From positions 806,001 through 870,000 of the forward strand of contig NZ_FNSR01000002.1 in NCBI RefSeq assembly GCF_900104845.1: a stretch of DNA of 64,000 nt, in the 5' to 3' direction. Position 1 is the first letter of the stretch. The number at the start of each line of letters is the position of its first letter. This DNA is from Paraburkholderia caballeronis (GTDB lineage Bacteria > Pseudomonadota > Gammaproteobacteria > Burkholderiales > Burkholderiaceae). Positions 1 to 64,000 of this stretch are shown here, piece by piece. The position numbers were made by a program, and so were the translations under genes. The notes beneath the pieces were generated by a model that saw only the letters and a list, made by a program, of their open reading frames with translations, was not told the DNA's origin and did no database searches.

Positions 1-1
1 C

Positions 2-55
2 GATTACGCGTTCACCGTAAAGCCGCGCTGGGATCTGGCGTCGCTCGCACGCTGA
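2..55 (+). CDS. 3' end of an unidentified protein-coding gene (partial)
   Basis: An open frame enters from the left edge and ends at a TGA at 53-55, encoding a 17-residue tail DYAFTVKPRWDLASLAR. A strong intrinsic terminator on the same strand follows 33 bases later, which supports a real gene end. The tail is too short for me to recognise a family. Confidence 0.5.
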   Translation, partial: DYAFTVKPRWDLASLAR

Positions 56-88
56 TGAAATAGCCGCATCGGCGATCGCCCAAACGAC

Positions 89-120
89 AACGGCCGCCTC
101 GAAACGAGGCGGCCGTTTTT
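89..120 (+). terminator. Rho-independent terminator
   Basis: A 13-base-pair stem (89-101 with 105-117) closes an AAA loop and runs into a T tract at 116-120. It ends the plus-strand gene entering from the left. It lies between converging genes but lacks a good U tract for the minus-strand folE2 transcript. Confidence 0.9.
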
Positions 121-148
121 CGTTGCGCCGCGCGGCAGCGCGGAAAGC

Positions 149-958
149 TCAGACCGCGACGCGCTTGTCGCGCTCGATCACTGCATATGCACTGTGATTG
201 TGGATCGATTCGAAGTTCTCGGCTTCGAGCACATACGCGGCGACGCGCGCATCAGCGTTGAGCCGCACCGCGATGTCGCGCACCAGGTCCTCGACGAACT
301 TCGGATTCTCGTACGCGCGCTCGGTGACGAACTTCTCGTCCGGCCGCTTCAGCAGCCCCCACAGCTCGCACGACGCCTCTTCCTCGGCGATCCGGATCAG
401 GTCCTCGACCGGCAGATCGTCCGCCAGCTCGGCATTGATCGTCACGTGCGAACGCTGGTTGTGCGCGCCGTACTGCGAGATCTTCTTCGAGCACGGGCAC
501 AGGCTCGTGACCGGCACCAGCACCTTCAGCCACAGCCGCGTCGCGCCATCGCGCGCGTCGCCGGTCAGCGTCACTTCGTAGTCGAGCAGGCTCTCGACGC
601 CCGACACCGGCGCCACCTTCTTCACGAAGTACGGGAACGACACCTCGATGCGCCCGGCCTGCGATTCGAGCTTCACGAGCATCGCCGTGAGCATCGTGCG
701 GAACGCGGCCGGATCGAGCGGCGCGCGATGCGCTTCGAGCAGCGCGACGAAGCGCGACATGTGCGTGCCTTTCTGATCGGCCGGCAGATGAACGTCGAGG
801 TTCCACGTTCCCACCGTCGGCTGCGCATCGCCGGTCGCGGTGCGCACCGTCAGCGGATGGCGCACCGCCTTCACACCGACGCGCTGGATCGGAATCTGGC
901 GGGTATCGACGGAGCTTTGCACGTCCGGCATCACGAAAGCCGGGTTCATCTGGTTCAT
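149..958 (-). CDS. folE2: GTP cyclohydrolase FolE2 (type IB)
   Basis: Converts GTP to 7,8-dihydroneopterin triphosphate, the first step of tetrahydrofolate synthesis, in the cytoplasm. The 269-residue product carries the FolE2 hallmark [16 protein letters not shown] starting at residue 154, with the conserved metal-site cysteine. I chose the ATG at 958 because GAGG lies 8 bases upstream and the product then begins [12 protein letters not shown]; the frame stays open upstream but without a Shine-Dalgarno. It lies downstream of dxs on the same strand, separated by 144 bases that hold a hairpin, so co-transcription with the isoprenoid genes is possible but not certain. Type IB enzymes tolerate metals other than zinc in known members. 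No Zur-like box was recognised. Confidence 0.95.
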
Positions 959-1002
959 GTTGTTATCCTCTCGGCGCGCGCCGCAGCGGGGCGCGCAATG
1001 AC

Positions 1003-1026
1003 GAACGCCGGCATGAGCCGGCGTTC
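1003..1026 (-). terminator. Perfect hairpin between dxs and folE2, no U tract
   Basis: Ten-base arms 1003-1012 and 1017-1026 pair perfectly around a 4-base loop, 45 bases upstream of the folE2 start. Neither strand has a T run after it. It could be a weak or Rho-assisted end of the dxs transcript, or a structure in the folE2 leader. Confidence 0.4.
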
Positions 1027-1102
1027 GCTGGCGGGTCCGACGGCCCACCGGGTTCGACTGGAAGCTGGCAGTGCAGCGGCAACCTCGACCGCCGCATCGC
1101 GC

Positions 1103-3010
1103 TCACGCGACGCGCATCACCGACTTGCCGGTTGCGCTGGCCGCATGATCGAGGAAGCGTTCGCGAATCGACTTCGCGATCCCTGCCGCATCGAGCCCAC
1201 AGCCTGCGAGCAGCTTCGCCGGATCGCCATGGTCGATGAAGCGGTCGGGGAGGCCCAATTGTAGTACGGGCTTGATAACCCCACTTTCAAGCAGGGCTTC
1301 GACGCACGCGGAACCCGCGCCGCCCATCACGCACCCTTCTTCGACCGTCACCAGCGCGTCATGCGTTTCCGCGAGACGGCGCACCAGCTCCGCGTCGATC
1401 GGCTTCACGAAGCGCATGTTCGCGACGGTCGCGTCCAGTTCTTCCGCGGCTGCGAGCGACGGCGCGACCATCGTGCCGAACGCGAGGATCGCGATGCGCT
1501 TGCCCGCGGGCGCCGCGCTCTCACGACGGACTTCGCCCTTGCCGAGCGGCAGCGCGGCCATCTGCTTGACGGTCGCGACGCCGGTGCCCGCGCCGCGCGG
1601 ATAACGCACGGCGGTCGGGTTCGGCTGCTGGAGCGCGGTGTACAGCATCTGGCGGCATTCGTTCTCGTCCGATGCGGCCATCACCGTCATGTTCGGGATG
1701 CAGCGCAGGAACGCGAGGTCGTATGCGCCCGCGTGCGTCGCGCCGTCCGCGCCGACGAGGCCCGCGCGGTCGATCGCGAACACGACCGGCAGGTTCTGCA
1801 ACGCGACGTCGTGGATCAACTGGTCGTACGCGCGTTGCAGGAACGTCGAGTAGATCGCGACGACCGGCTTCAGCCCTTCGGTCGCGAGGCCGCCCGCGAA
1901 CGTGACCGCGTGCTGCTCGGCGATGCCGACGTCGAAGTAGCGGTCCGGGAAACGCTTCTCGAACTCGACGAGACCGGAGCCCTCGCGCATCGCCGGCGTG
2001 ATGCCGACCACGCGCGAGTCCAGTTCCGCCGCGTCGCACAGCCACTCGCCGAACACCTGGGTGTAGGTCTTCTTGCTCGGCGTCGTCGACGGCTTGATGC
2101 CTTCGGCCGGGTTGAACTTGCCGGGACCGTGGTACAGCACCGGGTCCGCCTCGGCGAGCTTGTAGCCCTGTCCTTTCTTCGTGACGACGTGCAGGAACTG
2201 CGGACCGCGCAGCTCCTTGATGTTCTGCAGCGTCGGGATCAACGAATCGAGATCGTGGCCGTCGATCGGCCCGATGTAGTTGAAGCCGAATTCCTCGAAC
2301 AGCGTCGCCGGCACGATCATGCCCTTCGCGTGCTCTTCGAGCTTGCGCGCGAGGTCGAGCATCGGCGGCGCGACGCGCAGCACGCGTTCGACGCCGGCGC
2401 GCGCGGCCGCGTAGAAGCGGCCCGACATCAGGCGCGCGAGGTGGCGGTTCAGCGCGCCGACCGGCGGCGAGATCGACATGTCGTTGTCGTTGAGGATCAC
2501 GAGCAGCGGCACGTCGTCCTCGACGCCCGCGTTGTTCATCGCCTCGAACGCCATGCCGGCGGTCATCGCGCCGTCGCCGATCACGGCGATTGCCATCCGG
2601 TTCTCGCCTTGCAGCTTGCTCGCGACCGCCATGCCGAGCGCCGCCGAGATCGACGTGCTCGAATGCGCGGTGCCGAACGTGTCGTAGTCGGATTCGTCGC
2701 GGCGCGGAAAGCCCGAGATGCCGCCGAACTGGCGCAGCGTGGGCATCTGGTCGCGGCGGCCGGTCAGGATCTTGTGCGGGTAGGTCTGATGGCCGACGTC
2801 CCAGACGATGCGATCGCGCGGCGTGTCGAACACGTAATGCAGCGCGATCGTGAGTTCGACCGTGCCGAGGTTGGACGACAAATGGCCGCCCGTCTGCGAC
2901 ACGCTGTCGAGCACGAAGGCCCGCAGTTCGTCGGCAAGCGGTTGCAACTGGCGGCGATCGAGGCGGCGCAGGTCCGCCGGGTCGTCAATGGTTTTCAGCA
3001 AGTCGTACAT
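1103..3010 (-). CDS. dxs: 1-deoxy-D-xylulose-5-phosphate synthase
   Basis: Condenses pyruvate and glyceraldehyde-3-phosphate to 1-deoxy-D-xylulose-5-phosphate, the entry step of the non-mevalonate isoprenoid pathway; the product also feeds thiamine and pyridoxal synthesis. The 635-residue length is normal. The thiamine-diphosphate motif GDGAMTAG with downstream NN lies near residue 150, and the transketolase-like central and C-terminal domains are intact (for example [14 protein letters not shown]). The start ATG at 3010 is preceded by GGA and begins [17 protein letters not shown], as in relatives. It follows ispA by 86 bases, in the common beta/gammaproteobacterial order xseB-ispA-dxs, which places isoprenoid entry and farnesyl diphosphate synthesis in one transcript. 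Confidence 0.97.
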
Positions 3011-3096
3011 CGTCGTTCCATGTCAGGAAAACTGGCGTCCCCGCACTTCTGCCGCTCGCTACTTCCCTTTCGCGCGCGTTGGCGGGTTTTGCGCAT

Positions 3097-3978
3097 TCAA
3101 CTCACCCGGTTCACGACCAGGTCAGCGAGTTCGGCGAGGCGCTGCGCGAGCGCGCCGAACGGTTCGAGCGCCGCGTGCGCGTCCGCGCGCAACTGCTGCG
3201 CGAGCGCACGGGACGCATCGAGACCGATGATCGACACGTAGGTCGGTTTGCCGTCCTTCGCATCCTTGCCGGCGGTCTTGCCGAGCGTCGCGGAATCGGT
3301 GGTGACGTCGAGAATGTCGTCCACCACCTGAAACGCGAGGCCCACCGCCGCCGCATAACGGTCGAGCGATTCCAGCGCATGCGCGTCGGCGACCGTGCCG
3401 GCCAGCGCGCCCATCCGCACCGAGGCGCGCAGCAGCGCGCCGGTCTTCATCCGGTGCATGGTTTCGAGCTGCTCGCGGCTCAGCGCATGGCCGACGCTCG
3501 CGAGGTCGATCGCCTGGCCGCCGGCCATCCCGACCGACCCGCTCGCGAGCGCGAGTTCGCGCACGAGCTTCGCCTGGCGCGCGACGTCGAGCACGTCGGA
3601 CGTCAGCGTGATGAAAGCCTGCGACTGCAGCGCGTCGCCGACCAGCAGCGCGGTCGGTTCGTCGTACTGCACATGCACGGTCGGCTTGCCGCGGCGCAGC
3701 GCGTCGTCGTCCATGCACGGCATGTCGTCGTGGACGAGCGAGTACACATGGATCATTTCGAGCGCGCACGCGGCCGCGTCGAGCGCGCCGGGCTGCGCGC
3801 CGGTCAGTTCGCCGGCCGCGTGGCACAGCAGCGGCCGCACCCGTTTCCCCCCGCCGAGCACCGCGTAACGCATCGCATCGTGCAGCGGCGCGGGGACCGC
3901 GTCCGCTGCCGGCAGATAGTGTTCGAGCGCGGTTTCGACCCGGTCCAGCACCAGCCGGGTCCATTGTTCAAATGTCAT
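3097..3978 (-). CDS. ispA: Farnesyl diphosphate synthase (geranyltranstransferase)
   Basis: Adds isopentenyl diphosphate to dimethylallyl and geranyl diphosphate to make farnesyl diphosphate for quinones, undecaprenyl carrier and hopanoids. The 293-residue protein has both aspartate-rich motifs: the first in VHDDMPCMDDD near residue 85, the second in VVDDILDVT near residue 230. GGGKRVRPLL marks the N-terminal substrate site. Its ATG overlaps the xseB stop by four bases (ATGA), indicating translational coupling. Neighbours dxs and xseB give the usual operon. Confidence 0.96.
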   Translation of the reverse strand: MTFEQWTRLVLDRVETALEHYLPAADAVPAPLHDAMRYAVLGGGKRVRPLLCHAAGELTGAQPGALDAAACALEMIHVYSLVHDDMPCMDDDALRRGKPTVHVQYDEPTALLVGDALQSQAFITLTSDVLDVARQAKLVRELALASGSVGMAGGQAIDLASVGHALSREQLETMHRMKTGALLRASVRMGALAGTVADAHALESLDRYAAAVGLAFQVVDDILDVTTDSATLGKTAGKDAKDGKPTYVSIIGLDASRALAQQLRADAHAALEPFGALAQRLAELADLVVNRVS

Positions 3979-4304
3979 AGATCGTCGTCTCCGCGTTGCG
4001 CGGAACTGCCTGTCGTCGTATTGAGGGGTACGGGCCGGAGCGTTTCGCCGTCGAGCACGCGCACCTGTTGTTCCACCTTTTCGAGCTGCTGCTGGCAGAA
4101 CCGGACCAGCGCGGCGCCCCGCCGATAGGCGGCAAGCGATTCTTCGAGGCTCAGGCTGCCGCTCTCCATCCGCGCAACCAGCCCGTCCAGTTCGGCCAGT
4201 GCGGCTTCGTAGCTGTCCGGCAACGGCCCGCCGTCCCCGCCGTCGGTCCCGCTGCCGGCCCCTTCACCCGTTGCAGCACGGTCTTTCGTTGCGGATTTGG
4301 CCAT
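3975..4304 (-). CDS. xseB: Exodeoxyribonuclease VII small subunit
   Basis: Small subunit of the single-strand-specific exonuclease VII (partner XseA is not in this window). The family core is intact: YEAALAELDGLVARMESG, then LSLEESLAAYRRGAALV and CQQQLEKVEQQV, forming the predicted coiled helices. With the start at 4304 it is 109 residues beginning MAKSATKD. An alternative ATG at 4316 adds four residues; neither has a clear Shine-Dalgarno, and I prefer 4304 by resemblance to family starts. An acidic, Gly-rich stretch of about 25 residues precedes the conserved domain. First gene of the xseB-ispA-dxs set. Confidence 0.93.
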   Translation of the reverse strand: MAKSATKDRAATGEGAGSGTDGGDGGPLPDSYEAALAELDGLVARMESGSLSLEESLAAYRRGAALVRFCQQQLEKVEQQVRVLDGETLRPVPLNTTTGSSAQRGDDDL

Positions 4305-4479
4305 CAGTCGTCGCATATTTGAAACAAGGCGGACATTCTACGGCAAAAGCGCCAAGTCCGACCCGCTCGCCAGCGGGTGTCCCCTGCCCACCACACGCGC
4401 CCACGCCGCGAGCCCGCCGGGACGCGGGTCGTCGCCCCTGGTCACAAATCCGTAATTTTGACAGGAATCAGTGACTTAG

Positions 4480-4509
4480 TTACCCCCGGGAGGGGTAAAC
4501 GGGTATAAT
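4480..4509 (+). promoter_or_regulatory. Promoter and operator-like dyad of the Rieske oxygenase gene
   Basis: A perfect -10 hexamer TATAAT lies at 4504-4509. The -35 position at 4480-4485 reads TTACCC, a poor match, and is overlapped by an inverted repeat TACCCC (4481-4486) / GGGGTA (4492-4497). A GTAAAC hexamer (GTWWAC type) at 4495-4500 sits in the spacer. A weak -35 under a dyad suggests activator or repressor control (inference). Confidence 0.55.
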
Positions 4510-4580
4510 CGCCGGTTCCCCTAAATCGAATCTTCGATGGTTGGGTTGTTCACTGCTTTCACGTCTTCACGGGAGTGGGA

Positions 4581-5687
4581 ATGTCCAATCTGAGCAATGC
4601 ATTGCAGCTGAAGTCCGTCCACAGTCAGCTGCCAGTCACGGCTTACTTTGACGATGCGCTACTGAAGCGCGAAATCGCAACACTTTTCCAGCAGGGTCCT
4701 CGCTACGTCGGGCACGAACTGATGGTGCCCGAGGCAGGTGATTATTTTGCGCTGCCTGGCGAAAACGAAGGCCGCGTGCTCGTGCGCAACCAGCAATCGA
4801 AGGTGGAACTGCTTTCGAACGTGTGCCGTCATCGCCAGGCGATCATGCTGAACGGCCGCGGCACCGCGCAGAACATCGTCTGCCCGCTGCACCGCTGGAC
4901 CTACGACCTGAACGGCGAGCTGCTCGGCGCGCCGCATTTCGCGGACAAGCCCTGCCTGAACCTGAACGCCACGCCAGTGCAAAACTGGCAGGGGCTGCTG
5001 TTCGAGGAAGGCGGCCGCGACGTCGCGCGCGATCTCGCGCGGCTCGGTCCGGCGAAGCATCTCGACTTTTCGGACTTCATGTTCGATCACGTCGAAATCC
5101 ACGACTGCAACTACAACTGGAAGACCTTCATCGAGGTCTATCTGGAGGACTACCACGTCGTGCCGTTCCACCCCGGCCTCGGCAACTTCGTGTCGTGCGA
5201 CGACCTGAAGTGGGAGTTCGGTGAATGGTATAGCGTGCAGACGGTCGGCGTCCACAATCATCTCGGCAAGCCGGGCAGCCCGGTGTACCGCAAGTGGCAC
5301 GACGAAGTGCTGCGCTTCCGCGGCGGCGTGCCGCCGGAGTTCGGCGCGATCTGGATGGTGTACTACCCGAACCTGATGATCGAGTGGTATCCGCACGTGC
5401 TCGTCGTGTCGTGGCTGATTCCGCGCGGCCCGCAAAAGACGACGAACGTCGTCGAGTTCTACTACCCCGAGGAAATCGCGCTGTTCGAACGCGAGTTCGT
5501 CGAGGCGGAGCGCGCCGCCTATATGGAAACGGCCGTCGAGGACGACGAGATCGCCGAACGGATGGACGCGGGCCGCCGCGCGCTGTTCGACCGCGGCGAG
5601 TCGCAGGTCGGTCCGTACCAGAGCCCGATGGAAGACGGGATGCAGCACTTCCACGAATTCCTGCGGCGCGAGCTTGGGCCGATCTGA
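4581..5687 (+). CDS. Rieske non-heme iron oxygenase, alpha subunit type
   Basis: Predicted ring-hydroxylating or choline-monooxygenase-like oxygenase of 368 residues. The Rieske cluster ligands are C82-x-H84 and C101-xx-H104. The mononuclear iron site follows at EDYHVVPFH with D190, H192 and H197. No beta subunit, ferredoxin or reductase gene is adjacent, so electrons must come from elsewhere and the substrate cannot be deduced. The ATG at 4581 follows GGGAG by five bases; an in-frame GTG six bases earlier is possible but lies on the ribosome binding site. The gene is monocistronic: it has its own promoter and a strong terminator follows. Confidence 0.85.
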   Translation: MSNLSNALQLKSVHSQLPVTAYFDDALLKREIATLFQQGPRYVGHELMVPEAGDYFALPGENEGRVLVRNQQSKVELLSNVCRHRQAIMLNGRGTAQNIVCPLHRWTYDLNGELLGAPHFADKPCLNLNATPVQNWQGLLFEEGGRDVARDLARLGPAKHLDFSDFMFDHVEIHDCNYNWKTFIEVYLEDYHVVPFHPGLGNFVSCDDLKWEFGEWYSVQTVGVHNHLGKPGSPVYRKWHDEVLRFRGGVPPEFGAIWMVYYPNLMIEWYPHVLVVSWLIPRGPQKTTNVVEFYYPEEIALFEREFVEAERAAYMETAVEDDEIAERMDAGRRALFDRGESQVGPYQSPMEDGMQHFHEFLRRELGPI

Positions 5688-5717
5688 GCGACGCGGTTCA
5701 CGCCGGTCGCAGCAAGG

Positions 5718-5744
5718 AAAGACGGGCTTCGGCCCGTCTTTTTG
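5718..5744 (+). terminator. Rho-independent terminator after the Rieske gene
   Basis: Ten-base arms (5718-5727, 5732-5741) close a stable TTCG tetraloop and run into a T tract. Confidence 0.92.
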
Positions 5745-5817
5745 TTTAGACTGACGGCATCGCTTCGAGCCGCGCCGGCCTCGCGTCGCCGGCCCGCGCA
5801 CGTCCAAGGAACCCGTC

Positions 5818-6687
5818 ATGCCCCACACCCACTACACCACGCTGATTTCCGCGGCGAATCTGAACGAACGGCTGGCCGCGGCCCCCGGCAGCGTGCTCGT
5901 GTTCGACTGCCGGTTCGATCTCGCCGACCCGGCCGCCGGCGAAGCCGCGTATGCGGCCAGCCATCTGCCGGGCGCGCACTATCTGCATCTGGACCGCGAC
6001 CTGTCCGGCGCGAAGACCGGCGCGAACGGACGTCATCCGCTGCCGGACCGCGCGGCGCTCGTCGCGACGCTCGCCGCGCGCGGGCTCGGCGAAGGACAGC
6101 AGGTCGTCGTCTACGACGCGCACGGCGGGATGTTCGCCGCGCGGCTGTGGTGGCTGCTGCGCTGGCTCGGCCACGATTCGGTCGCGCTGCTCGACGGCGG
6201 CCTGCCCGCGTGGCAAGCGGCCGGCCTGCCGCTGACGCACGACGTGCCGCTCGCCGCGCACGGCAGTTTCAAGGCCGGCGCGCCGTTGCAGGTGACGGTC
6301 GATGCGCCGGTCGTACAGCGCAATCTTTCGACGCACGAACTGACGCTTGTCGACGCGCGCGCGGCCGACCGCTATCGCGGCGAGAACGAAACGATCGATC
6401 CGGTCGGCGGCCACATTCCGGGCGCGCTGAACCGCTTCTTCAAGGACAACCTGGCGTCGGACGGCCGCTTCAAGTCGGCCCACGCGCTGCGCGACGAGTT
6501 CGGCGCGCTGCTCGGCGGCAAGACGCCGGAGCATGTGGTGCTGCAATGCGGGTCCGGCGTGACCGCCTGCCACAACGCGATCGCGATGGAGATCGCCGGT
6601 CTGCATGGCGCCGCGCTGTATCCGGGATCGTGGAGCGAATGGTGCGCCGACCCGGCGCGGCCGGTCGCGACCGGCCCGCAGCCGTAA
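5818..6687 (+). CDS. sseA: 3-mercaptopyruvate sulfurtransferase (rhodanese family)
   Basis: Two-domain rhodanese protein of 289 residues that moves sulfur from 3-mercaptopyruvate to a thiol acceptor. The N-terminal non-catalytic domain carries DCRFDLADP near residue 30. The C-terminal domain has the active loop CGSGVTAC with catalytic C244; this form is typical of mercaptopyruvate rather than thiosulfate sulfurtransferases. A second domain-boundary motif GGHIPGALN is also present. AAGGA precedes the ATG. Its stop codon is the first base triplet of a three-copy 13-base repeat. Confidence 0.9.
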   Translation: MPHTHYTTLISAANLNERLAAAPGSVLVFDCRFDLADPAAGEAAYAASHLPGAHYLHLDRDLSGAKTGANGRHPLPDRAALVATLAARGLGEGQQVVVYDAHGGMFAARLWWLLRWLGHDSVALLDGGLPAWQAAGLPLTHDVPLAAHGSFKAGAPLQVTVDAPVVQRNLSTHELTLVDARAADRYRGENETIDPVGGHIPGALNRFFKDNLASDGRFKSAHALRDEFGALLGGKTPEHVVLQCGSGVTACHNAIAMEIAGLHGAALYPGSWSEWCADPARPVATGPQP

Positions 6688-6723
6688 CACACGCTCCTAA
6701 CACACGCCCCTAACACACGCGTC
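6685..6723 (+). repeat. Three tandem 13-base repeats at the sseA stop
   Basis: Units starting TAACACACGC lie at 6685-6697, 6698-6710 and 6711-6723; the first supplies the sseA stop codon and each begins with an in-frame or out-of-frame TAA. The third copy diverges in its last bases. Probably a slippage product. Confidence 0.8.
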
Positions 6724-6739
6724 CCCGCCCCGCGCGGCG

Positions 6740-7612
6740 TCACTCGACGCCGTGCTCCCTGAACCACGCGATCGCGCGCCGCCAGCCGTCCTCGGCGTCG
6801 GCCTTCCGGTAACTCGGCCGGTAATCCGCGAAAAACGCGTGCCCCGCGTCGTCGTACACGACGAATTGCGAGCCGCGTCCGCGCTGCGGCCCCTGCGCGA
6901 TCGCCTGCTTCATCTGTTCGAGCGTGTCCTGCGGGATGCTCGAATCCTGTCGCCCATACAACCCGAGCACCGGCGCCTTCAGATTGCCCGCGAGATCGAG
7001 CGGATTCGCGGGCGTCAGCGCGGTATGGTCGCCGGCGACGCGGCCGTACCAGGCGACCGCCGCCTTCACGTCCGGGTTGCGCTCCGCATAGAGCCACGCG
7101 ATCCGCCCGCCCCAGCAGAAACCGTTCACGCCGAGCCGCTTCAGGTCGCCGCCGTGCTCGCCGGCCCACGCGACGGTCGCGTCGAGATCCTGCAGCACCT
7201 GCTGGTCCGGCACCTTGCTGACGATCGCCGCGTTCAGCTGCTGGATCGTCGGATACTGCGACGCGTCGCCTTCGCGCACATACAGGTCCGGCGCGATCGC
7301 CAGATAACCGAGTTTCGCGAAGCGGCGGCACACGTCCGCGATGTGCTCGTGCACGCCGAAAATCTCGTGGACCACGACGATCACCGGCAGATGGGTCTTG
7401 CCGCGCGGCTGCGCGCGGTACGCGGGTACCAGCGCGCCGCCGGACTGGAACGCGACCTCGCCGGCTTCGAGGCCGTCGCTGTCGGTATGGATGGTCTGCG
7501 CGGAGACCGGCAGCACCGCGGCGGCAAAGCCGCTGCCGAGCGCGGCCTTGATGAACGTGCGCCGGTCGAACGGCACGTGCGGCACGAGACTATCGACATC
7601 GGGTTTCAGCAT
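6740..7612 (-). CDS. Exported dienelactone hydrolase family protein
   Basis: Alpha/beta hydrolase of 290 residues. The N-terminus has a twin-arginine motif RRTFIK at 17-22 followed by a hydrophobic stretch ending in SAQT, so Tat export to the periplasm is likely. The catalytic triad of the family is visible: C166 in GFCWGG, D223 in YGRQDSS and H258 in DAGHAF. The classic enzyme opens dienelactone in chlorocatechol breakdown, but no catechol genes lie nearby, so the substrate is unknown; exported paralogues are often annotated only as carboxymethylenebutenolidase-like. Same strand as the NADH dehydrogenase gene upstream, 69 bases away. Confidence 0.88.
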   Translation of the reverse strand: MLKPDVDSLVPHVPFDRRTFIKAALGSGFAAAVLPVSAQTIHTDSDGLEAGEVAFQSGGALVPAYRAQPRGKTHLPVIVVVHEIFGVHEHIADVCRRFAKLGYLAIAPDLYVREGDASQYPTIQQLNAAIVSKVPDQQVLQDLDATVAWAGEHGGDLKRLGVNGFCWGGRIAWLYAERNPDVKAAVAWYGRVAGDHTALTPANPLDLAGNLKAPVLGLYGRQDSSIPQDTLEQMKQAIAQGPQRGRGSQFVVYDDAGHAFFADYRPSYRKADAEDGWRRAIAWFREHGVE

Positions 7613-7681
7613 GCAACGCTCCAGGAGAAAAACGCCAATCGGATCGGGCGCGGGAGTGCGACATGACCACCCGCGAGACGC

Positions 7682-9028
7682 TCAATGCAGCTTCACGCGC
7701 GGCAGCGTGGTGCGGCGCAGCCAGTGCGCGAACGTATCGAGCACCATCCGCGCGTAGCCGTGCAGCGCCGCGATGTGCAGCCGGTACAGCGACATGTACA
7801 TGAAACGGGCAAACAGCCCTTCGATCAACATATTCCCGCCGATCAAGCCGCCCATCAGATTGCCGACCGCGCTGAAGTGCCCGAGCGACACCAGCGAGCC
7901 GAAATCGCGGTACGTGAACTCCGGCAACGGCCGCCCTTCGAGCCGGTTGCCGAGCGCGCGCAACAGGAAACTCGCCTGCTGATGCGCGGCCTGCGCGCGC
8001 GGTGGCACGTTGCGCTCGTTGCCGGGCCACGCGCACGCGGCGCAGTCGCCGAGCGCGAATACGTTATCGTCGGTTTCCGTTTGCAGCGTGCGGCGCACGA
8101 CCAGCTGGCCGATCCGGTTCACCGCGAGCCCGTCGAGCTGCGACAGCACCGGCGGCGCGGTGATGCCCGCGGCCCACACGGTCAGGTCCGCGCGCACGCT
8201 CTTGCCGCTCGCGGTGCGCACGACGCCCGGCGCGACCTCGGTCACGCGCTCGCCGGTCAGCAGGCGCACGCCGAGTTTCACCAGCAGTTCGGCCGTCGCG
8301 GACGACACGCGCTCCGGCAGCGCGGGCAGGATGCGCAGCCCGGATTCGATCAGCACGATGCCGACGTCGTGGCGCGGGTCGAGGTTGTGCAGCCCGTACG
8401 CGGACAGCACCTGCGCGGTATTGCGCAGTTCGGCCGACAGTTCGACGCCGGTCGCGCCGCCGCCGACGATCGCCACCTGGATGCGCGGCTCGGCCGTGCC
8501 GGACCCGTCGTGCTGCACCGGCTCGGACACCTGATGGTCGGCGCGCATGCAGGCCGCGATCAACCGCTTGCGGAAGCGTTCGGCCTGCGCGACGGTGTCG
8601 AGTGCAATGGAATTTTCGGCCGCGCCCGGCACGCCGAAGAAATGCGTGGTGCTGCCGATCGCGATCACGAGCGTGTCGTATTCGAGCACGCGCGGCGGCA
8701 GCAATTCGACGCCGTCGTCATCGAGCACCGAACCCAGCGTGATCCGTTTCGCCGCGCGGTCGAGCGACTTCAGTTCGCCCTGCTGGAATTCGAAGCCGTG
8801 CCAGCGCGCCTGCGCCGCATACGGCAGTTCCTGCGTGAACGGGTCGAGACTGCCCGCCGCGACCTCGTGCAGCAGCGGCTTCCAGATATGCGTCTGATAA
8901 CGGTCGACCAGCGTCACCGACGCGCGCGGCTGCCGGTGCCGCCCGCCCGCGCCGCCGTAGCGGTCGCCCAGCCGCGTCGCCAGCTCCAGCCCGCCTGCTC
9001 CTCCTCCCACCACGATAAAGCGATGCAT
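7682..9028 (-). CDS. Type II NADH dehydrogenase (NDH-2, FAD pyridine nucleotide oxidoreductase)
   Basis: Oxidises NADH and passes electrons to the quinone pool at the inner membrane without pumping protons. The 448-residue protein starts MHRFIVVGGGAGG with the FAD-binding GxGxxG; a second nucleotide motif VAIVGGGATGVELSAEL lies near residue 170. C-terminal amphipathic and hydrophobic segments (GNLMGGLIGGNMLIEGLFARF onward in part) could anchor it to the membrane. I set the start at 9028, where GGAGAG precedes the ATG and FAD-binding begins at once; the frame is open 22 codons further upstream without support. Confidence 0.88.
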   Translation of the reverse strand: MHRFIVVGGGAGGLELATRLGDRYGGAGGRHRQPRASVTLVDRYQTHIWKPLLHEVAAGSLDPFTQELPYAAQARWHGFEFQQGELKSLDRAAKRITLGSVLDDDGVELLPPRVLEYDTLVIAIGSTTHFFGVPGAAENSIALDTVAQAERFRKRLIAACMRADHQVSEPVQHDGSGTAEPRIQVAIVGGGATGVELSAELRNTAQVLSAYGLHNLDPRHDVGIVLIESGLRILPALPERVSSATAELLVKLGVRLLTGERVTEVAPGVVRTASGKSVRADLTVWAAGITAPPVLSQLDGLAVNRIGQLVVRRTLQTETDDNVFALGDCAACAWPGNERNVPPRAQAAHQQASFLLRALGNRLEGRPLPEFTYRDFGSLVSLGHFSAVGNLMGGLIGGNMLIEGLFARFMYMSLYRLHIAALHGYARMVLDTFAHWLRRTTLPRVKLH

Positions 9029-9227
9029 AGACTCTCCGTGCATGTCGATCGGCGATGTGGCGGCCCGCGCCGCAGCGTGCGGGCCGTGAAGCAATGTCGG
9101 CGGACGGGGCGCGACGGCAGGCCGTGTGGTCCGCGTGAATCCGATGCATGGACACCGTCAGGACACCGGCGCGACCGTCCGCGCGACGGCGGCCTGCCGC
9201 GCACGTCGCGTGCCGCGCCGCGCGTCG

Positions 9228-12008
9228 TCAGTGCGCCTCCTCCCAGTTCGCGCCGGCGCCGACCTCCGCGACGAGCGGCACCTTCAGCTTCGCGACCGAG
9301 CACATCAGCTCGGGCAGACGCTTGCGCACGTCGTCGAGTTCGGCGTCCGGCACTTCGAGCACCAGTTCGTCGTGAACCTGCATGATCATCTTCGTGCGAA
9401 CGCCGGTGTCGTCGAGCCACTTCTGCACCGCGATCATCGACAGCTTGATCAGGTCCGCGGCCGTCCCCTGCATCGGCGCGTTGATCGCCGCGCGCTCGGC
9501 CGCCTGGCGGCGCGGGCCGTTGCCGCCGTTGATCTCCGGCAGCCACAGCCGGCGGCCGAACACGGTTTCGACGTAACCGCGCTCCTTCGCGATCGCGCGC
9601 GTCTCGTCCATGTAGCTCGCGACCCCCGGATACCGCGCGAAATAGCGGTCGATGTAGACCTTCGCCGCGTCGCGCGTGATGCCGAGGTTCGACGCGAGGC
9701 CGAACGAACTCATCCCGTAGATCAGCCCGAAGTTGATGACCTTCGCGATGCGGCGCTGGTCCGAACTCACTTCGAGCGGCGTCACGCCGAACACCTCGGC
9801 CGCGGTCGCGCGGTGAATGTCGTCGCCGCGCGCGAACGCCTGCAACAATGCTTCGTCACCCGAAATATGGGCCATGATCCGCAGCTCGATCTGCGAATAG
9901 TCGGCGGAAATCAGCTTGCTGCCCGGCGGCGCGATGAACGCCTCCCGAATGCGCCGGCCTTCGGGCGTGCGCACCGGAATGTTCTGCAGGTTCGGATCGT
10001 TCGACGCGAGGCGGCCGGTCACCGCCACCGCCTGCGCATAGTTCGTGTGCACGCGGCCGGTGTTCGGGTTCACCATGCGCGGCAGCTTGTCCGTGTACGT
10101 CGATTTCAGCTTCGACAGACCGCGATGTTCGAGCAGCAGCTTCGGCAGCGGATAGTCCTCGGCGAGCTTCTGCAGCACCTCTTCGTCGGTGGACGGCGCG
10201 CCGCTCGGCGTTTTCTTCACGACCGGCAGTTGCAGCTTCTCGAAGAAGATCTGGCCGATCTGTTTCGGCGAGCCGAGATTGAACTCGCCGCCCGCGAGCG
10301 CATACGCTTCGGATTCCAGTTCGATGAGCCGCACCGCGATCTCGCTGCTCTGCTGCGCGAGCTTGCCGGTGTCGATCAGCACGCCATTGCGCTCCATCTT
10401 GCGCAGCACGCGCGACGTCGGAATCTCGATGCTGCGGTACACATAATCGAGGCCCTTCTCCGGCGCGATCTGGGGATACAGCGCGAGATGCAGTTGCAGC
10501 GTGATGTCCGCGTCCTCCGCCGCATAATCGGACGCCCTGTCGAGCGCGACCTCGTCGAAGCCGATCTGCTGCGCGCCCTTGCCGCAAATGTCCTCGTAGC
10601 GGATCGTCTTGATCCCGAGGTGGCGCAGCGCGAGGCTGTCCATGTCGTGGCTGCGGTGCGATTCGAGCACGTACGATTCGAGCAGCGTGTCGTGCTCGAC
10701 GCCGTTCAGCGCGATCCCGTAGTTCGCGAGCACCTGTTCGTCGTACTTCAGATGCTGGCCGACCTTCTTGTGCGCATCGCTTTCGAGCCACGGCTTCAGC
10801 CGCGCAAGCACTTCGTCGCGCGGCAGTTGGTCGGGCACGTCCGGACCGCGATGCGCGACCGGCACATAAGCGGCATGCCCCGGCTCGACCGAGAACGACA
10901 GGCCGACCAGTTGCGCGACCATCGGATCGAGCGACGTCGTCTCGGTGTCGAACGCGGTCAGGCCGGCCGCCTCGATCTTCGCGAGCCACGCGTCGAACTG
11001 CTCCCACGTCTGGACCGCTTCGTAGTGACGCGGCGCGTCGATCAGCGGCGCGGGCTCGACCGACGCATCCGGCTCCGGCGCGTCGCCCGCGGTCGCGGCC
11101 GGCACCGTCTGGTCCGCTTCGTTCAGTTCGCGCAGCCACGTCTTGAAGCCGTGTTTCGCGAAGATGTCGCGCAACTCCTCGCGCGCCTCGGGCCGCGTCG
11201 CGAGCGAACCGTCGATGGTCTCGACGTGCGCGGTCAGATCGCACGCGGTCTCGACGGTCACGAGCTTCCGCGCGAGCGGCAGGAATTCGAGCGCATCGCG
11301 CAGATACCCGCCGACCGCCCCCTTGATCTCCGCCGCATGCTCGACGATGCCGTCGAGCGTGCCATACTGCGCGAGCCACTTGACCGCCGTTTTCGGGCCG
11401 CATTTGTTGACGCCCGGCACGTTGTCCACGGTGTCGCCGATCAGCGACAGGTAATCGACGATGCGCTCCGGCGGCACGCCGAATTTTTCGAGCACGCCGG
11501 CGCGGTCGAGCGTCTCGTTCGTCATCGTGTTGATCAGCGTGACCCGGTCGGTCACGAGCTGCGCGAGGTCCTTGTCGCCGGTCGACACGACCACGTTCAT
11601 GCCGCGCGCCTCGGCTTCGCGCGCGAGCGTGCCGATCACGTCGTCGGCCTCGACGCCTTCGATCATCAGCAGCGGCCAGCCAAGCGCGCGCACCGCGACG
11701 TGGATCGGCTCAATCTGCGCGGCGAGCGGCTCGGGCATCGGCGGACGATGCGCCTTGTAATCGGGATACCAGTCGTCGCGGAACGTCTTGCCCTTTGCAT
11801 CGAACACGCACGCGCTATACTCTGCCGTAACCTCTTTGCGCATACGGCGCAGCATGTTGATGATCCCGTATAGCGCGCCCGTCGGTTCGCCGTCCGGTCC
11901 GCGCAGGTCAGGCATCGCGTGGTAGGCCCGATAGAGATAACTCGAACCGTCGACCAACAGCAGGGTCTTACCTTCCAGCGTAGTTTCCAGGCGTAGTTCT
12001 TCAGGCAT
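9228..12008 (-). CDS. polA: DNA polymerase I
   Basis: Repair and Okazaki-fragment polymerase of 926 residues with all three domains: 5'-3' exonuclease (1 to about 290, LLVDGSSYLYRAYHA), a 3'-5' proofreading exonuclease with intact acidic motif FDTETTSLD, and the family A polymerase with motif A DYSQIELR, motif B around RRIAKVINFGLIYG and motif C QVHDELVLEVP. Proofreading therefore looks functional. The ATG at 12008 is the best start; the frame extends three codons further only via TTG. It is one base from the divergent LOG start codon, so its promoter and ribosome binding site must lie within that gene. Confidence 0.97.
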   Translation of the reverse strand: MPEELRLETTLEGKTLLLVDGSSYLYRAYHAMPDLRGPDGEPTGALYGIINMLRRMRKEVTAEYSACVFDAKGKTFRDDWYPDYKAHRPPMPEPLAAQIEPIHVAVRALGWPLLMIEGVEADDVIGTLAREAEARGMNVVVSTGDKDLAQLVTDRVTLINTMTNETLDRAGVLEKFGVPPERIVDYLSLIGDTVDNVPGVNKCGPKTAVKWLAQYGTLDGIVEHAAEIKGAVGGYLRDALEFLPLARKLVTVETACDLTAHVETIDGSLATRPEAREELRDIFAKHGFKTWLRELNEADQTVPAATAGDAPEPDASVEPAPLIDAPRHYEAVQTWEQFDAWLAKIEAAGLTAFDTETTSLDPMVAQLVGLSFSVEPGHAAYVPVAHRGPDVPDQLPRDEVLARLKPWLESDAHKKVGQHLKYDEQVLANYGIALNGVEHDTLLESYVLESHRSHDMDSLALRHLGIKTIRYEDICGKGAQQIGFDEVALDRASDYAAEDADITLQLHLALYPQIAPEKGLDYVYRSIEIPTSRVLRKMERNGVLIDTGKLAQQSSEIAVRLIELESEAYALAGGEFNLGSPKQIGQIFFEKLQLPVVKKTPSGAPSTDEEVLQKLAEDYPLPKLLLEHRGLSKLKSTYTDKLPRMVNPNTGRVHTNYAQAVAVTGRLASNDPNLQNIPVRTPEGRRIREAFIAPPGSKLISADYSQIELRIMAHISGDEALLQAFARGDDIHRATAAEVFGVTPLEVSSDQRRIAKVINFGLIYGMSSFGLASNLGITRDAAKVYIDRYFARYPGVASYMDETRAIAKERGYVETVFGRRLWLPEINGGNGPRRQAAERAAINAPMQGTAADLIKLSMIAVQKWLDDTGVRTKMIMQVHDELVLEVPDAELDDVRKRLPELMCSVAKLKVPLVAEVGAGANWEEAH

Positions 12009-12009
12009 T

Positions 12010-12759
12010 ATGGACAAGAGAAAAGTGATTCCGAGTCTGCGTTCGCTCGCAGATCAAGAGCGCGCAACGGCCAAGAAGGCGCGCGCATCGTGGCAGATGT
12101 TCACGATTATGGCAGAGTTTATCGAGGCGACCGAGTACCTGTCCGAGATCCGTCCGGCCGTGTCGATCTACGGTTCCGCCCGCCTGAAACCGGAGTCGAA
12201 GTACTACCAGCTCGCGACGCAGATCGCGCGCAAACTGTCCGACGCGGGCTTCGCGGTGATCTCCGGCGGCGGCCCCGGCATCATGGAAGCGGCGAACCAG
12301 GGCGCGCACGCGGGCAAGTCGCCGTCGGTCGGCCTGAACATCGAATTGCCGCACGAGCAGTCGGGCAACCAGTGGCAGGACATCTCGCTGCGGTTCCGCC
12401 ATTTCTTCACGCGCAAGGTCACGTTCGTGAAGAACTCCGATGCGGTGATCGTGATGCCGGGCGGCTTCGGCACGCTCGACGAACTGGCCGAAGTGCTGAC
12501 GCTGATCCAGACGAAGAAGTCGCGCCACGTGCCGATCATCCTGGTCGGCGGCGAGTTCTGGAAGGGGCTGCTCGGCTGGTTCAAGGACGCGCTCGTGCCG
12601 ATGGGCCTGATCAACCCGGAAGACATCAATCTGATGCAGGTGATCGACGAACCGGACCAGGTGCTCGAAGCCGTGCTGAAGTTCTACGAGGACAAGGGCG
12701 AGGAAGGCGAGCCGCCGGCCGGCACGCGCGCCGACGAAGACCGGATGTTCTATCTGTGA
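12010..12759 (+). CDS. LOG family protein (Rossmann-fold nucleotide hydrolase)
   Basis: 249 residues of the LOG/lysine-decarboxylase-like family, whose characterised members release adenine-type bases from nucleoside 5'-monophosphates. The defining motifs are present: GGGPGIMEAANQGA near residue 90 and PGGFGTLDE near residue 155, holding the catalytic Arg/Glu region. A basic, helical N-terminus of about 35 residues precedes the domain, as in longer bacterial members. It is divergent from polA with one base between the start codons. Only a weak AGG precedes the ATG. Confidence 0.87.
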   Translation: MDKRKVIPSLRSLADQERATAKKARASWQMFTIMAEFIEATEYLSEIRPAVSIYGSARLKPESKYYQLATQIARKLSDAGFAVISGGGPGIMEAANQGAHAGKSPSVGLNIELPHEQSGNQWQDISLRFRHFFTRKVTFVKNSDAVIVMPGGFGTLDELAEVLTLIQTKKSRHVPIILVGGEFWKGLLGWFKDALVPMGLINPEDINLMQVIDEPDQVLEAVLKFYEDKGEEGEPPAGTRADEDRMFYL

Positions 12760-13126
12760 TTTGCCGGTGCGGGCGGGGCGGCGGTTCATGCCGCCGTGCC
12801 TGCTCCGCTGCGCGTGTGCGGCCCGCTATTTAACGCTGCTTTCCGGCGCGTCGAGTCGCGCGTCCGCCCTGGCGCGCTCCGTAATGGTCGCGTAACGGCC
12901 GGCCACGACACTCGCGTCTTTCTCGAACTCGCGAATCTTCGCCGCCATGTCGCGCGGCTCGGCACCTGCTGGTGCCGGAACCCCGCGCCTCTTTCCTGCG
13001 TTTCCCTTTCACGCGCCGCCGTTCGCGTTCGGTCGGATTGCGGGTACGAAAAAATCGTTTTGCCCCTGCCGCCGTTCGGCGCTACGCTCGCGGATTGCGT
13101 CAAGAGACTCAGCGAGACACCGCTCC
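12760..13126. other. Intergenic region, 367 bases
   Basis: Lies between the LOG gene and the chromate transporter pair. The only content I can support is a possible 40-codon minus-strand ORF (12826-12948). No terminator with a T tract and no clear -35/-10 pair was found for either strand. Confidence 0.6.
12826..12948 (-). CDS. Possible small protein, 40 residues
   Basis: The minus strand encodes MAAKIREFEKDASVVAGRYA followed by TITERARADARLDAPESSVK. The composition is that of a soluble charged helix, and third codon positions are strongly GC-biased, as in real genes here. The Shine-Dalgarno is weak (GAG nine bases upstream). The frame stays open upstream for about 24 codons to a TGA without a good start, so it may be the relic tail of a longer gene. 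No family recognised. Confidence 0.35.
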   Translation of the reverse strand: MAAKIREFEKDASVVAGRYATITERARADARLDAPESSVK

Positions 13127-13741
13127 ATGAACCCGGAAATCGCCCCGCCCGCCCCGCATTCGCCGGATCGCGCGCACCCCGACGAACCGCTGCATACGCC
13201 CACCGTCCGCGAGCTGTTCGCGGGTTTCCTCGGCCTCGGCTTCACGTCGTTCGGCGGCGCGCTGCCGCTCGCGCGCCGCGCGATCGTCGAGCAGCGCCGC
13301 TGGCTGTCCGCTCCCGAATTCACCGATCTGCTCGGGTTATGCCAGTTCCTGCCGGGCGGCAACGTGATCAACCTGTCGGTCGCGATCGGCATGCGCTTTC
13401 ACGGCTGGCGCGGCGCGCTCGCCGGGCTGCTCGGGCTGATCGCGGGGCCATCGCTCGTCGTGGTCGGACTCGGCGTGCTGTACGAGCGCACCCAGAACGA
13501 CCCGCATATCCGCCATCTGTTCGTCGGCCTCGCGGCCGCGGCGGCGGGGCTGCTGATCTCGATGGCGGCGAAGATCCTGCTGCCGCTGCGGCGCGATCCG
13601 GTCGCGGCGGTCATCGCGGCGCTCGGGTTTGTCGCGATCGCGGTGCTGCGCACGCCGCTCTTGCCGACGATGCTGGTGCTGACGCCGCTCGGCATCGCGG
13701 CGGCCGCGCGCGCCGCGCGGCGCGAAGGAGGCGCGCGATGA
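13127..13741 (+). CDS. chrA: Chromate transporter, N-terminal half (short-chain ChrA)
   Basis: Inner-membrane CHR-superfamily protein of 204 residues. It carries the family signature FLGLGFTSFGGALP near residue 30 and LCQFLPGGNVINLSVAIG near residue 70, followed by hydrophobic helices. Single-domain members work as pairs in which two half-size proteins replace the fused 400-residue ChrA; the second half overlaps by ATGA immediately downstream. Family members export chromate or related oxyanions. The start at 13127 is preferred; the frame is open 60 codons upstream, but that stretch is Arg/Pro-rich and unlike the family. Confidence 0.88.
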   Translation: MNPEIAPPAPHSPDRAHPDEPLHTPTVRELFAGFLGLGFTSFGGALPLARRAIVEQRRWLSAPEFTDLLGLCQFLPGGNVINLSVAIGMRFHGWRGALAGLLGLIAGPSLVVVGLGVLYERTQNDPHIRHLFVGLAAAAAGLLISMAAKILLPLRRDPVAAVIAALGFVAIAVLRTPLLPTMLVLTPLGIAAAARAARREGGAR

Positions 13742-14268
13742 CCGCCACGCTGATCGCGCTCGCGCTGATCTTCGGCCAGTTGTCGCTGCTGGCGTTCGGC
13801 GGCGGCAACACGATCCTGCCGGAGATGCAGCGGCAGGTCGTCGACGTGCATCACTGGATGCCGGCGCGCGAGTTCAGCGCGCTGTTCGCGCTCGCGCAGG
13901 CCGCCCCGGGGCCGAACATGATGATCGTCACGCTGGTCGGCTGGCACGTGGCCGGCTGGGCGGGGATGCTGGTCACGTCGATTGCGAAGTTCGGGCCGTC
14001 GTCGCTGGTGACGATCGCGGTGCTGCATGCGTGGGACCGCTTCAAGGACCGGCCGTGGCGACGCATCGCGCAGCGAGGGCTCGTGCCGGTCACGGCGGGG
14101 CTCGTCGCCGCGAGCGCGGTGCTGATCGCGAAGGCATCGGATCCGGGCTGGATCGCGTGGGCGATCACCGGCGTCTGCGCGGTGCTTGCGTTCAGGACGA
14201 AGATCCATCCGCTCTGGCTGCTCGGCGCGGGGAGCCTGATCGGGCTGACGGGGTTCGGGCAGTTTTGA
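13738..14268 (+). CDS. chrA: Chromate transporter, C-terminal half (short-chain ChrA)
   Basis: Second half of the split CHR transporter, 176 residues, starting with ATG overlapping the stop of the first half by four bases. The signature repeats in inverted-pair style: FGQLSLLAFGGGNTILPEM at the N-terminus and ALAQAAPGPNMM near residue 60, then predicted membrane helices to the end (TKIHPLWLLGAGSLIGLTGF). Translational coupling implies equal production of the two halves and a heterodimeric membrane carrier (inference from known CHR pairs). Confidence 0.88.
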   Translation: MTATLIALALIFGQLSLLAFGGGNTILPEMQRQVVDVHHWMPAREFSALFALAQAAPGPNMMIVTLVGWHVAGWAGMLVTSIAKFGPSSLVTIAVLHAWDRFKDRPWRRIAQRGLVPVTAGLVAASAVLIAKASDPGWIAWAITGVCAVLAFRTKIHPLWLLGAGSLIGLTGFGQF

Positions 14269-14356
14269 TGATTGAAGCAGGGCGTTGCCCTCTTTCGGCA
14301 TGCGCCCGATCGCGCGACGTCGATATTCATTCCGGCATGTCGCACGGAACAGCGAA

Positions 14357-14377
14357 CGCGGCGTAAAAAACGCCGCG
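14357..14377 (-). other. Hairpin downstream of amn and chrA
   Basis: Seven-base arms CGCGGCG/CGCCGCG surround a loop TAAAAAA between two converging genes. The T-rich stretch lies in the loop on the minus strand rather than after the stem, so it is not a classic terminator, though its convergent position suits transcription ending. Confidence 0.35.
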
Positions 14378-14388
14378 CTCGCCACCCG

Positions 14389-15921
14389 TCACTGAAACGC
14401 CACCTCCGCGAAACTCCGCAGCTTCCGGCTATGGAGTTTATGCAGTCCGTTCGTGCGCAGAATCTCCATCGCCTTCACGCCGATCTGCAGATGCTGATCG
14501 ACCTGCGCGCGATAAAACTGATCCGCCATCCCAGGCAATTTCAGTTCGCCGTGCAGCGGCTTGTCGGACACGCACAGCAGCGTCCCGTACGGCACGCGGA
14601 AGCGAAAGCCGTTCGCGGCGATCGTCGCGCTCTCCATGTCGAGCGCGATCGCGCGGCTCTGCGACAGCCGCTGCACCGGCTCGCGATGATCGCGCAGTTC
14701 CCAGTTGCGGTTGTCCACGCTCGCGACGGTTCCCGTGCGCATCACGCGCTTCAGCTCCGTGCCGTCGAGCTGCGTGACCTGCGCGACCGCGCGCTCCAGC
14801 GCGACCTGCACTTCCGCGAGCGCCGGAATCGGCACCCACAGCGGCAGGTCCGCGTCGAGCACGTGATCCTCGCGCACGTAACCATGCGCGAGCACGTAGT
14901 CGCCGAGCCGCTGCGTATTGCGCAGGCCCGCGCAGTGGCCGAGCATGATCCACGCATGCGGGCGCAGCACCGCGATGTGGTCGGTGATCGTCTTCGCGTT
15001 CGACGGCCCGACGCCGATGTTCACCATCGTGATCCCGCTGCCGTCCGCGCGCTTCAGGTGATACGCGGGCATCTGCGGCAGCCGCGCGGCCAGGGTGCCT
15101 TCGTCCGCCTGCTCGCCGAGATTCGCGTTATAGGTGACGACATCGCCCGGCTCGACGAACGACGTGTACTCGCTGCGATACGCGCGCAGGTCGGCGTCGT
15201 CGGCGGGCGCCATCATCGCGCGGCCGAGCTTCACGAATTCGTCGATGTAGAACTGGTAGTTCGTGTACAGCACGTAGTTCTGGAAATGCGTCGGCGACGT
15301 CGCGGTGTAGTGCTTCAGCCGGTGCAGCGAAAAATCGACGCGCGCGCCGGTGAAGAGCGCAAGCGGATGCGGCTCGCCCGGCGCGGGCTCGTACGTGCCG
15401 TTGACGATGCGGTCGTCGAGCAGCGCGAGATCCGGCGTGTCGAACACGTCGCGCATCGCGAACAGCCGGTCGCGGTCCAGATCGCCTTCGAGGTGGATGC
15501 CTTCCGCGAACGCGAAGTGAATCGGGATCGCCTGCGACGACACGCCGACCTCGATCGACACGTGATGGTTCTTCGCAAGCAGCCGCAACTGCTCGCGGTA
15601 GTAGTTGCCGAACAGGTCGGGCCGCGTGATCGTCGTCTCGAACACGCCGGGGCCGGCGACGAAACCGTACGAGCGGCGCGAGTCGATATGCGTGCTGACG
15701 TTCGTGCGGATCCGCACGAACGGATAACACGCGCGCACGCGGCGCTCGAACGATTCGCCGCGCCGGTAGCGCGCGAACGCGTCGCGCAGGAACGAGGTAT
15801 TCGATTCGTAGATCGTGGAGAGCCGCGCGACCGCCTCGGCGGCGTCTTCGAATGCTTCGGGAGGGAAGTCGGTCGCGGGCGTCATCATCGGACGCGGAGT
15901 GTTGTCGTTGGTCATCTTCAT
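14389..15921 (-). CDS. amn: AMP nucleosidase
   Basis: Hydrolyses AMP to adenine and ribose-5-phosphate, adjusting adenylate pools. The 510-residue protein has the AMP-nucleosidase-specific N-terminal domain (from FEDAAEAVARLSTIYESN) and the C-terminal phosphorylase-like domain with TMVNIGVGPSNAKTITDH, the purine pocket and ALDMESATIAANGFR near residue 440. It is slightly longer than the Escherichia coli enzyme because of an N-terminal Met/Thr/Pro-rich extension. Two starts are possible, 15921 and 15915; GAGG is three or nine bases upstream respectively. Divergent from the DUF2782 gene. Confidence 0.95.
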   Translation of the reverse strand: MKMTNDNTPRPMMTPATDFPPEAFEDAAEAVARLSTIYESNTSFLRDAFARYRRGESFERRVRACYPFVRIRTNVSTHIDSRRSYGFVAGPGVFETTITRPDLFGNYYREQLRLLAKNHHVSIEVGVSSQAIPIHFAFAEGIHLEGDLDRDRLFAMRDVFDTPDLALLDDRIVNGTYEPAPGEPHPLALFTGARVDFSLHRLKHYTATSPTHFQNYVLYTNYQFYIDEFVKLGRAMMAPADDADLRAYRSEYTSFVEPGDVVTYNANLGEQADEGTLAARLPQMPAYHLKRADGSGITMVNIGVGPSNAKTITDHIAVLRPHAWIMLGHCAGLRNTQRLGDYVLAHGYVREDHVLDADLPLWVPIPALAEVQVALERAVAQVTQLDGTELKRVMRTGTVASVDNRNWELRDHREPVQRLSQSRAIALDMESATIAANGFRFRVPYGTLLCVSDKPLHGELKLPGMADQFYRAQVDQHLQIGVKAMEILRTNGLHKLHSRKLRSFAEVAFQ

Positions 15922-16071
15922 GCGCCTCGGGCTGGTACGCCGACATTACCACGGAACCCGCGCATATTGACGAGGCTTCCCGCACGCACCGGGCCGTCGA
16001 AACCCGCGCCGACGCTGCATCGCGCGGCCGCCGGAGCCGCGCGGCGAGCGCGGCGGGACGGCCAGATTTGC

Positions 16072-16096
16072 TAGAATCAGGTACATCCACCGGAGA
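16072..16096 (+). promoter_or_regulatory. Probable -10 element and ribosome binding site of the DUF2782 gene
   Basis: TAGAAT at 16072-16077 resembles a -10 hexamer and GGAGAA at 16091-16096 is a good Shine-Dalgarno seven bases before the ATG. No -35 match lies at the expected spacing in this very GC-rich stretch. Confidence 0.4.
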
Positions 16097-16102
16097 ATCA
16101 CC

Positions 16103-16504
16103 ATGAAGTCCGTCCTTCCCGCCGCCGTCGCCGCGACCCTGCTCGCGCTGGGCAACCTCGCCGTGGCCGCGCCGGCCGACGACGCGCGTGCGGCCGTCGA
16201 GGCGCAGTCGTCGTCCGCCAATGAGCAGGCCGGCCTGCCCGACCTCGCCGCGATCAACCGGCCCGGTGCGGAAGTCACGTCGAAAGTCGACATCAACGTG
16301 CCGCGCACGCCGAGCTATCACGAGGTGAGCCCGACCGGCACCGAGATCACCGAGTATCGCGACAAGGGCAAGCCGGTCGAGATCGACGTGAAATCGAACT
16401 TCGGCACGCGCTACACGATGAGCGCGCCCGCCGACACGTCTCCGCAGGTGCGCGACAACGGCCGGGCCAGCACGCGGCTGCCGTCGATCAACCTGCGCTA
16501 CTGA
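16103..16504 (+). CDS. DUF2782 family periplasmic protein
   Basis: 133-residue protein of unknown function. Residues 1-23 form a signal peptide ([23 protein letters not shown]) and no later membrane segment is seen, so it is probably periplasmic. The DUF2782 core is the region with [20 protein letters not shown] near residue 78 to 97. DUF2782 genes commonly neighbour thrB and polA in proteobacteria; here thrB follows directly and polA is nearby, which supports the assignment. A strong hairpin separates it from thrB. Confidence 0.82.
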
Positions 16505-16524
16505 TCCGCCACGCCCGCGCGACG

Positions 16525-16551
16525 CCATGCGGCGCCGGCTGCGCCGCATGG
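16525..16551 (+). other. Perfect 11-base-pair hairpin before thrB
   Basis: Arms 16525-16535 and 16541-16551 pair fully around CGGCT. No T tract follows. It may be a processing or partial termination site between the DUF2782 gene and thrB. Confidence 0.45.
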
Positions 16552-16650
16552 TTCACGCCGCGCCCGGCTCCGCAGCCGGCGCGACGCCGCCGGCCGGCTC
16601 GCCCTCATGACGGGCCGCCGGCCACCGACAACCCGAAACCACTTTCCCGC

Positions 16651-17646
16651 ATGGCCGTCTTCACTGCTGTCACCGACACCCAGCTTGCGCTCTGGATGCG
16701 CGATTACGATCTCGGCGAAGTCGTCGATTTCCGCGGCATTCAATCCGGCATCGAAAACAGCAACTTCTTTCTGACGACCACTCGCGGCGAATACGTGCTG
16801 ACGATCTTCGAGAAGCTGACCGCGCAGCAGTTGCCGTTCTATCTCGATCTGATGCGCCATCTCGCTGCGCATCGCGTGCCGGTGCCGGACCCGATGCCGC
16901 GCAGCGACGGCGCGCTGTTCGGCCTGCTGCAAGGCAAGCCGACGACGATCGTCACGAAGCTCGAAGGCGCGCCCGAACTCGCGCCGCGCGACGAGCACTG
17001 CATCGAGGTCGGCCAGATGCTCGCGCGCATGCACCTCGCGGGACGCGACTTCGCGGGCGACCAGCCGAACCTGCGCAGCCTGCCGTGGTGGGAAGAGACG
17101 GTGCCGACCGTGCTGCCGTTCGTCGACGCCGCGCAGCGCGAACTGCTGACAAACGAACTCGCGCATCAGCGCGCGTTCTTCGCGTCGGACGACTACGCCG
17201 CGCTGCCGGGCGGCCCGTGCCACTGCGACCTGTTCCGCGACAACGTGCTGTTCGCGCACGCGGCGCCGGGCAGCGGCCACGAAGTGCGGCTCGGCGGCTT
17301 CTTCGACTTCTATTTCGCGGGCTGCGACAAGTGGCTGTTCGACGTCGCGGTCACCGTGAACGACTGGTGCGTGGATCTCGCGACCGGCAGGCTCGACCTG
17401 CCGCGCGTCGACGCGCTGCTGCGCGCGTACCAGACGGTGCGCCCGTTCACGCCGGAAGAAAGCCGTCACTGGGACGACATGCTGCGCGCGGGCGCGTACC
17501 GCTTCTGGGTGTCGCGCCTGTATGATTTCCACCTGCCGCGCTCGGCGGCGCTGCTGAAGCCGCACGATCCCGGCCAGTTCGAACGCATCCTGCGCGAACG
17601 CCTCGCCGGCAGTCCACTACCTGGCATCCACAGCCCATGCAATTGA
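16651..17646 (+). CDS. thrB: Homoserine kinase (aminoglycoside phosphotransferase fold)
   Basis: Phosphorylates homoserine on the way to threonine. The 331-residue protein is the ThrB type with a kinase-like fold found in beta- and some gammaproteobacteria, not the GHMP type of enterics. Evidence: [12 protein letters not shown] near residue 30, the catalytic loop [12 protein letters not shown] with D193, and [17 protein letters not shown] for magnesium binding. Full length. Its last ten bases overlap the start of the membrane protein gene downstream, indicating coupling. The O-succinylhomoserine enzyme gene metZ lies elsewhere in this window, so both branches from homoserine are represented. 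Confidence 0.94.
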
Positions 17647-18440
17647 TCGAAGTTCCCGCGAAAACCGGTTACGTCTGGTTCCGTCAGGGTATCTGGCTGT
17701 TTCGCCGGAATCCGCTCGCGTTCCTGACGCTGTTCTTCGCGTATCTGCTCGCGATGACGCTGCTGTCCAGCCTCCCGGTCGTCGGCGGCGTGCTGCCGCT
17801 CGTGCTGGTGCCGGGCGTCGCGGTCGGCTTCATGGCCGCGTGCCGGGACACGGTGGGAGGCAAGCCGGTGTTCCCGACGATCCTGATCGACGGGTTCCGC
17901 TCGTATGGCAACGTGGTGACGAAGCGCCTGCTGACGCTCGGCGGCGCGTATGCGATCGCGATGATGCTGGTGCTGGCCGGCTCGGCGCTCGCCGACGGCG
18001 GCACGCTGCTGCGGCTGATGACGCTCGGCGGCTCGATCGATACCGACACGCTCGAAAACAGCAACGTGCCGTTCGCGCTGCTCGCGTCGATTGCGTTCTA
18101 CGTGCCGGTCGCGATGCTGTTCTGGTTCGCGCCGGTGCTGGTCGCGTGGCACGACGTGCCGCCGGTGAAGGCGATGTTCTTCAGCGTCGTCAGTTGCTGG
18201 CGAAACAAAGGCGCGTTCGTCGTGTACGGCGCGCTGTGGTTCTCGGTGTCGATCGCGGTGTCGCTCGGGCTGTCGACGCTGATGCGCGCGCTCGGCGCCG
18301 GCGACTTCGCGCTCGCGGTGCTGATGCCGGCGCTCATCATCGTGACGACGATGCTGTACTGCTCGTTCTACGCGACGTATCGCGGCTGCTTTGGCGTGCA
18401 GGAAAAGCAGGCGGCGGAACTGCCCGGCGCGGGCCTCTGA
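17637..18440 (+). CDS. BPSS1780 family multipass membrane protein
   Basis: 267 residues with about six hydrophobic segments (for example 25-55, 100-120, 145-170, 190-215 and 225-245). It starts [18 protein letters not shown], a conserved opening of this Burkholderiaceae family. Function unknown; no enzymatic motif seen. The coupling to thrB by a ten-base overlap is common in relatives but does not by itself prove a shared role. It ends three bases from the converging DUF3563 gene. Confidence 0.8.
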
Positions 18441-18443
18441 TAA

Positions 18444-18620
18444 TCAGCGCGACGCCATCCACGACGGATGACGGACGGCCTTCTGGCGGTCGAGCTTGCG
18501 CAGGCGGAATTCCAGGTCGTACAGGTCGGTCGCTTCGGCGAGATACGCGTCGTCGCGCTCTTTTTCGATCTCGTCGGAGGATTTCGTCAGAAACAGGAAC
18601 AGGCGGCTAAGCAGGTACAT
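18444..18620 (-). CDS. DUF3563 family small protein, 58 residues
   Basis: The product begins MYLLSRLFLFLTKSSDEIEK and continues through ERDDAYLAEATDLYDLEFRL, matching the small DUF3563 family common in Burkholderia (hydrophobic start, then a conserved AYLAxATDLxDLExR stretch). No biochemical function is known to me. The start at 18620 lies behind an unusual promoter with two near-identical palindromes, suggesting tight regulation. It is short and easily missed, but the family match and the promoter support it. Confidence 0.8.
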   Translation of the reverse strand: MYLLSRLFLFLTKSSDEIEKERDDAYLAEATDLYDLEFRLRKLDRQKAVRHPSWMASR

Positions 18621-18638
18621 GGTGTTCGGCCTCGGATA

Positions 18639-18693
18639 AGGGTTAACCCTGAATCAATTTCGAGATTATAGGGTAAACCCTTAACTTTCCGCC
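18639..18693 (-). promoter_or_regulatory. DUF3563 promoter with twin palindromic operators
   Basis: On the minus strand a perfect -10 TATAAT lies at 18670-18665. A palindrome AGGGTTAACCCT (18639-18650) sits downstream of it, and a near-identical copy AGGGTTTACCCT (18681-18670) fills the spacer region just upstream. Their centres are 31 bases apart, about three helical turns. No -35 match is seen. Both contain a GTWWAC core. Confidence 0.65.
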
Positions 18694-18706
18694 AGTCGCC
18701 AAAAAA

Positions 18707-19855
18707 CTACGCGCGCTCCGCCAGTTCGTCGCGGACCGATTTCGCCGGCACCCGGCGATGTCCGTCGAAAAAGCTCCAGATCAACGCGCTCGCGTCCGGC
18801 CCGGTCGCCGAATGGAACGGCACCGCTTCGTCGCCGCCACTCCACGCGTGGTCCAACCCCTCGACACGGCACCAACGCACGACGTCGACGCCCGCGCGAC
18901 GATATTCGCGCATCACGTAGCCGTCCCGCTGCTGTTCGGTCACGCTGGACGCTGAGTCCGCGAGACGGTTCAGTTGCAGGAACTGCGCGACCAGTTGCTC
19001 GCCGTTGACCGGCGCGACGACGGGATCTTCGTCGCCTTGCAGGACGATCGCCGGCATTCCCGGATACGTGTCCATGTCCACGCGGCGCGCGACCAGCGCG
19101 CGCGGATCGTCGCGCGCGCCGCGCCGCATCACGTCGAGCGCGGCGATGCCCGAATGCGCCTCGCCGAACACCGGCCCCGAATGCAGCGCGACCGCCGCGA
19201 ACCGCTGCGGCGCGCGCACTGCCAGCAGCGCGGCGAGCCCCGCGCCGGCCGACAGCCCGGCGACATACACGCGCGAACCGTCGAAGCCGTACTCCGCGAC
19301 CAGCGCATCGACCAGCGACACGACCGAATCCGCCTCGCCGCCGCCGACCTGGTCGCGCGAGTCGTACCAGTGCCAGCAGTTGTGTGAGTGCACATGATCC
19401 GGCTGCTCCGGATAGACCACCGCGAAGCCGTGCTGGTCCGCAAGCAGGTTCATCCGCGTGCCTTCGGCGAACTGGTCGATCGTCTGCTTGCAGCCGTGCA
19501 GCATCACGACGAGCGGCATGCCCGCCGTCTTCGCGTGCGGCGGCAAATAAAGGCCGTACGGCAATTCGCGCTCGGCGCGCTGCGATGTGCGCGCGGCGAC
19601 GTGCGTCGCGCGCAGCCATTCGCCGCCCGCCCATGCCGCCGCGCGCGGCCGCACGCGCGACTCGCGCTGCGGCGCAGCGCCTTCGCGCAGCGAATGATTC
19701 ACCGCGTCCGCGACCGCCTGCACGGCGCGCGCCGCGTCGGCCATCTGCGACGGATGCAGCGCCGCCTTGCGGGCAGCCCGTCGGGCGGCCCGGGCCTGGA
19801 CGGCGAGCAGACGCTGCAGGCCGCCCATCCAGAGCCCAGTCAGGTTTTTCGTCAT
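18707..19855 (-). CDS. PHB depolymerase family esterase
   Basis: Alpha/beta hydrolase of 382 residues in the LpqC/PHB-depolymerase esterase family. Visible are the oxyanion motif HGCKQT at 120, the nucleophile S202 in GLSAGAG, D277 in QGDEDPVV and H336 in LDHAWSGG. No signal peptide is seen; the first 90 residues are Arg/Ala-rich and precede the hydrolase domain. It could act on stored poly-3-hydroxybutyrate or other esters in the cell; the substrate is inferred from the family only. GAGG lies seven bases before the ATG. A nested dyad TTGTGC/GCACAA lies upstream. Confidence 0.85.
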   Translation of the reverse strand: MTKNLTGLWMGGLQRLLAVQARAARRAARKAALHPSQMADAARAVQAVADAVNHSLREGAAPQRESRVRPRAAAWAGGEWLRATHVAARTSQRAERELPYGLYLPPHAKTAGMPLVVMLHGCKQTIDQFAEGTRMNLLADQHGFAVVYPEQPDHVHSHNCWHWYDSRDQVGGGEADSVVSLVDALVAEYGFDGSRVYVAGLSAGAGLAALLAVRAPQRFAAVALHSGPVFGEAHSGIAALDVMRRGARDDPRALVARRVDMDTYPGMPAIVLQGDEDPVVAPVNGEQLVAQFLQLNRLADSASSVTEQQRDGYVMREYRRAGVDVVRWCRVEGLDHAWSGGDEAVPFHSATGPDASALIWSFFDGHRRVPAKSVRDELAERA

Positions 19856-20204
19856 CTTTGGCCTCGCGAAAGGGGTCGGAACGTTGTTGTTAAGTGCTTA
19901 CGAACGCTACGTTGTGCAATGCACAATAGCACTTATCCGCGAACACTGCAGACGCCGATTCTTTCGTTAGCCGAAATGCCGGCGGCGAACGTCACTACAT
20001 CACCATTGGCTCGCCGTTATCCGTTCGGCCGGGTTCGCGCCGGCCGGCGACCCCGCTTATACTTGCCTGACCCGTCCGGCGCGGCCTGTCCGCAGACTCG
20101 CCCGCCGCCCGTCGTCGCTGCTCGTCCTCCCTGTCAGCCGCGCGGCCCGCTGACGCGTTAGCGAATAAACAACTTCTTTCGATGCGCCCTCCCGGCGCTC
20201 CGCG
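19856..20204. other. Divergent intergenic region, 349 bases
   Basis: Between the esterase gene and the PAP2 gene. It holds the nested inverted repeats at 19891-19935 and a -10-like TATACT at 20058-20063 for the PAP2 gene, with no recognisable -35. I see no coding region in it. Confidence 0.6.
19891..19935 (-). promoter_or_regulatory. Nested inverted repeats upstream of the PHB-depolymerase-like gene
   Basis: Outer arms TAAGTGCT (19891-19898) and AGCACTTA (19928-19935) enclose a tight inner dyad TTGTGC-AAT-GCACAA (19912-19926). The inner dyad starts 57 bases upstream of the gene start. Its TGC-type arms are reminiscent of sites bound by PHB-sensing regulators, but the binder is not known. Confidence 0.5.
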
Positions 20205-20906
20205 ATGCCCGATTTGCCCGTTCACCTGTGGTATGCGATCACGAACCTCGGCGGCGCCGGCCTGACGCTGCCGCTCGCGCTCGCCATCGCGCTGTGGCTC
20301 GCGGCCGGCTACTCGGTGCGGATGGCCGCGAGCTGGCTGCTGCTGCTCGGGCTCGCGGTCGGGCTCGTCACAGCGACCAAGATCGCATTCCTCGGCTGGG
20401 GCGTCGGCGTGCGCGACCTGGACTTCACCGGCGTCAGCGGCCACGCGATGCTGTCCACCGCCGTCTATCCGGTCGCGTTTTTCCTGATGCTGCAACGCGC
20501 GAACCCCGCGCTGCGCGTCGCCGGGATCATCGTCGGACTGGCGACCGGCATCGCGGTCGGGTTGTCGCGGGTCGCGCTGGACGCGCATTCGCCGTCCGAA
20601 GCCGTCGCCGGCTGCGTGGTCGGTGCGCTGACCGCGCTCGCGTTCGCGCGCTACTGGTGGGATGCGCAGCCGGGCCGGCTGTCGCCGGCTGCGGTCACGC
20701 TGAGCCTCGCGGCGATCACGTTCGCGCTGCACGGCGTGCACGTGCCGACGCATCGCTGGGTCACGCACCTCGCGCTGACCGTGTCCGGTCACGGACAGCC
20801 TTACGTGCGCGCGCGCTGGAAGGCGAACCGCGAGTTGCGCCGTCCGGCGGCGCCGATGTCGCAGACGCGGAACACGCTCGCGCAGCCGTCGCCGCGCCCC
20901 GCGTGA
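20205..20906 (+). CDS. PAP2 superfamily membrane phosphatase
   Basis: 233-residue integral membrane protein with the acid-phosphatase signature in three parts: K59 region (ATKIAFLGWG), SGH at 78-80 with the catalytic base H80, and SRxxxxxH at 121-128 with H128. The usual terminal Asp is replaced by Glu in HSPSE. About six hydrophobic segments flank these motifs, and a polar C-terminal tail of roughly 30 residues follows. Family members dephosphorylate lipid phosphates such as undecaprenyl diphosphate or phosphatidate. No Shine-Dalgarno is visible before the ATG at 20205. Confidence 0.82.
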   Translation: MPDLPVHLWYAITNLGGAGLTLPLALAIALWLAAGYSVRMAASWLLLLGLAVGLVTATKIAFLGWGVGVRDLDFTGVSGHAMLSTAVYPVAFFLMLQRANPALRVAGIIVGLATGIAVGLSRVALDAHSPSEAVAGCVVGALTALAFARYWWDAQPGRLSPAAVTLSLAAITFALHGVHVPTHRWVTHLALTVSGHGQPYVRARWKANRELRRPAAPMSQTRNTLAQPSPRPA

Positions 20907-20925
20907 GCCCGGCGAACGCGCAACG

Positions 20926-21753
20926 CTAGCCGCTGACACCGAGAATCACGCTCGACGCCTTGAACACCGCGGTAGCCGGCTGGCCGACCGCAAGGCCGAG
21001 CGCATCGACGCTGCCGTCGGTCACGACGCCGACGATCACCGCGCCGCCCGGCAGTTCCACGGCCACTTCCGCATTCACCGCGCCGCGCCGGATCACGCCG
21101 ACGACGCCCTGCAACTGGTTGCGCGCGGACAGCCGCATCGGCACGCCGTCGCCCGCGACCAGCACGACCGACGACGCCTTCACGAGCGCGAGCGCCGCCG
21201 ACCCGGGCGCGAGCCCGAGCGTCTCCGTGCTTTCGCAGGTCACCACCGCCACGATCGTGTGACCGCCCGGCAGCGCGATCGACACTTCGTCGTTCACCGC
21301 GCCGCGCACCACCGATACGACAGTCCCGTAAAGCTGGTTGCGCGCGCTCATGCGCAAGCCGATCCGGCCGAGCAGCGCCCAGTCGCCGCCGAAGCCGTCG
21401 ATCGCCGCGCCCGCGCGTTCGAGGAAGCGCCGGTGCTCGCGCTCGATCGCATGGAACGTGTCGATCAGCCGGATCGCGCGCGGCGTCAGCGTCGTGCCGC
21501 CGCCGCCTTTGCCGCCCGTCGAGCGGACGACGAGCGGCTCGCCGGCGAGGTTGTTCATCGCGTCGATCGCGTCCCACGCGCCCTTGTAGCTCATGCCGAC
21601 CGCCTTCGCGGCGCCGGTGATCGAGCCGGTATCGCGAATCGCGGCGAGCAGCGCGATCCGCGCGGCGCCGCCGAGCGTCTGCTGGCCGGCCTGGAACCAG
21701 ACGGAGCCGCCGAGCGCGAGCGGCCCGGACGGCGGAGAAGTGGAGTCGTTCAT
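20926..21753 (-). CDS. modE: Molybdate-responsive regulator ModE
   Basis: 275-residue transcription factor that senses molybdate and controls its uptake. The winged helix-turn-helix is at about 25-115 (ITGAAKAVGMSYKGAWDAID). Two TOBE/Mop repeats follow, at about 134-198 and 206-272, each beginning MSARNQL or LSARNQL and ending in KASSV. Two Mop domains make the full-length sensor type. No modABC genes lie in this window. It converges with the PAP2 gene, 19 bases apart. Confidence 0.93.
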   Translation of the reverse strand: MNDSTSPPSGPLALGGSVWFQAGQQTLGGAARIALLAAIRDTGSITGAAKAVGMSYKGAWDAIDAMNNLAGEPLVVRSTGGKGGGGTTLTPRAIRLIDTFHAIEREHRRFLERAGAAIDGFGGDWALLGRIGLRMSARNQLYGTVVSVVRGAVNDEVSIALPGGHTIVAVVTCESTETLGLAPGSAALALVKASSVVLVAGDGVPMRLSARNQLQGVVGVIRRGAVNAEVAVELPGGAVIVGVVTDGSVDALGLAVGQPATAVFKASSVILGVSG

Positions 21754-21836
21754 TGCGTCGGCGCGGAAGAGGAAACAGGCGTCCGATTATAGGGAGACGG
21801 CGCCGCGCATTGCGCGCGGGCCGCGCCGACGCGCGC

Positions 21837-23393
21837 TCACGCGTCGCCCGGAATCTTCGGACTCCGCAGGTCGCGCAGCAGCCGTTCGCCCTCTTTCGCG
21901 GTGTACCGCTTCACCGCCTCGCACCAGCCGCGCGCAAAACCGAGCTGATACGGCTCGACCTTCATCGCTTCGAGGTAGCGCAGCCCGACCACCGCGTCGT
22001 TGCCGTCGCCGAGCACGCCCTGGATGCGCGACAGCATGCGCGCGGTGTCCGTGCGCGTCTTGCGCGACACGATCGGCGCGAAGAATTCGAGCGTATAGCG
22101 CAGGTACTTCGCGTCGATCCGCACGTGATGGCGCATCGTGTCGTCGATCGAGGTCAGCTTCGGCGTGTCTTCCAGCCGCCGGTAGTAGCGGCGCACGCGT
22201 TTCTTCGCGTGGCGCAGCAGCGAGCGGCCGATTCCGTCGTCGTGCGCGTCTCGCCGCGCGAGCGCCGCGAGCCATTGCAGCCACGCGAGCGCGATGCGCG
22301 CGTAACGCGGCGACGCCAGCGCCTCCTGCACGCGCCGGCGGGCCGCAACGCGCTCCGCATTCGCCTCGTCGATCACGGCGGCCCAGCGGGTCGCGTCGTC
22401 GTCCGCCGCGGCAAGCGCCGGCAGCGTCGATTCGACGAACACGTCCCGGTCGCGCGCATCGCCGAGCAGGCCGCGCAGCCACTTCAGTTCCGGCGCGACG
22501 CGGGTCTTCCAGTCGTCGTCCGCCCAGCGCGAGAAGATCCTCATCGCCGTGCGCAGCCGCCGCTGCGACACCCGCATCTGATGGACGAACTCGGTGCTCG
22601 CGCTGTCGCGCACGCCCGCATCGTTGCCGAACCACTGCGCGGTCACGTTGTGGCAGATCGCGATCAGCGCGGCCTGCGCCGTCTGCGCGCGGCCCAGATC
22701 GACCGGGGCCGCGTGCGCCACCTCCCCGCCCGCGATGCCGCCGTGCGCCGCGCGCAACGCCGCTTCTTCCAGTCGCACGAACGCGGGCACCGCTTCGATC
22801 ACGTCGAACGCGCACGCGAACAACGCGGCGACGACGGGCGCTGGGTCCGCGTCGTCGGGCCACGGCGCGCGCACCCGCAGTTCGTGCAGCACCGGCGGGT
22901 CGGCGGCGGCGACGCGCAGGTTCGCATCCACCACGAGTTCCGCGTCGATGCCGTCGCGCGGCCACGGCCAGCGGCTGCGCTCGCAGATCAACGCGGCGGC
23001 CGGCTCGATGTCGCCGGCCGCCGCGAGCGTCTGTCGAAACGGCGACGGCGCGGCGTCGAACAGCGCGTTCGCGATGCCGGACGTGTCGAGCGGCGCGTCG
23101 AAGATCGTCGTGTAGGCGGTGACGCCCGGCGTCGGCGACTCGCGCTTCGACACGGTGACCTGCCGCGCGTCGCCGTGCGTCTCGACCGCGACGCGCCAGC
23201 CGGCATCCGCAAGCGCGCTGCCGCGATCGAACGTCAGGGTGTCGATGCGGACATCGGCGGCCGACGCTTCGCCGAGCTGCGGCAACGCATCGGCGAGCGC
23301 CGCGGCGAAGCCCGCCGGGCGACGGCGCCTGTTACCTGTGGCGGGGGCCGCCGAGGCGGCGACATCGAGCACGATTTCCAGAAAACGAGCCAT
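21837..23393 (-). CDS. CHAD domain protein with degenerate CYTH-like N-terminus
   Basis: 518 residues. The C-terminal half (about 260-510) is a CHAD domain, a histidine-rich helical bundle that binds polyphosphate; the landmark is VHQMRVSQRRLRTAMRIF, with RIDAKYLRYTLEFF later. The N-terminal half occupies the place of a CYTH triphosphate tunnel domain as in YgiF-like proteins, but the ExExK motif is missing (LEIVLDV at the start), so it is probably not an active triphosphatase. Start at 23393 (MARFLEIVLD) is preferred; the frame runs 166 codons further but that part is antisense-like. PPK2 and a YdcH-like gene are close neighbours. Confidence 0.8.
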   Translation of the reverse strand: MARFLEIVLDVAASAAPATGNRRRRPAGFAAALADALPQLGEASAADVRIDTLTFDRGSALADAGWRVAVETHGDARQVTVSKRESPTPGVTAYTTIFDAPLDTSGIANALFDAAPSPFRQTLAAAGDIEPAAALICERSRWPWPRDGIDAELVVDANLRVAAADPPVLHELRVRAPWPDDADPAPVVAALFACAFDVIEAVPAFVRLEEAALRAAHGGIAGGEVAHAAPVDLGRAQTAQAALIAICHNVTAQWFGNDAGVRDSASTEFVHQMRVSQRRLRTAMRIFSRWADDDWKTRVAPELKWLRGLLGDARDRDVFVESTLPALAAADDDATRWAAVIDEANAERVAARRRVQEALASPRYARIALAWLQWLAALARRDAHDDGIGRSLLRHAKKRVRRYYRRLEDTPKLTSIDDTMRHHVRIDAKYLRYTLEFFAPIVSRKTRTDTARMLSRIQGVLGDGNDAVVGLRYLEAMKVEPYQLGFARGWCEAVKRYTAKEGERLLRDLRSPKIPGDA

Positions 23394-23627
23394 GAAATGG
23401 GACGCTCCCGCAAGTTCGGTGATGGAGGCCGGTTCGGCAGCAGCACGATGCGACACCGCACCTGACCCTGATACTACACGGCTCGACCAGTATCGCGAGC
23501 AAGGATGACAGTGTCGCGATGATGGCCAGGCGCTCCACTCGTTCGGCCGCGCATTGACTATCATCAAGACCGCAGTCCGGCCGCGATGAAAGAATCGATG
23601 GAATTTCCATCCGGAAATGACTGACCC

Positions 23628-23633
23628 AAGGAG
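23628..23633 (+). promoter_or_regulatory. Strong ribosome binding site fixing a GTG start
   Basis: AAGGAG six bases before GTG at 23640; no ATG is available at the start of this conserved small protein. Confidence 0.85.
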
Positions 23634-23639
23634 TATTGA

Positions 23640-23858
23640 GTGTTCCCCGAATTCAGAGACCTGATCTCCCGCCTCAAGACGCAGGACGACCACTTCGCTC
23701 GCCTGTTTCACCGCCACAACGAACTCGATCAGCAGATCCGGAACATGGAAGCCGGCATCCTGCCGGCGGACGGCCTGTCGATCGAGAACCTGAAAAAAGA
23801 AAAGCTGCAGCTCAAGGACTCGCTGTACCAGATCCTGCTCAAAGCCTCGCAGGCCTGA
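23640..23858 (+). CDS. YdcH family protein (DUF465), 72 residues
   Basis: Small, highly charged, coiled-coil-prone protein of the DUF465/YdcH family. The sequence FARLFHRHNELDQQIRNMEA followed by LKKEKLQLKDSLY is the family pattern. Function is unknown. It starts with GTG, decided by a perfect AAGGAG six bases upstream. It lies divergent from the CHAD gene and upstream of ppk2, with about 200 bases before the next start, in which I see no terminator. Confidence 0.88.
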   Translation: MFPEFRDLISRLKTQDDHFARLFHRHNELDQQIRNMEAGILPADGLSIENLKKEKLQLKDSLYQILLKASQA

Positions 23859-24066
23859 TGGAGTCCGCAGCGCGGCGAACCGGCGCACCACATCCGTCGG
23901 CCGCGGACGGCGGCCAGCAGCGCCGCTGTGTCCGTCATTCGCCCGCTACTCCTCGCATCGCACGCGCCGCGTCCGGCGCGCGATCCCTGGCCGGCAGCAC
24001 GACCGCGCTGCCGGCGCTCATTCGCGGCGCGGTTCGACCGTGCCCGCCTCTCTGCCGATAACCACG

Positions 24067-25251
24067 ATGCCTCGCCGTATGCCCAAGCCCGCCCCCCATT
24101 CCGACCCCTCCCGCCGCGCCAGCGGCAACGACTCGCCCGCCGACACGAACGCACGCAAGACGCAGGACAACGGCCCCGGTTCGCGCGTGCCGGCCGTCAC
24201 GCCGCGCCGCGCGGAACTGACCGCGATCGGCGACGCCGTCGAGGCCGCCGGCCAGGTGATTCAAGGCAGCGTCCACGACGTGGTCGCCGCGCATTCCGCC
24301 GCGCGGCGGGCAGCGGGTACGTCCGGTACGCCCGACGCGCCGGGTAATTTACTCGAATCGATCGGCACGCTGATGGAAGGCCTGTCGCCGGACGAGATCG
24401 CGCAACTGCGCAGCGCGATCCTCGACGGCGATCCCGCGACGTGGCGCAACGCGCACGCGCGTCATCCGGACGACGAACTGTCCGCCGGCTGGCGCGACGG
24501 CGAGTATCCGTACCGGAACCTGATGTCGCGCCGCGCGTACGAGCGGCAGAAATACCGGCTTCAGGTCGAACTGCTGAAGCTGCAGATGTGGGTGCGGGAA
24601 ACCGGCCAGCGCGTCGTGATCCTGTTCGAAGGACGCGACGCGGCCGGCAAGGGCGGCACGATCAAACGCTTCATGGAGCACATGAACCCGCGCGGCGCGC
24701 GCGTCGTCGCGCTCGAAAAGCCGACCGAGGCCGAGCGCGGCCAGTGGTACTTCCAGCGCTACGTGCAGCATCTGCCGTCGGCCGGCGAGATCGTGCTGTT
24801 CGACCGCTCGTGGTACAACCGCGCGGGCGTCGAGCGCGTGATGGGCTTCTGCTCGCCGGAGGAATACGCGGAGTTCATGCAGCAGGTGCCCGAGTTCGAG
24901 CGTCAACTGATCCGCAGCGGCACGCATCTGATCAAGTTCTGGTTCTCGGTGAGCCGCGCGGAGCAGCGCCGCCGCTTCAAGGAGCGCGAAGTGCATCCGC
25001 TGAAGCAGTGGAAGCTGAGCCCGGTCGATCTCGCGTCGCTCGACAAGTGGGATGCGTACACCCAGGCGAAGGAAGTGATGTTCTCGCGGACCGACACCGC
25101 CGACGCGCCGTGGACCGTCGTGCGCTCCGACTGCAAGAAGCGCGCGCGGCTCCACGCGATGCGCTACGTGCTGCACAAGCTGCCGTACGCGAACCGCGAT
25201 GTCGAAACGATCGGCTCGATCGATCCGCTGCTGGTCAGCCGCGCGTTATAG
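24067..25251 (+). CDS. ppk2: Polyphosphate kinase 2
   Basis: Uses polyphosphate to phosphorylate nucleoside diphosphates or monophosphates, or the reverse. With the start at 24067 it is 394 residues. Walker A is GRDAAGKGG (G189 to K195); Walker B is LFDRSWYNRAG with D246; the lid region contains EREVHPLKQWKLSP. The single PPK2 domain with YERQKYRLQVELLKLQMW just before it matches the one-domain class I type. The first 110 residues are polar, low-complexity and poorly conserved, so the exact start (GTG 24040, ATG 24067 or ATG 24079) is uncertain. The CHAD-domain gene nearby suggests a shared polyphosphate theme. Confidence 0.92.
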   Translation: MPRRMPKPAPHSDPSRRASGNDSPADTNARKTQDNGPGSRVPAVTPRRAELTAIGDAVEAAGQVIQGSVHDVVAAHSAARRAAGTSGTPDAPGNLLESIGTLMEGLSPDEIAQLRSAILDGDPATWRNAHARHPDDELSAGWRDGEYPYRNLMSRRAYERQKYRLQVELLKLQMWVRETGQRVVILFEGRDAAGKGGTIKRFMEHMNPRGARVVALEKPTEAERGQWYFQRYVQHLPSAGEIVLFDRSWYNRAGVERVMGFCSPEEYAEFMQQVPEFERQLIRSGTHLIKFWFSVSRAEQRRRFKEREVHPLKQWKLSPVDLASLDKWDAYTQAKEVMFSRTDTADAPWTVVRSDCKKRARLHAMRYVLHKLPYANRDVETIGSIDPLLVSRAL

Positions 25252-25329
25252 CGCGGCGGCGATCCGCGAGTCGAGCCACACACGCCGGCCCTCGTTGCAT
25301 CGGCGTCGGCATTCGCGTTATAGATCCGG

Positions 25330-26046
25330 CTAACGCGCGCCGTGCAGCGCGGGCCGCGCGGGAGCGCCCGGCCTCGGCCGGATCGACGCCGGACGCGCCG
25401 CGTTCGCCGCCGCGCCGCGCTCCCCATCGACCACCACGCTTTGAATCAACTGGTCCATCTCGCGGATGATGTCCGCGAGCACCGTCGTGATCACCGCGAA
25501 CTCGCGCCCGTACTGCCCGGCCCGCGCGGCCGAAATGCGCGCGTTCAGCGCGACGATGTTCGCCTGCATCGAGATGCTTGCGAGATGGTCGGCGATCGCG
25601 GCCTGGCGCTTCTGCGCGGCAGCCTCGATGCCGCGCATCTCGTGCTGGTACGCGAGCGTGATCTGTTGCAGCAGTTCGAGCAGCGGCGTCGCGTGCGCGA
25701 CCAGCGCGTCCACCGGCTCCGCGTCGCCGGTTCCGGCTTCGAGCGCCGCCAGCGCGCGCTCCGCGAGCGCCACGAAACGTCGAATGCGGTCGTCGGCCCG
25801 CGACGCGCCGAAATAAAGCTGCTGCAACGCGTCCGAGAACACGCCCGGCAGGCGCTCGTTGCCGGTCACGAGGTCGCCGTGCGTTGCCGCGAACGTCGCG
25901 ATGCAATCGCGCGCAATGGCCAGCGCAGCCGCATCGCCGTCGCGCGCCAGCAGCACGTGCAGGATCGCGCGCTGCGACAGCATCCGCTGCCGGCCCGACA
26001 GATTGATCAGTTCGCCTATTACCTGCCCCGAGATGTCGCTGCGCAT
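25330..26046 (-). CDS. PilJ-type N-terminal domain protein with a minimal chemoreceptor tip
   Basis: 238 residues without any membrane segment. The N-terminal part has the type IV pili methyl-accepting N-terminal signature INLSGRQRMLSQRAI at about 15-29, also found in nitrate sensors. The C-terminal part (about 165-215) resembles only the hairpin tip of chemoreceptors: ANIVALNARISAARAGQYGREF. The methylation helices and HAMP domain are absent, and a Pro/Ala-rich tail follows. It could be a soluble adaptor for a CheA/CheW array or a decayed receptor. Start at 26046 is chosen because the domain begins there; AAGGCGG lies 11 bases upstream. A strong terminator lies about 75 bases upstream. Confidence 0.72.
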   Translation of the reverse strand: MRSDISGQVIGELINLSGRQRMLSQRAILHVLLARDGDAAALAIARDCIATFAATHGDLVTGNERLPGVFSDALQQLYFGASRADDRIRRFVALAERALAALEAGTGDAEPVDALVAHATPLLELLQQITLAYQHEMRGIEAAAQKRQAAIADHLASISMQANIVALNARISAARAGQYGREFAVITTVLADIIREMDQLIQSVVVDGERGAAANAARPASIRPRPGAPARPALHGAR

Positions 26047-26450
26047 CGGATGAACCGCCTTTTCATATTCAAGTATTCGAGAACCACGTGGAAGCTTCGT
26101 CGCGGTCCGGCGCGCGCGCAAAAAAAAGCGTCCCGAAGCGCCGCGCGCGGACTGATGCAGTCCGGCTGCGGAACGCTTCGGGACGCCGTTGCCCCGGTCA
26201 CGCCCATCGCGGGCGCGCGTCGAAACCTTCGAAATTCGTCGGGATCGCCATTGATCCCGGGTGGAATCAAGCAATACGTATGCCATTGGACGCGACGGCA
26301 GCACAGCGCCGGCCCGAGGCTTCCGGCGTGCGAAGCCCGGTTATCCGGCAAACCCGAGCGCACTGAACACCACCGGCCATGGTGCATCGACCCGACGCGC
26401 TGCACTATCGTCGTGCGGGAGCCGGCAATCGTGGCGGCGGCGTGCGCCGC
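26047..26450. other. Intergenic region, 404 bases
   Basis: Between two minus-strand genes. It holds the strong minus-strand terminator at 26120-26186, small palindromes CCACGTGG (26084-26091) and GAAGCTTC (26091-26098) close to the PilJ-like gene, and a stem GGGATC/GATCCC around 26241-26258. The rest (about 26190-26450) has no gene or known RNA motif that I recognise. Confidence 0.6.
26120..26186 (-). terminator. Strong minus-strand terminator with branched stem
   Basis: Perfect 13-base arms (26128-26140, 26174-26186) enclose a 33-base interior that can itself fold (GGACT/AGTCC). On the minus strand the stem is followed by eight U residues (A run 26120-26127). It ends either the tautomerase transcript or a leader of the PilJ-like gene. 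Confidence 0.85.
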
Positions 26451-26834
26451 TCAAGTCGCGTACTGCGCGACGCCGTTCCCGAACGACCAGTTCTCCCGCG
26501 CGACATCGACCAGATTCACGAACACGTCCTCGCGCCGCACGCCCGGATCGCGCGCGAGGTTGTCCGCGATCCGGGCGAACAGCGCCTTCTTCTGGTCCTG
26601 CCCGCGCGTGTTCGACACGGCGATCTGGATCAGCACCAGGTCGTCGCTGCGCTCGATCCCGAGGTAGTGCCGTCCGTAAAAGAAGCTGTCCGCATCGTGT
26701 TCGGTGACGACCATGAAGATGTCGTCCTCGGGCGCGTTGAACACCTCCATCAGCGCGCGATGAATGCCGTGGGCGAGCGCCTTCCGGTACGGCGCGGGTT
26801 TGCCGCCGCGCACGGCGATCCGGGTGAATGGCAT
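26451..26834 (-). CDS. Tautomerase family protein
   Basis: 127 residues beginning MPFTRIAVRGGK, so Pro2 becomes the catalytic N-terminal proline after methionine removal. Two beta-alpha-beta units are visible (residues 1-60 and 65-125), the double-length form seen in malonate-semialdehyde-decarboxylase-like members; the end ENWSFGNGVAQYAT is typical of them. The substrate is unknown. AAGGAG precedes the ATG. A LysR regulator is transcribed divergently from a 96-base intergenic region, a layout that often means the regulator controls this gene. Confidence 0.85.
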   Translation of the reverse strand: MPFTRIAVRGGKPAPYRKALAHGIHRALMEVFNAPEDDIFMVVTEHDADSFFYGRHYLGIERSDDLVLIQIAVSNTRGQDQKKALFARIADNLARDPGVRREDVFVNLVDVARENWSFGNGVAQYAT

Positions 26835-26918
26835 GGCCTTTCTCCTTCGATTGAAATGACCCCGCCAACATAAAACCGATCAGCGATAATAAACAGCCAT
26901 CGATCCATATTTCATCTA

Positions 26919-26930
26919 TTTCAACTGAAA
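26919..26930 (+). promoter_or_regulatory. Short dyad touching the LysR start codon
   Basis: TTTCA-AC-TGAAA immediately precedes the ATG of the LysR gene in the AT-rich 96-base region shared with the tautomerase gene. A candidate autoregulation site; spacing to other half-sites was not established. Confidence 0.3.
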
Positions 26931-27782
26931 ATGGTGACGCTCGACCTCGACGCGGTCCGCGCATTCGTGCTGGTCGCGGAACTCAGCAGTTTCACGCGCG
27001 CCGCCGACGCGCTCGGCACCACGCAATCCGCCGTCAGCCTGAAACTGAAGCGCCTCGAAACGCATCTCGGCCATCAGTTGCTCGAACGCACGCCGCGCGT
27101 CGTGCGGCTGTCGGCCGACGGCGCGGCGTTTCTCGGCGCCGCGCGCGAACTGATCGGCGCACACGAACGCGCGCTCGGCACGCTGGCCGGCGGACAGCGC
27201 CGGCTGGCGCTCGGCCTCAGCGAACACGTCGCCGACGCGGACCTCGCGCGCCAGTTGGCGACGCTGCGCGCGCACGATCCGCGGCTGGTGATCGAACTGC
27301 ATCTGGGCCTGTCGGCGGCGCTGCTCGTCCAATACGACGAACGCCGGCTCGACGCGGCGATCATCCGGCGCGAACCGGACGAGCCCGGGCGCGACGACGC
27401 GCGCGTGCTGTTCACGGAACCGCTCGTATGGCTCGCCGCGCCGGGCTGGCAATGGGAGACGGGAACGCCGCTGCCGCTCGCGCTGCTCGCCGGGCCGTGC
27501 GCGGTGCGCTCGGCGGCGATCCGCGCGCTCGACGCGGCGGGCGTCGAGTGGAGCGAGACGTTCGTCGGCGGAGGAGTGGCCGCGGTCGGCGCGGCGGTCG
27601 AAGCGGGGCTCGCGGTATCGCCGCTCGCGCGGCGGGTCGCGCCGCGCGGCCTGGTCGACGTCGGCGCGAGGTGCGGGCTGCCCGCGCTGCCGCAATCGCA
27701 GGTCACGCTGCACTCGCGCGTGCGCGACGAGCGGTCGGCGGCCACGTTGCAACTGCTCGCGAGCAGCCTCGGCGCGATGTGA
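26931..27782 (+). CDS. LysR family transcriptional regulator
   Basis: 283 residues. The N-terminal winged helix is at about 4-62 (AFVLVAELSSFTRAADALGTT, then QSAVSLKLKRLETHLGHQLL). The C-terminal ligand domain is of ordinary length with VRSAAIRALDAAGVEW and a typical EAGLAVSPL segment. The inducer is unknown. The divergent tautomerase gene is the likeliest target. The intergenic region is AT-rich compared with the surroundings, as expected of a regulated divergent promoter. Confidence 0.92.
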   Translation: MVTLDLDAVRAFVLVAELSSFTRAADALGTTQSAVSLKLKRLETHLGHQLLERTPRVVRLSADGAAFLGAARELIGAHERALGTLAGGQRRLALGLSEHVADADLARQLATLRAHDPRLVIELHLGLSAALLVQYDERRLDAAIIRREPDEPGRDDARVLFTEPLVWLAAPGWQWETGTPLPLALLAGPCAVRSAAIRALDAAGVEWSETFVGGGVAAVGAAVEAGLAVSPLARRVAPRGLVDVGARCGLPALPQSQVTLHSRVRDERSAATLQLLASSLGAM

Positions 27783-27812
27783 CGCCTACGGACGCCGGCT
27801 GATTCGATCAGA

Positions 27813-28352
27813 TCAACCCAAAATCGGCGGTAACTCGCGGCGCGGCAGGCTCGGCGGATTCTTCGGCGTGGCCGGCCGCGTCTCGACAACCAGCTTGCGG
27901 CGCGACGCCGGCTGCATTGCGGGCGGAATGCGTCGCGCGACGCCGGCAGGGCGGGACGCACCCGCGTCCGCCCGCGCGACGCCGGGTGCGGTGCGGCGCG
28001 TCGCCTTGCTGCTTCCAGCGGCAGCAAGACGGGGCGCGTGACGGCCGTGAGCGGCCAGCGATGCCGGACGTGCCGGCGCCTTCCGTGCTCGCGCAACGTG
28101 CGCCGCCGCGCTGCGAGGCGCGATGCGCCCAGCGCGCGTTTTCGCGGGCGCCGCGTTGCCCTTGCCGCGCGAGCCCGCCGCCCGCACCGGCGCTCCGTTG
28201 CCGGCCACCGAAGCCCGCTTCGCGACGACCCGCTGCGCCGGCTCCGGCGGATTCCACTCCTCGCGATAACCGCCGGCCAGCGCCGCGGTCGTCCCGCCGA
28301 TCGCCGCCACCATACCCACCGCCGCCACCGCCGCTCTCACTGCCCTGCGCAC
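27813..28352 (-). CDS. Basic Ala/Arg-rich exported protein of unknown function
   Basis: 179 residues starting VRRAVRAAVAAVGMVAAIGG, an apparent signal peptide ending near LAGGYREEW. The rest is very rich in Ala, Arg, Pro and Lys without recognisable domains and ends PSLPRRELPPILG. I chose the GTG at 28352 because GGGGGAG is four bases upstream and the promoter -10 (28401-28396) leaves a 37-base leader; the ATG at 28385 would sit only ten bases from the -10 and has no Shine-Dalgarno. It could be a nucleic-acid- or envelope-binding protein; this is only suggested by its charge. Confidence 0.55.
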   Translation of the reverse strand: MRRAVRAAVAAVGMVAAIGGTTAALAGGYREEWNPPEPAQRVVAKRASVAGNGAPVRAAGSRGKGNAAPAKTRAGRIAPRSAAAHVARARKAPARPASLAAHGRHAPRLAAAGSSKATRRTAPGVARADAGASRPAGVARRIPPAMQPASRRKLVVETRPATPKNPPSLPRRELPPILG

Positions 28353-28395
28353 GCGCTCCCCCTTTCGGTGTCCTGAATCGTTCATAAGGCCGGCG

Positions 28396-28441
28396 ATTAT
28401 ACCCAATCGCAACTTGCAATAATCCATATATGGACTAATAT
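28396..28441. promoter_or_regulatory. Back-to-back promoters sharing a palindrome
   Basis: Plus strand: TTGCAA (28414-28419), 16-base spacer, TAATAT (28436-28441), driving the antitoxin gene. Minus strand: perfect -10 TATAAT (28401-28396) with its -35 position at 28419-28424, driving the basic exported protein. A perfect 12-base palindrome TCCATATATGGA (28423-28434) lies in the first spacer and over the second -35 position, so one regulator could control both. Confidence 0.6.
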
Positions 28442-28470
28442 CCGTTAAAAGTTCATTTCAGGACAAAATC

Positions 28471-28905
28471 ATGCCGAGCGCGACCGCTTCTTCTCCCGCC
28501 AGCCCGCAGCGGCGTCGGGGCGCGGAGCCGTCGCTGACCGAAATGTCGGCGGCGGGCCTGCGCGCGTTCTTCAACATCGCACGCGACTGGGACCTGAGCG
28601 TCGACGAGCAGATCGTGCTGCTTGGCTCGCCGGGCCGCTCGACGTTCTTCAAGTGGAAGGCGACGCCGCAAAGCGCGCGGCTCGGCCGCGACACGCTGGA
28701 GCGGCTGTCGCTGCTGCTCGGCATCTACAAGGCGCTGCAGATACTGCTGCCGCAGCCCGCGTCCGCCGACACGTGGATCAAGCGGCCGAACAGCGCGCCG
28801 CCGTTCGGCGGCCGGCGCGCGCTCGACCGGATGCTCGCCGGCAACGTCAGCGACCTCGTCGCGGTGCGCCAGTATCTCGATGCGATGCGGGGCGGCTGGG
28901 CGTGA
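28471..28905 (+). CDS. Xre/MbcA/ParS-type antitoxin
   Basis: 144 residues. The N-terminal part (about 20-95) is the Xre-like helix bundle (LSLLLGIYKALQILL); the C-terminal part with PNSAPPFGGRRALDRMLAGN is the DUF2384/MbcA-ParS-Xre toxin-binding domain, which neutralises RES toxins. A disordered Ser/Pro/Arg stretch of about 20 residues comes first. Its stop overlaps the toxin GTG start (GTGA), the usual antitoxin-first order. AGGAC precedes the ATG. The palindrome in its promoter fits autoregulation by the complex. Confidence 0.88.
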   Translation: MPSATASSPASPQRRRGAEPSLTEMSAAGLRAFFNIARDWDLSVDEQIVLLGSPGRSTFFKWKATPQSARLGRDTLERLSLLLGIYKALQILLPQPASADTWIKRPNSAPPFGGRRALDRMLAGNVSDLVAVRQYLDAMRGGWA

Positions 28906-29603
28906 CGGAAACGAACTGGCGGGACCGCTGGCGCATCGCGCCGCTCGACTGGTCGCCCGCGTACCGGGTGATTCCGACGCGCTTTCCGGCCGTGAACCTG
29001 TTCGACCGGGTCGCGTCCGCCGAGGACTTCGACGCGCTGTACGCGCTGGAGGCGCTGACGAACGACCGGCTGCGCACCGAGACCGGCGAACTCGACCTCG
29101 TGCCGCGCGACGAGCGCCGCTTCGGCGCGGGTTACGGGCCGATCATGGCCGCGTTCACGCATCTGAATCCGCAGGGCAGCCGCTTTTCGGACGGCAGCTA
29201 CGGCGTGTTCTACTGCGCGCGCTCACGCGACACCGCGATCGCGGAGACCCGCTATCACGCGGCGCTCTTTCTCGCGGCGACCGAAGAGCCGCCGCTGCGC
29301 CAGCAGATGCGGCTCTACACGGTGATCGCACAAGGGGAAGTGGCCGATCTGCGCGGCGACCCGGCGCTCGATCCGGCGGTGCTGTCACCGGACGACTACG
29401 CGGCCGGCCAGGCGCTCGGCCGCGCGGCGCGGACGGCGGGCGCGCCGGGCATCGCGTATCCGTCGGTGCGCGACGCGGGCGGCGAATGCCTCGCGGCGCT
29501 GCGCACGACGATCCTGCGCGCGTGCCACCATGCGGCGTATCTGGAATACAACTGGAACGGCCAGCAGATCGACATGGTGTTCGAACTGAACCGCGTCGGC
29601 TGA
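28902..29603 (+). CDS. RES domain toxin
   Basis: 233 residues starting at GTG inside the antitoxin stop. The RES domain family degrades or transfers from NAD+ (NAD phosphorylase or ADP-ribosyltransferase in studied members), arresting growth. Recognisable parts are the first Arg-bearing strand AYRVIPTRFP, the segment SYGVFYCARSRDTAIAET with Tyr and Glu of the active cleft, and GIAYPSVRDAGGECLA near the end. Full length and intact as far as I can judge, so the pair may be active. No mobile element flanks it. Confidence 0.86.
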   Translation: MTETNWRDRWRIAPLDWSPAYRVIPTRFPAVNLFDRVASAEDFDALYALEALTNDRLRTETGELDLVPRDERRFGAGYGPIMAAFTHLNPQGSRFSDGSYGVFYCARSRDTAIAETRYHAALFLAATEEPPLRQQMRLYTVIAQGEVADLRGDPALDPAVLSPDDYAAGQALGRAARTAGAPGIAYPSVRDAGGECLAALRTTILRACHHAAYLEYNWNGQQIDMVFELNRVG

Positions 29604-29640
29604 ACGGAAGGAAAACGAACGAAGGGCGGACTTCCGCGAG

Positions 29641-30375
29641 TCAAGGCAGCGCGAACGCCGCCGCGCCTTCCGCGCGCGCCGTTTCGACCGACACGCTCCA
29701 GTGCCGCGCGCCGTGCGCTTCGACGAGCGTGAGCCGCCCCTGCTCCGCGAACGCACCGGTATCGATGAACACCTGCGAGCCGACCCGCGTCACGTCGCGC
29801 ATCGGCGTATGTCCGCAGTACGTGACCGACAGCCCCGCGCTCGGCCGCGCGCGCCCGAGCGCGACGGTGCGGCCCCACAGCATCTGCTCGCGCACGTCGT
29901 CGTCGAAGCCGCCCGCGTCGAGGTCCGCGTCGTCGCCGAAGAACTCCGCATGCAGCACGTTGAACCGCTCCGCGCCGCTGCCAACCACCCGCACGAGCGG
30001 CAGTTCGCGCAGCCGGCGCGCGTAGCCGGCCAGCCGGCTGTCCGGCACCGACTCCGCCCATCCGCCGCCGATCGCATACCAGCGCCGGCGGCTCAGCCGG
30101 CCGTCGACGACCGCGCACAACGCATCCTCGTGATTGCCGAGCACCGGATGGAACCACGGCCGGTCCAGCAGCGCGATCGCCTCGTCGCACTGGGTGCCGC
30201 GATCGACCAGGTCGCCGACCGAGAACAGCCGGTCGCAGCCGGCGTCGAAGCGGACTTCGCGCAGCAGGTAGCGGAGCGCATCGACGCAGCCGTGCAGGTC
30301 GCCGACCACAAAATCCCGGCCGGCGCGATTGGTCGCGTGATGCAGCACATCGGGGGCGGTTACGAGCGTCATCAT
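29641..30375 (-). CDS. Metallophosphoesterase, PrpA/PrpB-like
   Basis: 244-residue cytoplasmic phosphatase with the two-metal signature GDLHGC near residue 25, GDLVDRG near 53, GNHE near 80, and CGHTP near 190. This combination is that of bacteriophage-lambda-type serine/threonine and diadenosine-type phosphatases. Substrate unknown. Two adjacent ATG codons (30375 and 30372) are candidate starts; upstream codons to 30495 are open but unlike the family. It converges with the RES toxin gene at 37 bases. Confidence 0.85.
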
Positions 30376-30518
30376 CGTTTCATCATAATGCCGCGCGGAA
30401 CAGCCGTATGCGCGCTGCCTCTCGTTGCCGTCCGCCGGCCCGGCCATCGCCAGCAAGCGGCGTGCCGGCGGCCGCCCGCAGTAGAATCGCCGCAATCCGT
30501 TTTCCGGTCCGTCCTTTC

Positions 30519-31172
30519 ATGAACCTTTATCCGCAGGTCCTTCGCAACCGGCCGCACATGATGGTCGCGCTGGCCGTCGGCATCGTCGTGGCCGCGCTGT
30601 CGCCGACCGCCGGCTGGAGCGCGCGCGTGCTGCTCGGCTGGGACATCACCGTGTGGATGTATCTCCTGCTGATCTGGATTCACATGGTGCGGGCAAGCGA
30701 GGACGCCGTGCGCCAGAACGCGCGCCGCGAGGACGAAAACGCCGGCACCGTGCTGTTCGTGCTCTGCACGGCGACGGTCGCGAGCATCGTCGCGATCATC
30801 GTCGAACTCGGCGCGACGAAGGATCTCGGCACCGCGTCGAAGGTCATGCACTCGCTGCTCACCGGGATGACGCTGATCGGCGCATGGTTCCTGATTCCGA
30901 CGATCTTCACGCTGCACTACGCACGCCTCTACTACGGCTCCGATCCGGACTCGCCGTCGCTGGTGTTCCCCGACGACAAGCTGAAGCCGAACTACTGGGA
31001 CTTCCTGTACTTCTCGTTCACGATCGCGGTCGCGTCGCAGACCGCCGACATCGGGCTGCGCGGCCGCGACGCGCGGCGCGGCGTCCTCGCGCAGTCGATT
31101 CTTTCGTTCTACTTCAACGTCGCGGTACTCGGGCTCAGCGTGAACATCGCGGCGAGCATGGTCGGCAACTAG
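30519..31172 (+). CDS. DUF1345 family membrane protein
   Basis: 217 residues with about five to six hydrophobic helices (for example 13-30, 35-55, 80-105, 115-135 and 190-215). The family-specific stretches are [17 protein letters not shown] near residue 60, THYARLYY-like LHYARLYYG near 130, and [21 protein letters not shown] near 160 read in parts. Function unknown. The ATG at 30519 opens [13 protein letters not shown]; the longer frame upstream is Arg/Pro-rich and not credible. Confidence 0.82.
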
Positions 31173-31542
31173 CCGCCGCGCGGCGGGCGGCACCGCACCG
31201 CGCATGCCGGCGTCGCGTGTAAAAACCCGCCCACTCCTCTCCCCACCCTTACCCATCCGGTCGCGCGGCCACGCGCGCGCCACCGCGATCCCGCCGTCGG
31301 CATGCGCCTTGCTGACACCCCGTTCGCCACACCGGCCGCATTCGCCGCGCGCTCCCGCAACGTCAGCACGCCTTTCGATGCTGCAATGCGGTCGCCCACC
31401 GAGCGACATGCCGCCGTTTGCACTACATTGAACAGGACGCACGGCCCGACACCCGCCGCGCGGCCCGGCTCCGGCAGCCTCCCGGGCGACGTGATCGCGC
31501 ACGCCGCGCATCCACGCCACCCGCCGTACTGGAAGACGACCG
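31173..31542. other. Intergenic region upstream of the glucan/trehalose operon, 370 bases
   Basis: This must hold the promoter of the seven-gene operon. I found a -10-like TACATT at 31424-31429 but no -35 partner, and a GGAAG ribosome binding site at 31531-31535. A GC-rich inverted repeat just after the DUF1345 stop (about 31173-31190) could help termination but has no T tract. No gene was recognised in it. Confidence 0.5.
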
Positions 31543-34500
31543 ATGGAATTGCTCCATGCCTATGCGCCACGGATCTACTTCGTTCATTCTGTTCTCGTCG
31601 GGCCGCTCGACGCGTGGCCTGCGTGCTTCGCGCACGCGGCGTCGCTCGGTTTCGACCATGTGCTGATCGGCGCGCTGTTCGCGCCGGGCGCGTCCGGCGA
31701 CGGCCGGATCGTCGCCGATCACGCGCAGCTTCATCCCGCGTTCGGCCCGCCGCACGCCGCCACCGCCGACGCCGCGTTGCGCAAGCTCTGCGCGGCGGCC
31801 CGCGAGCACGGCATCACGCTGCTCGCGGACGTCGTGCTCGACCGCGTCGCCGCGAACGGCGCGCTGCACGCCGCGCATCCGGACTGGTTCCATCCGTTCG
31901 AGCCGGACGACGCGCGGCTCGATCCGCGCCACGGCCACCGCGACGCGAACGTCGCGTATGCGGACTTCGACCGCGACGCGACGACCGTCGACACCCCGCT
32001 CACCGCATGGTGGACCGACCGTCTCGCAGAACTCGCGGAAACCGGCATCGGCGGCTTCCGTTTCGACTCGCCGCACTGCACACCGGCCGCCGTATGGCGG
32101 CAGATCGGCGACGCGCTGCGCGCGCGCGATCCGCAGACGCGCCTGCTCGCCGCGACGCCCGGCCTCGCGCGCGACGAGATCGCGCGGCTCGAAGGCGCCG
32201 GATTCGACGGCGTGTTCTCGTCGCTGCGCTGGTGGGACTTCGAGGCCGGCTGGCTGATCGACGAGCACCAGTTGCTGCGCCGGCTCGGCTCGCCGATCGC
32301 GTTCCCCGAAGCGCCTTACGGCACCCGGCTCGTGCACGATCTCGACGGCGCGGCCGACGTGCGCGCGGTCGAGCGCGCGTACCGGCGGCTGGTGCGCGCG
32401 GCCGCCGCGTTCGGCACCGGCTGGCTCGTGCCGATGGGCTTCGAATACGGGATCGCCGATCCGGTCGCGTATGCGGGCGGCAGCCCCGACGCCTACGAGC
32501 GCGCGCGCACCCGCGCGCCGCTCGACCTGTCCGCCGACATCGCGCACGCGAACGCATTGCAGCGCGACACCTGGACGTTGCAGACGAACGGCGAGCAGCG
32601 CCTGTTGAGCGGCCCCGGCGCGCCGGTGAGCGCGCTGCTGCGCGGCGACGCGCCCGACCTGCGCGACGCCGGCGAAGCGGTGCTGACACTCGTGAATCCG
32701 GCGCTCGCCGCGCCGGTGCGCGTCGACATGGCCCGCCTGCTCGACGCGGTGCCGGGCGGCTTCACGCGCTTCGAGCCGCTCGACGCCGAATCGCCGGGCG
32801 GCGCGCGTCCGCGCGACGCGAGCGCGGTGCCGGACACCTTCGCGCTGCCGGCCGGCGCGTGCTGGCTGCTGCGCTCACTCGCGACGCCGCCCGTCGTGCT
32901 CGCGCCGCCGGCCGATCTCGCGAAGTCCCCGACAAGCGGCCATCGCAGCGTGCAGGACGCGATCGCCGCACCGCGCATCGCGATCGAGAGCGTCGCGCCG
33001 TCGGTCGATCACGGCCGCTTCGTCGTCAAGCGCACGGTCGGCGAGCGTGTCGAAGTCAGCGCGGCGATCTTCGCGGAAGGCCACGACCGGATCGACGCGG
33101 CGGTGCTGTGGCGCGCGGCCGACGAAACGACGTGGCGCGAGGCGCCGATGAAACCGGTGCTGCCGCCCGGCACCGACCTGTGGACCGCGCGCTTTCCGCT
33201 GGAGCGCGTGGGCCGCTACGAGTTCGTCGTGACGGCGTGGCGCGACGACTTCGCGTCGCTCGCGGACCATCTGCAGAAGAAACGCGCGGCCGGCCAGAAC
33301 GTCGATCTCGAACTGCAGGAAGCCCAGCATCTGCTCGCGCTCGTGCTCGCAAGCGCCGAAACCGCGGACACCGGCAACGCGCGCGAGTGCGCGGCGCTCG
33401 CAGCGATCGTGAAGCGTTTCGTCAGCGCGGACACCGACACGCGCTGCGCGATCCTGCTCGCGCCGGCGACCGCCGCCGCCGTGCGCGCGGCGCGGCACCG
33501 GCCGTTCCTGTCGCGCGACCCGCAGGTGTGGCGCGTCGATGCCGAACGCTCGGCCGCGCGCTTCGCAAGCTGGTACGAAATCTTCCCGCGCTCGATGAGC
33601 GACGACGAAACGCGGCACGGCACGTTCGACGACGTGATCGCGAAGCTGCCGCGCATCCGCGACATGGGTTTCGACGTGCTGTACTTCCCGCCGATTCATC
33701 CGATCGGGCTCGCGAACCGCAAGGGCCGCAACAACGCGCTGAGCGCCGAAGCCGGCGACGTCGGCAGTCCGTATGCGATCGGCGCGGCCGAAGGCGGCCA
33801 CGACGCGGTGCATCCGCAACTCGGCACGCTCGACGACTTCCGGCGCATGCTCGCGGCCGCGCACGAACACGGCCTCGAAATCGCGCTCGATTTCGCGATC
33901 CAGTGTTCGCCGGATCATCCGTGGCTGAAGGCGCATCCGGGGTGGTTCGCGTGGCGGCCGGACGGCTCGCTGCGCTACGCGGAGAACCCGCCGAAGAAGT
34001 ATCAGGACATCGTGAACCCCGAGTTCTACGCGCACGACGCGAAACCCGCGCTGTGGCTCGCGCTGCGCGACGTGATCCTGTTCTGGATCGGCGCGGGCGT
34101 GCGGATCTTCCGCGTGGACAACCCGCACACGAAGCCGCTGCCGTTCTGGGAATGGATGATCGGCGACGTGCGCGCGCGTCACCCGGACGTCGTGTTCCTG
34201 TCCGAAGCCTTCACGCGGCCGCGCCTGATGTACCGGCTCGCGAAACTCGGCTTCTCGCAGTCGTACACGTACTTCACGTGGCGCGAGTCGAAGCGCGACT
34301 TCATCGACTATCTGACCGAACTCGCGAACACCGACGTGCGCGACTTCTACCGGCCGAACTTCTTCGTGAACACGCCGGACATCAACCCGCGCCATCTTCA
34401 GACGGGTCTGCGCGCGAGTTTCCTGATCCGCGCCGCGCTCGCGGCGACGCTGTCCGGGTTGTGGGGCGTGTACAGCGGCTTCGAGTTGTGCGAGGGCCGC

Positions 34501-35046
34501 GCGCTGCCCGGCAGCGAGGAATATCTGGACTCCGAGAAGTATCAGTTACGCGCGTGGGACTGGAACCGGCCCGGCAACATCGTCGCGGAGATCGCCGCGC
34601 TGAACCGCATTCGCCGCGCGAACCCCGCGCTGCATACGCATCTCGGCATCACGTTCCTCGACGCGCGCAACGAGCACGTTTTGTGCTTCGAGAAGGCGAC
34701 GGCCGCGCGCGACAACGTCGTGATCGTCGCGATCAATCTGGACCCGCGCGCCGAACAGGGCGCGGACATCGAACTGTCGTGGCAGACGTTCCAGCATTGG
34801 GGCATCGACGATCACGCATCGCTCGCGGTCAGCGACGAACTGACCGGCGAGCGGTTCGAATGGCGCGGCCGCTGGCAGCACGTGCGGCTCGATCCGGGCT
34901 GGCGGCCGTATGCGATCTTGCGGGTCGCGCCGGCCACCGGCCTGCCGCGCGACGAACCGGACCCGGAGCCCGCCCCCGCCGAACCGGTGCATGTGACGGG
35001 GCATCCCGAACTGGACGACGATTTTCCGCCCGGAGGAGCGACATGA
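31543..35046 (+). CDS. glgE: Alpha-1,4-glucan:maltose-1-phosphate maltosyltransferase with extra N-terminal GH13-like domain
   Basis: Transfers maltose from maltose-1-phosphate to an alpha-1,4-glucan chain. At 1167 residues it is about 480 longer than a standard GlgE. The canonical enzyme spans about 477-1140, with N-terminal domain [15 protein letters not shown], catalytic nucleophile D859 in FRVDN, acid/base E888 in LSEAF and D946 in NTPDIN. Residues 1-470 form a second GH13-like barrel: VVLD near residue 95 and FRFD with D175 are kept, but the acid/base position reads LLAATPG (201-207) without Glu, so it is probably inactive. GGAAG precedes the ATG; the stop overlaps treS by ATGA. First gene of the operon. 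Confidence 0.93.
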
Positions 35047-38000
35047 AACGCGACGACGCCACGCGGGACAAATTCGCGCCAGCGGCGCACCCGGCCCAGG
35101 CGGCCCATGCGGCGAACGAAGCCGCCGCGCGCGAGGCGCGCGAACATCACGACGCGAAGGCCGCGCGGCGCGGCAAGCCGTCCGCGCTGATCGACGACCC
35201 GCTCTGGTACAAGGACGCGATCATCTACCAGGTGCACGTGAAGTCGTTCTTCGACTCGAACAACGACGGCGTCGGCGACTTCCCCGGCCTGCTCGCGAAG
35301 CTCGACTACATCGCGGGCCTCGGCGTCACCGCGATCTGGCTGCTGCCGTTCTATCCGTCGCCGCGCCGCGACGACGGCTACGACATCGCGGACTATCGCA
35401 ACGTGCATCCGGACTACGGACAGCTCGCGGACGTGCGGCGCTTCATCCAGGAAGCGCATGCGCGCGGCATCCGCGTCATTACCGAGCTGGTCATCAACCA
35501 CACGTCGGACCAGCATCCGTGGTTCCAGCGCGCGCGCCGCGCGAAACCCGGCTCGAATCATCGCAACTATTACGTGTGGTCCGATACCGATACGAAGTAT
35601 GCCGGCACGCGGATCATCTTCATCGACACCGAGCCGTCGAACTGGACCCACGACCCGGTCGCGGGCGCGTACTACTGGCATCGCTTCTACTCGCACCAGC
35701 CCGACCTGAACTTCGACAACCCGGCGGTGATGCGCGAGGTGTTGCAGGTGATGCGCTTCTGGCTCGACATGGGGATCGACGGGCTGCGGCTCGACGCGGT
35801 GCCGTACCTCGTCGAGCGCGAAGGCACGAACAACGAGAACCTGCCGGAAACACACGCGATCCTGAAACAGATCCGCGCGACGATCGACGCGCACTACCCG
35901 AACCGGATGCTGCTCGCGGAAGCGAACCAGTGGCCGGAGGACGTGCAGGAATATTTCGGCCGCGAGGACGAATGCCAGATGGCGTTCAACTTCCCGCTGA
36001 TGCCGCGCATCTACATGGCGATCGCGAGCGAGGACCGCTTCCCGATCATCGACATCATGAAGCAGACGCCGGATCTGCCGCCCAGTTGCCAGTGGGCGAT
36101 CTTCCTGCGCAACCACGACGAACTGACGCTCGAAATGGTCACCGACTCCGAGCGCGATTATCTGTGGAACACCTATGCGAGCGACCGGCGCGCGCGCCTG
36201 AACCTCGGCATCCGCCGCCGCCTCGCGCCGCTGATGGAGCGCGACCGCCGCCGCATCGAACTGATCAACTCGCTGCTGCTGTCGATGCCCGGCACGCCGG
36301 TCATCTATTACGGCGACGAACTCGGGATGGGCGACAACATCCACCTGGGCGACCGCGACGGCGTGCGCACGCCGATGCAATGGTCGTCGGACCGCAACGG
36401 CGGCTTCTCGCGCGCGGACCCGGAGCAACTGGTGCTGCCGCCGCTGATGGGCTCGCTGTACGGCTACGACGCGATCAACGTCGAGGCGCAGAGCCGCGAC
36501 CCGCATTCGCTGCTGAACTGGACCCGGCGGATGCTCGCGACGCGCCGCTCGAAGCAGGCGTTCGGGCGCGGCACGATCCGCTTCCTGCGTCCGGAGAACC
36601 GCAAGGTGCTCGCGTATCTGCGCGAGATGCCGGGCGAAAACCCGATCCTGTGCGTCGCGAACCTGTCGCGCGGACCGCAGGCCGTCGAACTCGACCTGTC
36701 CGAATTCGCCGGCCACTCGCCGGTCGAGATGACCGCCGATTCGGTGTTCCCGGCGATCGGCCAGTTGCCGTATCTGCTGACGTTCCCGCCGTATGGCTTC
36801 CTGTGGTTCCTGCTGTGCTCGGGCGGCCAGCGGCCCACGTGGGGACAGCCGGCGTCCGAGCAGTTGCCGGAATTCGTGACGGTGGTGATCCGCGAAGGCC
36901 AGACCGGCGCGACGCCCGAGAACGTGCGGCTGCTCGAATCGGAAGTGCTGCCGTCGTGGCTCAGCCGGCGGCGCTGGTTCGCGTCGAAGGACCGGCCGCT
37001 GAAGCGGGTGCGGCTCGCCGCGCTGACGACGATCCCCGGCGCGGGTTTCGCGTTCACCGAGATCGAGGCGGAACTGGACGACGGCGCGACCGAGCGTTAC
37101 GTGCTGCCGATCGCGATCACGTGGGGCACCGACACGACGACGCCGCTACACATCCAGTTGGCGCTCGCGCGGGTGCGGCGCGGCCGCACGATCGGGCATC
37201 TGACCGACGCGTTCTCGCTGCCGCTGTTCGCCTATGGCGTGCTCGGCAAGCTGCGCGAGCGCGCGGCGGTGCCGACCGTGCAGCAGAGCACGATCCACTT
37301 CGATCCGACGCCGCTGTTCGCGGAACTCGATCTCGGCGACGCGCCGGAAATTCGCTGGCTCGCGGCCGAGCAGAGCAACAGTTCGCTGATCGTCGCGGAC
37401 ACGCTGGTGCTGAAGCTCGTGCGGCGGCTGATGGGCGGCGTGCATCCGGAGGCGGAGATGAGCCGCTATCTGACGCAGCTCGGGTATCCGAACACCGCGC
37501 CGCTGTACGGCGAAGTGGTGCGCGTCGATCCGGCCGGCGTCCCGCATACGCTCGCGATCCTGCAAGGCTACATCGACAACCAGGGCAACGCGTGGGACTG
37601 GGCGCTCGATTATCTGCGCCGCACGGTGGACGAACTCGCGCTCGCCGTGGACGGAGGCACCGACTCGCCGCCCGACCCGGCGATCGAAGAGGAAGCGGTG
37701 CACGGCTACTGCTCGATCGTCGGCACCATCGGCCGGCGGCTCGGTGAACTGCATGCGGCGCTCGCGTCGCCGACCGACGACCCCGCGTTCGCGCCCGAGC
37801 CCGCGAGCCCCGAGCATGTGCGCGCGTGGGTCGCCGATGCGAAGATGATGCTCGTCGAGGCGCTGGACCTGTTGCAGCAGCACGTGACGAGCGGCGCGCA
37901 CACGCTCGACGACGACGCGCTCGAACTCGCGCGCAGCCTGCTCACGCGCCGCGACGCGCTGCTGGCCGCGATGGACGAGCGCGTGCCCGACCATGCGGCC

Positions 38001-38514
38001 GCGACCCGCATCCGCATCCACGGCGACTTCCACCTGGGCCAGGTGCTGCTCGCGCAGGGCGACGCGTATCTGATCGACTTCGAAGGCGAGCCCGCGCGGC
38101 CGCTCGACTATCGGCGCGCGAAGACCTGCACGCTGCGCGACGTCGCCGGCCTGCTGCGTTCGCTGTCGTATGCGGGCGCGGCCGCCCAATCGACGACCGA
38201 GAACGCGCCGCAGCAGACCGCCGACCGCAAGCGCACGCTGTTCGAGCGGTTCCGCGGTTATGCGGTCGAAGCGTTCCTCACGCAGTACCGCGCGGCGGTC
38301 GCGAGCACGCCGCAGCCGCTCGTCGGCGCGAAACACGAACAGGCGCTGCTCGACCTGTTCCTGATCGAGAAGGCCGCGTACGAGATCCGCTATGAAGCGG
38401 CGAACCGGCCGACGTGGCTCGCGCTGCCGGTGCGCGGCCTCGCGGCGATCGCGAGCCGCGTGCTCGGCACGACCACCGGTCTGCCGCCGCACGACACCCA
38501 TGCGGGAGGCGACC

Positions 38515-38522
<8 letters not shown>
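35043..38522 (+). CDS. treS: Trehalose synthase / maltokinase fusion
   Basis: 1159-residue bifunctional protein: TreS isomerises trehalose to maltose, and the fused maltokinase phosphorylates it to maltose-1-phosphate, the GlgE substrate. A 50-residue Ala/His/Arg-rich extension comes first. The TreS part (about 52-600) has D251 in LRLDAVP, E293 in LLAEANQ and RNHDEL near 360. The kinase part (about 640-1140) has the catalytic loop [10 protein letters not shown] with D995 and then [15 protein letters not shown] six bases before the ATG gives a strong ribosome binding site, and the start overlaps the glgE stop by four bases. The last eight bases overlap glgB. Confidence 0.95.
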
Positions 38523-40731
<2,209 letters not shown>

Positions 40732-40771
40732 CCCGCGTGCCCCTCGATACGAACGAACAACAAGGAAGCTC

Positions 40772-40811
40772 ATGCGACGAGGATCAGGACGACGCGGCGG
40801 AGTGAGCCGCG

Positions 40812-40819
<8 letters not shown>
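40772..40819 (+). CDS. Possible 15-residue leader peptide overlapping glgX start
   Basis: After AAGGAAGCTC, an ATG opens MRRGSGRRGGVSRDG and stops at 40817-40819, eight bases past the glgX ATG at 40812. The strong Shine-Dalgarno is better than that of glgX itself, so it might couple translation of glgX to glgB or be a chance ORF. Arg/Gly-rich; no family. Confidence 0.25.
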
Positions 40820-43043
<2,224 letters not shown>

Positions 43044-43061
43044 CCATCCAGGGAATTCGCC

Positions 43062-44972
43062 ATGCCTTCGTCAACGCACGACCCGCGCGCCCGCCGCTAC
43101 ATGCATTGCCTGCCGTTCGGCGCGCAGCCGGCCAGCGCGACGTCCGCGCAGCAGCAGACCCGCTTCCGCTTCTGGGCGCCGTCGTGCCACGCGGTGCAGA
43201 TCGTGTTCGACGACGCGTCCGAAGCCGTCGAGATGACGCCGGCCGGCAACGGCTGGTTCGAGGCGCAGGCGCCGTGCGGAGCCGGCGCGCTGTACCGCTA
43301 CCGGCTCGACGGCGGGCAAACGGTGCCGGACCCCGCGTCGCGCTATCAGCCGCAAGGCGTGCATGGCCCGAGCGAAGTGATCGACCCGCGTTCGTATGCG
43401 TGGCGGCACGCGCAGTGGCAAGGCCGTCCGTGGGAAGAAACCGTGTTGTACGAACTGCACGTCGGCGCGCTGGGCGGCTATCGCGGCGTGGAAAAGCGAC
43501 TGCCCGCGCTCGCGGAACTCGGCGTCACCGCCATCGAACTGATGCCGCTGAACGACTACCCGGGCGAGCGCGGCTGGGGCTACGACGTGATCCTGCCGTA
43601 TGCGCCGCACGCGGCCTACGGCACGCCGGACGAACTGAAGGCGCTCGTCGATACGGCGCACGGCCTCGGACTCCAGATGTTCGTCGACGTCGTGTACAAC
43701 CATTTCGGCCCGGACGGCAACTGGCTGCCGCATTACGCGAAGCCGTTCTTCCGCGAAGGCGTGCGCACGCCGTGGGGCGACGCGCTCGACTTCGACCGCT
43801 TCGAGGTGCGCGACTTCTTCTGCGACAACGCGCTGTACTGGCTGACCGAATACCGCTTCGACGGGCTGCGCATCGACGCCGCGCACGCGATCGGCAACGA
43901 GCCGTGGCTGCGCGAACTCGCGGACCAGGTGCATGCGCGCGTCGAGAACGGACGTCACGTGCATCTGGTGCTGGAAAACGAGCACAACGCGGCAAACCTG
44001 CTCGAAACGCACTTCGACGCGCAATGGAACGACGACGCGCATCACGCGATTCACGTGCTGCTGACCGGCGAGTCCGAAGGCTACTATCGCGCGTTCACCG
44101 ACGAGCCGATCCGCAAGCTCGCGCGCGCGCTCGTCGAAGGGTTCGTGTATCAGGGCGAACCGTCGCCGGTGCACGACGGCCGGCCGCGCGGCGAGCCGAG
44201 CGGCCATCTGCCGCCGACGTCGTTCGTGCTGTTCCTGCAGAACCACGACCAGATCGGCAACCGCGCGTTCGGCGACCGGCTGCGCGCGTTGTGCGACGAC
44301 GACGATGCGCTGCGCGCGGCGACCGCGCTGCTGTTGCTGTCGCCGCAGATTCCGCTGCTGTTCATGGACGAGGAGCACGGCTCGAAGCAGCCGTTCCAGT
44401 TCTTCACCGACTACACGGGCGACCTCGCCGACGCGGTGCGCGAAGGCCGCCGGCGCGAGTTCGCCGCGTTCGGCGCATTCTCCGATCCGGCGCGGCGCGC
44501 GCAGATTCCCGATCCGAACGATCCGCGCACGTTCGCCGCGTCGTCGCCGCCCGCGAGCGAGCCTGCAAGCGAACCCGAACGCAGCGAGCGGCTTGAATGG
44601 ATGCATTTCTACAAGTCCGCGCTGACCGTGCGCACGCGGCTGCTGGCGCCGCGCCTTCGTCACGCCAGCGCGGACCACGCGACGGTGCTGGTGGACGACG
44701 CGGGCCGCGACACGGCCGCGCTGATCGCGCGCTGGAAGCTCGCGGACGGCGAGACGCTGTCGATCGCATTGAACCTCGGCCGCGACGACGTTTCGCTGCC
44801 GCAGCAGCCGGACGGCACCGTCGTGTTCGAAACGCCGCCGCGCGCGCGCGACCGCATCGACGCGCAGGTGCTGCCGCGCTACGCGTGCGTCGCGTGGATG
44901 ACCGGCGACGTGCAGGGTTACGCGAACCATTACGCCCGGCAGCATCCGTCCAGCGAGGAACCCGGACCATGA
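43062..44972 (+). CDS. treZ: Malto-oligosyltrehalose trehalohydrolase
   Basis: Cleaves the terminal trehalose from maltooligosyltrehalose made by TreY. 636 residues: N-terminal beta domain (about 32-105), then GH13 catalytic barrel with FDGLRIDAAHAIG (nucleophile Asp), LVLENEHNA (acid/base Glu) and LQNHDQIGNRA. The length is slightly above the usual 580-600 because of polar stretches at both ends and near residue 490 (Ser/Pro/Glu-rich). It starts 18 bases after glgX with AGGGAA upstream, and its stop overlaps malQ by ATGA. Confidence 0.95.
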   Translation: MPSSTHDPRARRYMHCLPFGAQPASATSAQQQTRFRFWAPSCHAVQIVFDDASEAVEMTPAGNGWFEAQAPCGAGALYRYRLDGGQTVPDPASRYQPQGVHGPSEVIDPRSYAWRHAQWQGRPWEETVLYELHVGALGGYRGVEKRLPALAELGVTAIELMPLNDYPGERGWGYDVILPYAPHAAYGTPDELKALVDTAHGLGLQMFVDVVYNHFGPDGNWLPHYAKPFFREGVRTPWGDALDFDRFEVRDFFCDNALYWLTEYRFDGLRIDAAHAIGNEPWLRELADQVHARVENGRHVHLVLENEHNAANLLETHFDAQWNDDAHHAIHVLLTGESEGYYRAFTDEPIRKLARALVEGFVYQGEPSPVHDGRPRGEPSGHLPPTSFVLFLQNHDQIGNRAFGDRLRALCDDDDALRAATALLLLSPQIPLLFMDEEHGSKQPFQFFTDYTGDLADAVREGRRREFAAFGAFSDPARRAQIPDPNDPRTFAASSPPASEPASEPERSERLEWMHFYKSALTVRTRLLAPRLRHASADHATVLVDDAGRDTAALIARWKLADGETLSIALNLGRDDVSLPQQPDGTVVFETPPRARDRIDAQVLPRYACVAWMTGDVQGYANHYARQHPSSEEPGP

Positions 44973-47203
44973 ACACGACGCGCCCCGCCGACGCGCTCGC
45001 GGCGCTCGCCGCGCGCGTCGGCTTCGAGGTCGAATGGTCCGACGCGCAGGGCATGATGCGGCGCGTGCCGGACAGCACGCTCGCGGCGCTGCTCGAATGC
45101 GCGGGACTGCCGTGCGCGACGGCCGCGCAACTACGGCACAGCGCGGCCGCGGTGAACGCCGAGCAGTCGGCGCGCAGGCTGCCGCCGCTCATCACCGCCG
45201 AATGCGATCACGCGATCGAACTGCCCGCGTCGGCGGTGCGCAACGGCAGCCGCTACCGGATCGAACTCGAAAGCGGCGCGCTGATCGACGGCCGCTTCAC
45301 CGCGCCGAAGGGCGGACCCGCGCTGCTCGCGCCGGTGCCGGAGCCCGGTTATCACACGCTGACCGTGAACGACCATCAGCTAACGCTCGCGGTCGCGCCG
45401 CCGCGCTGCCATACGATCGCCGCCGCATGGCGCGCGCGTCACGGCGATGCGGCGCGCGTGCCGCCGCTGTGGGGCGTCGCCGCGCAACTGTACGGGCTGC
45501 GCCGCGCGGGCGACGGCGGCATTGGCGACTACACCGCGCTCGCAACGCTCGCGGCCGACAGCGCGCGTCACGGCGCGGCCGCGCTTGCGGTCAGCCCGAC
45601 GCACGCGATGTTCAGCGCGGACCCCGGCCATTTCAGTCCGTATGCGCCGTCGTCGCGGCTCTGGCTGAACGTCGCGCACATCGACCCGGCCGCGCGTTTC
45701 GGCGTGGAAGCCGCGCACGCGGCAAGCGTCGCCGCCAGCGTCGGCACGCTGCCGACCGAACTCGAAGCGCTGCCGCTGATCGACTGGCGACGCGCGGTGC
45801 CGTCGAAGCTCGCGGTGCTGCGCGCGCTGTTCGACCGCTTCTGCGCGAACGACCGCGAAACGAATTCGCCGCACGCGCAGGCGTTCGACGCCTTCTGCGA
45901 ACGCGGCGGCGAGGCGCTGGAAGACCACGCGCGCTTCGAGGCATTGCAGGCCGCGATGCTCGGCGGCCCCGAAGGACTGCGGCACTGGCGCGACTGGCCC
46001 GCCGGCTTGCAGGACCCGCGCAGCGCGGACGTCGCGACGTTCGCCGCCGGGAATCGCCGCGAGGTGGACTTCCACCGCTTCCTGCAATGGCTCGCGGCGG
46101 ACGGCCTGCAACGCGCGCAGCAGGCGGCGCGCGACGCGGGCATGGCGATCGGCCTCGTCGCGGACCTCGCGGTCGGCTGCGACGGCGCGGGCAGTCACGG
46201 CTGGTCGCTGCCGCACGACATGCTGCAGCGCGTGTCGGTCGGCGCGCCGCCGGACATCTTCAACCAGGCGGGGCAAAGCTGGGGGCTGACGACGTTCTCG
46301 CCGCGCGCGATGCACAGCAACGGCTTCCGCGCGTTCATCGACATGCTGCGCGCCGCGTTCGCGCATGCGGGCGGCGTGCGCATCGATCACATCCTCGGGC
46401 TGCGCCGGCTGTGGCTCGTGCCCGAAGGCGAAAGCGCGAGACACGGCGCGTATCTGCGTTATCCGTTCGACGACCTCGTGCGGCTGATCGCGCTCGAATC
46501 GTGGCGGCATCGCGCGATCGTTATCGGCGAGGATCTCGGCACCGTGCCCGAAGGCTTGCGCGAACGGCTCGCCGCGCACGCACTGTACGGCACGCGCGTG
46601 CTGTGGTTCGAGCACGACGGCAACGCGTTCCTCGCGCCGGACCGCTGGGACCCGAACGGCGTCGCGACGACGACCACGCACGACCTCGCGACCGTCGCCG
46701 GCTGGTGGCGCGGCTCCGACATCGACTGGCGCAACCGGATCGGGCAGACGCTGCCGCGCGACGACGGCCGCGATCCGGTCGCGCTCGAACACGAGCGTCG
46801 CGCCTACGATCGCGACGGGTTGTGGCATGCGTTCCAGCAGGCCGGCTGCGCGCCGCGCGACACGCCTGCGCCGCCGCCCGACGCCGCGCCGGTCGATGCC
46901 GCGCTGCGCTTCGTCGGCGCGAGCGCGAGCCCGCTGTTCACGTGTCCGCTCGAAGACCTGCTCGCGCTCGCGGACCAGCCGAACCTGCCCGGCTCGATCG
47001 ACGAGCATCCGAACTGGCGGCGGCGTCTGCCGCTCGACGTCGAAACGCTGTATCGCGACCCGGCCGTCGCCGCGCGCGTGCAGACGATCGCTGACGCGCG
47101 CGCCGCCGCGCCGACCCGCGCGGACGAGCCGCCGCCGTCCGCCGGCGCGACGCCGCCCGATGCGTCGCGCCCCGACACCGCCCCGCCCTCCGCGATGCCA
47201 TGA
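44969..47203 (+). CDS. malQ: 4-alpha-glucanotransferase (amylomaltase, GH77)
   Basis: Disproportionates maltooligosaccharides, so chains too short for TreY can be rebuilt. 744 residues. The N-terminal domain (about 1-150) is followed by the GH77 barrel with GVRIDHILGLRRLWLV (nucleophile Asp), VIGEDLGTVPE (acid/base Glu) and TTTHDLATVAGWW. The last 40 residues are Ala/Pro/Asp-rich. GAGGAA precedes the ATG, and the gene overlaps both treZ and treY by four bases, so translation is coupled through the block. Confidence 0.95.
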   Translation: MNTTRPADALAALAARVGFEVEWSDAQGMMRRVPDSTLAALLECAGLPCATAAQLRHSAAAVNAEQSARRLPPLITAECDHAIELPASAVRNGSRYRIELESGALIDGRFTAPKGGPALLAPVPEPGYHTLTVNDHQLTLAVAPPRCHTIAAAWRARHGDAARVPPLWGVAAQLYGLRRAGDGGIGDYTALATLAADSARHGAAALAVSPTHAMFSADPGHFSPYAPSSRLWLNVAHIDPAARFGVEAAHAASVAASVGTLPTELEALPLIDWRRAVPSKLAVLRALFDRFCANDRETNSPHAQAFDAFCERGGEALEDHARFEALQAAMLGGPEGLRHWRDWPAGLQDPRSADVATFAAGNRREVDFHRFLQWLAADGLQRAQQAARDAGMAIGLVADLAVGCDGAGSHGWSLPHDMLQRVSVGAPPDIFNQAGQSWGLTTFSPRAMHSNGFRAFIDMLRAAFAHAGGVRIDHILGLRRLWLVPEGESARHGAYLRYPFDDLVRLIALESWRHRAIVIGEDLGTVPEGLRERLAAHALYGTRVLWFEHDGNAFLAPDRWDPNGVATTTTHDLATVAGWWRGSDIDWRNRIGQTLPRDDGRDPVALEHERRAYDRDGLWHAFQQAGCAPRDTPAPPPDAAPVDAALRFVGASASPLFTCPLEDLLALADQPNLPGSIDEHPNWRRRLPLDVETLYRDPAVAARVQTIADARAAAPTRADEPPPSAGATPPDASRPDTAPPSAMP

Positions 47204-50200
47204 CACTTCCCCGCGCGACGCTGCGTCTGCAGCTTCATCACGACTTCACGTTCGACGATGCGCTCGCGCACGTCGACTATTTCGACGCGCTCGGCGTGAG
47301 CCATCTGTACACGTCGCCGGTGACGACCGCGCAGCCCGGCTCGATGCACGGCTATGACACCGTCGACTACGGCACCGTCAGCGCGGAACTCGGCGGCGAG
47401 ACGGCGCTGCGCCGGCTGTCCGCGAAGCTGCACGAGCGCGGCATGGGGCTCGTCGTCGACGTCGTGCCGAACCACATGGGCGTCGGCGGCGCGCACAACG
47501 CATGGTGGCTCGACATCCTCGAATGGGGGCGGCACAGCGCGTATGCGCGGCACTTCGACGTGGACTGGCATTCGCCGGACCCCGCGTTGCGCGGCAAGGT
47601 GCTGATGCCGTTCCTCGGCGCGCCGTATGGCGAGGAACTGGAAGCGGGCCGCATCGAACTGCGCTTCGACGCGCAGCGCACGCGTTTCGTCGTCGCGTAT
47701 GGGCCGCACGTATGCCCGATCTGCCCTGCCGATTACGCGGCGCTGTTGCAGTCCGCCGATCGCGCGGACCTCGCCGCGCTGGCCGCGTCGTTCCACGGAC
47801 TGACGACGCAGCCCGACGACCAGCAGCGCGCCGCCCACGCGCGCGATGCGCTGCGCGAGTACGTCGAGCGCAACGGCACCGAGCCGATCGACTTCGTGCT
47901 CGAAGCGTATGCGAGCGCCGACCCGGTGCCGCGCGAACGGCTGCACAAGCTGCTCGAACGCCAGCACTACCGGCTCGCGTGGTGGCGCACCGCGACCGAC
48001 GAGATCAACTGGCGGCGCTTCTTCGACGTGACCGCGCTCGCGGGCGTGCGCGTCGAGCGGCACGAGGTGTTCGAGGCGGTGCACCGGCTCGTGTTCCGGC
48101 TGTACGCGGACGGCGTGATCGACGGCGTGCGCATCGATCACATCGACGGGCTCGCGGACCCGCGCGAATACTGCGAGCGGCTGCGGCAGCGGCTCGCGAG
48201 CCTGCGCACGGAGCCGCCGTACATCGTCGTCGAAAAGATCCTCGCGCAAGGCGAAACGCTGCGCGACGACTGGGCCGTGCAGGGCACGACCGGTTACGAC
48301 TTCATGAACGACGTCGGCGCGCTGCTGCACGACGCGGCCGGCGCGGAGCCGCTCGCCGCCGCGTGGGCCGCGATCTCGGGCAGCGACGCGTCGTTCTCCG
48401 AAGTCGTGCTCGATGCGCGCCGCGAGATGCTCGCCGCGTACCTCGCGGCCGAACTCGATCACGCGGCGCGCGCGCTGCACCGGATCGCGCGGGAGCAGCC
48501 GGCGACGCGCGACTACACGTATGCGTCGATCCATCGCTCGGTCGCGCAACTGGCGATCTGGTTCCCGGTGTACCGGGTCTATCCGGTGCACGGGATGCGC
48601 ACCGCGACCGACAACCACTACTTCGACATCGCGCTCGACGGCGCGCGCCGCACGTTGCCGCGCGCGTATCGGGCGGCGCTCGCGCGGGTCGATGCGTGGC
48701 TCGGCGCAAGCGCGCCAGCCAGTGACGCGGAGCGTCCGGATGCAGGCGCGAAGGCGACTGCGAATGCGGCAGGCGGTGCGGATACGACGGCGACCAGCGC
48801 GGCGAGCAATGCGTCCACCCGCGCAACGGCCGGCGGCGCAGACCGCGCGCCGCACGCGACCGCTAACGCGAACCGCCACGGCAACGCGGCGCGCAGCGCC
48901 GCCGATGCGTCAATTGCAACGAACGGCCCGTTGAGCCACACGCTCGTCGCGCAGCGCACCGCGCTCGCGCTGTTCTCGCAACTGACCGCGCCGCTCGCCG
49001 CGAAGGCGACCGAGGACACCGCGTTCTATCGCTACGGCCGGCTGCTGTCGCGCAACGAAGTCGGCGCGGATCCGGGCGATTTCGCGCGCACGGTCGAGGA
49101 CTTCCATGCGGCGAACCAGTTGCGCCAGCGCCGCTTTCCGCATGCGCTGCTCGCGACCGCGACGCACGATCACAAGCGCGGCGAGGACGTGCGCGCGCGG
49201 CTCGCGGTGCTGAGCGAAATTCCGGATCAATGGAGCGCGACGCTGCGCGCGTGGTCCACGCTGAACCAGCCGCATCGCCGCAACGGCAACGTGAATTCGC
49301 CGCTGGGTTCGACCGACTGGGCGCCGGGACCGGAAGCCGAGGCGATGCTGTACCAGACGCTGGTCGGCTGCTGGCCGCCGGACCTCGCGGCGGGCGACGA
49401 AGCGGGCGTGCGCGCCCTCGCGGAACGCGTCGCGCAATGGCAGTTGAAGGCGCTGCGCGAAGCGAAGCGGCGCACGAACTGGCTCGCGCCGGACGAAGCC
49501 TACGAGGCCGGCTGTCGCGACTTCCTGTTCGACATCCTCGCGCCGCAGCGGCGCGACGGCTTCCTGCACGAACTCGAAACGTTCGTCGCGCGGATCGCGC
49601 CGGCCGGCGTGTCGAACTCGCTGCTGCAGACGACGCTGCGAATCACGTCGCCGGGCGTGCCGGACCTGTATCAAGGCACCGAGCTATGGGACTTCAGCCT
49701 CGTCGATCCGGACAACCGGCGACCGGTCGATTACGCGCAACGCGCCGCGGCGCTGGGGGACGATCCGCCGTCCGCGCGGCTCGCGCAATGGCGCGACGCG
49801 CGCGTGAAACTCGGCATCGTGCAGCGGCTGCTCGCGCTGCGGACCCGCGCGCCATCGCTGCTGCGCGACGGCGCGTATCTGCCGCTCGCCGTGCACGGCG
49901 AGCACGCGGCGCGCGTGATTGCGTTCGCGCGCCAGCACGGCGACGAACGCGCGGTCGTGATCGGCACGCGGCTCGCGACGCCGCTGCTCGAAGACAGCGC
50001 GTTGCCGCTCGTCGCGGCCGACCGCTGGGGCGACACGGCGATCGAACTGCCGCCCGGCTTCGCGGACGCGCGCTGGCACGACTGGCTGAGCGACGCGTCG
50101 CCGACGATCCCGCGCACGCGTGTCGTCGCGGTGCGCGACGTGCTCGCGGCGCTGCCGGTCGCGGTGCTGTCGAACCTCGCGCCGAAACCGAAGACGAAGA

Positions 50201-50214
50201 CGAAAGCAACGTAA
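47200..50214 (+). CDS. treY: Malto-oligosyltrehalose synthase
   Basis: Converts the reducing end of a maltooligosaccharide to trehalose linkage, the substrate of TreZ. 1004 residues, longer than the usual 700-930. Catalytic segments are GVRIDHIDGL (nucleophile Asp), YIVVEKILA (acid/base Glu) and the N-terminal VVPNHMG. Residues about 504-576 are a low-complexity insert rich in Ala, Thr, Asn and Asp between the conserved LDGARRTLPRAYRAAL and HTLVAQRTALALF. The C-terminal KPKTKTKAT tail is basic. Start overlaps malQ by four bases; last gene of the operon, seven bases from the converging CorC-type gene. Confidence 0.95.
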   Translation: MTLPRATLRLQLHHDFTFDDALAHVDYFDALGVSHLYTSPVTTAQPGSMHGYDTVDYGTVSAELGGETALRRLSAKLHERGMGLVVDVVPNHMGVGGAHNAWWLDILEWGRHSAYARHFDVDWHSPDPALRGKVLMPFLGAPYGEELEAGRIELRFDAQRTRFVVAYGPHVCPICPADYAALLQSADRADLAALAASFHGLTTQPDDQQRAAHARDALREYVERNGTEPIDFVLEAYASADPVPRERLHKLLERQHYRLAWWRTATDEINWRRFFDVTALAGVRVERHEVFEAVHRLVFRLYADGVIDGVRIDHIDGLADPREYCERLRQRLASLRTEPPYIVVEKILAQGETLRDDWAVQGTTGYDFMNDVGALLHDAAGAEPLAAAWAAISGSDASFSEVVLDARREMLAAYLAAELDHAARALHRIAREQPATRDYTYASIHRSVAQLAIWFPVYRVYPVHGMRTATDNHYFDIALDGARRTLPRAYRAALARVDAWLGASAPASDAERPDAGAKATANAAGGADTTATSAASNASTRATAGGADRAPHATANANRHGNAARSAADASIATNGPLSHTLVAQRTALALFSQLTAPLAAKATEDTAFYRYGRLLSRNEVGADPGDFARTVEDFHAANQLRQRRFPHALLATATHDHKRGEDVRARLAVLSEIPDQWSATLRAWSTLNQPHRRNGNVNSPLGSTDWAPGPEAEAMLYQTLVGCWPPDLAAGDEAGVRALAERVAQWQLKALREAKRRTNWLAPDEAYEAGCRDFLFDILAPQRRDGFLHELETFVARIAPAGVSNSLLQTTLRITSPGVPDLYQGTELWDFSLVDPDNRRPVDYAQRAAALGDDPPSARLAQWRDARVKLGIVQRLLALRTRAPSLLRDGAYLPLAVHGEHAARVIAFARQHGDERAVVIGTRLATPLLEDSALPLVAADRWGDTAIELPPGFADARWHDWLSDASPTIPRTRVVAVRDVLAALPVAVLSNLAPKPKTKTKAT

Positions 50215-50221
50215 GCGGCGC

Positions 50222-51589
50222 TCAACCGCCTTCGTCGTCGAGGTCCTTCGGATACACGCGCACCAGCACGATGCGCGGCCCCTTCATCCGCTTCACGACG
50301 ATGTCGAAACGGTCGAACGACACGCGCTGCCCTTCGGTCGGCAGGTCGTTCAGCGCATGGATCACGAGGCCGCCGACCGATTCCGCGCGCCCTTCGTCGA
50401 TGTCGATGCCGAGCGCCTGTTCCAGCGACACCACCGGCAGGCTGCCCTTGCCCATCAGCGTGCCGTCGTCCATCCGGGTCCAGTCGTTGTCGCCCTGGTG
50501 GAACTCGTCGTGAATCTGCCCGACGAGCGCGCCGAGCAGATTGTCGAGCGTCAGAAAGCCGATCGGACGCGAGCCCTTGCGGCCGACCAGCGCGAGATGC
50601 GGCGCGCCCTTGCGGAAGCGGCGGAACAGCGCGAGCGCCGGCATCCCCGGATTCACGTACTGCACCGGCCGCGCGTAACGCGCGAGATCGTCGAGCGGAT
50701 GACCGGCCTCGCGCGCGAGCAGCAGGTCCTTCAGATGGATCAGGCCGACCACGCGCTCGCCGGACGCGTTCTCGAACAGCGGATAACGGCTGAAGCGATG
50801 GCGCGCGACGATCTGCATGTTCTCGGAAAGCGGCAGGTCGCGGCGCAGCCCGACCAGTTCGTGCGCGGGGCGCGCGAGGTCGGACACCGTGAGCCGCGAG
50901 AAGTCGAGCGAATGTGCGAGCGTGTTCCATTCGTCGGCGTTGTACGCGTCCGCGGCCGGCTGCGCCGCGCGGCCCGTTGCATCGCGGCCTTCGGCCGCCG
51001 CGCTGGCGCGGCGGCTGCGCAGGATCAGCTTCAGTTCCTCGGTCGAATAATGCGCGTCGGTGCCGTGCTCCGACGACAGTCCCGTGAGCCGCAGCACCGC
51101 GGCCGCGCTCGTGTTCAGCAGCCAGATCGCCGGATACATCAGCCAGTAGAAGCCGTACAGCGGCGCGGCGGTCCACAGGCCGACGCGTTCGGCCTCGCGG
51201 ATCGCGAGCGACTTCGGCGCAAGCTCGCCGACGACGATGTGCAGGAACGAGATCGCGGAGAACGCGAACAGCAGCGAGATACCGTGGATCAGTTGCGGCG
51301 ACGTCACGCCGAGCACGGCGAACAGCGGTTCGATCAGTTGCGCGAACGCGGGTTCGCCGATCCAGCCGAGGCCGAGCGACGCGAGCGTGATGCCGAGCTG
51401 GCACGCGGACAGATACGCGTCGAGCTGCGTATGCACCTTCGCGAGCAGCCTGCCGCGCATGCCGTGCTGCGCGGCGAGGCTCTGCACGCGCGTCTGGCGC
51501 AGCTTCACGAGACCGAATTCGGCCGCGACGAAAAAACCGTTGAGGGCAACGAGCAGCAGCGCGCCGACGAGGGCGATAACCTGGATCAA
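50222..51589 (-). CDS. CorC/HlyC-type transporter (DUF21, CBS pair, CorC_HlyC)
   Basis: 455 residues. The N-terminal DUF21 region (1 to about 190) has four hydrophobic helices, a paired CBS domain follows (about 250-345), and the C-terminal CorC_HlyC domain ends near 440. Diagnostic sequences are ASLGLGWIGEPAFA, VGELAPKSLAIREAE and SRYPLFENASGERVVGLIHL read in part. Once called hemolysin-like; studied relatives act in magnesium or cobalt efflux. An Ala-rich linker (about 200-215) is unusual in length. Converges with treY. Confidence 0.87.
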   Translation of the reverse strand: MIQVIALVGALLLVALNGFFVAAEFGLVKLRQTRVQSLAAQHGMRGRLLAKVHTQLDAYLSACQLGITLASLGLGWIGEPAFAQLIEPLFAVLGVTSPQLIHGISLLFAFSAISFLHIVVGELAPKSLAIREAERVGLWTAAPLYGFYWLMYPAIWLLNTSAAAVLRLTGLSSEHGTDAHYSTEELKLILRSRRASAAAEGRDATGRAAQPAADAYNADEWNTLAHSLDFSRLTVSDLARPAHELVGLRRDLPLSENMQIVARHRFSRYPLFENASGERVVGLIHLKDLLLAREAGHPLDDLARYARPVQYVNPGMPALALFRRFRKGAPHLALVGRKGSRPIGFLTLDNLLGALVGQIHDEFHQGDNDWTRMDDGTLMGKGSLPVVSLEQALGIDIDEGRAESVGGLVIHALNDLPTEGQRVSFDRFDIVVKRMKGPRIVLVRVYPKDLDDEGG

Positions 51590-51760
51590 GACAAAAGGCT
51601 CCGGCGAAACAAAGCGCTCAGTATAAGGCGCGAAAGAATGATGAAAGGCCGGAGCGGTCCAGCGAAACGTTGACGCGGCGTGCAGCGGACGGGCCGCGCG
51701 CGGGAATGGGCAGGCCGCACGGGTCAGGCCGGTGCCGCCGGCGGCCGATGAAGGGAGCCG
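51590..51760. other. Intergenic region, 171 bases
   Basis: Upstream region of the CorC-type gene and downstream of the histidine kinase gene, both on the minus strand. No terminator with a T tract and no clear promoter pair found. Confidence 0.5.
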
Positions 51761-52522
51761 CTATGCCGGCCGAATCGGCAGCCGCAGCGTGAGCGTCGCC
51801 GGCGCGCCGTCTTTCAGCGGCTCGGCTTCGAAGCGGCCGCCATGCGCTTCGGCGACGCGCTGGCACAGCGCGAGCACCCACGCGGCGCGGCCGGTCTCCT
51901 GCGGCTGGCACGCCTGCGTGCGCGCGAACGCTTCGAGCCGGTGCGGGACGGCGGCGTCCGTCAGCGCCTGCATGGTCGCTGTAAAACCAACCGCGAGCCT
52001 TATCTGGCTCGCTTCCTCCGCGACGTCGAGCACGATCGTCGCGTGGCGCGCGCTGGCCTCGGCCGCGAACACGAGCATCAGCCACAGCGCCTGCCCGCAG
52101 CGCTCGATGTCGCCGTCGATCGTGCCGCCGCACGGCATCCCGCGCGCGTCGATCGTCACGCCGCGCGCGTCGGCGAGCGCGATGCGCGCGTCGTCAATGG
52201 CGTCGTTGATCATCGCGTCGGCGGGGAACGGCTCGCGCGCCACCGGCAACTGGCGCGTCTCGTTGCGCGTCGTGTCGACGATCGTTTCGAGCAGTTGCAC
52301 CTGCTGCTCGACGCCGGTGCGAATCCCGTCGATCGCGCGCTGCGCGGCCGGGTCCGCGCTGTCGATCTTGCGCTCCAGCACGTACGCCCAGCTATGGATC
52401 GCGTTCAGCGGGCTGCGCAGATCGTGCGAGACCCGCGACAGCACGTGGTCGCGCATGAACAGCGCGACCACCGAGCAGAGATGCGCGATGCGTTCGGAGC
52501 GGGACGGAGAAGTCGTCGCCAT
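51761..52522 (-). CDS. Cytoplasmic histidine-kinase-like protein with degenerate ATPase domain
   Basis: 253 residues, no membrane segment or sensor domain. The dimerisation and phosphoacceptor box is intact: [17 protein letters not shown] near residue 32. The ATP-binding half is unusual: the N-box Asn is replaced in [13 protein letters not shown] and no DxGxG box is visible, although a G2-like [12 protein letters not shown] remains near the end. It may be a phosphotransfer partner or a decayed kinase rather than an active kinase. No response regulator lies adjacent. Start at 52522 follows GAGG by seven bases; the FKBP gene is divergent. Confidence 0.7.
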
Positions 52523-52661
52523 CGATGTCCTCGTTAGCGCCCATGGCGGGCGGCGAAAAAACAGCCTCATTATAGGCAGCGGCACGCGGGCTGCGGCAAT
52601 GGGTCCTGGTGAGCAAAGCGCCTACAATGGCGGTTTCACACCATCCGATCGAGGAAAACCC

Positions 52662-53003
52662 ATGTCTATCGTGACCACCGCATCCGGCCTCAAGTACGAG
52701 GATCTGACCGAAGGCAGCGGCGACGAAGCACGCGCGGGACAAACCGTCAGCGTCCACTACACCGGCTGGCTGACGGACGGCCAGAAATTCGATTCGAGCA
52801 AGGACCGCAACGACCCGTTCGACTTCGTGCTCGGCGGCGGCATGGTCATCAAGGGCTGGGACGAGGGCGTGCAGGGGATGAAGGTCGGCGGCGTGCGCCG
52901 TCTGACGATCCCGCCGCAACTCGGTTACGGCGCGCGCGGCGCAGGCGGCGTGATTCCGCCGAATGCGACGCTCGTGTTCGAAGTCGAACTGCTCGACGTC
53001 TGA
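52662..53003 (+). CDS. FKBP-type peptidyl-prolyl cis-trans isomerase
   Basis: Single-domain FKBP of 113 residues without signal peptide, so cytoplasmic. The active-site pattern is clear: [35 protein letters not shown] and [21 protein letters not shown] read in parts. Nearly identical small FKBPs are widespread in Burkholderia and Neisseria. GAGG lies seven bases before the ATG and a TACAAT -10-like hexamer is at 52623-52628. The AraC gene follows by 28 bases on the same strand. Confidence 0.93.
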
Positions 53004-53031
53004 GCGAACGCGCAGCAATTCGCGTGCCGCG

Positions 53032-53835
53032 ATGAACCCGCACCACCACGGCCCCGTCACCGCGCCCGGCGTCGAGCTGCGCCGCTACGGCGCGGACGAG
53101 GCCACCGACCTGCACGACTTCCACCAGGTCGTGCTCGGCCTCGACGGCGCGATGCAGATGGCCGTCGACGGTGTCGGCGCATGCATCGACTTCCGGTCGG
53201 CGTGGCTGGTGCCGGCGGGCGCGCGGCACGACTACGCGGGCATCGGCGAGAACCGGCAACTGGTGCTCGACCTGCCGGCCGCGTCGCTCGCGGTGCCGGC
53301 GCGGCTGTTCGACGAGGCGCGCGCGGTGCGGATCGATCCGTCGTTCACCGAACTGGTCCGGCAGATCGCGCGGCGCGCGGCCGTCGCCGCGAAGCCTCAC
53401 GGCGACGACGGCATGGGCGCGCGCCGGTTCCACTGGGACGCGTCCGCGCGGCTGTGCGCGGCGATGCTGTCGCAGACCGGCATCGAGCCGGGCGATGCGG
53501 CCCGCGCGGCGATGGGCCTCGACTTCGCGCGGATCGACCGCTGGCTGCGCGCGCATCTCGCGGAGCCGCTGCGGATCGCGGATCTCGCCGCGCATTGCGG
53601 CTTCGGGATGCGGCGCTTCCACGAGCTGTTCATCGAGGCGTTCGGCGAAACGCCGCATCGTTATCTGCAACGGCTGCGGCTCGACACCGCGATCACGCTG
53701 CTCGCGGACCCGCGCCATACGCTGACGGACGTCGCGCTCGAAGTCGGCTTCGGCGACCAGAGCGCGTTCACACATGCGTTCACGCGGCGCTTCGGCGTCG
53801 CGCCGGGGCAATGGCGCGCGCTGCCCGCGCATTGA
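53032..53835 (+). CDS. AraC family transcriptional regulator
   Basis: 267 residues. The N-terminal cupin-like sensing half (about 10-100) contains DLHDFHQVVLGLDGAM; the C-terminal double helix-turn-helix (about 168-265) has RIADLAAHCGFGMRRFHELF and TDVALEVGFGDQSAFTHAF read in parts, ending RRFGVAPGQWR. The ligand and targets are unknown. It is probably transcribed with the FKBP gene and ends at the bidirectional terminator. Confidence 0.9.
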   Translation: MNPHHHGPVTAPGVELRRYGADEATDLHDFHQVVLGLDGAMQMAVDGVGACIDFRSAWLVPAGARHDYAGIGENRQLVLDLPAASLAVPARLFDEARAVRIDPSFTELVRQIARRAAVAAKPHGDDGMGARRFHWDASARLCAAMLSQTGIEPGDAARAAMGLDFARIDRWLRAHLAEPLRIADLAAHCGFGMRRFHELFIEAFGETPHRYLQRLRLDTAITLLADPRHTLTDVALEVGFGDQSAFTHAFTRRFGVAPGQWRALPAH

Positions 53836-53886
53836 GCGGCGCGCGCGATGCGCCGCGGTCCGCATCGGCCGGCAAACCGTACACGT

Positions 53887-53913
53887 AAAAAAACCGCCTT
53901 TCGGCGGTTTTTC
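53887..53913. terminator. Bidirectional Rho-independent terminator
   Basis: Stem AAAAACCGCC (53889-53898) with GGCGGTTTTT (53903-53912) closes a TTTC loop. The A run upstream and T run downstream make it work on both strands, between the AraC gene and the converging metZ. Confidence 0.93.
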
Positions 53914-53956
53914 ATTGTCCGCCGACCGCGCGGAACGTGGATTCAGGTCGCGGCGA

Positions 53957-55153
53957 TCAAGCCGCCGCGTCGAGCCCGCGCGCGAGATCGGTGCGGATGT
54001 CCTGCGCGTTCTCCAACCCGACCGCGAGGCGGATCAGCCCTTCGGTGATGCCCGCCGCCGCGCGCGCTTCCGGCGTGATGCGGCCGTGCGTCGTCGTCGC
54101 CGGATGGGTGATCGTCGTGCGCGTGTCGCCGAGGTTGCCGGTGATCGAGCAGATCTTCGTGCTGTCGATCACGCGCCATGCGTTCTCGCGCTGCGCTTCC
54201 GGCGTGTCGCCCTTCAGCTCGAACGACACGATCGCGCCGCCCGCCTTCTGCTGACGCATCGCGAGCGCGTGCTGCGGATGCGACGCCAGCCCCGGATAAA
54301 ACACCCGCTTCACGGCCGGATGCGTTTCGAGCCAGCTCGCGACTTCGAGCGCGTTCGACGACTGCTTCTCGACGCGCAGCGACAGCGTCTCCATCCCCTT
54401 CAGCAGCACCCACGCGTTGAACGCGGACAGCGTCGGCCCCGCGCTGCGCACGAACGGGAACACCTTTTCCATGATGAATTTGCGCGAGCCCACCAGCGCG
54501 CCGCCGAGCACGCGGCCCTGGCCGTCGAGAAACTTGGTCGCCGAGTGCATCACGACGTCCGCGCCGAGCTTCAGCGGCTGCTGCAACGCCGGGCTGCAGA
54601 AACAGTTGTCGACGACGAACAGCGCGTTCGCGGCCTTCGCTATCTTGCCGATCGCCTCGATGTCCGCGACCTCGGTCAGCGGGTTCGACGGCGTTTCGAG
54701 GAAGAACATCTTCGTCTCGGGCCGCACCGCGTTTTTCCATGCGTCGAGGTCGGTCGGATCGACGAACGTCGTCGCGATGCCGAACTTGCTGAAGATCTGC
54801 GAGAACATGCCGAGCGTCGAGCCGAACAGGCTCTGCGAACTGACGATGTGGTCGCCGGCCTGCAAGGCCGACATCACGACCGACATGATCGCGGCCATCC
54901 CCGAGGCGGTCGCCATGCACGCCTCGCCGCCTTCCAGCGCCGCGAGCCGGTCCTGGAACATCGTGACGGTCGGGTTCGTGAAACGCGAGTACGTGTATGA
55001 GTCCTCGGAATTCTTGAAGCGTTCCGCGGCTTCGGCCGCGTTCGCGAAGCAGAAGCTCGACGTGAGGAACAGCGCCTCCGAATGCTCGTTGAAGTTGCTG
55101 CGCAGCGACCCCGAGCGCACGGCAAGGGTGTCGAAATTGAAGGTATCGTCCAT
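53957..55153 (-). CDS. metZ: O-succinylhomoserine sulfhydrylase
   Basis: PLP enzyme that makes homocysteine directly from O-succinylhomoserine and sulfide in methionine synthesis. 398 residues of the Cys/Met metabolism family: YSRFTNPTVTMFQ near residue 55, ASGMAAIMSV near 85, FLETPSNPL near 150, and the PLP lysine in SATKFLDGQGRVLGG near 205. The length and the YTYSRFTNPT segment fit MetZ rather than MetB or MetC. It lies behind its own leader with a SAM-II-like element and a terminator, so it is likely repressed when S-adenosylmethionine is plentiful (inference). Confidence 0.94.
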   Translation of the reverse strand: MDDTFNFDTLAVRSGSLRSNFNEHSEALFLTSSFCFANAAEAAERFKNSEDSYTYSRFTNPTVTMFQDRLAALEGGEACMATASGMAAIMSVVMSALQAGDHIVSSQSLFGSTLGMFSQIFSKFGIATTFVDPTDLDAWKNAVRPETKMFFLETPSNPLTEVADIEAIGKIAKAANALFVVDNCFCSPALQQPLKLGADVVMHSATKFLDGQGRVLGGALVGSRKFIMEKVFPFVRSAGPTLSAFNAWVLLKGMETLSLRVEKQSSNALEVASWLETHPAVKRVFYPGLASHPQHALAMRQQKAGGAIVSFELKGDTPEAQRENAWRVIDSTKICSITGNLGDTRTTITHPATTTHGRITPEARAAAGITEGLIRLAVGLENAQDIRTDLARGLDAAA

Positions 55154-55197
55154 GTTCGTTGTAGTTCCGTGGCAGGCCGGCGAGGCGGGAAGGCAAC

Positions 55198-55233
55198 AAA
55201 AAAGCCCGCTTTGCGTCGGCAGAAGCGGGCTTT
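55198..55233 (-). terminator. Intrinsic terminator inside the metZ leader
   Basis: Arms 55201-55211 and 55223-55233 pair over 11 bases, and the minus strand continues into six U residues (A run 55198-55203). It lies 45 bases upstream of the metZ ATG and downstream of the riboswitch candidate, so it could act as the expression platform or end the purF transcript. Confidence 0.85.
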
Positions 55234-55294
55234 GGTGGATTCGGGTTACCGGTCAGCGGTGAGCGTCGGGCGTCGTTTGCTGCACTTCGGCGCC

Positions 55295-55353
55295 GGTCGC
55301 TTTAGCTGTTTTGGGTTGCCCCGCGTCCGCAAGCTGAGATCAAATCGACGCAA
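55295..55353 (-). promoter_or_regulatory. SAM-II-like riboswitch candidate in the metZ leader
   Basis: Read on the minus strand: P1 stem GCGTC (55351-55347) with GACGC (55327-55323); its 19-base loop starts GATTTGA and ends GCTTGCG; then a small hairpin GGGGCAACCC with a GCAA tetraloop (55322-55313); then AAAACAGCTAAAGCG (55312-55298). GAUUUG, CUUGC and GCUAAA in this order are the conserved elements of the SAM-II (SAM_alpha) family. AGCU in the loop can pair with AGCU downstream as a short pseudoknot. The hairpin insert is unlike the minimal form. Confidence 0.65.
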
Positions 55354-55359
55354 GCCCGT

Positions 55360-55365
55360 ATCCTA
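55360..55365 (-). promoter_or_regulatory. -10-like element of metZ
   Basis: TAGGAT on the minus strand, placed so that transcription would begin at the 5' edge of the riboswitch P1 stem. No -35 match at usual spacing. Confidence 0.45.
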
Positions 55366-55433
55366 TCACGGGATCGCGGCCCGCACGCGCGGCCGCCGCA
55401 ATCCTCGTTCGTCGACGCGGGCTCGCGCCGCGC

Positions 55434-56978
55434 TTACTCGACCGACAGTTGCAGGTGCAGTTGCGAACGCGCGCCGCCGTCCATCGCGTCGCTGGCCGCG
55501 TCGCGGTCCGACTGCGCGGACGGCGCGAGCCGCGCGGTTTCGACACGGTCGAGATACGCGGTCGTCACGTCGCCGGTGATGTAGTCGCCGTCGAAGCACG
55601 ACGCCTCGAAGCCCTTCAGCGCCGGGTTGATGTCGCGAATCGCCTGCTTCAGGTCGCGGACGTCCTGATACACGAGGTGATCCGCGCCGATGATGCGCGC
55701 CACTTCCTCGTCGGTGCGGCCGTGCGCGACCAGCTCGCCGCGCGTCGGCATGTCGATGCCGTACACGTTCGGATACTTCACCGGCGGCGCGGCCGACGCG
55801 AAGATCACCTTGCTCGCGCCCGCGTCGCGCGCCATCTGCACGATTTCCTGCGAGGTGGTGCCGCGCACGATCGAATCGTCGATGATGAGCACGTTCTTGC
55901 CCTTGAACTCGATGCCCATCGCGTTCAGCTTCTGGCGCACCGACTTCTTGCGCATGGCCTGGCCCGGCATGATGAACGTGCGGCCGACGTAGCGGTTCTT
56001 GAAGAAGCCTTCGCGATACTCGACGCCGAGTTTCGCGGCGACCTGCATCGCGGCCGGGCGCGACGAATCGGGAATCGGCATCACGACGTCGATCTTCACG
56101 TCCGGCAGCACGCGGCGGATCTTCTCCGCGAGATAGTCGCCCATCCGCAGGCGCGCGTTGTAGACCGGCACGCCGTCGAGCACCGAGTCCGGACGCGCAA
56201 GGTACACGAGTTCGAAGATGCACGGGTTGAGGCTCGGTTTCTCCGCGCATTGCTGCGCGTGGAGGTTGCCTTCGAAGTCGACGAATACCGCCTCGCCCGG
56301 CTCGACGTCGCGGACGAACTCGAAGCCGATGCCTTCGAGCGCGACCGACTCCGACGCGACCATCCATTCGGTGCCTTCCGGCGTTTCGAGCTTGCCGATG
56401 CACAGCGGACGGATGCCGAACGGATCGCGGAACGCAAGCAGCCCGTAACCGGCGATCAGCGACACGATCGCATACGAGCCGCGCACGCGGCGATGCACGC
56501 CGGACACCGCCTTGAAGAGCGCCGCCGGATCCAGTTGCAGGCCGGAACTCGCAAGCTGCACTTCGTGCGCAAGCACGTTGAGCAGCACTTCGGTGTCGGA
56601 GTTGGTGTTGATGTGCCGGCGATCGACGCGGAACATCTCTTCCTTCAGCTGCGGCCAGTTGGTCAGGTTGCCGTTGTGCGCGAGGATGATGCCGAACGGC
56701 GCGTTCACGTAGAACGGCTGGGCCTCCTCTTCGCTCGACGCGGAACCGGCCGTCGGGTAGCGCACCTGGCCGATGCCGCTGGTGCCGGGCAAGCTGCGCA
56801 TGTTGCGCGTGCGGAACACGTCGCGCACCATGCCGTTCGCCTTGTGCATGTGGAAAGTGCTGCCGTCCGCGGTGGCGATGCCGGCCGCGTCCTGACCGCG
56901 ATGCTGCAGCAGCAGCAGGCTGTCATAGATGAGCTGGTTGACGGGAGAGCGGGAAACTACGCCTACGATGCCGCACAT
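55434..56978 (-). CDS. purF: Amidophosphoribosyltransferase
   Basis: Transfers glutamine amide nitrogen to PRPP, the first committed step of purine synthesis. 514 residues starting MCGIVGVVS, so Cys2 becomes the N-terminal nucleophile of the glutaminase domain (1 to about 240). The PRTase domain has the PRPP loop VLIIDDSIVRGTTS near residue 370. AAGGAC six bases before the ATG fixes the start at 56978; 20 extra open codons upstream would hide the catalytic Cys. It is downstream of cvpA, the usual partner. Confidence 0.97.
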   Translation of the reverse strand: MCGIVGVVSRSPVNQLIYDSLLLLQHRGQDAAGIATADGSTFHMHKANGMVRDVFRTRNMRSLPGTSGIGQVRYPTAGSASSEEEAQPFYVNAPFGIILAHNGNLTNWPQLKEEMFRVDRRHINTNSDTEVLLNVLAHEVQLASSGLQLDPAALFKAVSGVHRRVRGSYAIVSLIAGYGLLAFRDPFGIRPLCIGKLETPEGTEWMVASESVALEGIGFEFVRDVEPGEAVFVDFEGNLHAQQCAEKPSLNPCIFELVYLARPDSVLDGVPVYNARLRMGDYLAEKIRRVLPDVKIDVVMPIPDSSRPAAMQVAAKLGVEYREGFFKNRYVGRTFIMPGQAMRKKSVRQKLNAMGIEFKGKNVLIIDDSIVRGTTSQEIVQMARDAGASKVIFASAAPPVKYPNVYGIDMPTRGELVAHGRTDEEVARIIGADHLVYQDVRDLKQAIRDINPALKGFEASCFDGDYITGDVTTAYLDRVETARLAPSAQSDRDAASDAMDGGARSQLHLQLSVE

Positions 56979-57078
56979 GGCAGGTCCTTCAAGAAAGCGA
57001 AATCGATTGCGGCGGCCGGGCGGGATCCGGCTACGCACCGCGGGGCTGCGGGTCCGTCACGGCGCCGCATACCGCACG

Positions 57079-57573
57079 TCATACGTGCACGTATGCGGCC
57101 AGCGGGTCGGGCAGCAGCGGCTTCAGTTCGCGCACGCCCTGCTCGGCATACGGCCGCAGCAGCGCATCGCGCCAGAAATTCTGCTGGGGCAGTTCGGTCA
57201 AGCCGCCGAGGACGACCAGAACCAGCACCAGCACGACACCTCGCACGAGGCCGAACATCATGCCGAGCGACCGGTCCACGCCGGACAGTCCGCTCGCCGT
57301 CACGAGCCGGGTCAACAGCGCGTTCGCGACGCTCGCCACCAGCACCACGCCGATCACGATCAGCGCGAACGCGAGCAGCCACTGGGTCAGCCCGCCGCCC
57401 GGCCAGTTCGCCGGAATCCACGGCACCACGTGATCGACGAAACGGCACGCGACGATGAACGCGGCGATCCAGCCGATCAGCCCGAATATCTCGCCGACGA
57501 ACCCGCGCCATGCTCCGCGCAGCGCCGACAGGCCGATCACCGCCAATACAGCGTAGTCGAATGCGGTGAACAT
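57079..57573 (-). CDS. cvpA: CvpA family membrane protein
   Basis: 164-residue inner-membrane protein with four hydrophobic helices (about 5-25, 30-50, 65-90 and 105-125). The conserved opening MFTAFDYAVLAVIGLSALRG and SGLSGVDRSLGMMFGLVRG near residue 95 are the family markers. In Escherichia coli it is needed for colicin V production and envelope stress tolerance; its exact role is unclear. It lies seven bases after the SPOR gene and 100 bases before purF. Confidence 0.93.
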   Translation of the reverse strand: MFTAFDYAVLAVIGLSALRGAWRGFVGEIFGLIGWIAAFIVACRFVDHVVPWIPANWPGGGLTQWLLAFALIVIGVVLVASVANALLTRLVTASGLSGVDRSLGMMFGLVRGVVLVLVLVVLGGLTELPQQNFWRDALLRPYAEQGVRELKPLLPDPLAAYVHV

Positions 57574-57580
57574 CGGCAGG

Positions 57581-58507
57581 TTATTCCGCGCCGCCGCCGT
57601 TCGAACCCGACCCGAGGCCGGCCGCCCGCACCTTCGCGATCGCCGCCGACGCCGCCGCGCGGTCCGCGAACGGCCCTGCGCGCAACAGCGTGCGCGTCGT
57701 GCCGTCCGGCTGTTTGCGGTGCTCGGTATATACGGGTACGCCTGCCGCTTTCAACTTCGTCGCCCAGCTGCGCGCGCTCGCGTCGTCCGGGAACGAGCCG
57801 AGTTGCAGCGCGTAACGCGCACCCGGCGGCGCAGACGGCGTGCCCGCGTCGTCGGATGACGACGAATTCGGCTCGACGTCGGTATCGGACGGCGCGGCCT
57901 GGCGCTGCGCGGTCGTCGCGGCCGGCGCGCGCTGTGCCGGCTTGGCGGCGGGCGGCGTGTTGTCCGCGCGCGTCTGGGCTGGCGGTTTGGCGGGTGCGGA
58001 TTGTTTTGCGGGTGCGGCAGGCGGCGTGGCCTGCGCGGTTTGCGTCGATGACGGGGCGGATTTCTGCGCGGCGGCGGGTGCCGGCGCATTGCCGGCCGTC
58101 GAGAGGCCCGACGCGCCGAGCGCGGCTTCGGCCGCCGGCGGATTGTCCGGCGCGACGCCCGCCTGGGTGTCCTCGGCATCGTCGTCGGCCGGCGCCTTCG
58201 GCGCGGGGCGGCTCGGAATGTCGATCGCGATGTCGTCGGTGACGGGTTTCGGATGCGAATCGAGGATCATCGGCAGCACGATGACCGCCGCGATCACCAG
58301 CGCGATCGCGCCGACGAGGCGGCGACGCGCGCGCTGCTTTTCCGGCAGCGTCGGGTCGAGCAGCATCGCCTCGGCATCGCTCGACCGGTCCGGACGGCGG
58401 CTGCGCCGCTCGACGCGCGCGCCCTGGTTGCTCCGGCGGCTCGCGCCAGCGTTGGAGCCACGCCGCGCGGGCGCTTCGTCTTTCTTGCCGAACGAAAAAA
58501 TTCCCAT
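57581..58507 (-). CDS. SPOR domain protein, DedD-like
   Basis: 308 residues. A basic cytoplasmic N-terminus is followed by one membrane helix (about 62-82, RRLVGAIALVIAAVIVLPMI), a long Ala/Pro/Gln-rich periplasmic linker (about 90-225) and a C-terminal SPOR domain (about 228-300, YALQLGSFPDDASARSW). SPOR domains bind denuded septal peptidoglycan, so it should act at the division site. Position between folC and cvpA is that of dedD. It starts at 58507 with a 97-base gap after folC. Confidence 0.9.
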   Translation of the reverse strand: MGIFSFGKKDEAPARRGSNAGASRRSNQGARVERRSRRPDRSSDAEAMLLDPTLPEKQRARRRLVGAIALVIAAVIVLPMILDSHPKPVTDDIAIDIPSRPAPKAPADDDAEDTQAGVAPDNPPAAEAALGASGLSTAGNAPAPAAAQKSAPSSTQTAQATPPAAPAKQSAPAKPPAQTRADNTPPAAKPAQRAPAATTAQRQAAPSDTDVEPNSSSSDDAGTPSAPPGARYALQLGSFPDDASARSWATKLKAAGVPVYTEHRKQPDGTTRTLLRAGPFADRAAASAAIAKVRAAGLGSGSNGGGAE

Positions 58508-58604
58508 GTGTGGCTGCTTTTTGCTCCGCTTCTATTCCGCTTCTGCGCCGCTGCGTTTACGTCGCCGTTGCGTCACGACTTGCGAGAGACGGGCCGCGAT
58601 TGCG

Positions 58605-59915
58605 TCAGTGCTGCTGCGATTTACGCCAGGCCATCACGCCCGCGACCGTAAGGAAACTGCCGAAAACCACGATTCTATCATTTTCGGTTGCGTGTTTTAG
58701 CGCATGTTGGAACGCGAGCGCAGGCGCTTCGTAGCGCGTAACGCTGCTGTCCGGCCCGTCCGCCACGCCCGCGTCGCGCAGCGCCGCCTCAAGCTGCTCT
58801 GCGCTCGCGCCGCGCGGTCCCGGCAGCGTCGTCACGCACCAGTGATCGATCTCGCCCTTCAACTGGCCGATCACGCCCGCGATGTCCTTGTCCCGCATCG
58901 AGCCGAACACCGCGTAGGTGTACGGAAAATAGCCCATGCTGCCGAGATTCTGCCCGAGCACCGCCGCCGCATGCGGATTGTGGCCGACGTCGAGCACGAC
59001 CGACGGCTTGCCCGGCAGCACCTGGAAGCGTCCCGGCAGCTCGACGTTCGCGAGGCCGAGGCGGATGTCCTGCGCGGACACCGGCAGCCGGTCGCGCATC
59101 GCTTCGAGGCCCGCGAGCGCGGCCGACGTGTTGATCAACTGGTTCGCGCCGCGCAGCGCCGGGTACGCGAGCGCCGAGCGCCGCATCGTGCGGCCGACGT
59201 AGCTCCACTGCTGGCGCTCGCTGCCCGCCTGCCCTTCGTAGCGGAAATCGCGGCCGAACAGCCACAGATCGGCGTCGACCTCGTCCGCGTAGTCGATCAG
59301 CGTGTGCGGCGCCATCGGATCGGCGCAGATCGCCGGCTTGCCCGCGCGGAAAACGCCGGCCTTCTCCAGCGCGATCTTCTCGCGCGTGTCGCCGAGATAT
59401 TCGGTGTGGTCGATGTCGATGCTCGTGATGATCGCGCAGTCGGTGTCGAGCACGTTCACCGCGTCGAGCCGGCCGCCGAGGCCCACTTCGAAGATCGCCG
59501 CATCGAGTCCGCGCGACGCGAACAGATGCATGATCGCGAGCGTCGTGAATTCGAAGTACGTGAGCGACACCGGCTGCGCGAGCGACAGCCGCGCGGCCTC
59601 GACCGCCTCGAAATGCGGCAGCAGATCGTCGTCGGACGCCTGCTCGCCGTCGATTCGCGCGCGCTCGTTGAACGACAGCAGATGCGGCGACGTATGGCAG
59701 CCGACCCGGTAGCCGGCTTTCAGCAGGATCGCTTCGAGGATCGCGCAGGTCGAGCCCTTCCCGTTCGTGCCGCCGACCGTGAAGATCGGGCAGTCGAAGC
59801 GCAGCTGCAGCGCGTCCTTCACCTGGCGGATCCGGTGGAGCCCCATGTCGATGCCGACCGGATGCGCGGATTCGAGATGCGTGAGCCACGCGTCGAGGCT
59901 GGGAAAGGTACTCAT
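58605..59915 (-). CDS. folC: Bifunctional dihydrofolate / folylpolyglutamate synthase
   Basis: Adds glutamate to dihydropteroate and to folates. 436 residues. The P-loop FTVGGTNGKGSTCAILE near residue 46, the family motif YFEFTTLAIMHLF near 120, the Mg site in IDIDHTEYLGDT near 170 and VLDVGHNPHAA near 310 are intact. The partner step at the other end of the pathway, folE2, is also in this window. Lies between accD and the SPOR gene, the conserved order in proteobacteria. Confidence 0.96.
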   Translation of the reverse strand: MSTFPSLDAWLTHLESAHPVGIDMGLHRIRQVKDALQLRFDCPIFTVGGTNGKGSTCAILEAILLKAGYRVGCHTSPHLLSFNERARIDGEQASDDDLLPHFEAVEAARLSLAQPVSLTYFEFTTLAIMHLFASRGLDAAIFEVGLGGRLDAVNVLDTDCAIITSIDIDHTEYLGDTREKIALEKAGVFRAGKPAICADPMAPHTLIDYADEVDADLWLFGRDFRYEGQAGSERQQWSYVGRTMRRSALAYPALRGANQLINTSAALAGLEAMRDRLPVSAQDIRLGLANVELPGRFQVLPGKPSVVLDVGHNPHAAAVLGQNLGSMGYFPYTYAVFGSMRDKDIAGVIGQLKGEIDHWCVTTLPGPRGASAEQLEAALRDAGVADGPDSSVTRYEAPALAFQHALKHATENDRIVVFGSFLTVAGVMAWRKSQQH

Positions 59916-60089
59916 CGAACGATTCGGGTTGGGCGGAAGAAAGCGGGCATTGCCGTCGGCGGAGTCGCGGAGCCAGGCTCCGCGAAAACCCGGATTATCC
60001 CGGAAATGACAACGCGCCGCTTGCTTTCGCTCGCGGCGCGCGAAGGACGGGGCCGCGCGCGACGCGCGGCGCCCGGCACGGCTCGGGTG

Positions 60090-60962
60090 TCAGGCCACCG
60101 CGTCGGCGGGCTGGCGCGACAGCAGCGCGATCAGTTGCGCGATCTCCTCGCGCAGCTTGCGGCGGTCGACGATCATGTCGATCGCGCCCTTCTGCATCAG
60201 GAATTCCGCGCGCTGGAAACCTTCCGGCAGCTTCTCGCGCACCGTCTGCTCGATCACGCGCGGGCCGGCGAAGCCGATCAGCGCCTTCGGTTCGGCGATC
60301 ACGACGTCGCCGAGGAACGCGAAACTCGCGGACACGCCACCCATCGTCGGATCGGTCAGCACCGAGATGAACGGCAGCTTCGCTTCGGCGAGCTTCGTCA
60401 GCATCGCGGTGGTCTTGGCCATCTGCATCAGCGACAGCAGGCTCTCCTGCATCCGCGCGCCGCCCGATGCGGTGAAGCAGATGAACGGCACCTGCTGCTC
60501 GATCGCGTTCTGCACGCCGCGCACGAAACGCTCGCCGACCACCGAACCCATCGAGCCGCCCATGAACGAGAACTCGAAACACGCGACCACGACCGGCAGC
60601 GTATGGATCGCGCCGCCCATCACGACCATCGCGTCGGTTTCGCCGGTCTCTTCCATCGCCTCTTTCAGGCGCTCCGGGTACTTGCGGCTGTCCTTGAACT
60701 TCAGCGCGTCGACCGGGATGATTTCCTGGCCGATCTCATAGCGGCCTTCCGGGTCGAGCAGCGCGTCGAGCCGCTCGCGCGAGCCGATCCGCATGTGGTG
60801 GTCGCATTTCGGGCAGACGTGCTGGTTCGCCTCGACGTCGTTGCGATACAACACCGCCTCGCAGTTCGGGCACTTGATCCACAGCCCTTCCGGAATGCCC
60901 TTGCGGCTCTTCGGATCGGTTTGCTTGATTTTTGGCGGCAGCAGTTTGTCGAGCCAGCTCAT
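60090..60962 (-). CDS. accD: Acetyl-CoA carboxylase carboxyltransferase subunit beta
   Basis: With AccA forms the carboxyltransferase that makes malonyl-CoA. 290 residues with the N-terminal zinc ribbon CPNC-x16-CPKC near residues 32-55 and the carboxyltransferase core with [19 protein letters not shown] near 160 and [17 protein letters not shown] near 190. I chose ATG 60962 ([12 protein letters not shown]), preceded by AAGGAAAC; an in-frame ATG five codons earlier would use that sequence as codons. It is 77 bases after trpA. Confidence 0.97.
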
Positions 60963-61039
60963 TGACGTTTCCTTCATTGACCTTCGTGATGCGCGGCGCG
61001 GCGGGTCCGACCCCGGCCGCGCATGGCGAAAAGCGGATT

Positions 61040-61855
61040 TTACCGCGTACCGGCCGCTACGCCGTCGATCGCGCGTCGAATGTCCGCGATGAACTGCGTG
61101 AGCGTCGCGACCGCCGCGTCCGGCGCGGTCTGTTGCAGCAACTGCACGATCCGGCTGCCGATCACGACCGCATCGGCCACTTCGGCGACCGCGGCGGCCG
61201 TCTGCGCGTCGCGGATGCCGAATCCGACCCCGACCGGCAGCGGCACGTGCGCCTTGATGGCCGGGATTTTACCCGCGATGCTGGAAACGTCCAGATTTCC
61301 GGCGCCGGTCACGCCCTTCAGCGACACGTAGTACACATAGCCGCTCGCCGCGCGGCCGACTTCCGCGATCCGCCCGTCGGTGGAGGTCGGCGCGAGCAGG
61401 AAGATCGGATCAATGCCGGCCTCGCGCATCTTCGCGGCGAAACCCACCGATTCCTCGGGCGGGTAATCGACGATCAGCACGCCGTCGACGCCGGCGTCCT
61501 TCGCGGCCGCCGCGAACGCGTCGGCGCCCATCCGCTCGATCGGGTTCGCGTAACCCATCAGCACGACCGGCGTGCGGTCGTCCGTTGCGCGGAAACGCTT
61601 CACGTCCGCGAGCACGTGCCGCAGCGACACGCCCTTCGCGAGCGCGCGCTCGGACGACTGCTGGATCACCGGGCCGTCGGCCATCGGGTCGGAGAACGGC
61701 ACGCCGAGTTCGATCACGTCCGCGCCGCCGGCGGCGAGCGCGTGCATGAATTCGACGGTGCGCGCCGGATCGGGGTCGCCGGCGGTGATGAACGGGATCA
61801 GGCCTTTCCTGCGCTGGGCAGCCAGCGCGTCGAACGTGTTCTTGATACGGGACAT
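61040..61855 (-). CDS. trpA: Tryptophan synthase alpha subunit
   Basis: Cleaves indole-3-glycerol phosphate to indole, which tunnels to TrpB. 271 residues, TIM barrel with [10 protein letters not shown] near residue 20, the catalytic Glu in [15 protein letters not shown] near 50, Asp in [10 protein letters not shown] near 125 and GVGFGIRD near 210. GAGG eight bases before ATG 61855 supports this start over an ATG eight codons upstream. Separated from trpB by the DNA methyltransferase gene, an unusual insertion into an otherwise paired trpBA. Confidence 0.97.
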
Positions 61856-61904
61856 CGTTAAGTCCTCTGTTAAATGCATTGCGCGACAACCGCGCGGCGG
61901 CGGC

Positions 61905-62837
61905 TCAAGCGCCAGCCGCGACCGGCCCCGCGGCGGACGCGGGCACGGCGGACGACCCCGCCGCGCTCACGCGCTCGCGCGCGATCGCGCAATAGCTTTC
62001 GTTGATTTCATAGCCGACGAATTCGCGCTGCTGACGCGCGCAGGCGACCGCGGTGGTGCCGCTGCCCATGAACGGGTCCAGCACGCGGCCGCCCGGCGGG
62101 CAGCTCGCGAGCACCATCCGCTCGACGATCTCCAAAGGCTTCTGGGTCGGGTGATCGACCCGCTCCGCATGCTGCCGGTGCAGGCGCGACACGGACCAGA
62201 CGTCCTTCGGGTTGTAGCCGAGTTCCAGCCACCTGCTGCCTTCGAATATTTTTCGCGAACGCGCTTTCTTCGTGACGGCATCGTACGGGATGCGGACGGG
62301 ATCGAGGTCGAAATAATAATTCTTCGACACCGCGAAAAAGCCGATGTTGTCGTGAACCGACGTGAACCGGCGCGTCGTGCCGCCCATGCTCGGCACGCGC
62401 CGGTCCCAGACGATCTCGTTGATCATCGTGAGCCTCGACTTCAGGAACACGAAGATCTCGGGCGCGTACTGCCACGTGCAGAACACGTACAGCGAGCCGG
62501 ACGGCTTGAGCTTCGGGATCGCCAGCTCCAGCCAGGCGCGGGTCCACGCAAGGAAGTCCTCGCCGGAGCGCATGTCCGAATCGTTGCCGTAGTCCTTGCC
62601 GAGGCCGTACGGCGGGTCCGCGACGATCAGGTCGATTGACGCGTCCGGCAGGTTCGCCGCATCGGTCAGGAAATCGCGGTTCAGGAGGCGGATGCCGTCC
62701 GGCACCGTCGCGAGCAGCGGCGCTGGCGCGGACGGCGGCTGCACGGCGGCAGCCGCCACGGCACCCGCACCCGCGTCGGCGTCCGCCGGCGCGCCGCACG
62801 GCGCCGGGGGTTGCGGCTCGTCGAACTCGTCGCGCAT
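61905..62837 (-). CDS. Orphan DNA methyltransferase, beta class (DPPY type)
   Basis: 310 residues. Motif order is IV ([14 protein letters not shown] near residue 72) then motif I ([15 protein letters not shown] near 260), which is the beta class of N6-adenine or N4-cytosine methyltransferases; DPPY favours adenine. The first 45 residues are Ala/Pro/Asp-rich and the last 20 are Ala-rich. No restriction enzyme gene is near, so it is orphan. As I recall, the Burkholderia cenocepacia gene in this operon position methylates GTWWAC; this would need testing here. It starts 11 bases after the trpB stop, so it is co-transcribed with trpB and trpA. Confidence 0.88.
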
Positions 62838-62848
62838 CGTCACGCCAG

Positions 62849-64000
62849 TCAGAACCGAAGGCCCGAGCGCTCGGCGACCGTATGCATGTCCTTGTCGCCG
62901 CGGCCCGACAGGTTCACCAGCAGGATCTTCTCCTTCGGCAAGGTCGGGGCGAGCTTCGTCGCATACGCGAGCGCGTGGCTCGATTCGAGCGCCGGGATGA
63001 TGCCCTCGATCCGGCAGCAGTCGTGGAACGCCTTCAGCGCCTCTTCGTCGGTAATCGGCACGTATTGCGCGCGGCCGCTGTCCTTCAGCCACGCGTGCTC
63101 GGGGCCGACGCCCGGATAGTCGAGGCCGGCGGAGATCGAATGCGTCTCGATGATCTGGCCGTCGTCGTCCTGCAAGAGATAGGTGCGGTTGCCGTGCAGC
63201 ACGCCCGGCGTGCCGCCGGTCAGCGACGCCGCGTGACGGCCGGTTTCGATGCCGTCGCCGGCCGCCTCGACGCCGATCAGCTGCACCGCCGTGTCGTCGA
63301 TGTATGGGTAGAAGATCCCCATCGCGTTCGAACCGCCGCCGACGCTCGCGATCACCGCATCCGGCTGGCGGCCGGTCATTTCGGGCATCTGGACGCGGCA
63401 TTCGTCGCCGATCACGCGCTGGAAGTCGCGCACCATCATCGGATACGGGTGCGGGCCGGCCACGGTGCCGATGATGTAGAACGTGTTCTCGACGTTCGTC
63501 ACCCAGTCGCGCATCGCCTCGTTCAGCGCGTCCTTCAGCGTGCGCGAGCCGGACTCGACCGGCACGACGGTCGCGCCCAGCAGCTTCATCCGGTACACGT
63601 TCGCCGCCTGGCGCTTCACGTCCTCCGCGCCCATGTAGACGACGCATTCCATCCCGAAACGCGCGGCGATCGTCGCCGTCGCGACGCCGTGCTGGCCCGC
63701 GCCGGTTTCCGCGATCACGCGCGGCTTGCCCATGCGCTTCGCAAGCAGCGCCTGGCCGATCACGTTGTTGATCTTGTGCGCGCCGGTGTGGTTCAGGTCT
63801 TCGCGCTTCAGATAAATCTGCGCGCCGCCGAGCAGCGTGCTCCAGCGTTCGGCGTGATAGACCGGCGACGGACGGCCGACGAAATGCTTCAGCTCGCGCT
63901 GGTATTCGGCGACGAACTCGGGATCGTGCTGGTATTTCGCATAGGCGCCGCGCAGTTCGTCGATCGCCTGCATCAGCGTTTCGGCGACGAACACGCCGCC
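62849..64000 (-). CDS. trpB: Tryptophan synthase beta subunit (5' end cut by window)
   Basis: Joins indole to serine using PLP. 383 residues are visible; the frame runs to the right edge as GGVFVAETL, the usual segment about 15 residues into TrpB, so only the extreme N-terminus is missing. The PLP lysine is in [20 protein letters not shown] near the visible residue 80, the Gly-rich phosphate loop in [10 protein letters not shown], and the C-terminal [11 protein letters not shown] is complete. First gene of the trpB-methyltransferase-trpA-accD-folC run visible here. Confidence 0.97.

Follow-up and report, generated by a model that had tools for sequence, protein, structure and literature searches.

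The region between purF and metZ of Paraburkholderia caballeronis poses the question of whether the RNA leading into metZ carries a riboswitch of the SAM-II class and, if so, how binding of S-adenosylmethionine (SAM) would be passed on to expression of the gene. The original prediction, made on a 64,000-nucleotide stretch of contig NZ_FNSR01000002.1 (the window), was of a betaproteobacterial SAM-II variant that has a GNRA-capped hairpin inserted after stem P1 and possibly works by termination. Based on homology, covariation of P1 and P2, the hairpin inserts, a promoter-like element, the terminator and the gene context, we consider it very likely that a true SAM-II-type riboswitch variant, SAM-sensing and transcription-terminating, lies before metZ. 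We infer SAM as the ligand, an OFF polarity and the choice of antiterminator strand. What is new here is most likely the variant structure and the joining of orphan records, and not the principle.

Anatomy and class of the metZ leader element

The element lies on the minus strand of the purF/metZ intergenic region (Table 1). The predicted order of a -10-like element, a P1 stem around GAUUUG and CUUGC and then GCUAAA is present in full on that strand, and the gene behind it is metZ as proposed. The 11-bp terminator is also in place, although 44 bases rather than the predicted 45 separate the end of the U run (55198) from the metZ ATG (55153). A spacer of 63 bases lies between GCUAAAGCGA and the terminator hairpin. 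The expected conservation in related leaders was found: across 28 distinct genus leaders the aptamer is 99% conserved, whereas the spacer that follows it reaches 74%. The metZ gene of this genome is 88-90% identical to those of the nearest named Burkholderia and Paraburkholderia loci, and the genus group includes one locus that matches Paraburkholderia kururiensis without a difference over 2600 bases.

Table 1 Features of the metZ leader and its neighbors, in window positions
Feature	Position	Strand	Remarks
purF, upstream neighbor, same strand as metZ	55434..57038	-	named by NCBIfam
RF02424 Bp2_287 'sRNA' match, strand opposite to the riboswitch	55199..55386	+	111.8 bits, gathering score 70
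Extended -10 promoter element TGATAGGAT	55360..55368	-	TGnTAnnnT in 76/77 distinct leaders (a raw count, without a computed chance level)
Whole SAM-II-type aptamer	55293..55352	-	R1 45.8 bits, E 6.3e-12; RF00521 17.9 bits, below gathering score
P1 5' strand; core GCGUC 55351-55347, CUUGCGUC if extended by G-U pairs	55347..55354	-	P1 covariation
Loop L1 GAUUUGAUCUCAGCUUGCG; GAUUUG and UUGC conserved; UC 55337-55336 is the P2b 5' side	55328..55346	-	
GAUUUG	55346-55341	-	
CUUGC	55333-55329	-	
P1 3' strand GACGC	55323..55327	-	
Inserted hairpin GGG-GCAA-CCC, GNRA loop, between P1 and linker	55313..55322	-	same-site hairpins in relatives
A-rich linker AAAACA	55307..55312	-	lacks the U invariant in 30 canonical aptamers
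P2 3' strand GCUAAAGCGA; GA 55298-55297 pairs with UC 55337-55336	55297..55306	-	
GCUAAA	55306-55301	-	
Intrinsic terminator, 11 bp plus U run; loop CUGCCGACGCA 55222-55212	55198..55233	-	
Terminator arms AAAGCCCGCUU/AAGCGGGCUUU	55233-55201	-	U run extends to 55198
CGACGCAA in terminator, complement of P1 5' strand UUGCGUCG	55211..55218	-	candidate antiterminator, doubtful
metZ, O-succinylhomoserine sulfhydrylase, 398 aa; ATG at 55153	53957..55153	-	NCBIfam NF006003, 741 bits

Scanning with covariance models, through which the element was expected to be recognized, gave a divided answer. The Rfam model SAM_alpha (RF00521) scored the metZ leader at 17.9 bits, below its gathering score of 36, and had no match at E<=0.1 anywhere in this genome, and the long-loop model RF01726, also proposed for this check, gave no row in the window up to E 10, on the premise that it is one of the 4227 families in the library. 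At E<=0.1 RF00521 detected plain SAM-II in 86 of 150 genomes of the order (26 of them above the cut-off), a multi-genome scan run with stricter filters that lose weak matches. Thirty loci found in this way, none of them from the window's family, share one common anatomy, have metX or metZ behind the match in 26 cases, and carry canonical aptamers that align with the metZ leader element. A model, R1, was built from these 30 aligned aptamers of other Burkholderiales families with P1 as its sole structure. The metZ element is the best R1 match in the window (Table 1); the second-best (25283-25342, 15.1 bits) was set aside as probable chance. On the whole 7.1-Mb genome R1 found metZ at E 7e-10 and metX at 4.6e-4 and 0.014, the latter two being halves of one element split by a long insert, and the next matches were at E 0.498 and 0.868. 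All 43 loci submitted, a subset of those collected, were matched at E 3e-5 or better. At E<=0.01, and again with the stricter filters, R1 had a match in 98 of 185 genomes of the class, and class-wide matches (for example L247-L276) reach 77 bits. The conserved core GAUUU(G), UUGC and GCUAAA is present in SAM-II order, and these core bases line the SAM pocket of SAM-II. The R1 match, the covariation of P1 and P2 and the anatomy shared with the SAM-II loci of the order thus support assignment to a SAM-II-type class.

Covariation in P1, which had been proposed as a check, was observed, and P1 is 100% paired in the 30 canonical aptamers (29 distinct). In the same aptamers P2b is 70% paired, and in three of its four pairs both partners have changed. 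None of 500 shuffles equalled the observed covariation score or fraction of paired cells, and sliding the pseudoknot partners lowered the paired cells from 91% to 33-53%. Five pairs in all have changed in both partners, a number that 62 of 500 shuffles also reach. The AGCU/AGCU pseudoknot originally proposed was rejected. It is 83.6% paired in the 30 aptamers, but no pair has changed on both sides and its values are identical to those of every shuffle, whereas a different register covaries. Among 146 distinct insert-bearing aptamers P1 pairs 1-4 form in all (pair 2 being CG in 95 and UA in 49). At the innermost P2b position only C-G and U-G pairs occur, which makes it uninformative; the next three are formed in 125, 71 and 87 of the 146, each more than in all 500 shuffles, although the shuffles ignore relatedness and all 29 metX-type rows share one P2b. 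In the Burkholderiaceae metZ group the inner two P2b pairs form in 43 of 43 aptamers, including one CG and one UG that replace UA, whereas the outer two form in only 35 and 53%. The window itself has a P2 of GC:GC, U-A and UC:GA only, and its P2b consists of just two pairs.

The inserted hairpin and the genes behind the aptamers

A short unstructured A-rich linker with AAAU before GCUAAA is usual for SAM-II, although not class-defining; the window instead has the hairpin insert and a linker without the U. To describe the insert we surveyed 180 distinct aptamers, a selected set in which the linker after the P1 core is 12-14 bases in 28 and longer in 152, a split that is not a frequency. The 152 include L057, whose 15-base unstructured linker was counted as an insert, and the 146 insert-bearing aptamers of the P2b analysis were parsed by a slightly different rule. 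A stem of at least 3 bp is possible in 150 of the 152 long linkers by a lenient test that had no shuffled control, and a stem of at least 4 bp in 107, compared with a mean of 67 and a maximum of 75 upon shuffling. The mean folding energy of the 152 sequences is -10.1 versus -4.8 kcal/mol when shuffled. In the 10-base metZ-type insert every loop seen is GNRA (GCAA, GAAA, GCGA, GUGA or GUAA), and larger hairpins occupy the same post-P1 site in other genera. These data support the predicted GNRA hairpin between P1 and the GCUAAA strand, although in the window it competes with a longer P1. The GGG of the insert could instead lengthen P1 to 8 bp, and when the aptamer was enforced in the full-length fold of the window the 8-bp P1 was preferred over the hairpin. 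In L107-L112, however, GCGUC is preceded by an A, for which the following G is no pairing partner, and hence P1 is not extendable there, yet such a hairpin is kept. The linker of the Burkholderiaceae metZ group mostly ends in (G/A)AAACA and is without the U found in every aptamer of the canonical set.

A pattern scan of named genomes (GAUUUG, CAGCUUGCGG and GCUAAAGCG with a gap of 20-50 bases, which by design finds only long linkers) matched at least 119 stretches, counts that are not frequencies. Among the matches listed are the genera Burkholderia, Paraburkholderia, Caballeronia, Trinickia, Pandoraea and Chitinasiproducens, together with Undibacterium, Derxia, Methyloversatilis and Legionella. 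A P1 of 4 bp or more, its 5' strand lying outside the search pattern, is present in 117 of the 119 matches listed. In a flank-shuffle control on 80 of these, such a P1 formed in 78 versus 56-60 after shuffling, a drop that is small because most P1 stems share GCGCC. The next gene is metZ in 58, metX in 34, metN in 13 and metH in 6 of the 119 listed, so that 111 long-linker matches precede one of these four genes, and 8 were unassigned. Of the latter, three loci have genes resembling related PLP sulfhydrylases (L127, L174 and L199), L154, L195 and L220 are without an ORF, and L144 and L194, both subjected to domain scans, have other genes. Assignments were made by tblastn (at least 40% identity) except for the scanned MetN and MetH proteins. 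One protein was scanned for each: for MetN, Pfam found NIL and ABC domains and the NCBIfam MetN model scored 372 bits, below its cut-off of 500, whereas MetH was scanned with Pfam. The metN loci are labelled Legionella, Fluoribacter, Tatlockia, Legionellaceae or Legionellales. In these, the hairpin-bearing SAM-II element lies before the gene of the methionine importer ATPase (L124, L128, L133, L147, L151, L168 and L183, with more loci from Legionellaceae and relatives in L189, L201, L213, L217, L224 and L228). The idea of a betaproteobacterial variant at metZ thus holds for metZ but is too narrow, because the variant is neither only betaproteobacterial (metN in Legionellaceae) nor confined to metZ (metX in the same genome).

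Two further observations concern other arrangements. A Phycisphaerae contig (L194, 955-1014) has a similar element with a 4-bp P1, a hairpin and GCUAAAGCG before a ThiF-rhodanese gene. Apparent tandems of SAM-II-type aptamers are found in L278 (reverse, ~142 and 253), L279 (190 and 310), L280 (201 and 302), L277 (~141-217 and 268) and L053 (1516 and 1679). Two aptamers follow each other before various genes, one of them metF-like by eye, and in the tandems inspected by eye a U-tailed hairpin stands between the two. A SAM-II/SAM-V tandem has been published for Pelagibacter; the Rfam search of our tandem loci gave no SAM-V row.

The second copy of this genome lies in the metX leader and consists of an aptamer with a long hairpin (L031, 1270-1400). 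The metX leader was matched in 58 of 58 genomes of the genus, and the aptamer is present in all 30 leaders examined. Behind it UUUAGCC, the complement of GGCUAAA, occurs in 26 of 30 leaders, and in 28 of 30 a GCCGCC is able to cover the Shine-Dalgarno sequence GGCGG. In the metX leader of this genome, enforcing the aptamer switches the predicted fold between the UUUAGCC and GCCGCC pairings. Given these pairings and the modelled switch, the metX copy looks translational and the metZ copy transcriptional.

Probable SAM-dependent termination at metZ and its alternatives

Comparative evidence supports the predicted transcription terminator behind the aptamer, through which SAM would act. The metZ leader RNA would start a few bases before P1 and fold into P1, the GAUUUG/UUGC loop and the P2 pseudoknot with GCUAAAGCGA, with the GNRA-capped hairpin following P1. 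When SAM is plentiful its binding would hold the aptamer together, the 11-bp hairpin would form and transcription would stop after roughly 150-160 nt, yielding a short leader RNA. Under SAM shortage the leader would refold and RNA polymerase would read into metZ. Two strands are candidates for the antiterminator, P2 3' and P1 5'. In the complete leader the terminator is predicted whether the aptamer is enforced (-49.7 kcal/mol) or free (-58.1 kcal/mol; pseudoknot and ligand are uncounted), and hence a switch, if there is one, has to be kinetic. As long as the terminator is incomplete, the folds predicted with the aptamer enforced or free do differ. At nascent lengths of 147 and 150 bases the free fold shows pairing of the P1 5' strand with CGACGCAA of the terminator (-47.8 versus -34.2 and -50.6 versus -39.5 kcal/mol, again with ligand and pseudoknot uncounted).

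The loop analysis used 77 distinct leaders with a recognizable terminator. From a separate comparison of terminators, eight further loci in which none matched the search expression were dropped (L147, L158, L183, L209, L213, L220, L221 and L224). The Thr_leader model RF00506 covers the terminator of the window but scores below threshold (24.1 bits, gathering score 55), as do the mir-661 and asX2 matches near the metZ element. In a tally made by hand over 97 genomes of the genus, 65 match the aptamer part, 24 the terminator only (G008 in part), 1 another bit and 7 nothing. These 24 terminator-only genomes contrast with the metX leader, which matched throughout its 58. From purF to the terminator, none of eight terminator-only loci (L311-L318) has GAUUUG or GCUAAA in the metZ direction. 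All eight keep the terminator behind purF, roughly 30-80 bases after it by eye, and seven keep the [CU]GACGC loop (L317 differs). metZ follows in L311, L312, L314, L317 and L318 and as a remnant in L313, whereas no metZ lies within the examined stretch of L315 and L316. The terminator is thus not kept for the aptamer alone, and something else, perhaps the UGC-CGAC-GCA mini-stem within the loop, accounts for the conservation of the loop. Nor is the terminator motif a genomic repeat, since 38 of 94 genomes have it, each at a single site. Because relatives lacking the aptamer retain the terminator and mostly its loop, both strands are treated as no more than candidate antiterminators. SAM-dependent termination at metZ is likely.

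Two antiterminators were weighed within the same riboswitch. In the classical arrangement the P2 3' strand (AAGCG…GGC) would pair with the terminator 5' arm (GCC…CGCUU), which we regard as a real possibility, although somewhat short of an even chance. The predicted duplex is -12.3 kcal/mol in the window and reaches -13.3 to -14.3 kcal/mol in six leaders that are without the loop complement (L121-L123, L146, L148 and L164, the last three from Pandoraea), but averages just -9.7 kcal/mol, with interruptions, over the 68 leaders having the loop motif. The other arrangement, in which SAM would lock the P1 5' strand UUGCGUCG in P1 and so keep it from CGACGCAA, allowing the terminator to form, is more doubtful. 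Its attraction is an exact 8-bp complement in the window, a terminator-loop [CU]GACGC motif shared by 68 of 77 distinct leaders, and nascent minimum free energy folds that pair at least five of these P1-5'/loop bases in 71 of 77 leaders versus 130 of 385 with shuffled loops. Moreover, in the 28 genus leaders the loop is 97% conserved versus 74% for the spacer. However, strand and loop hardly vary and hence allow no covariation test, the aptamer-less relatives keep the terminator (8/8) and mostly the loop (7/8) even where no intact metZ follows (three loci), and in the window the P2-3'/5'-arm pairing is about equally stable (-12.3 versus -12.5 kcal/mol).

The same relatives could be read to mean that the terminator is mainly the constitutive end of purF, with the aptamer acting through mRNA stability or not at all, since three of the eight that keep it have no intact metZ. 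We consider this improbable because the TGnTAnnnT element lies between purF and the aptamer in nearly all leaders (Table 1), which places the terminator inside the metZ leader, and because the aptamer itself is so strictly conserved in the genus. Loss of the linker U and gain of the hairpin in the Burkholderiaceae metZ group would be consistent with a ligand that is a relative of SAM, but GAUUUG, UUGC and GCUAAA are intact and the genes are the same methionine genes, and thus a ligand other than SAM seems very improbable. A SAM-sensing, transcription-terminating SAM-II variant remains the preferred reading. A much broader proposal is that a hairpin-bearing SAM-II subclass, which current models overlook, is a main SAM sensor of metZ, metX, metH and Legionellaceae metN in many beta- and some gammaproteobacteria, that the pocket side of the Burkholderiaceae metZ aptamers has been remodelled by the hairpin and by loss of the linker U, that switching in these proceeds through the P1 5' strand and not P2, and that the metX copy of the same genome acts on translation. 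Taken as a whole this is unlikely.

The opposite-strand sRNA family and known systems

The only Rfam match above threshold in the whole 64-kb window is RF02424 (111.8 bits), on the plus strand. Up to E 1, eight insert-bearing leaders (L031, L147, L167, L168, L141, L174, L117 and L121) were matched by neither RF00521 nor RF01726, and a ninth, the outlier L194, likewise had no RF01726 row. RF02424 lies opposite SAM-II aptamers in L117, L121, L141 and L174 (above its cut-off only in L117 and L121). It is also seen opposite aptamers in L277, L278, L279 and L053, there below its cut-off. The family originated in an sRNA screen that combined computation with RT-PCR (Khoo 2012), a report whose available text places Bp2_Cand287 before metZ/metX and suggests a cis-acting methionine element. 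That the plus-strand sRNA is the functional product and the minus-strand resemblance incidental has this origin and the 111.8-bit score in its favor, but is scarcely credible, because GAUUUG, UUGC and GCUAAA, like P1/P2 and the long U run, are all oriented with metZ on the minus strand and RF02424 lies opposite aptamers at the eight other loci. Sequence features favor the metZ strand as the transcribed one, and RF02424 is probably a strand error, the riboswitch having been read backwards.

Leader RNAs of this kind seem already to have been reported as sRNAs. In B. thailandensis BTH_s31, of 143 nt, was detected (PMC4035088), and a review of Bcc sRNAs (PMC10987360) equates RIT77 with BTH_s31 and Bp2_287, gives 135 nt by coordinates and describes it as up in C. 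elegans infection. Measured from a point four bases upstream of P1 through the last U of the run, ten Burkholderia leaders have lengths of 142-143 in eight cases and of 149 and 151 in the other two. If our reading is true, RIT77/BTH_s31 levels would report SAM supply and not a trans-acting sRNA function. Among the Rfam matches at B. cenocepacia start sites the available text of Sass 2015 names SAH and sucA, with SAM-II unmentioned there.

On the present reading a single object would account for the unassigned betaproteobacterial metXZ element, for leader RNAs described under the name of sRNAs and for an Rfam 'sRNA' family whose model probably describes a riboswitch in reverse. The reading further points to a tolerance of SAM-II for hairpins of many sizes after P1, for which a revised covariance model should leave room, and adds methionine uptake in Legionellaceae to the predicted SAM-II targets. 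In the open-licence literature, as far as its texts were available, we found no paper naming a hairpin-bearing SAM-II variant at Burkholderia metZ or in Legionella.

Of the known systems, SAM-II (RF00521, SAM_alpha, the metA motif) shares P1, the GAUUU/UUGC/GCUAAA core, the P2 pseudoknot, a location near the transcription start, methionine genes and often a terminator. The element described here differs in the hairpin after P1, the absent linker U, a P2b of two pairs and a score of 17.9 bits against the RF00521 gathering score of 36. According to the available text of Corbino 2005, SAM-II binds SAM, needs P2, has its start site just before P1 and in many cases is followed by a terminator. That text also places SAM-II in other proteobacterial lineages, with Bordetella bronchiseptica and Coxiella burnetii in a figure, and hence SAM-II was already known from betaproteobacteria. 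SAM-II long loops (RF01726, Weinberg 2010) is likewise a SAM-II variant with enlarged loops but was reported from Bacteroidetes and marine samples, a comparison made by description and model scan. Bp2_287/BTH_s31/RIT77 is the same DNA by its RF02424 match and lies upstream of metZ and metX, whereas Rfam models the opposite strand as an sRNA gene and the sources available make no SAM-II assignment. The SAM-II riboswitch of S. meliloti metZ with its sRNA RZ (Scheuer 2022) also lies before metZ, is predicted to terminate in response to SAM and gives a short leader RNA that rises at high SAM, but is alphaproteobacterial. The metXZ element (Leyn 2014, PMC4239095) is found in betaproteobacterial metX/metZ leaders, including 8 of 8 Burkholderia genomes, and has a pseudoknot and a following terminator. 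In the available text it has six conserved regions and no assigned ligand, and SAM_alpha is said to occur only in Rhizobiales and Rhodobacterales. Its place, genes, pseudoknot and terminator agree with those of the metZ/metX aptamer described here, with which it may be identical, but it was reported as one copy per genome, before metXW in 30 of 35, whereas in this genome metX and metZ both carry one.
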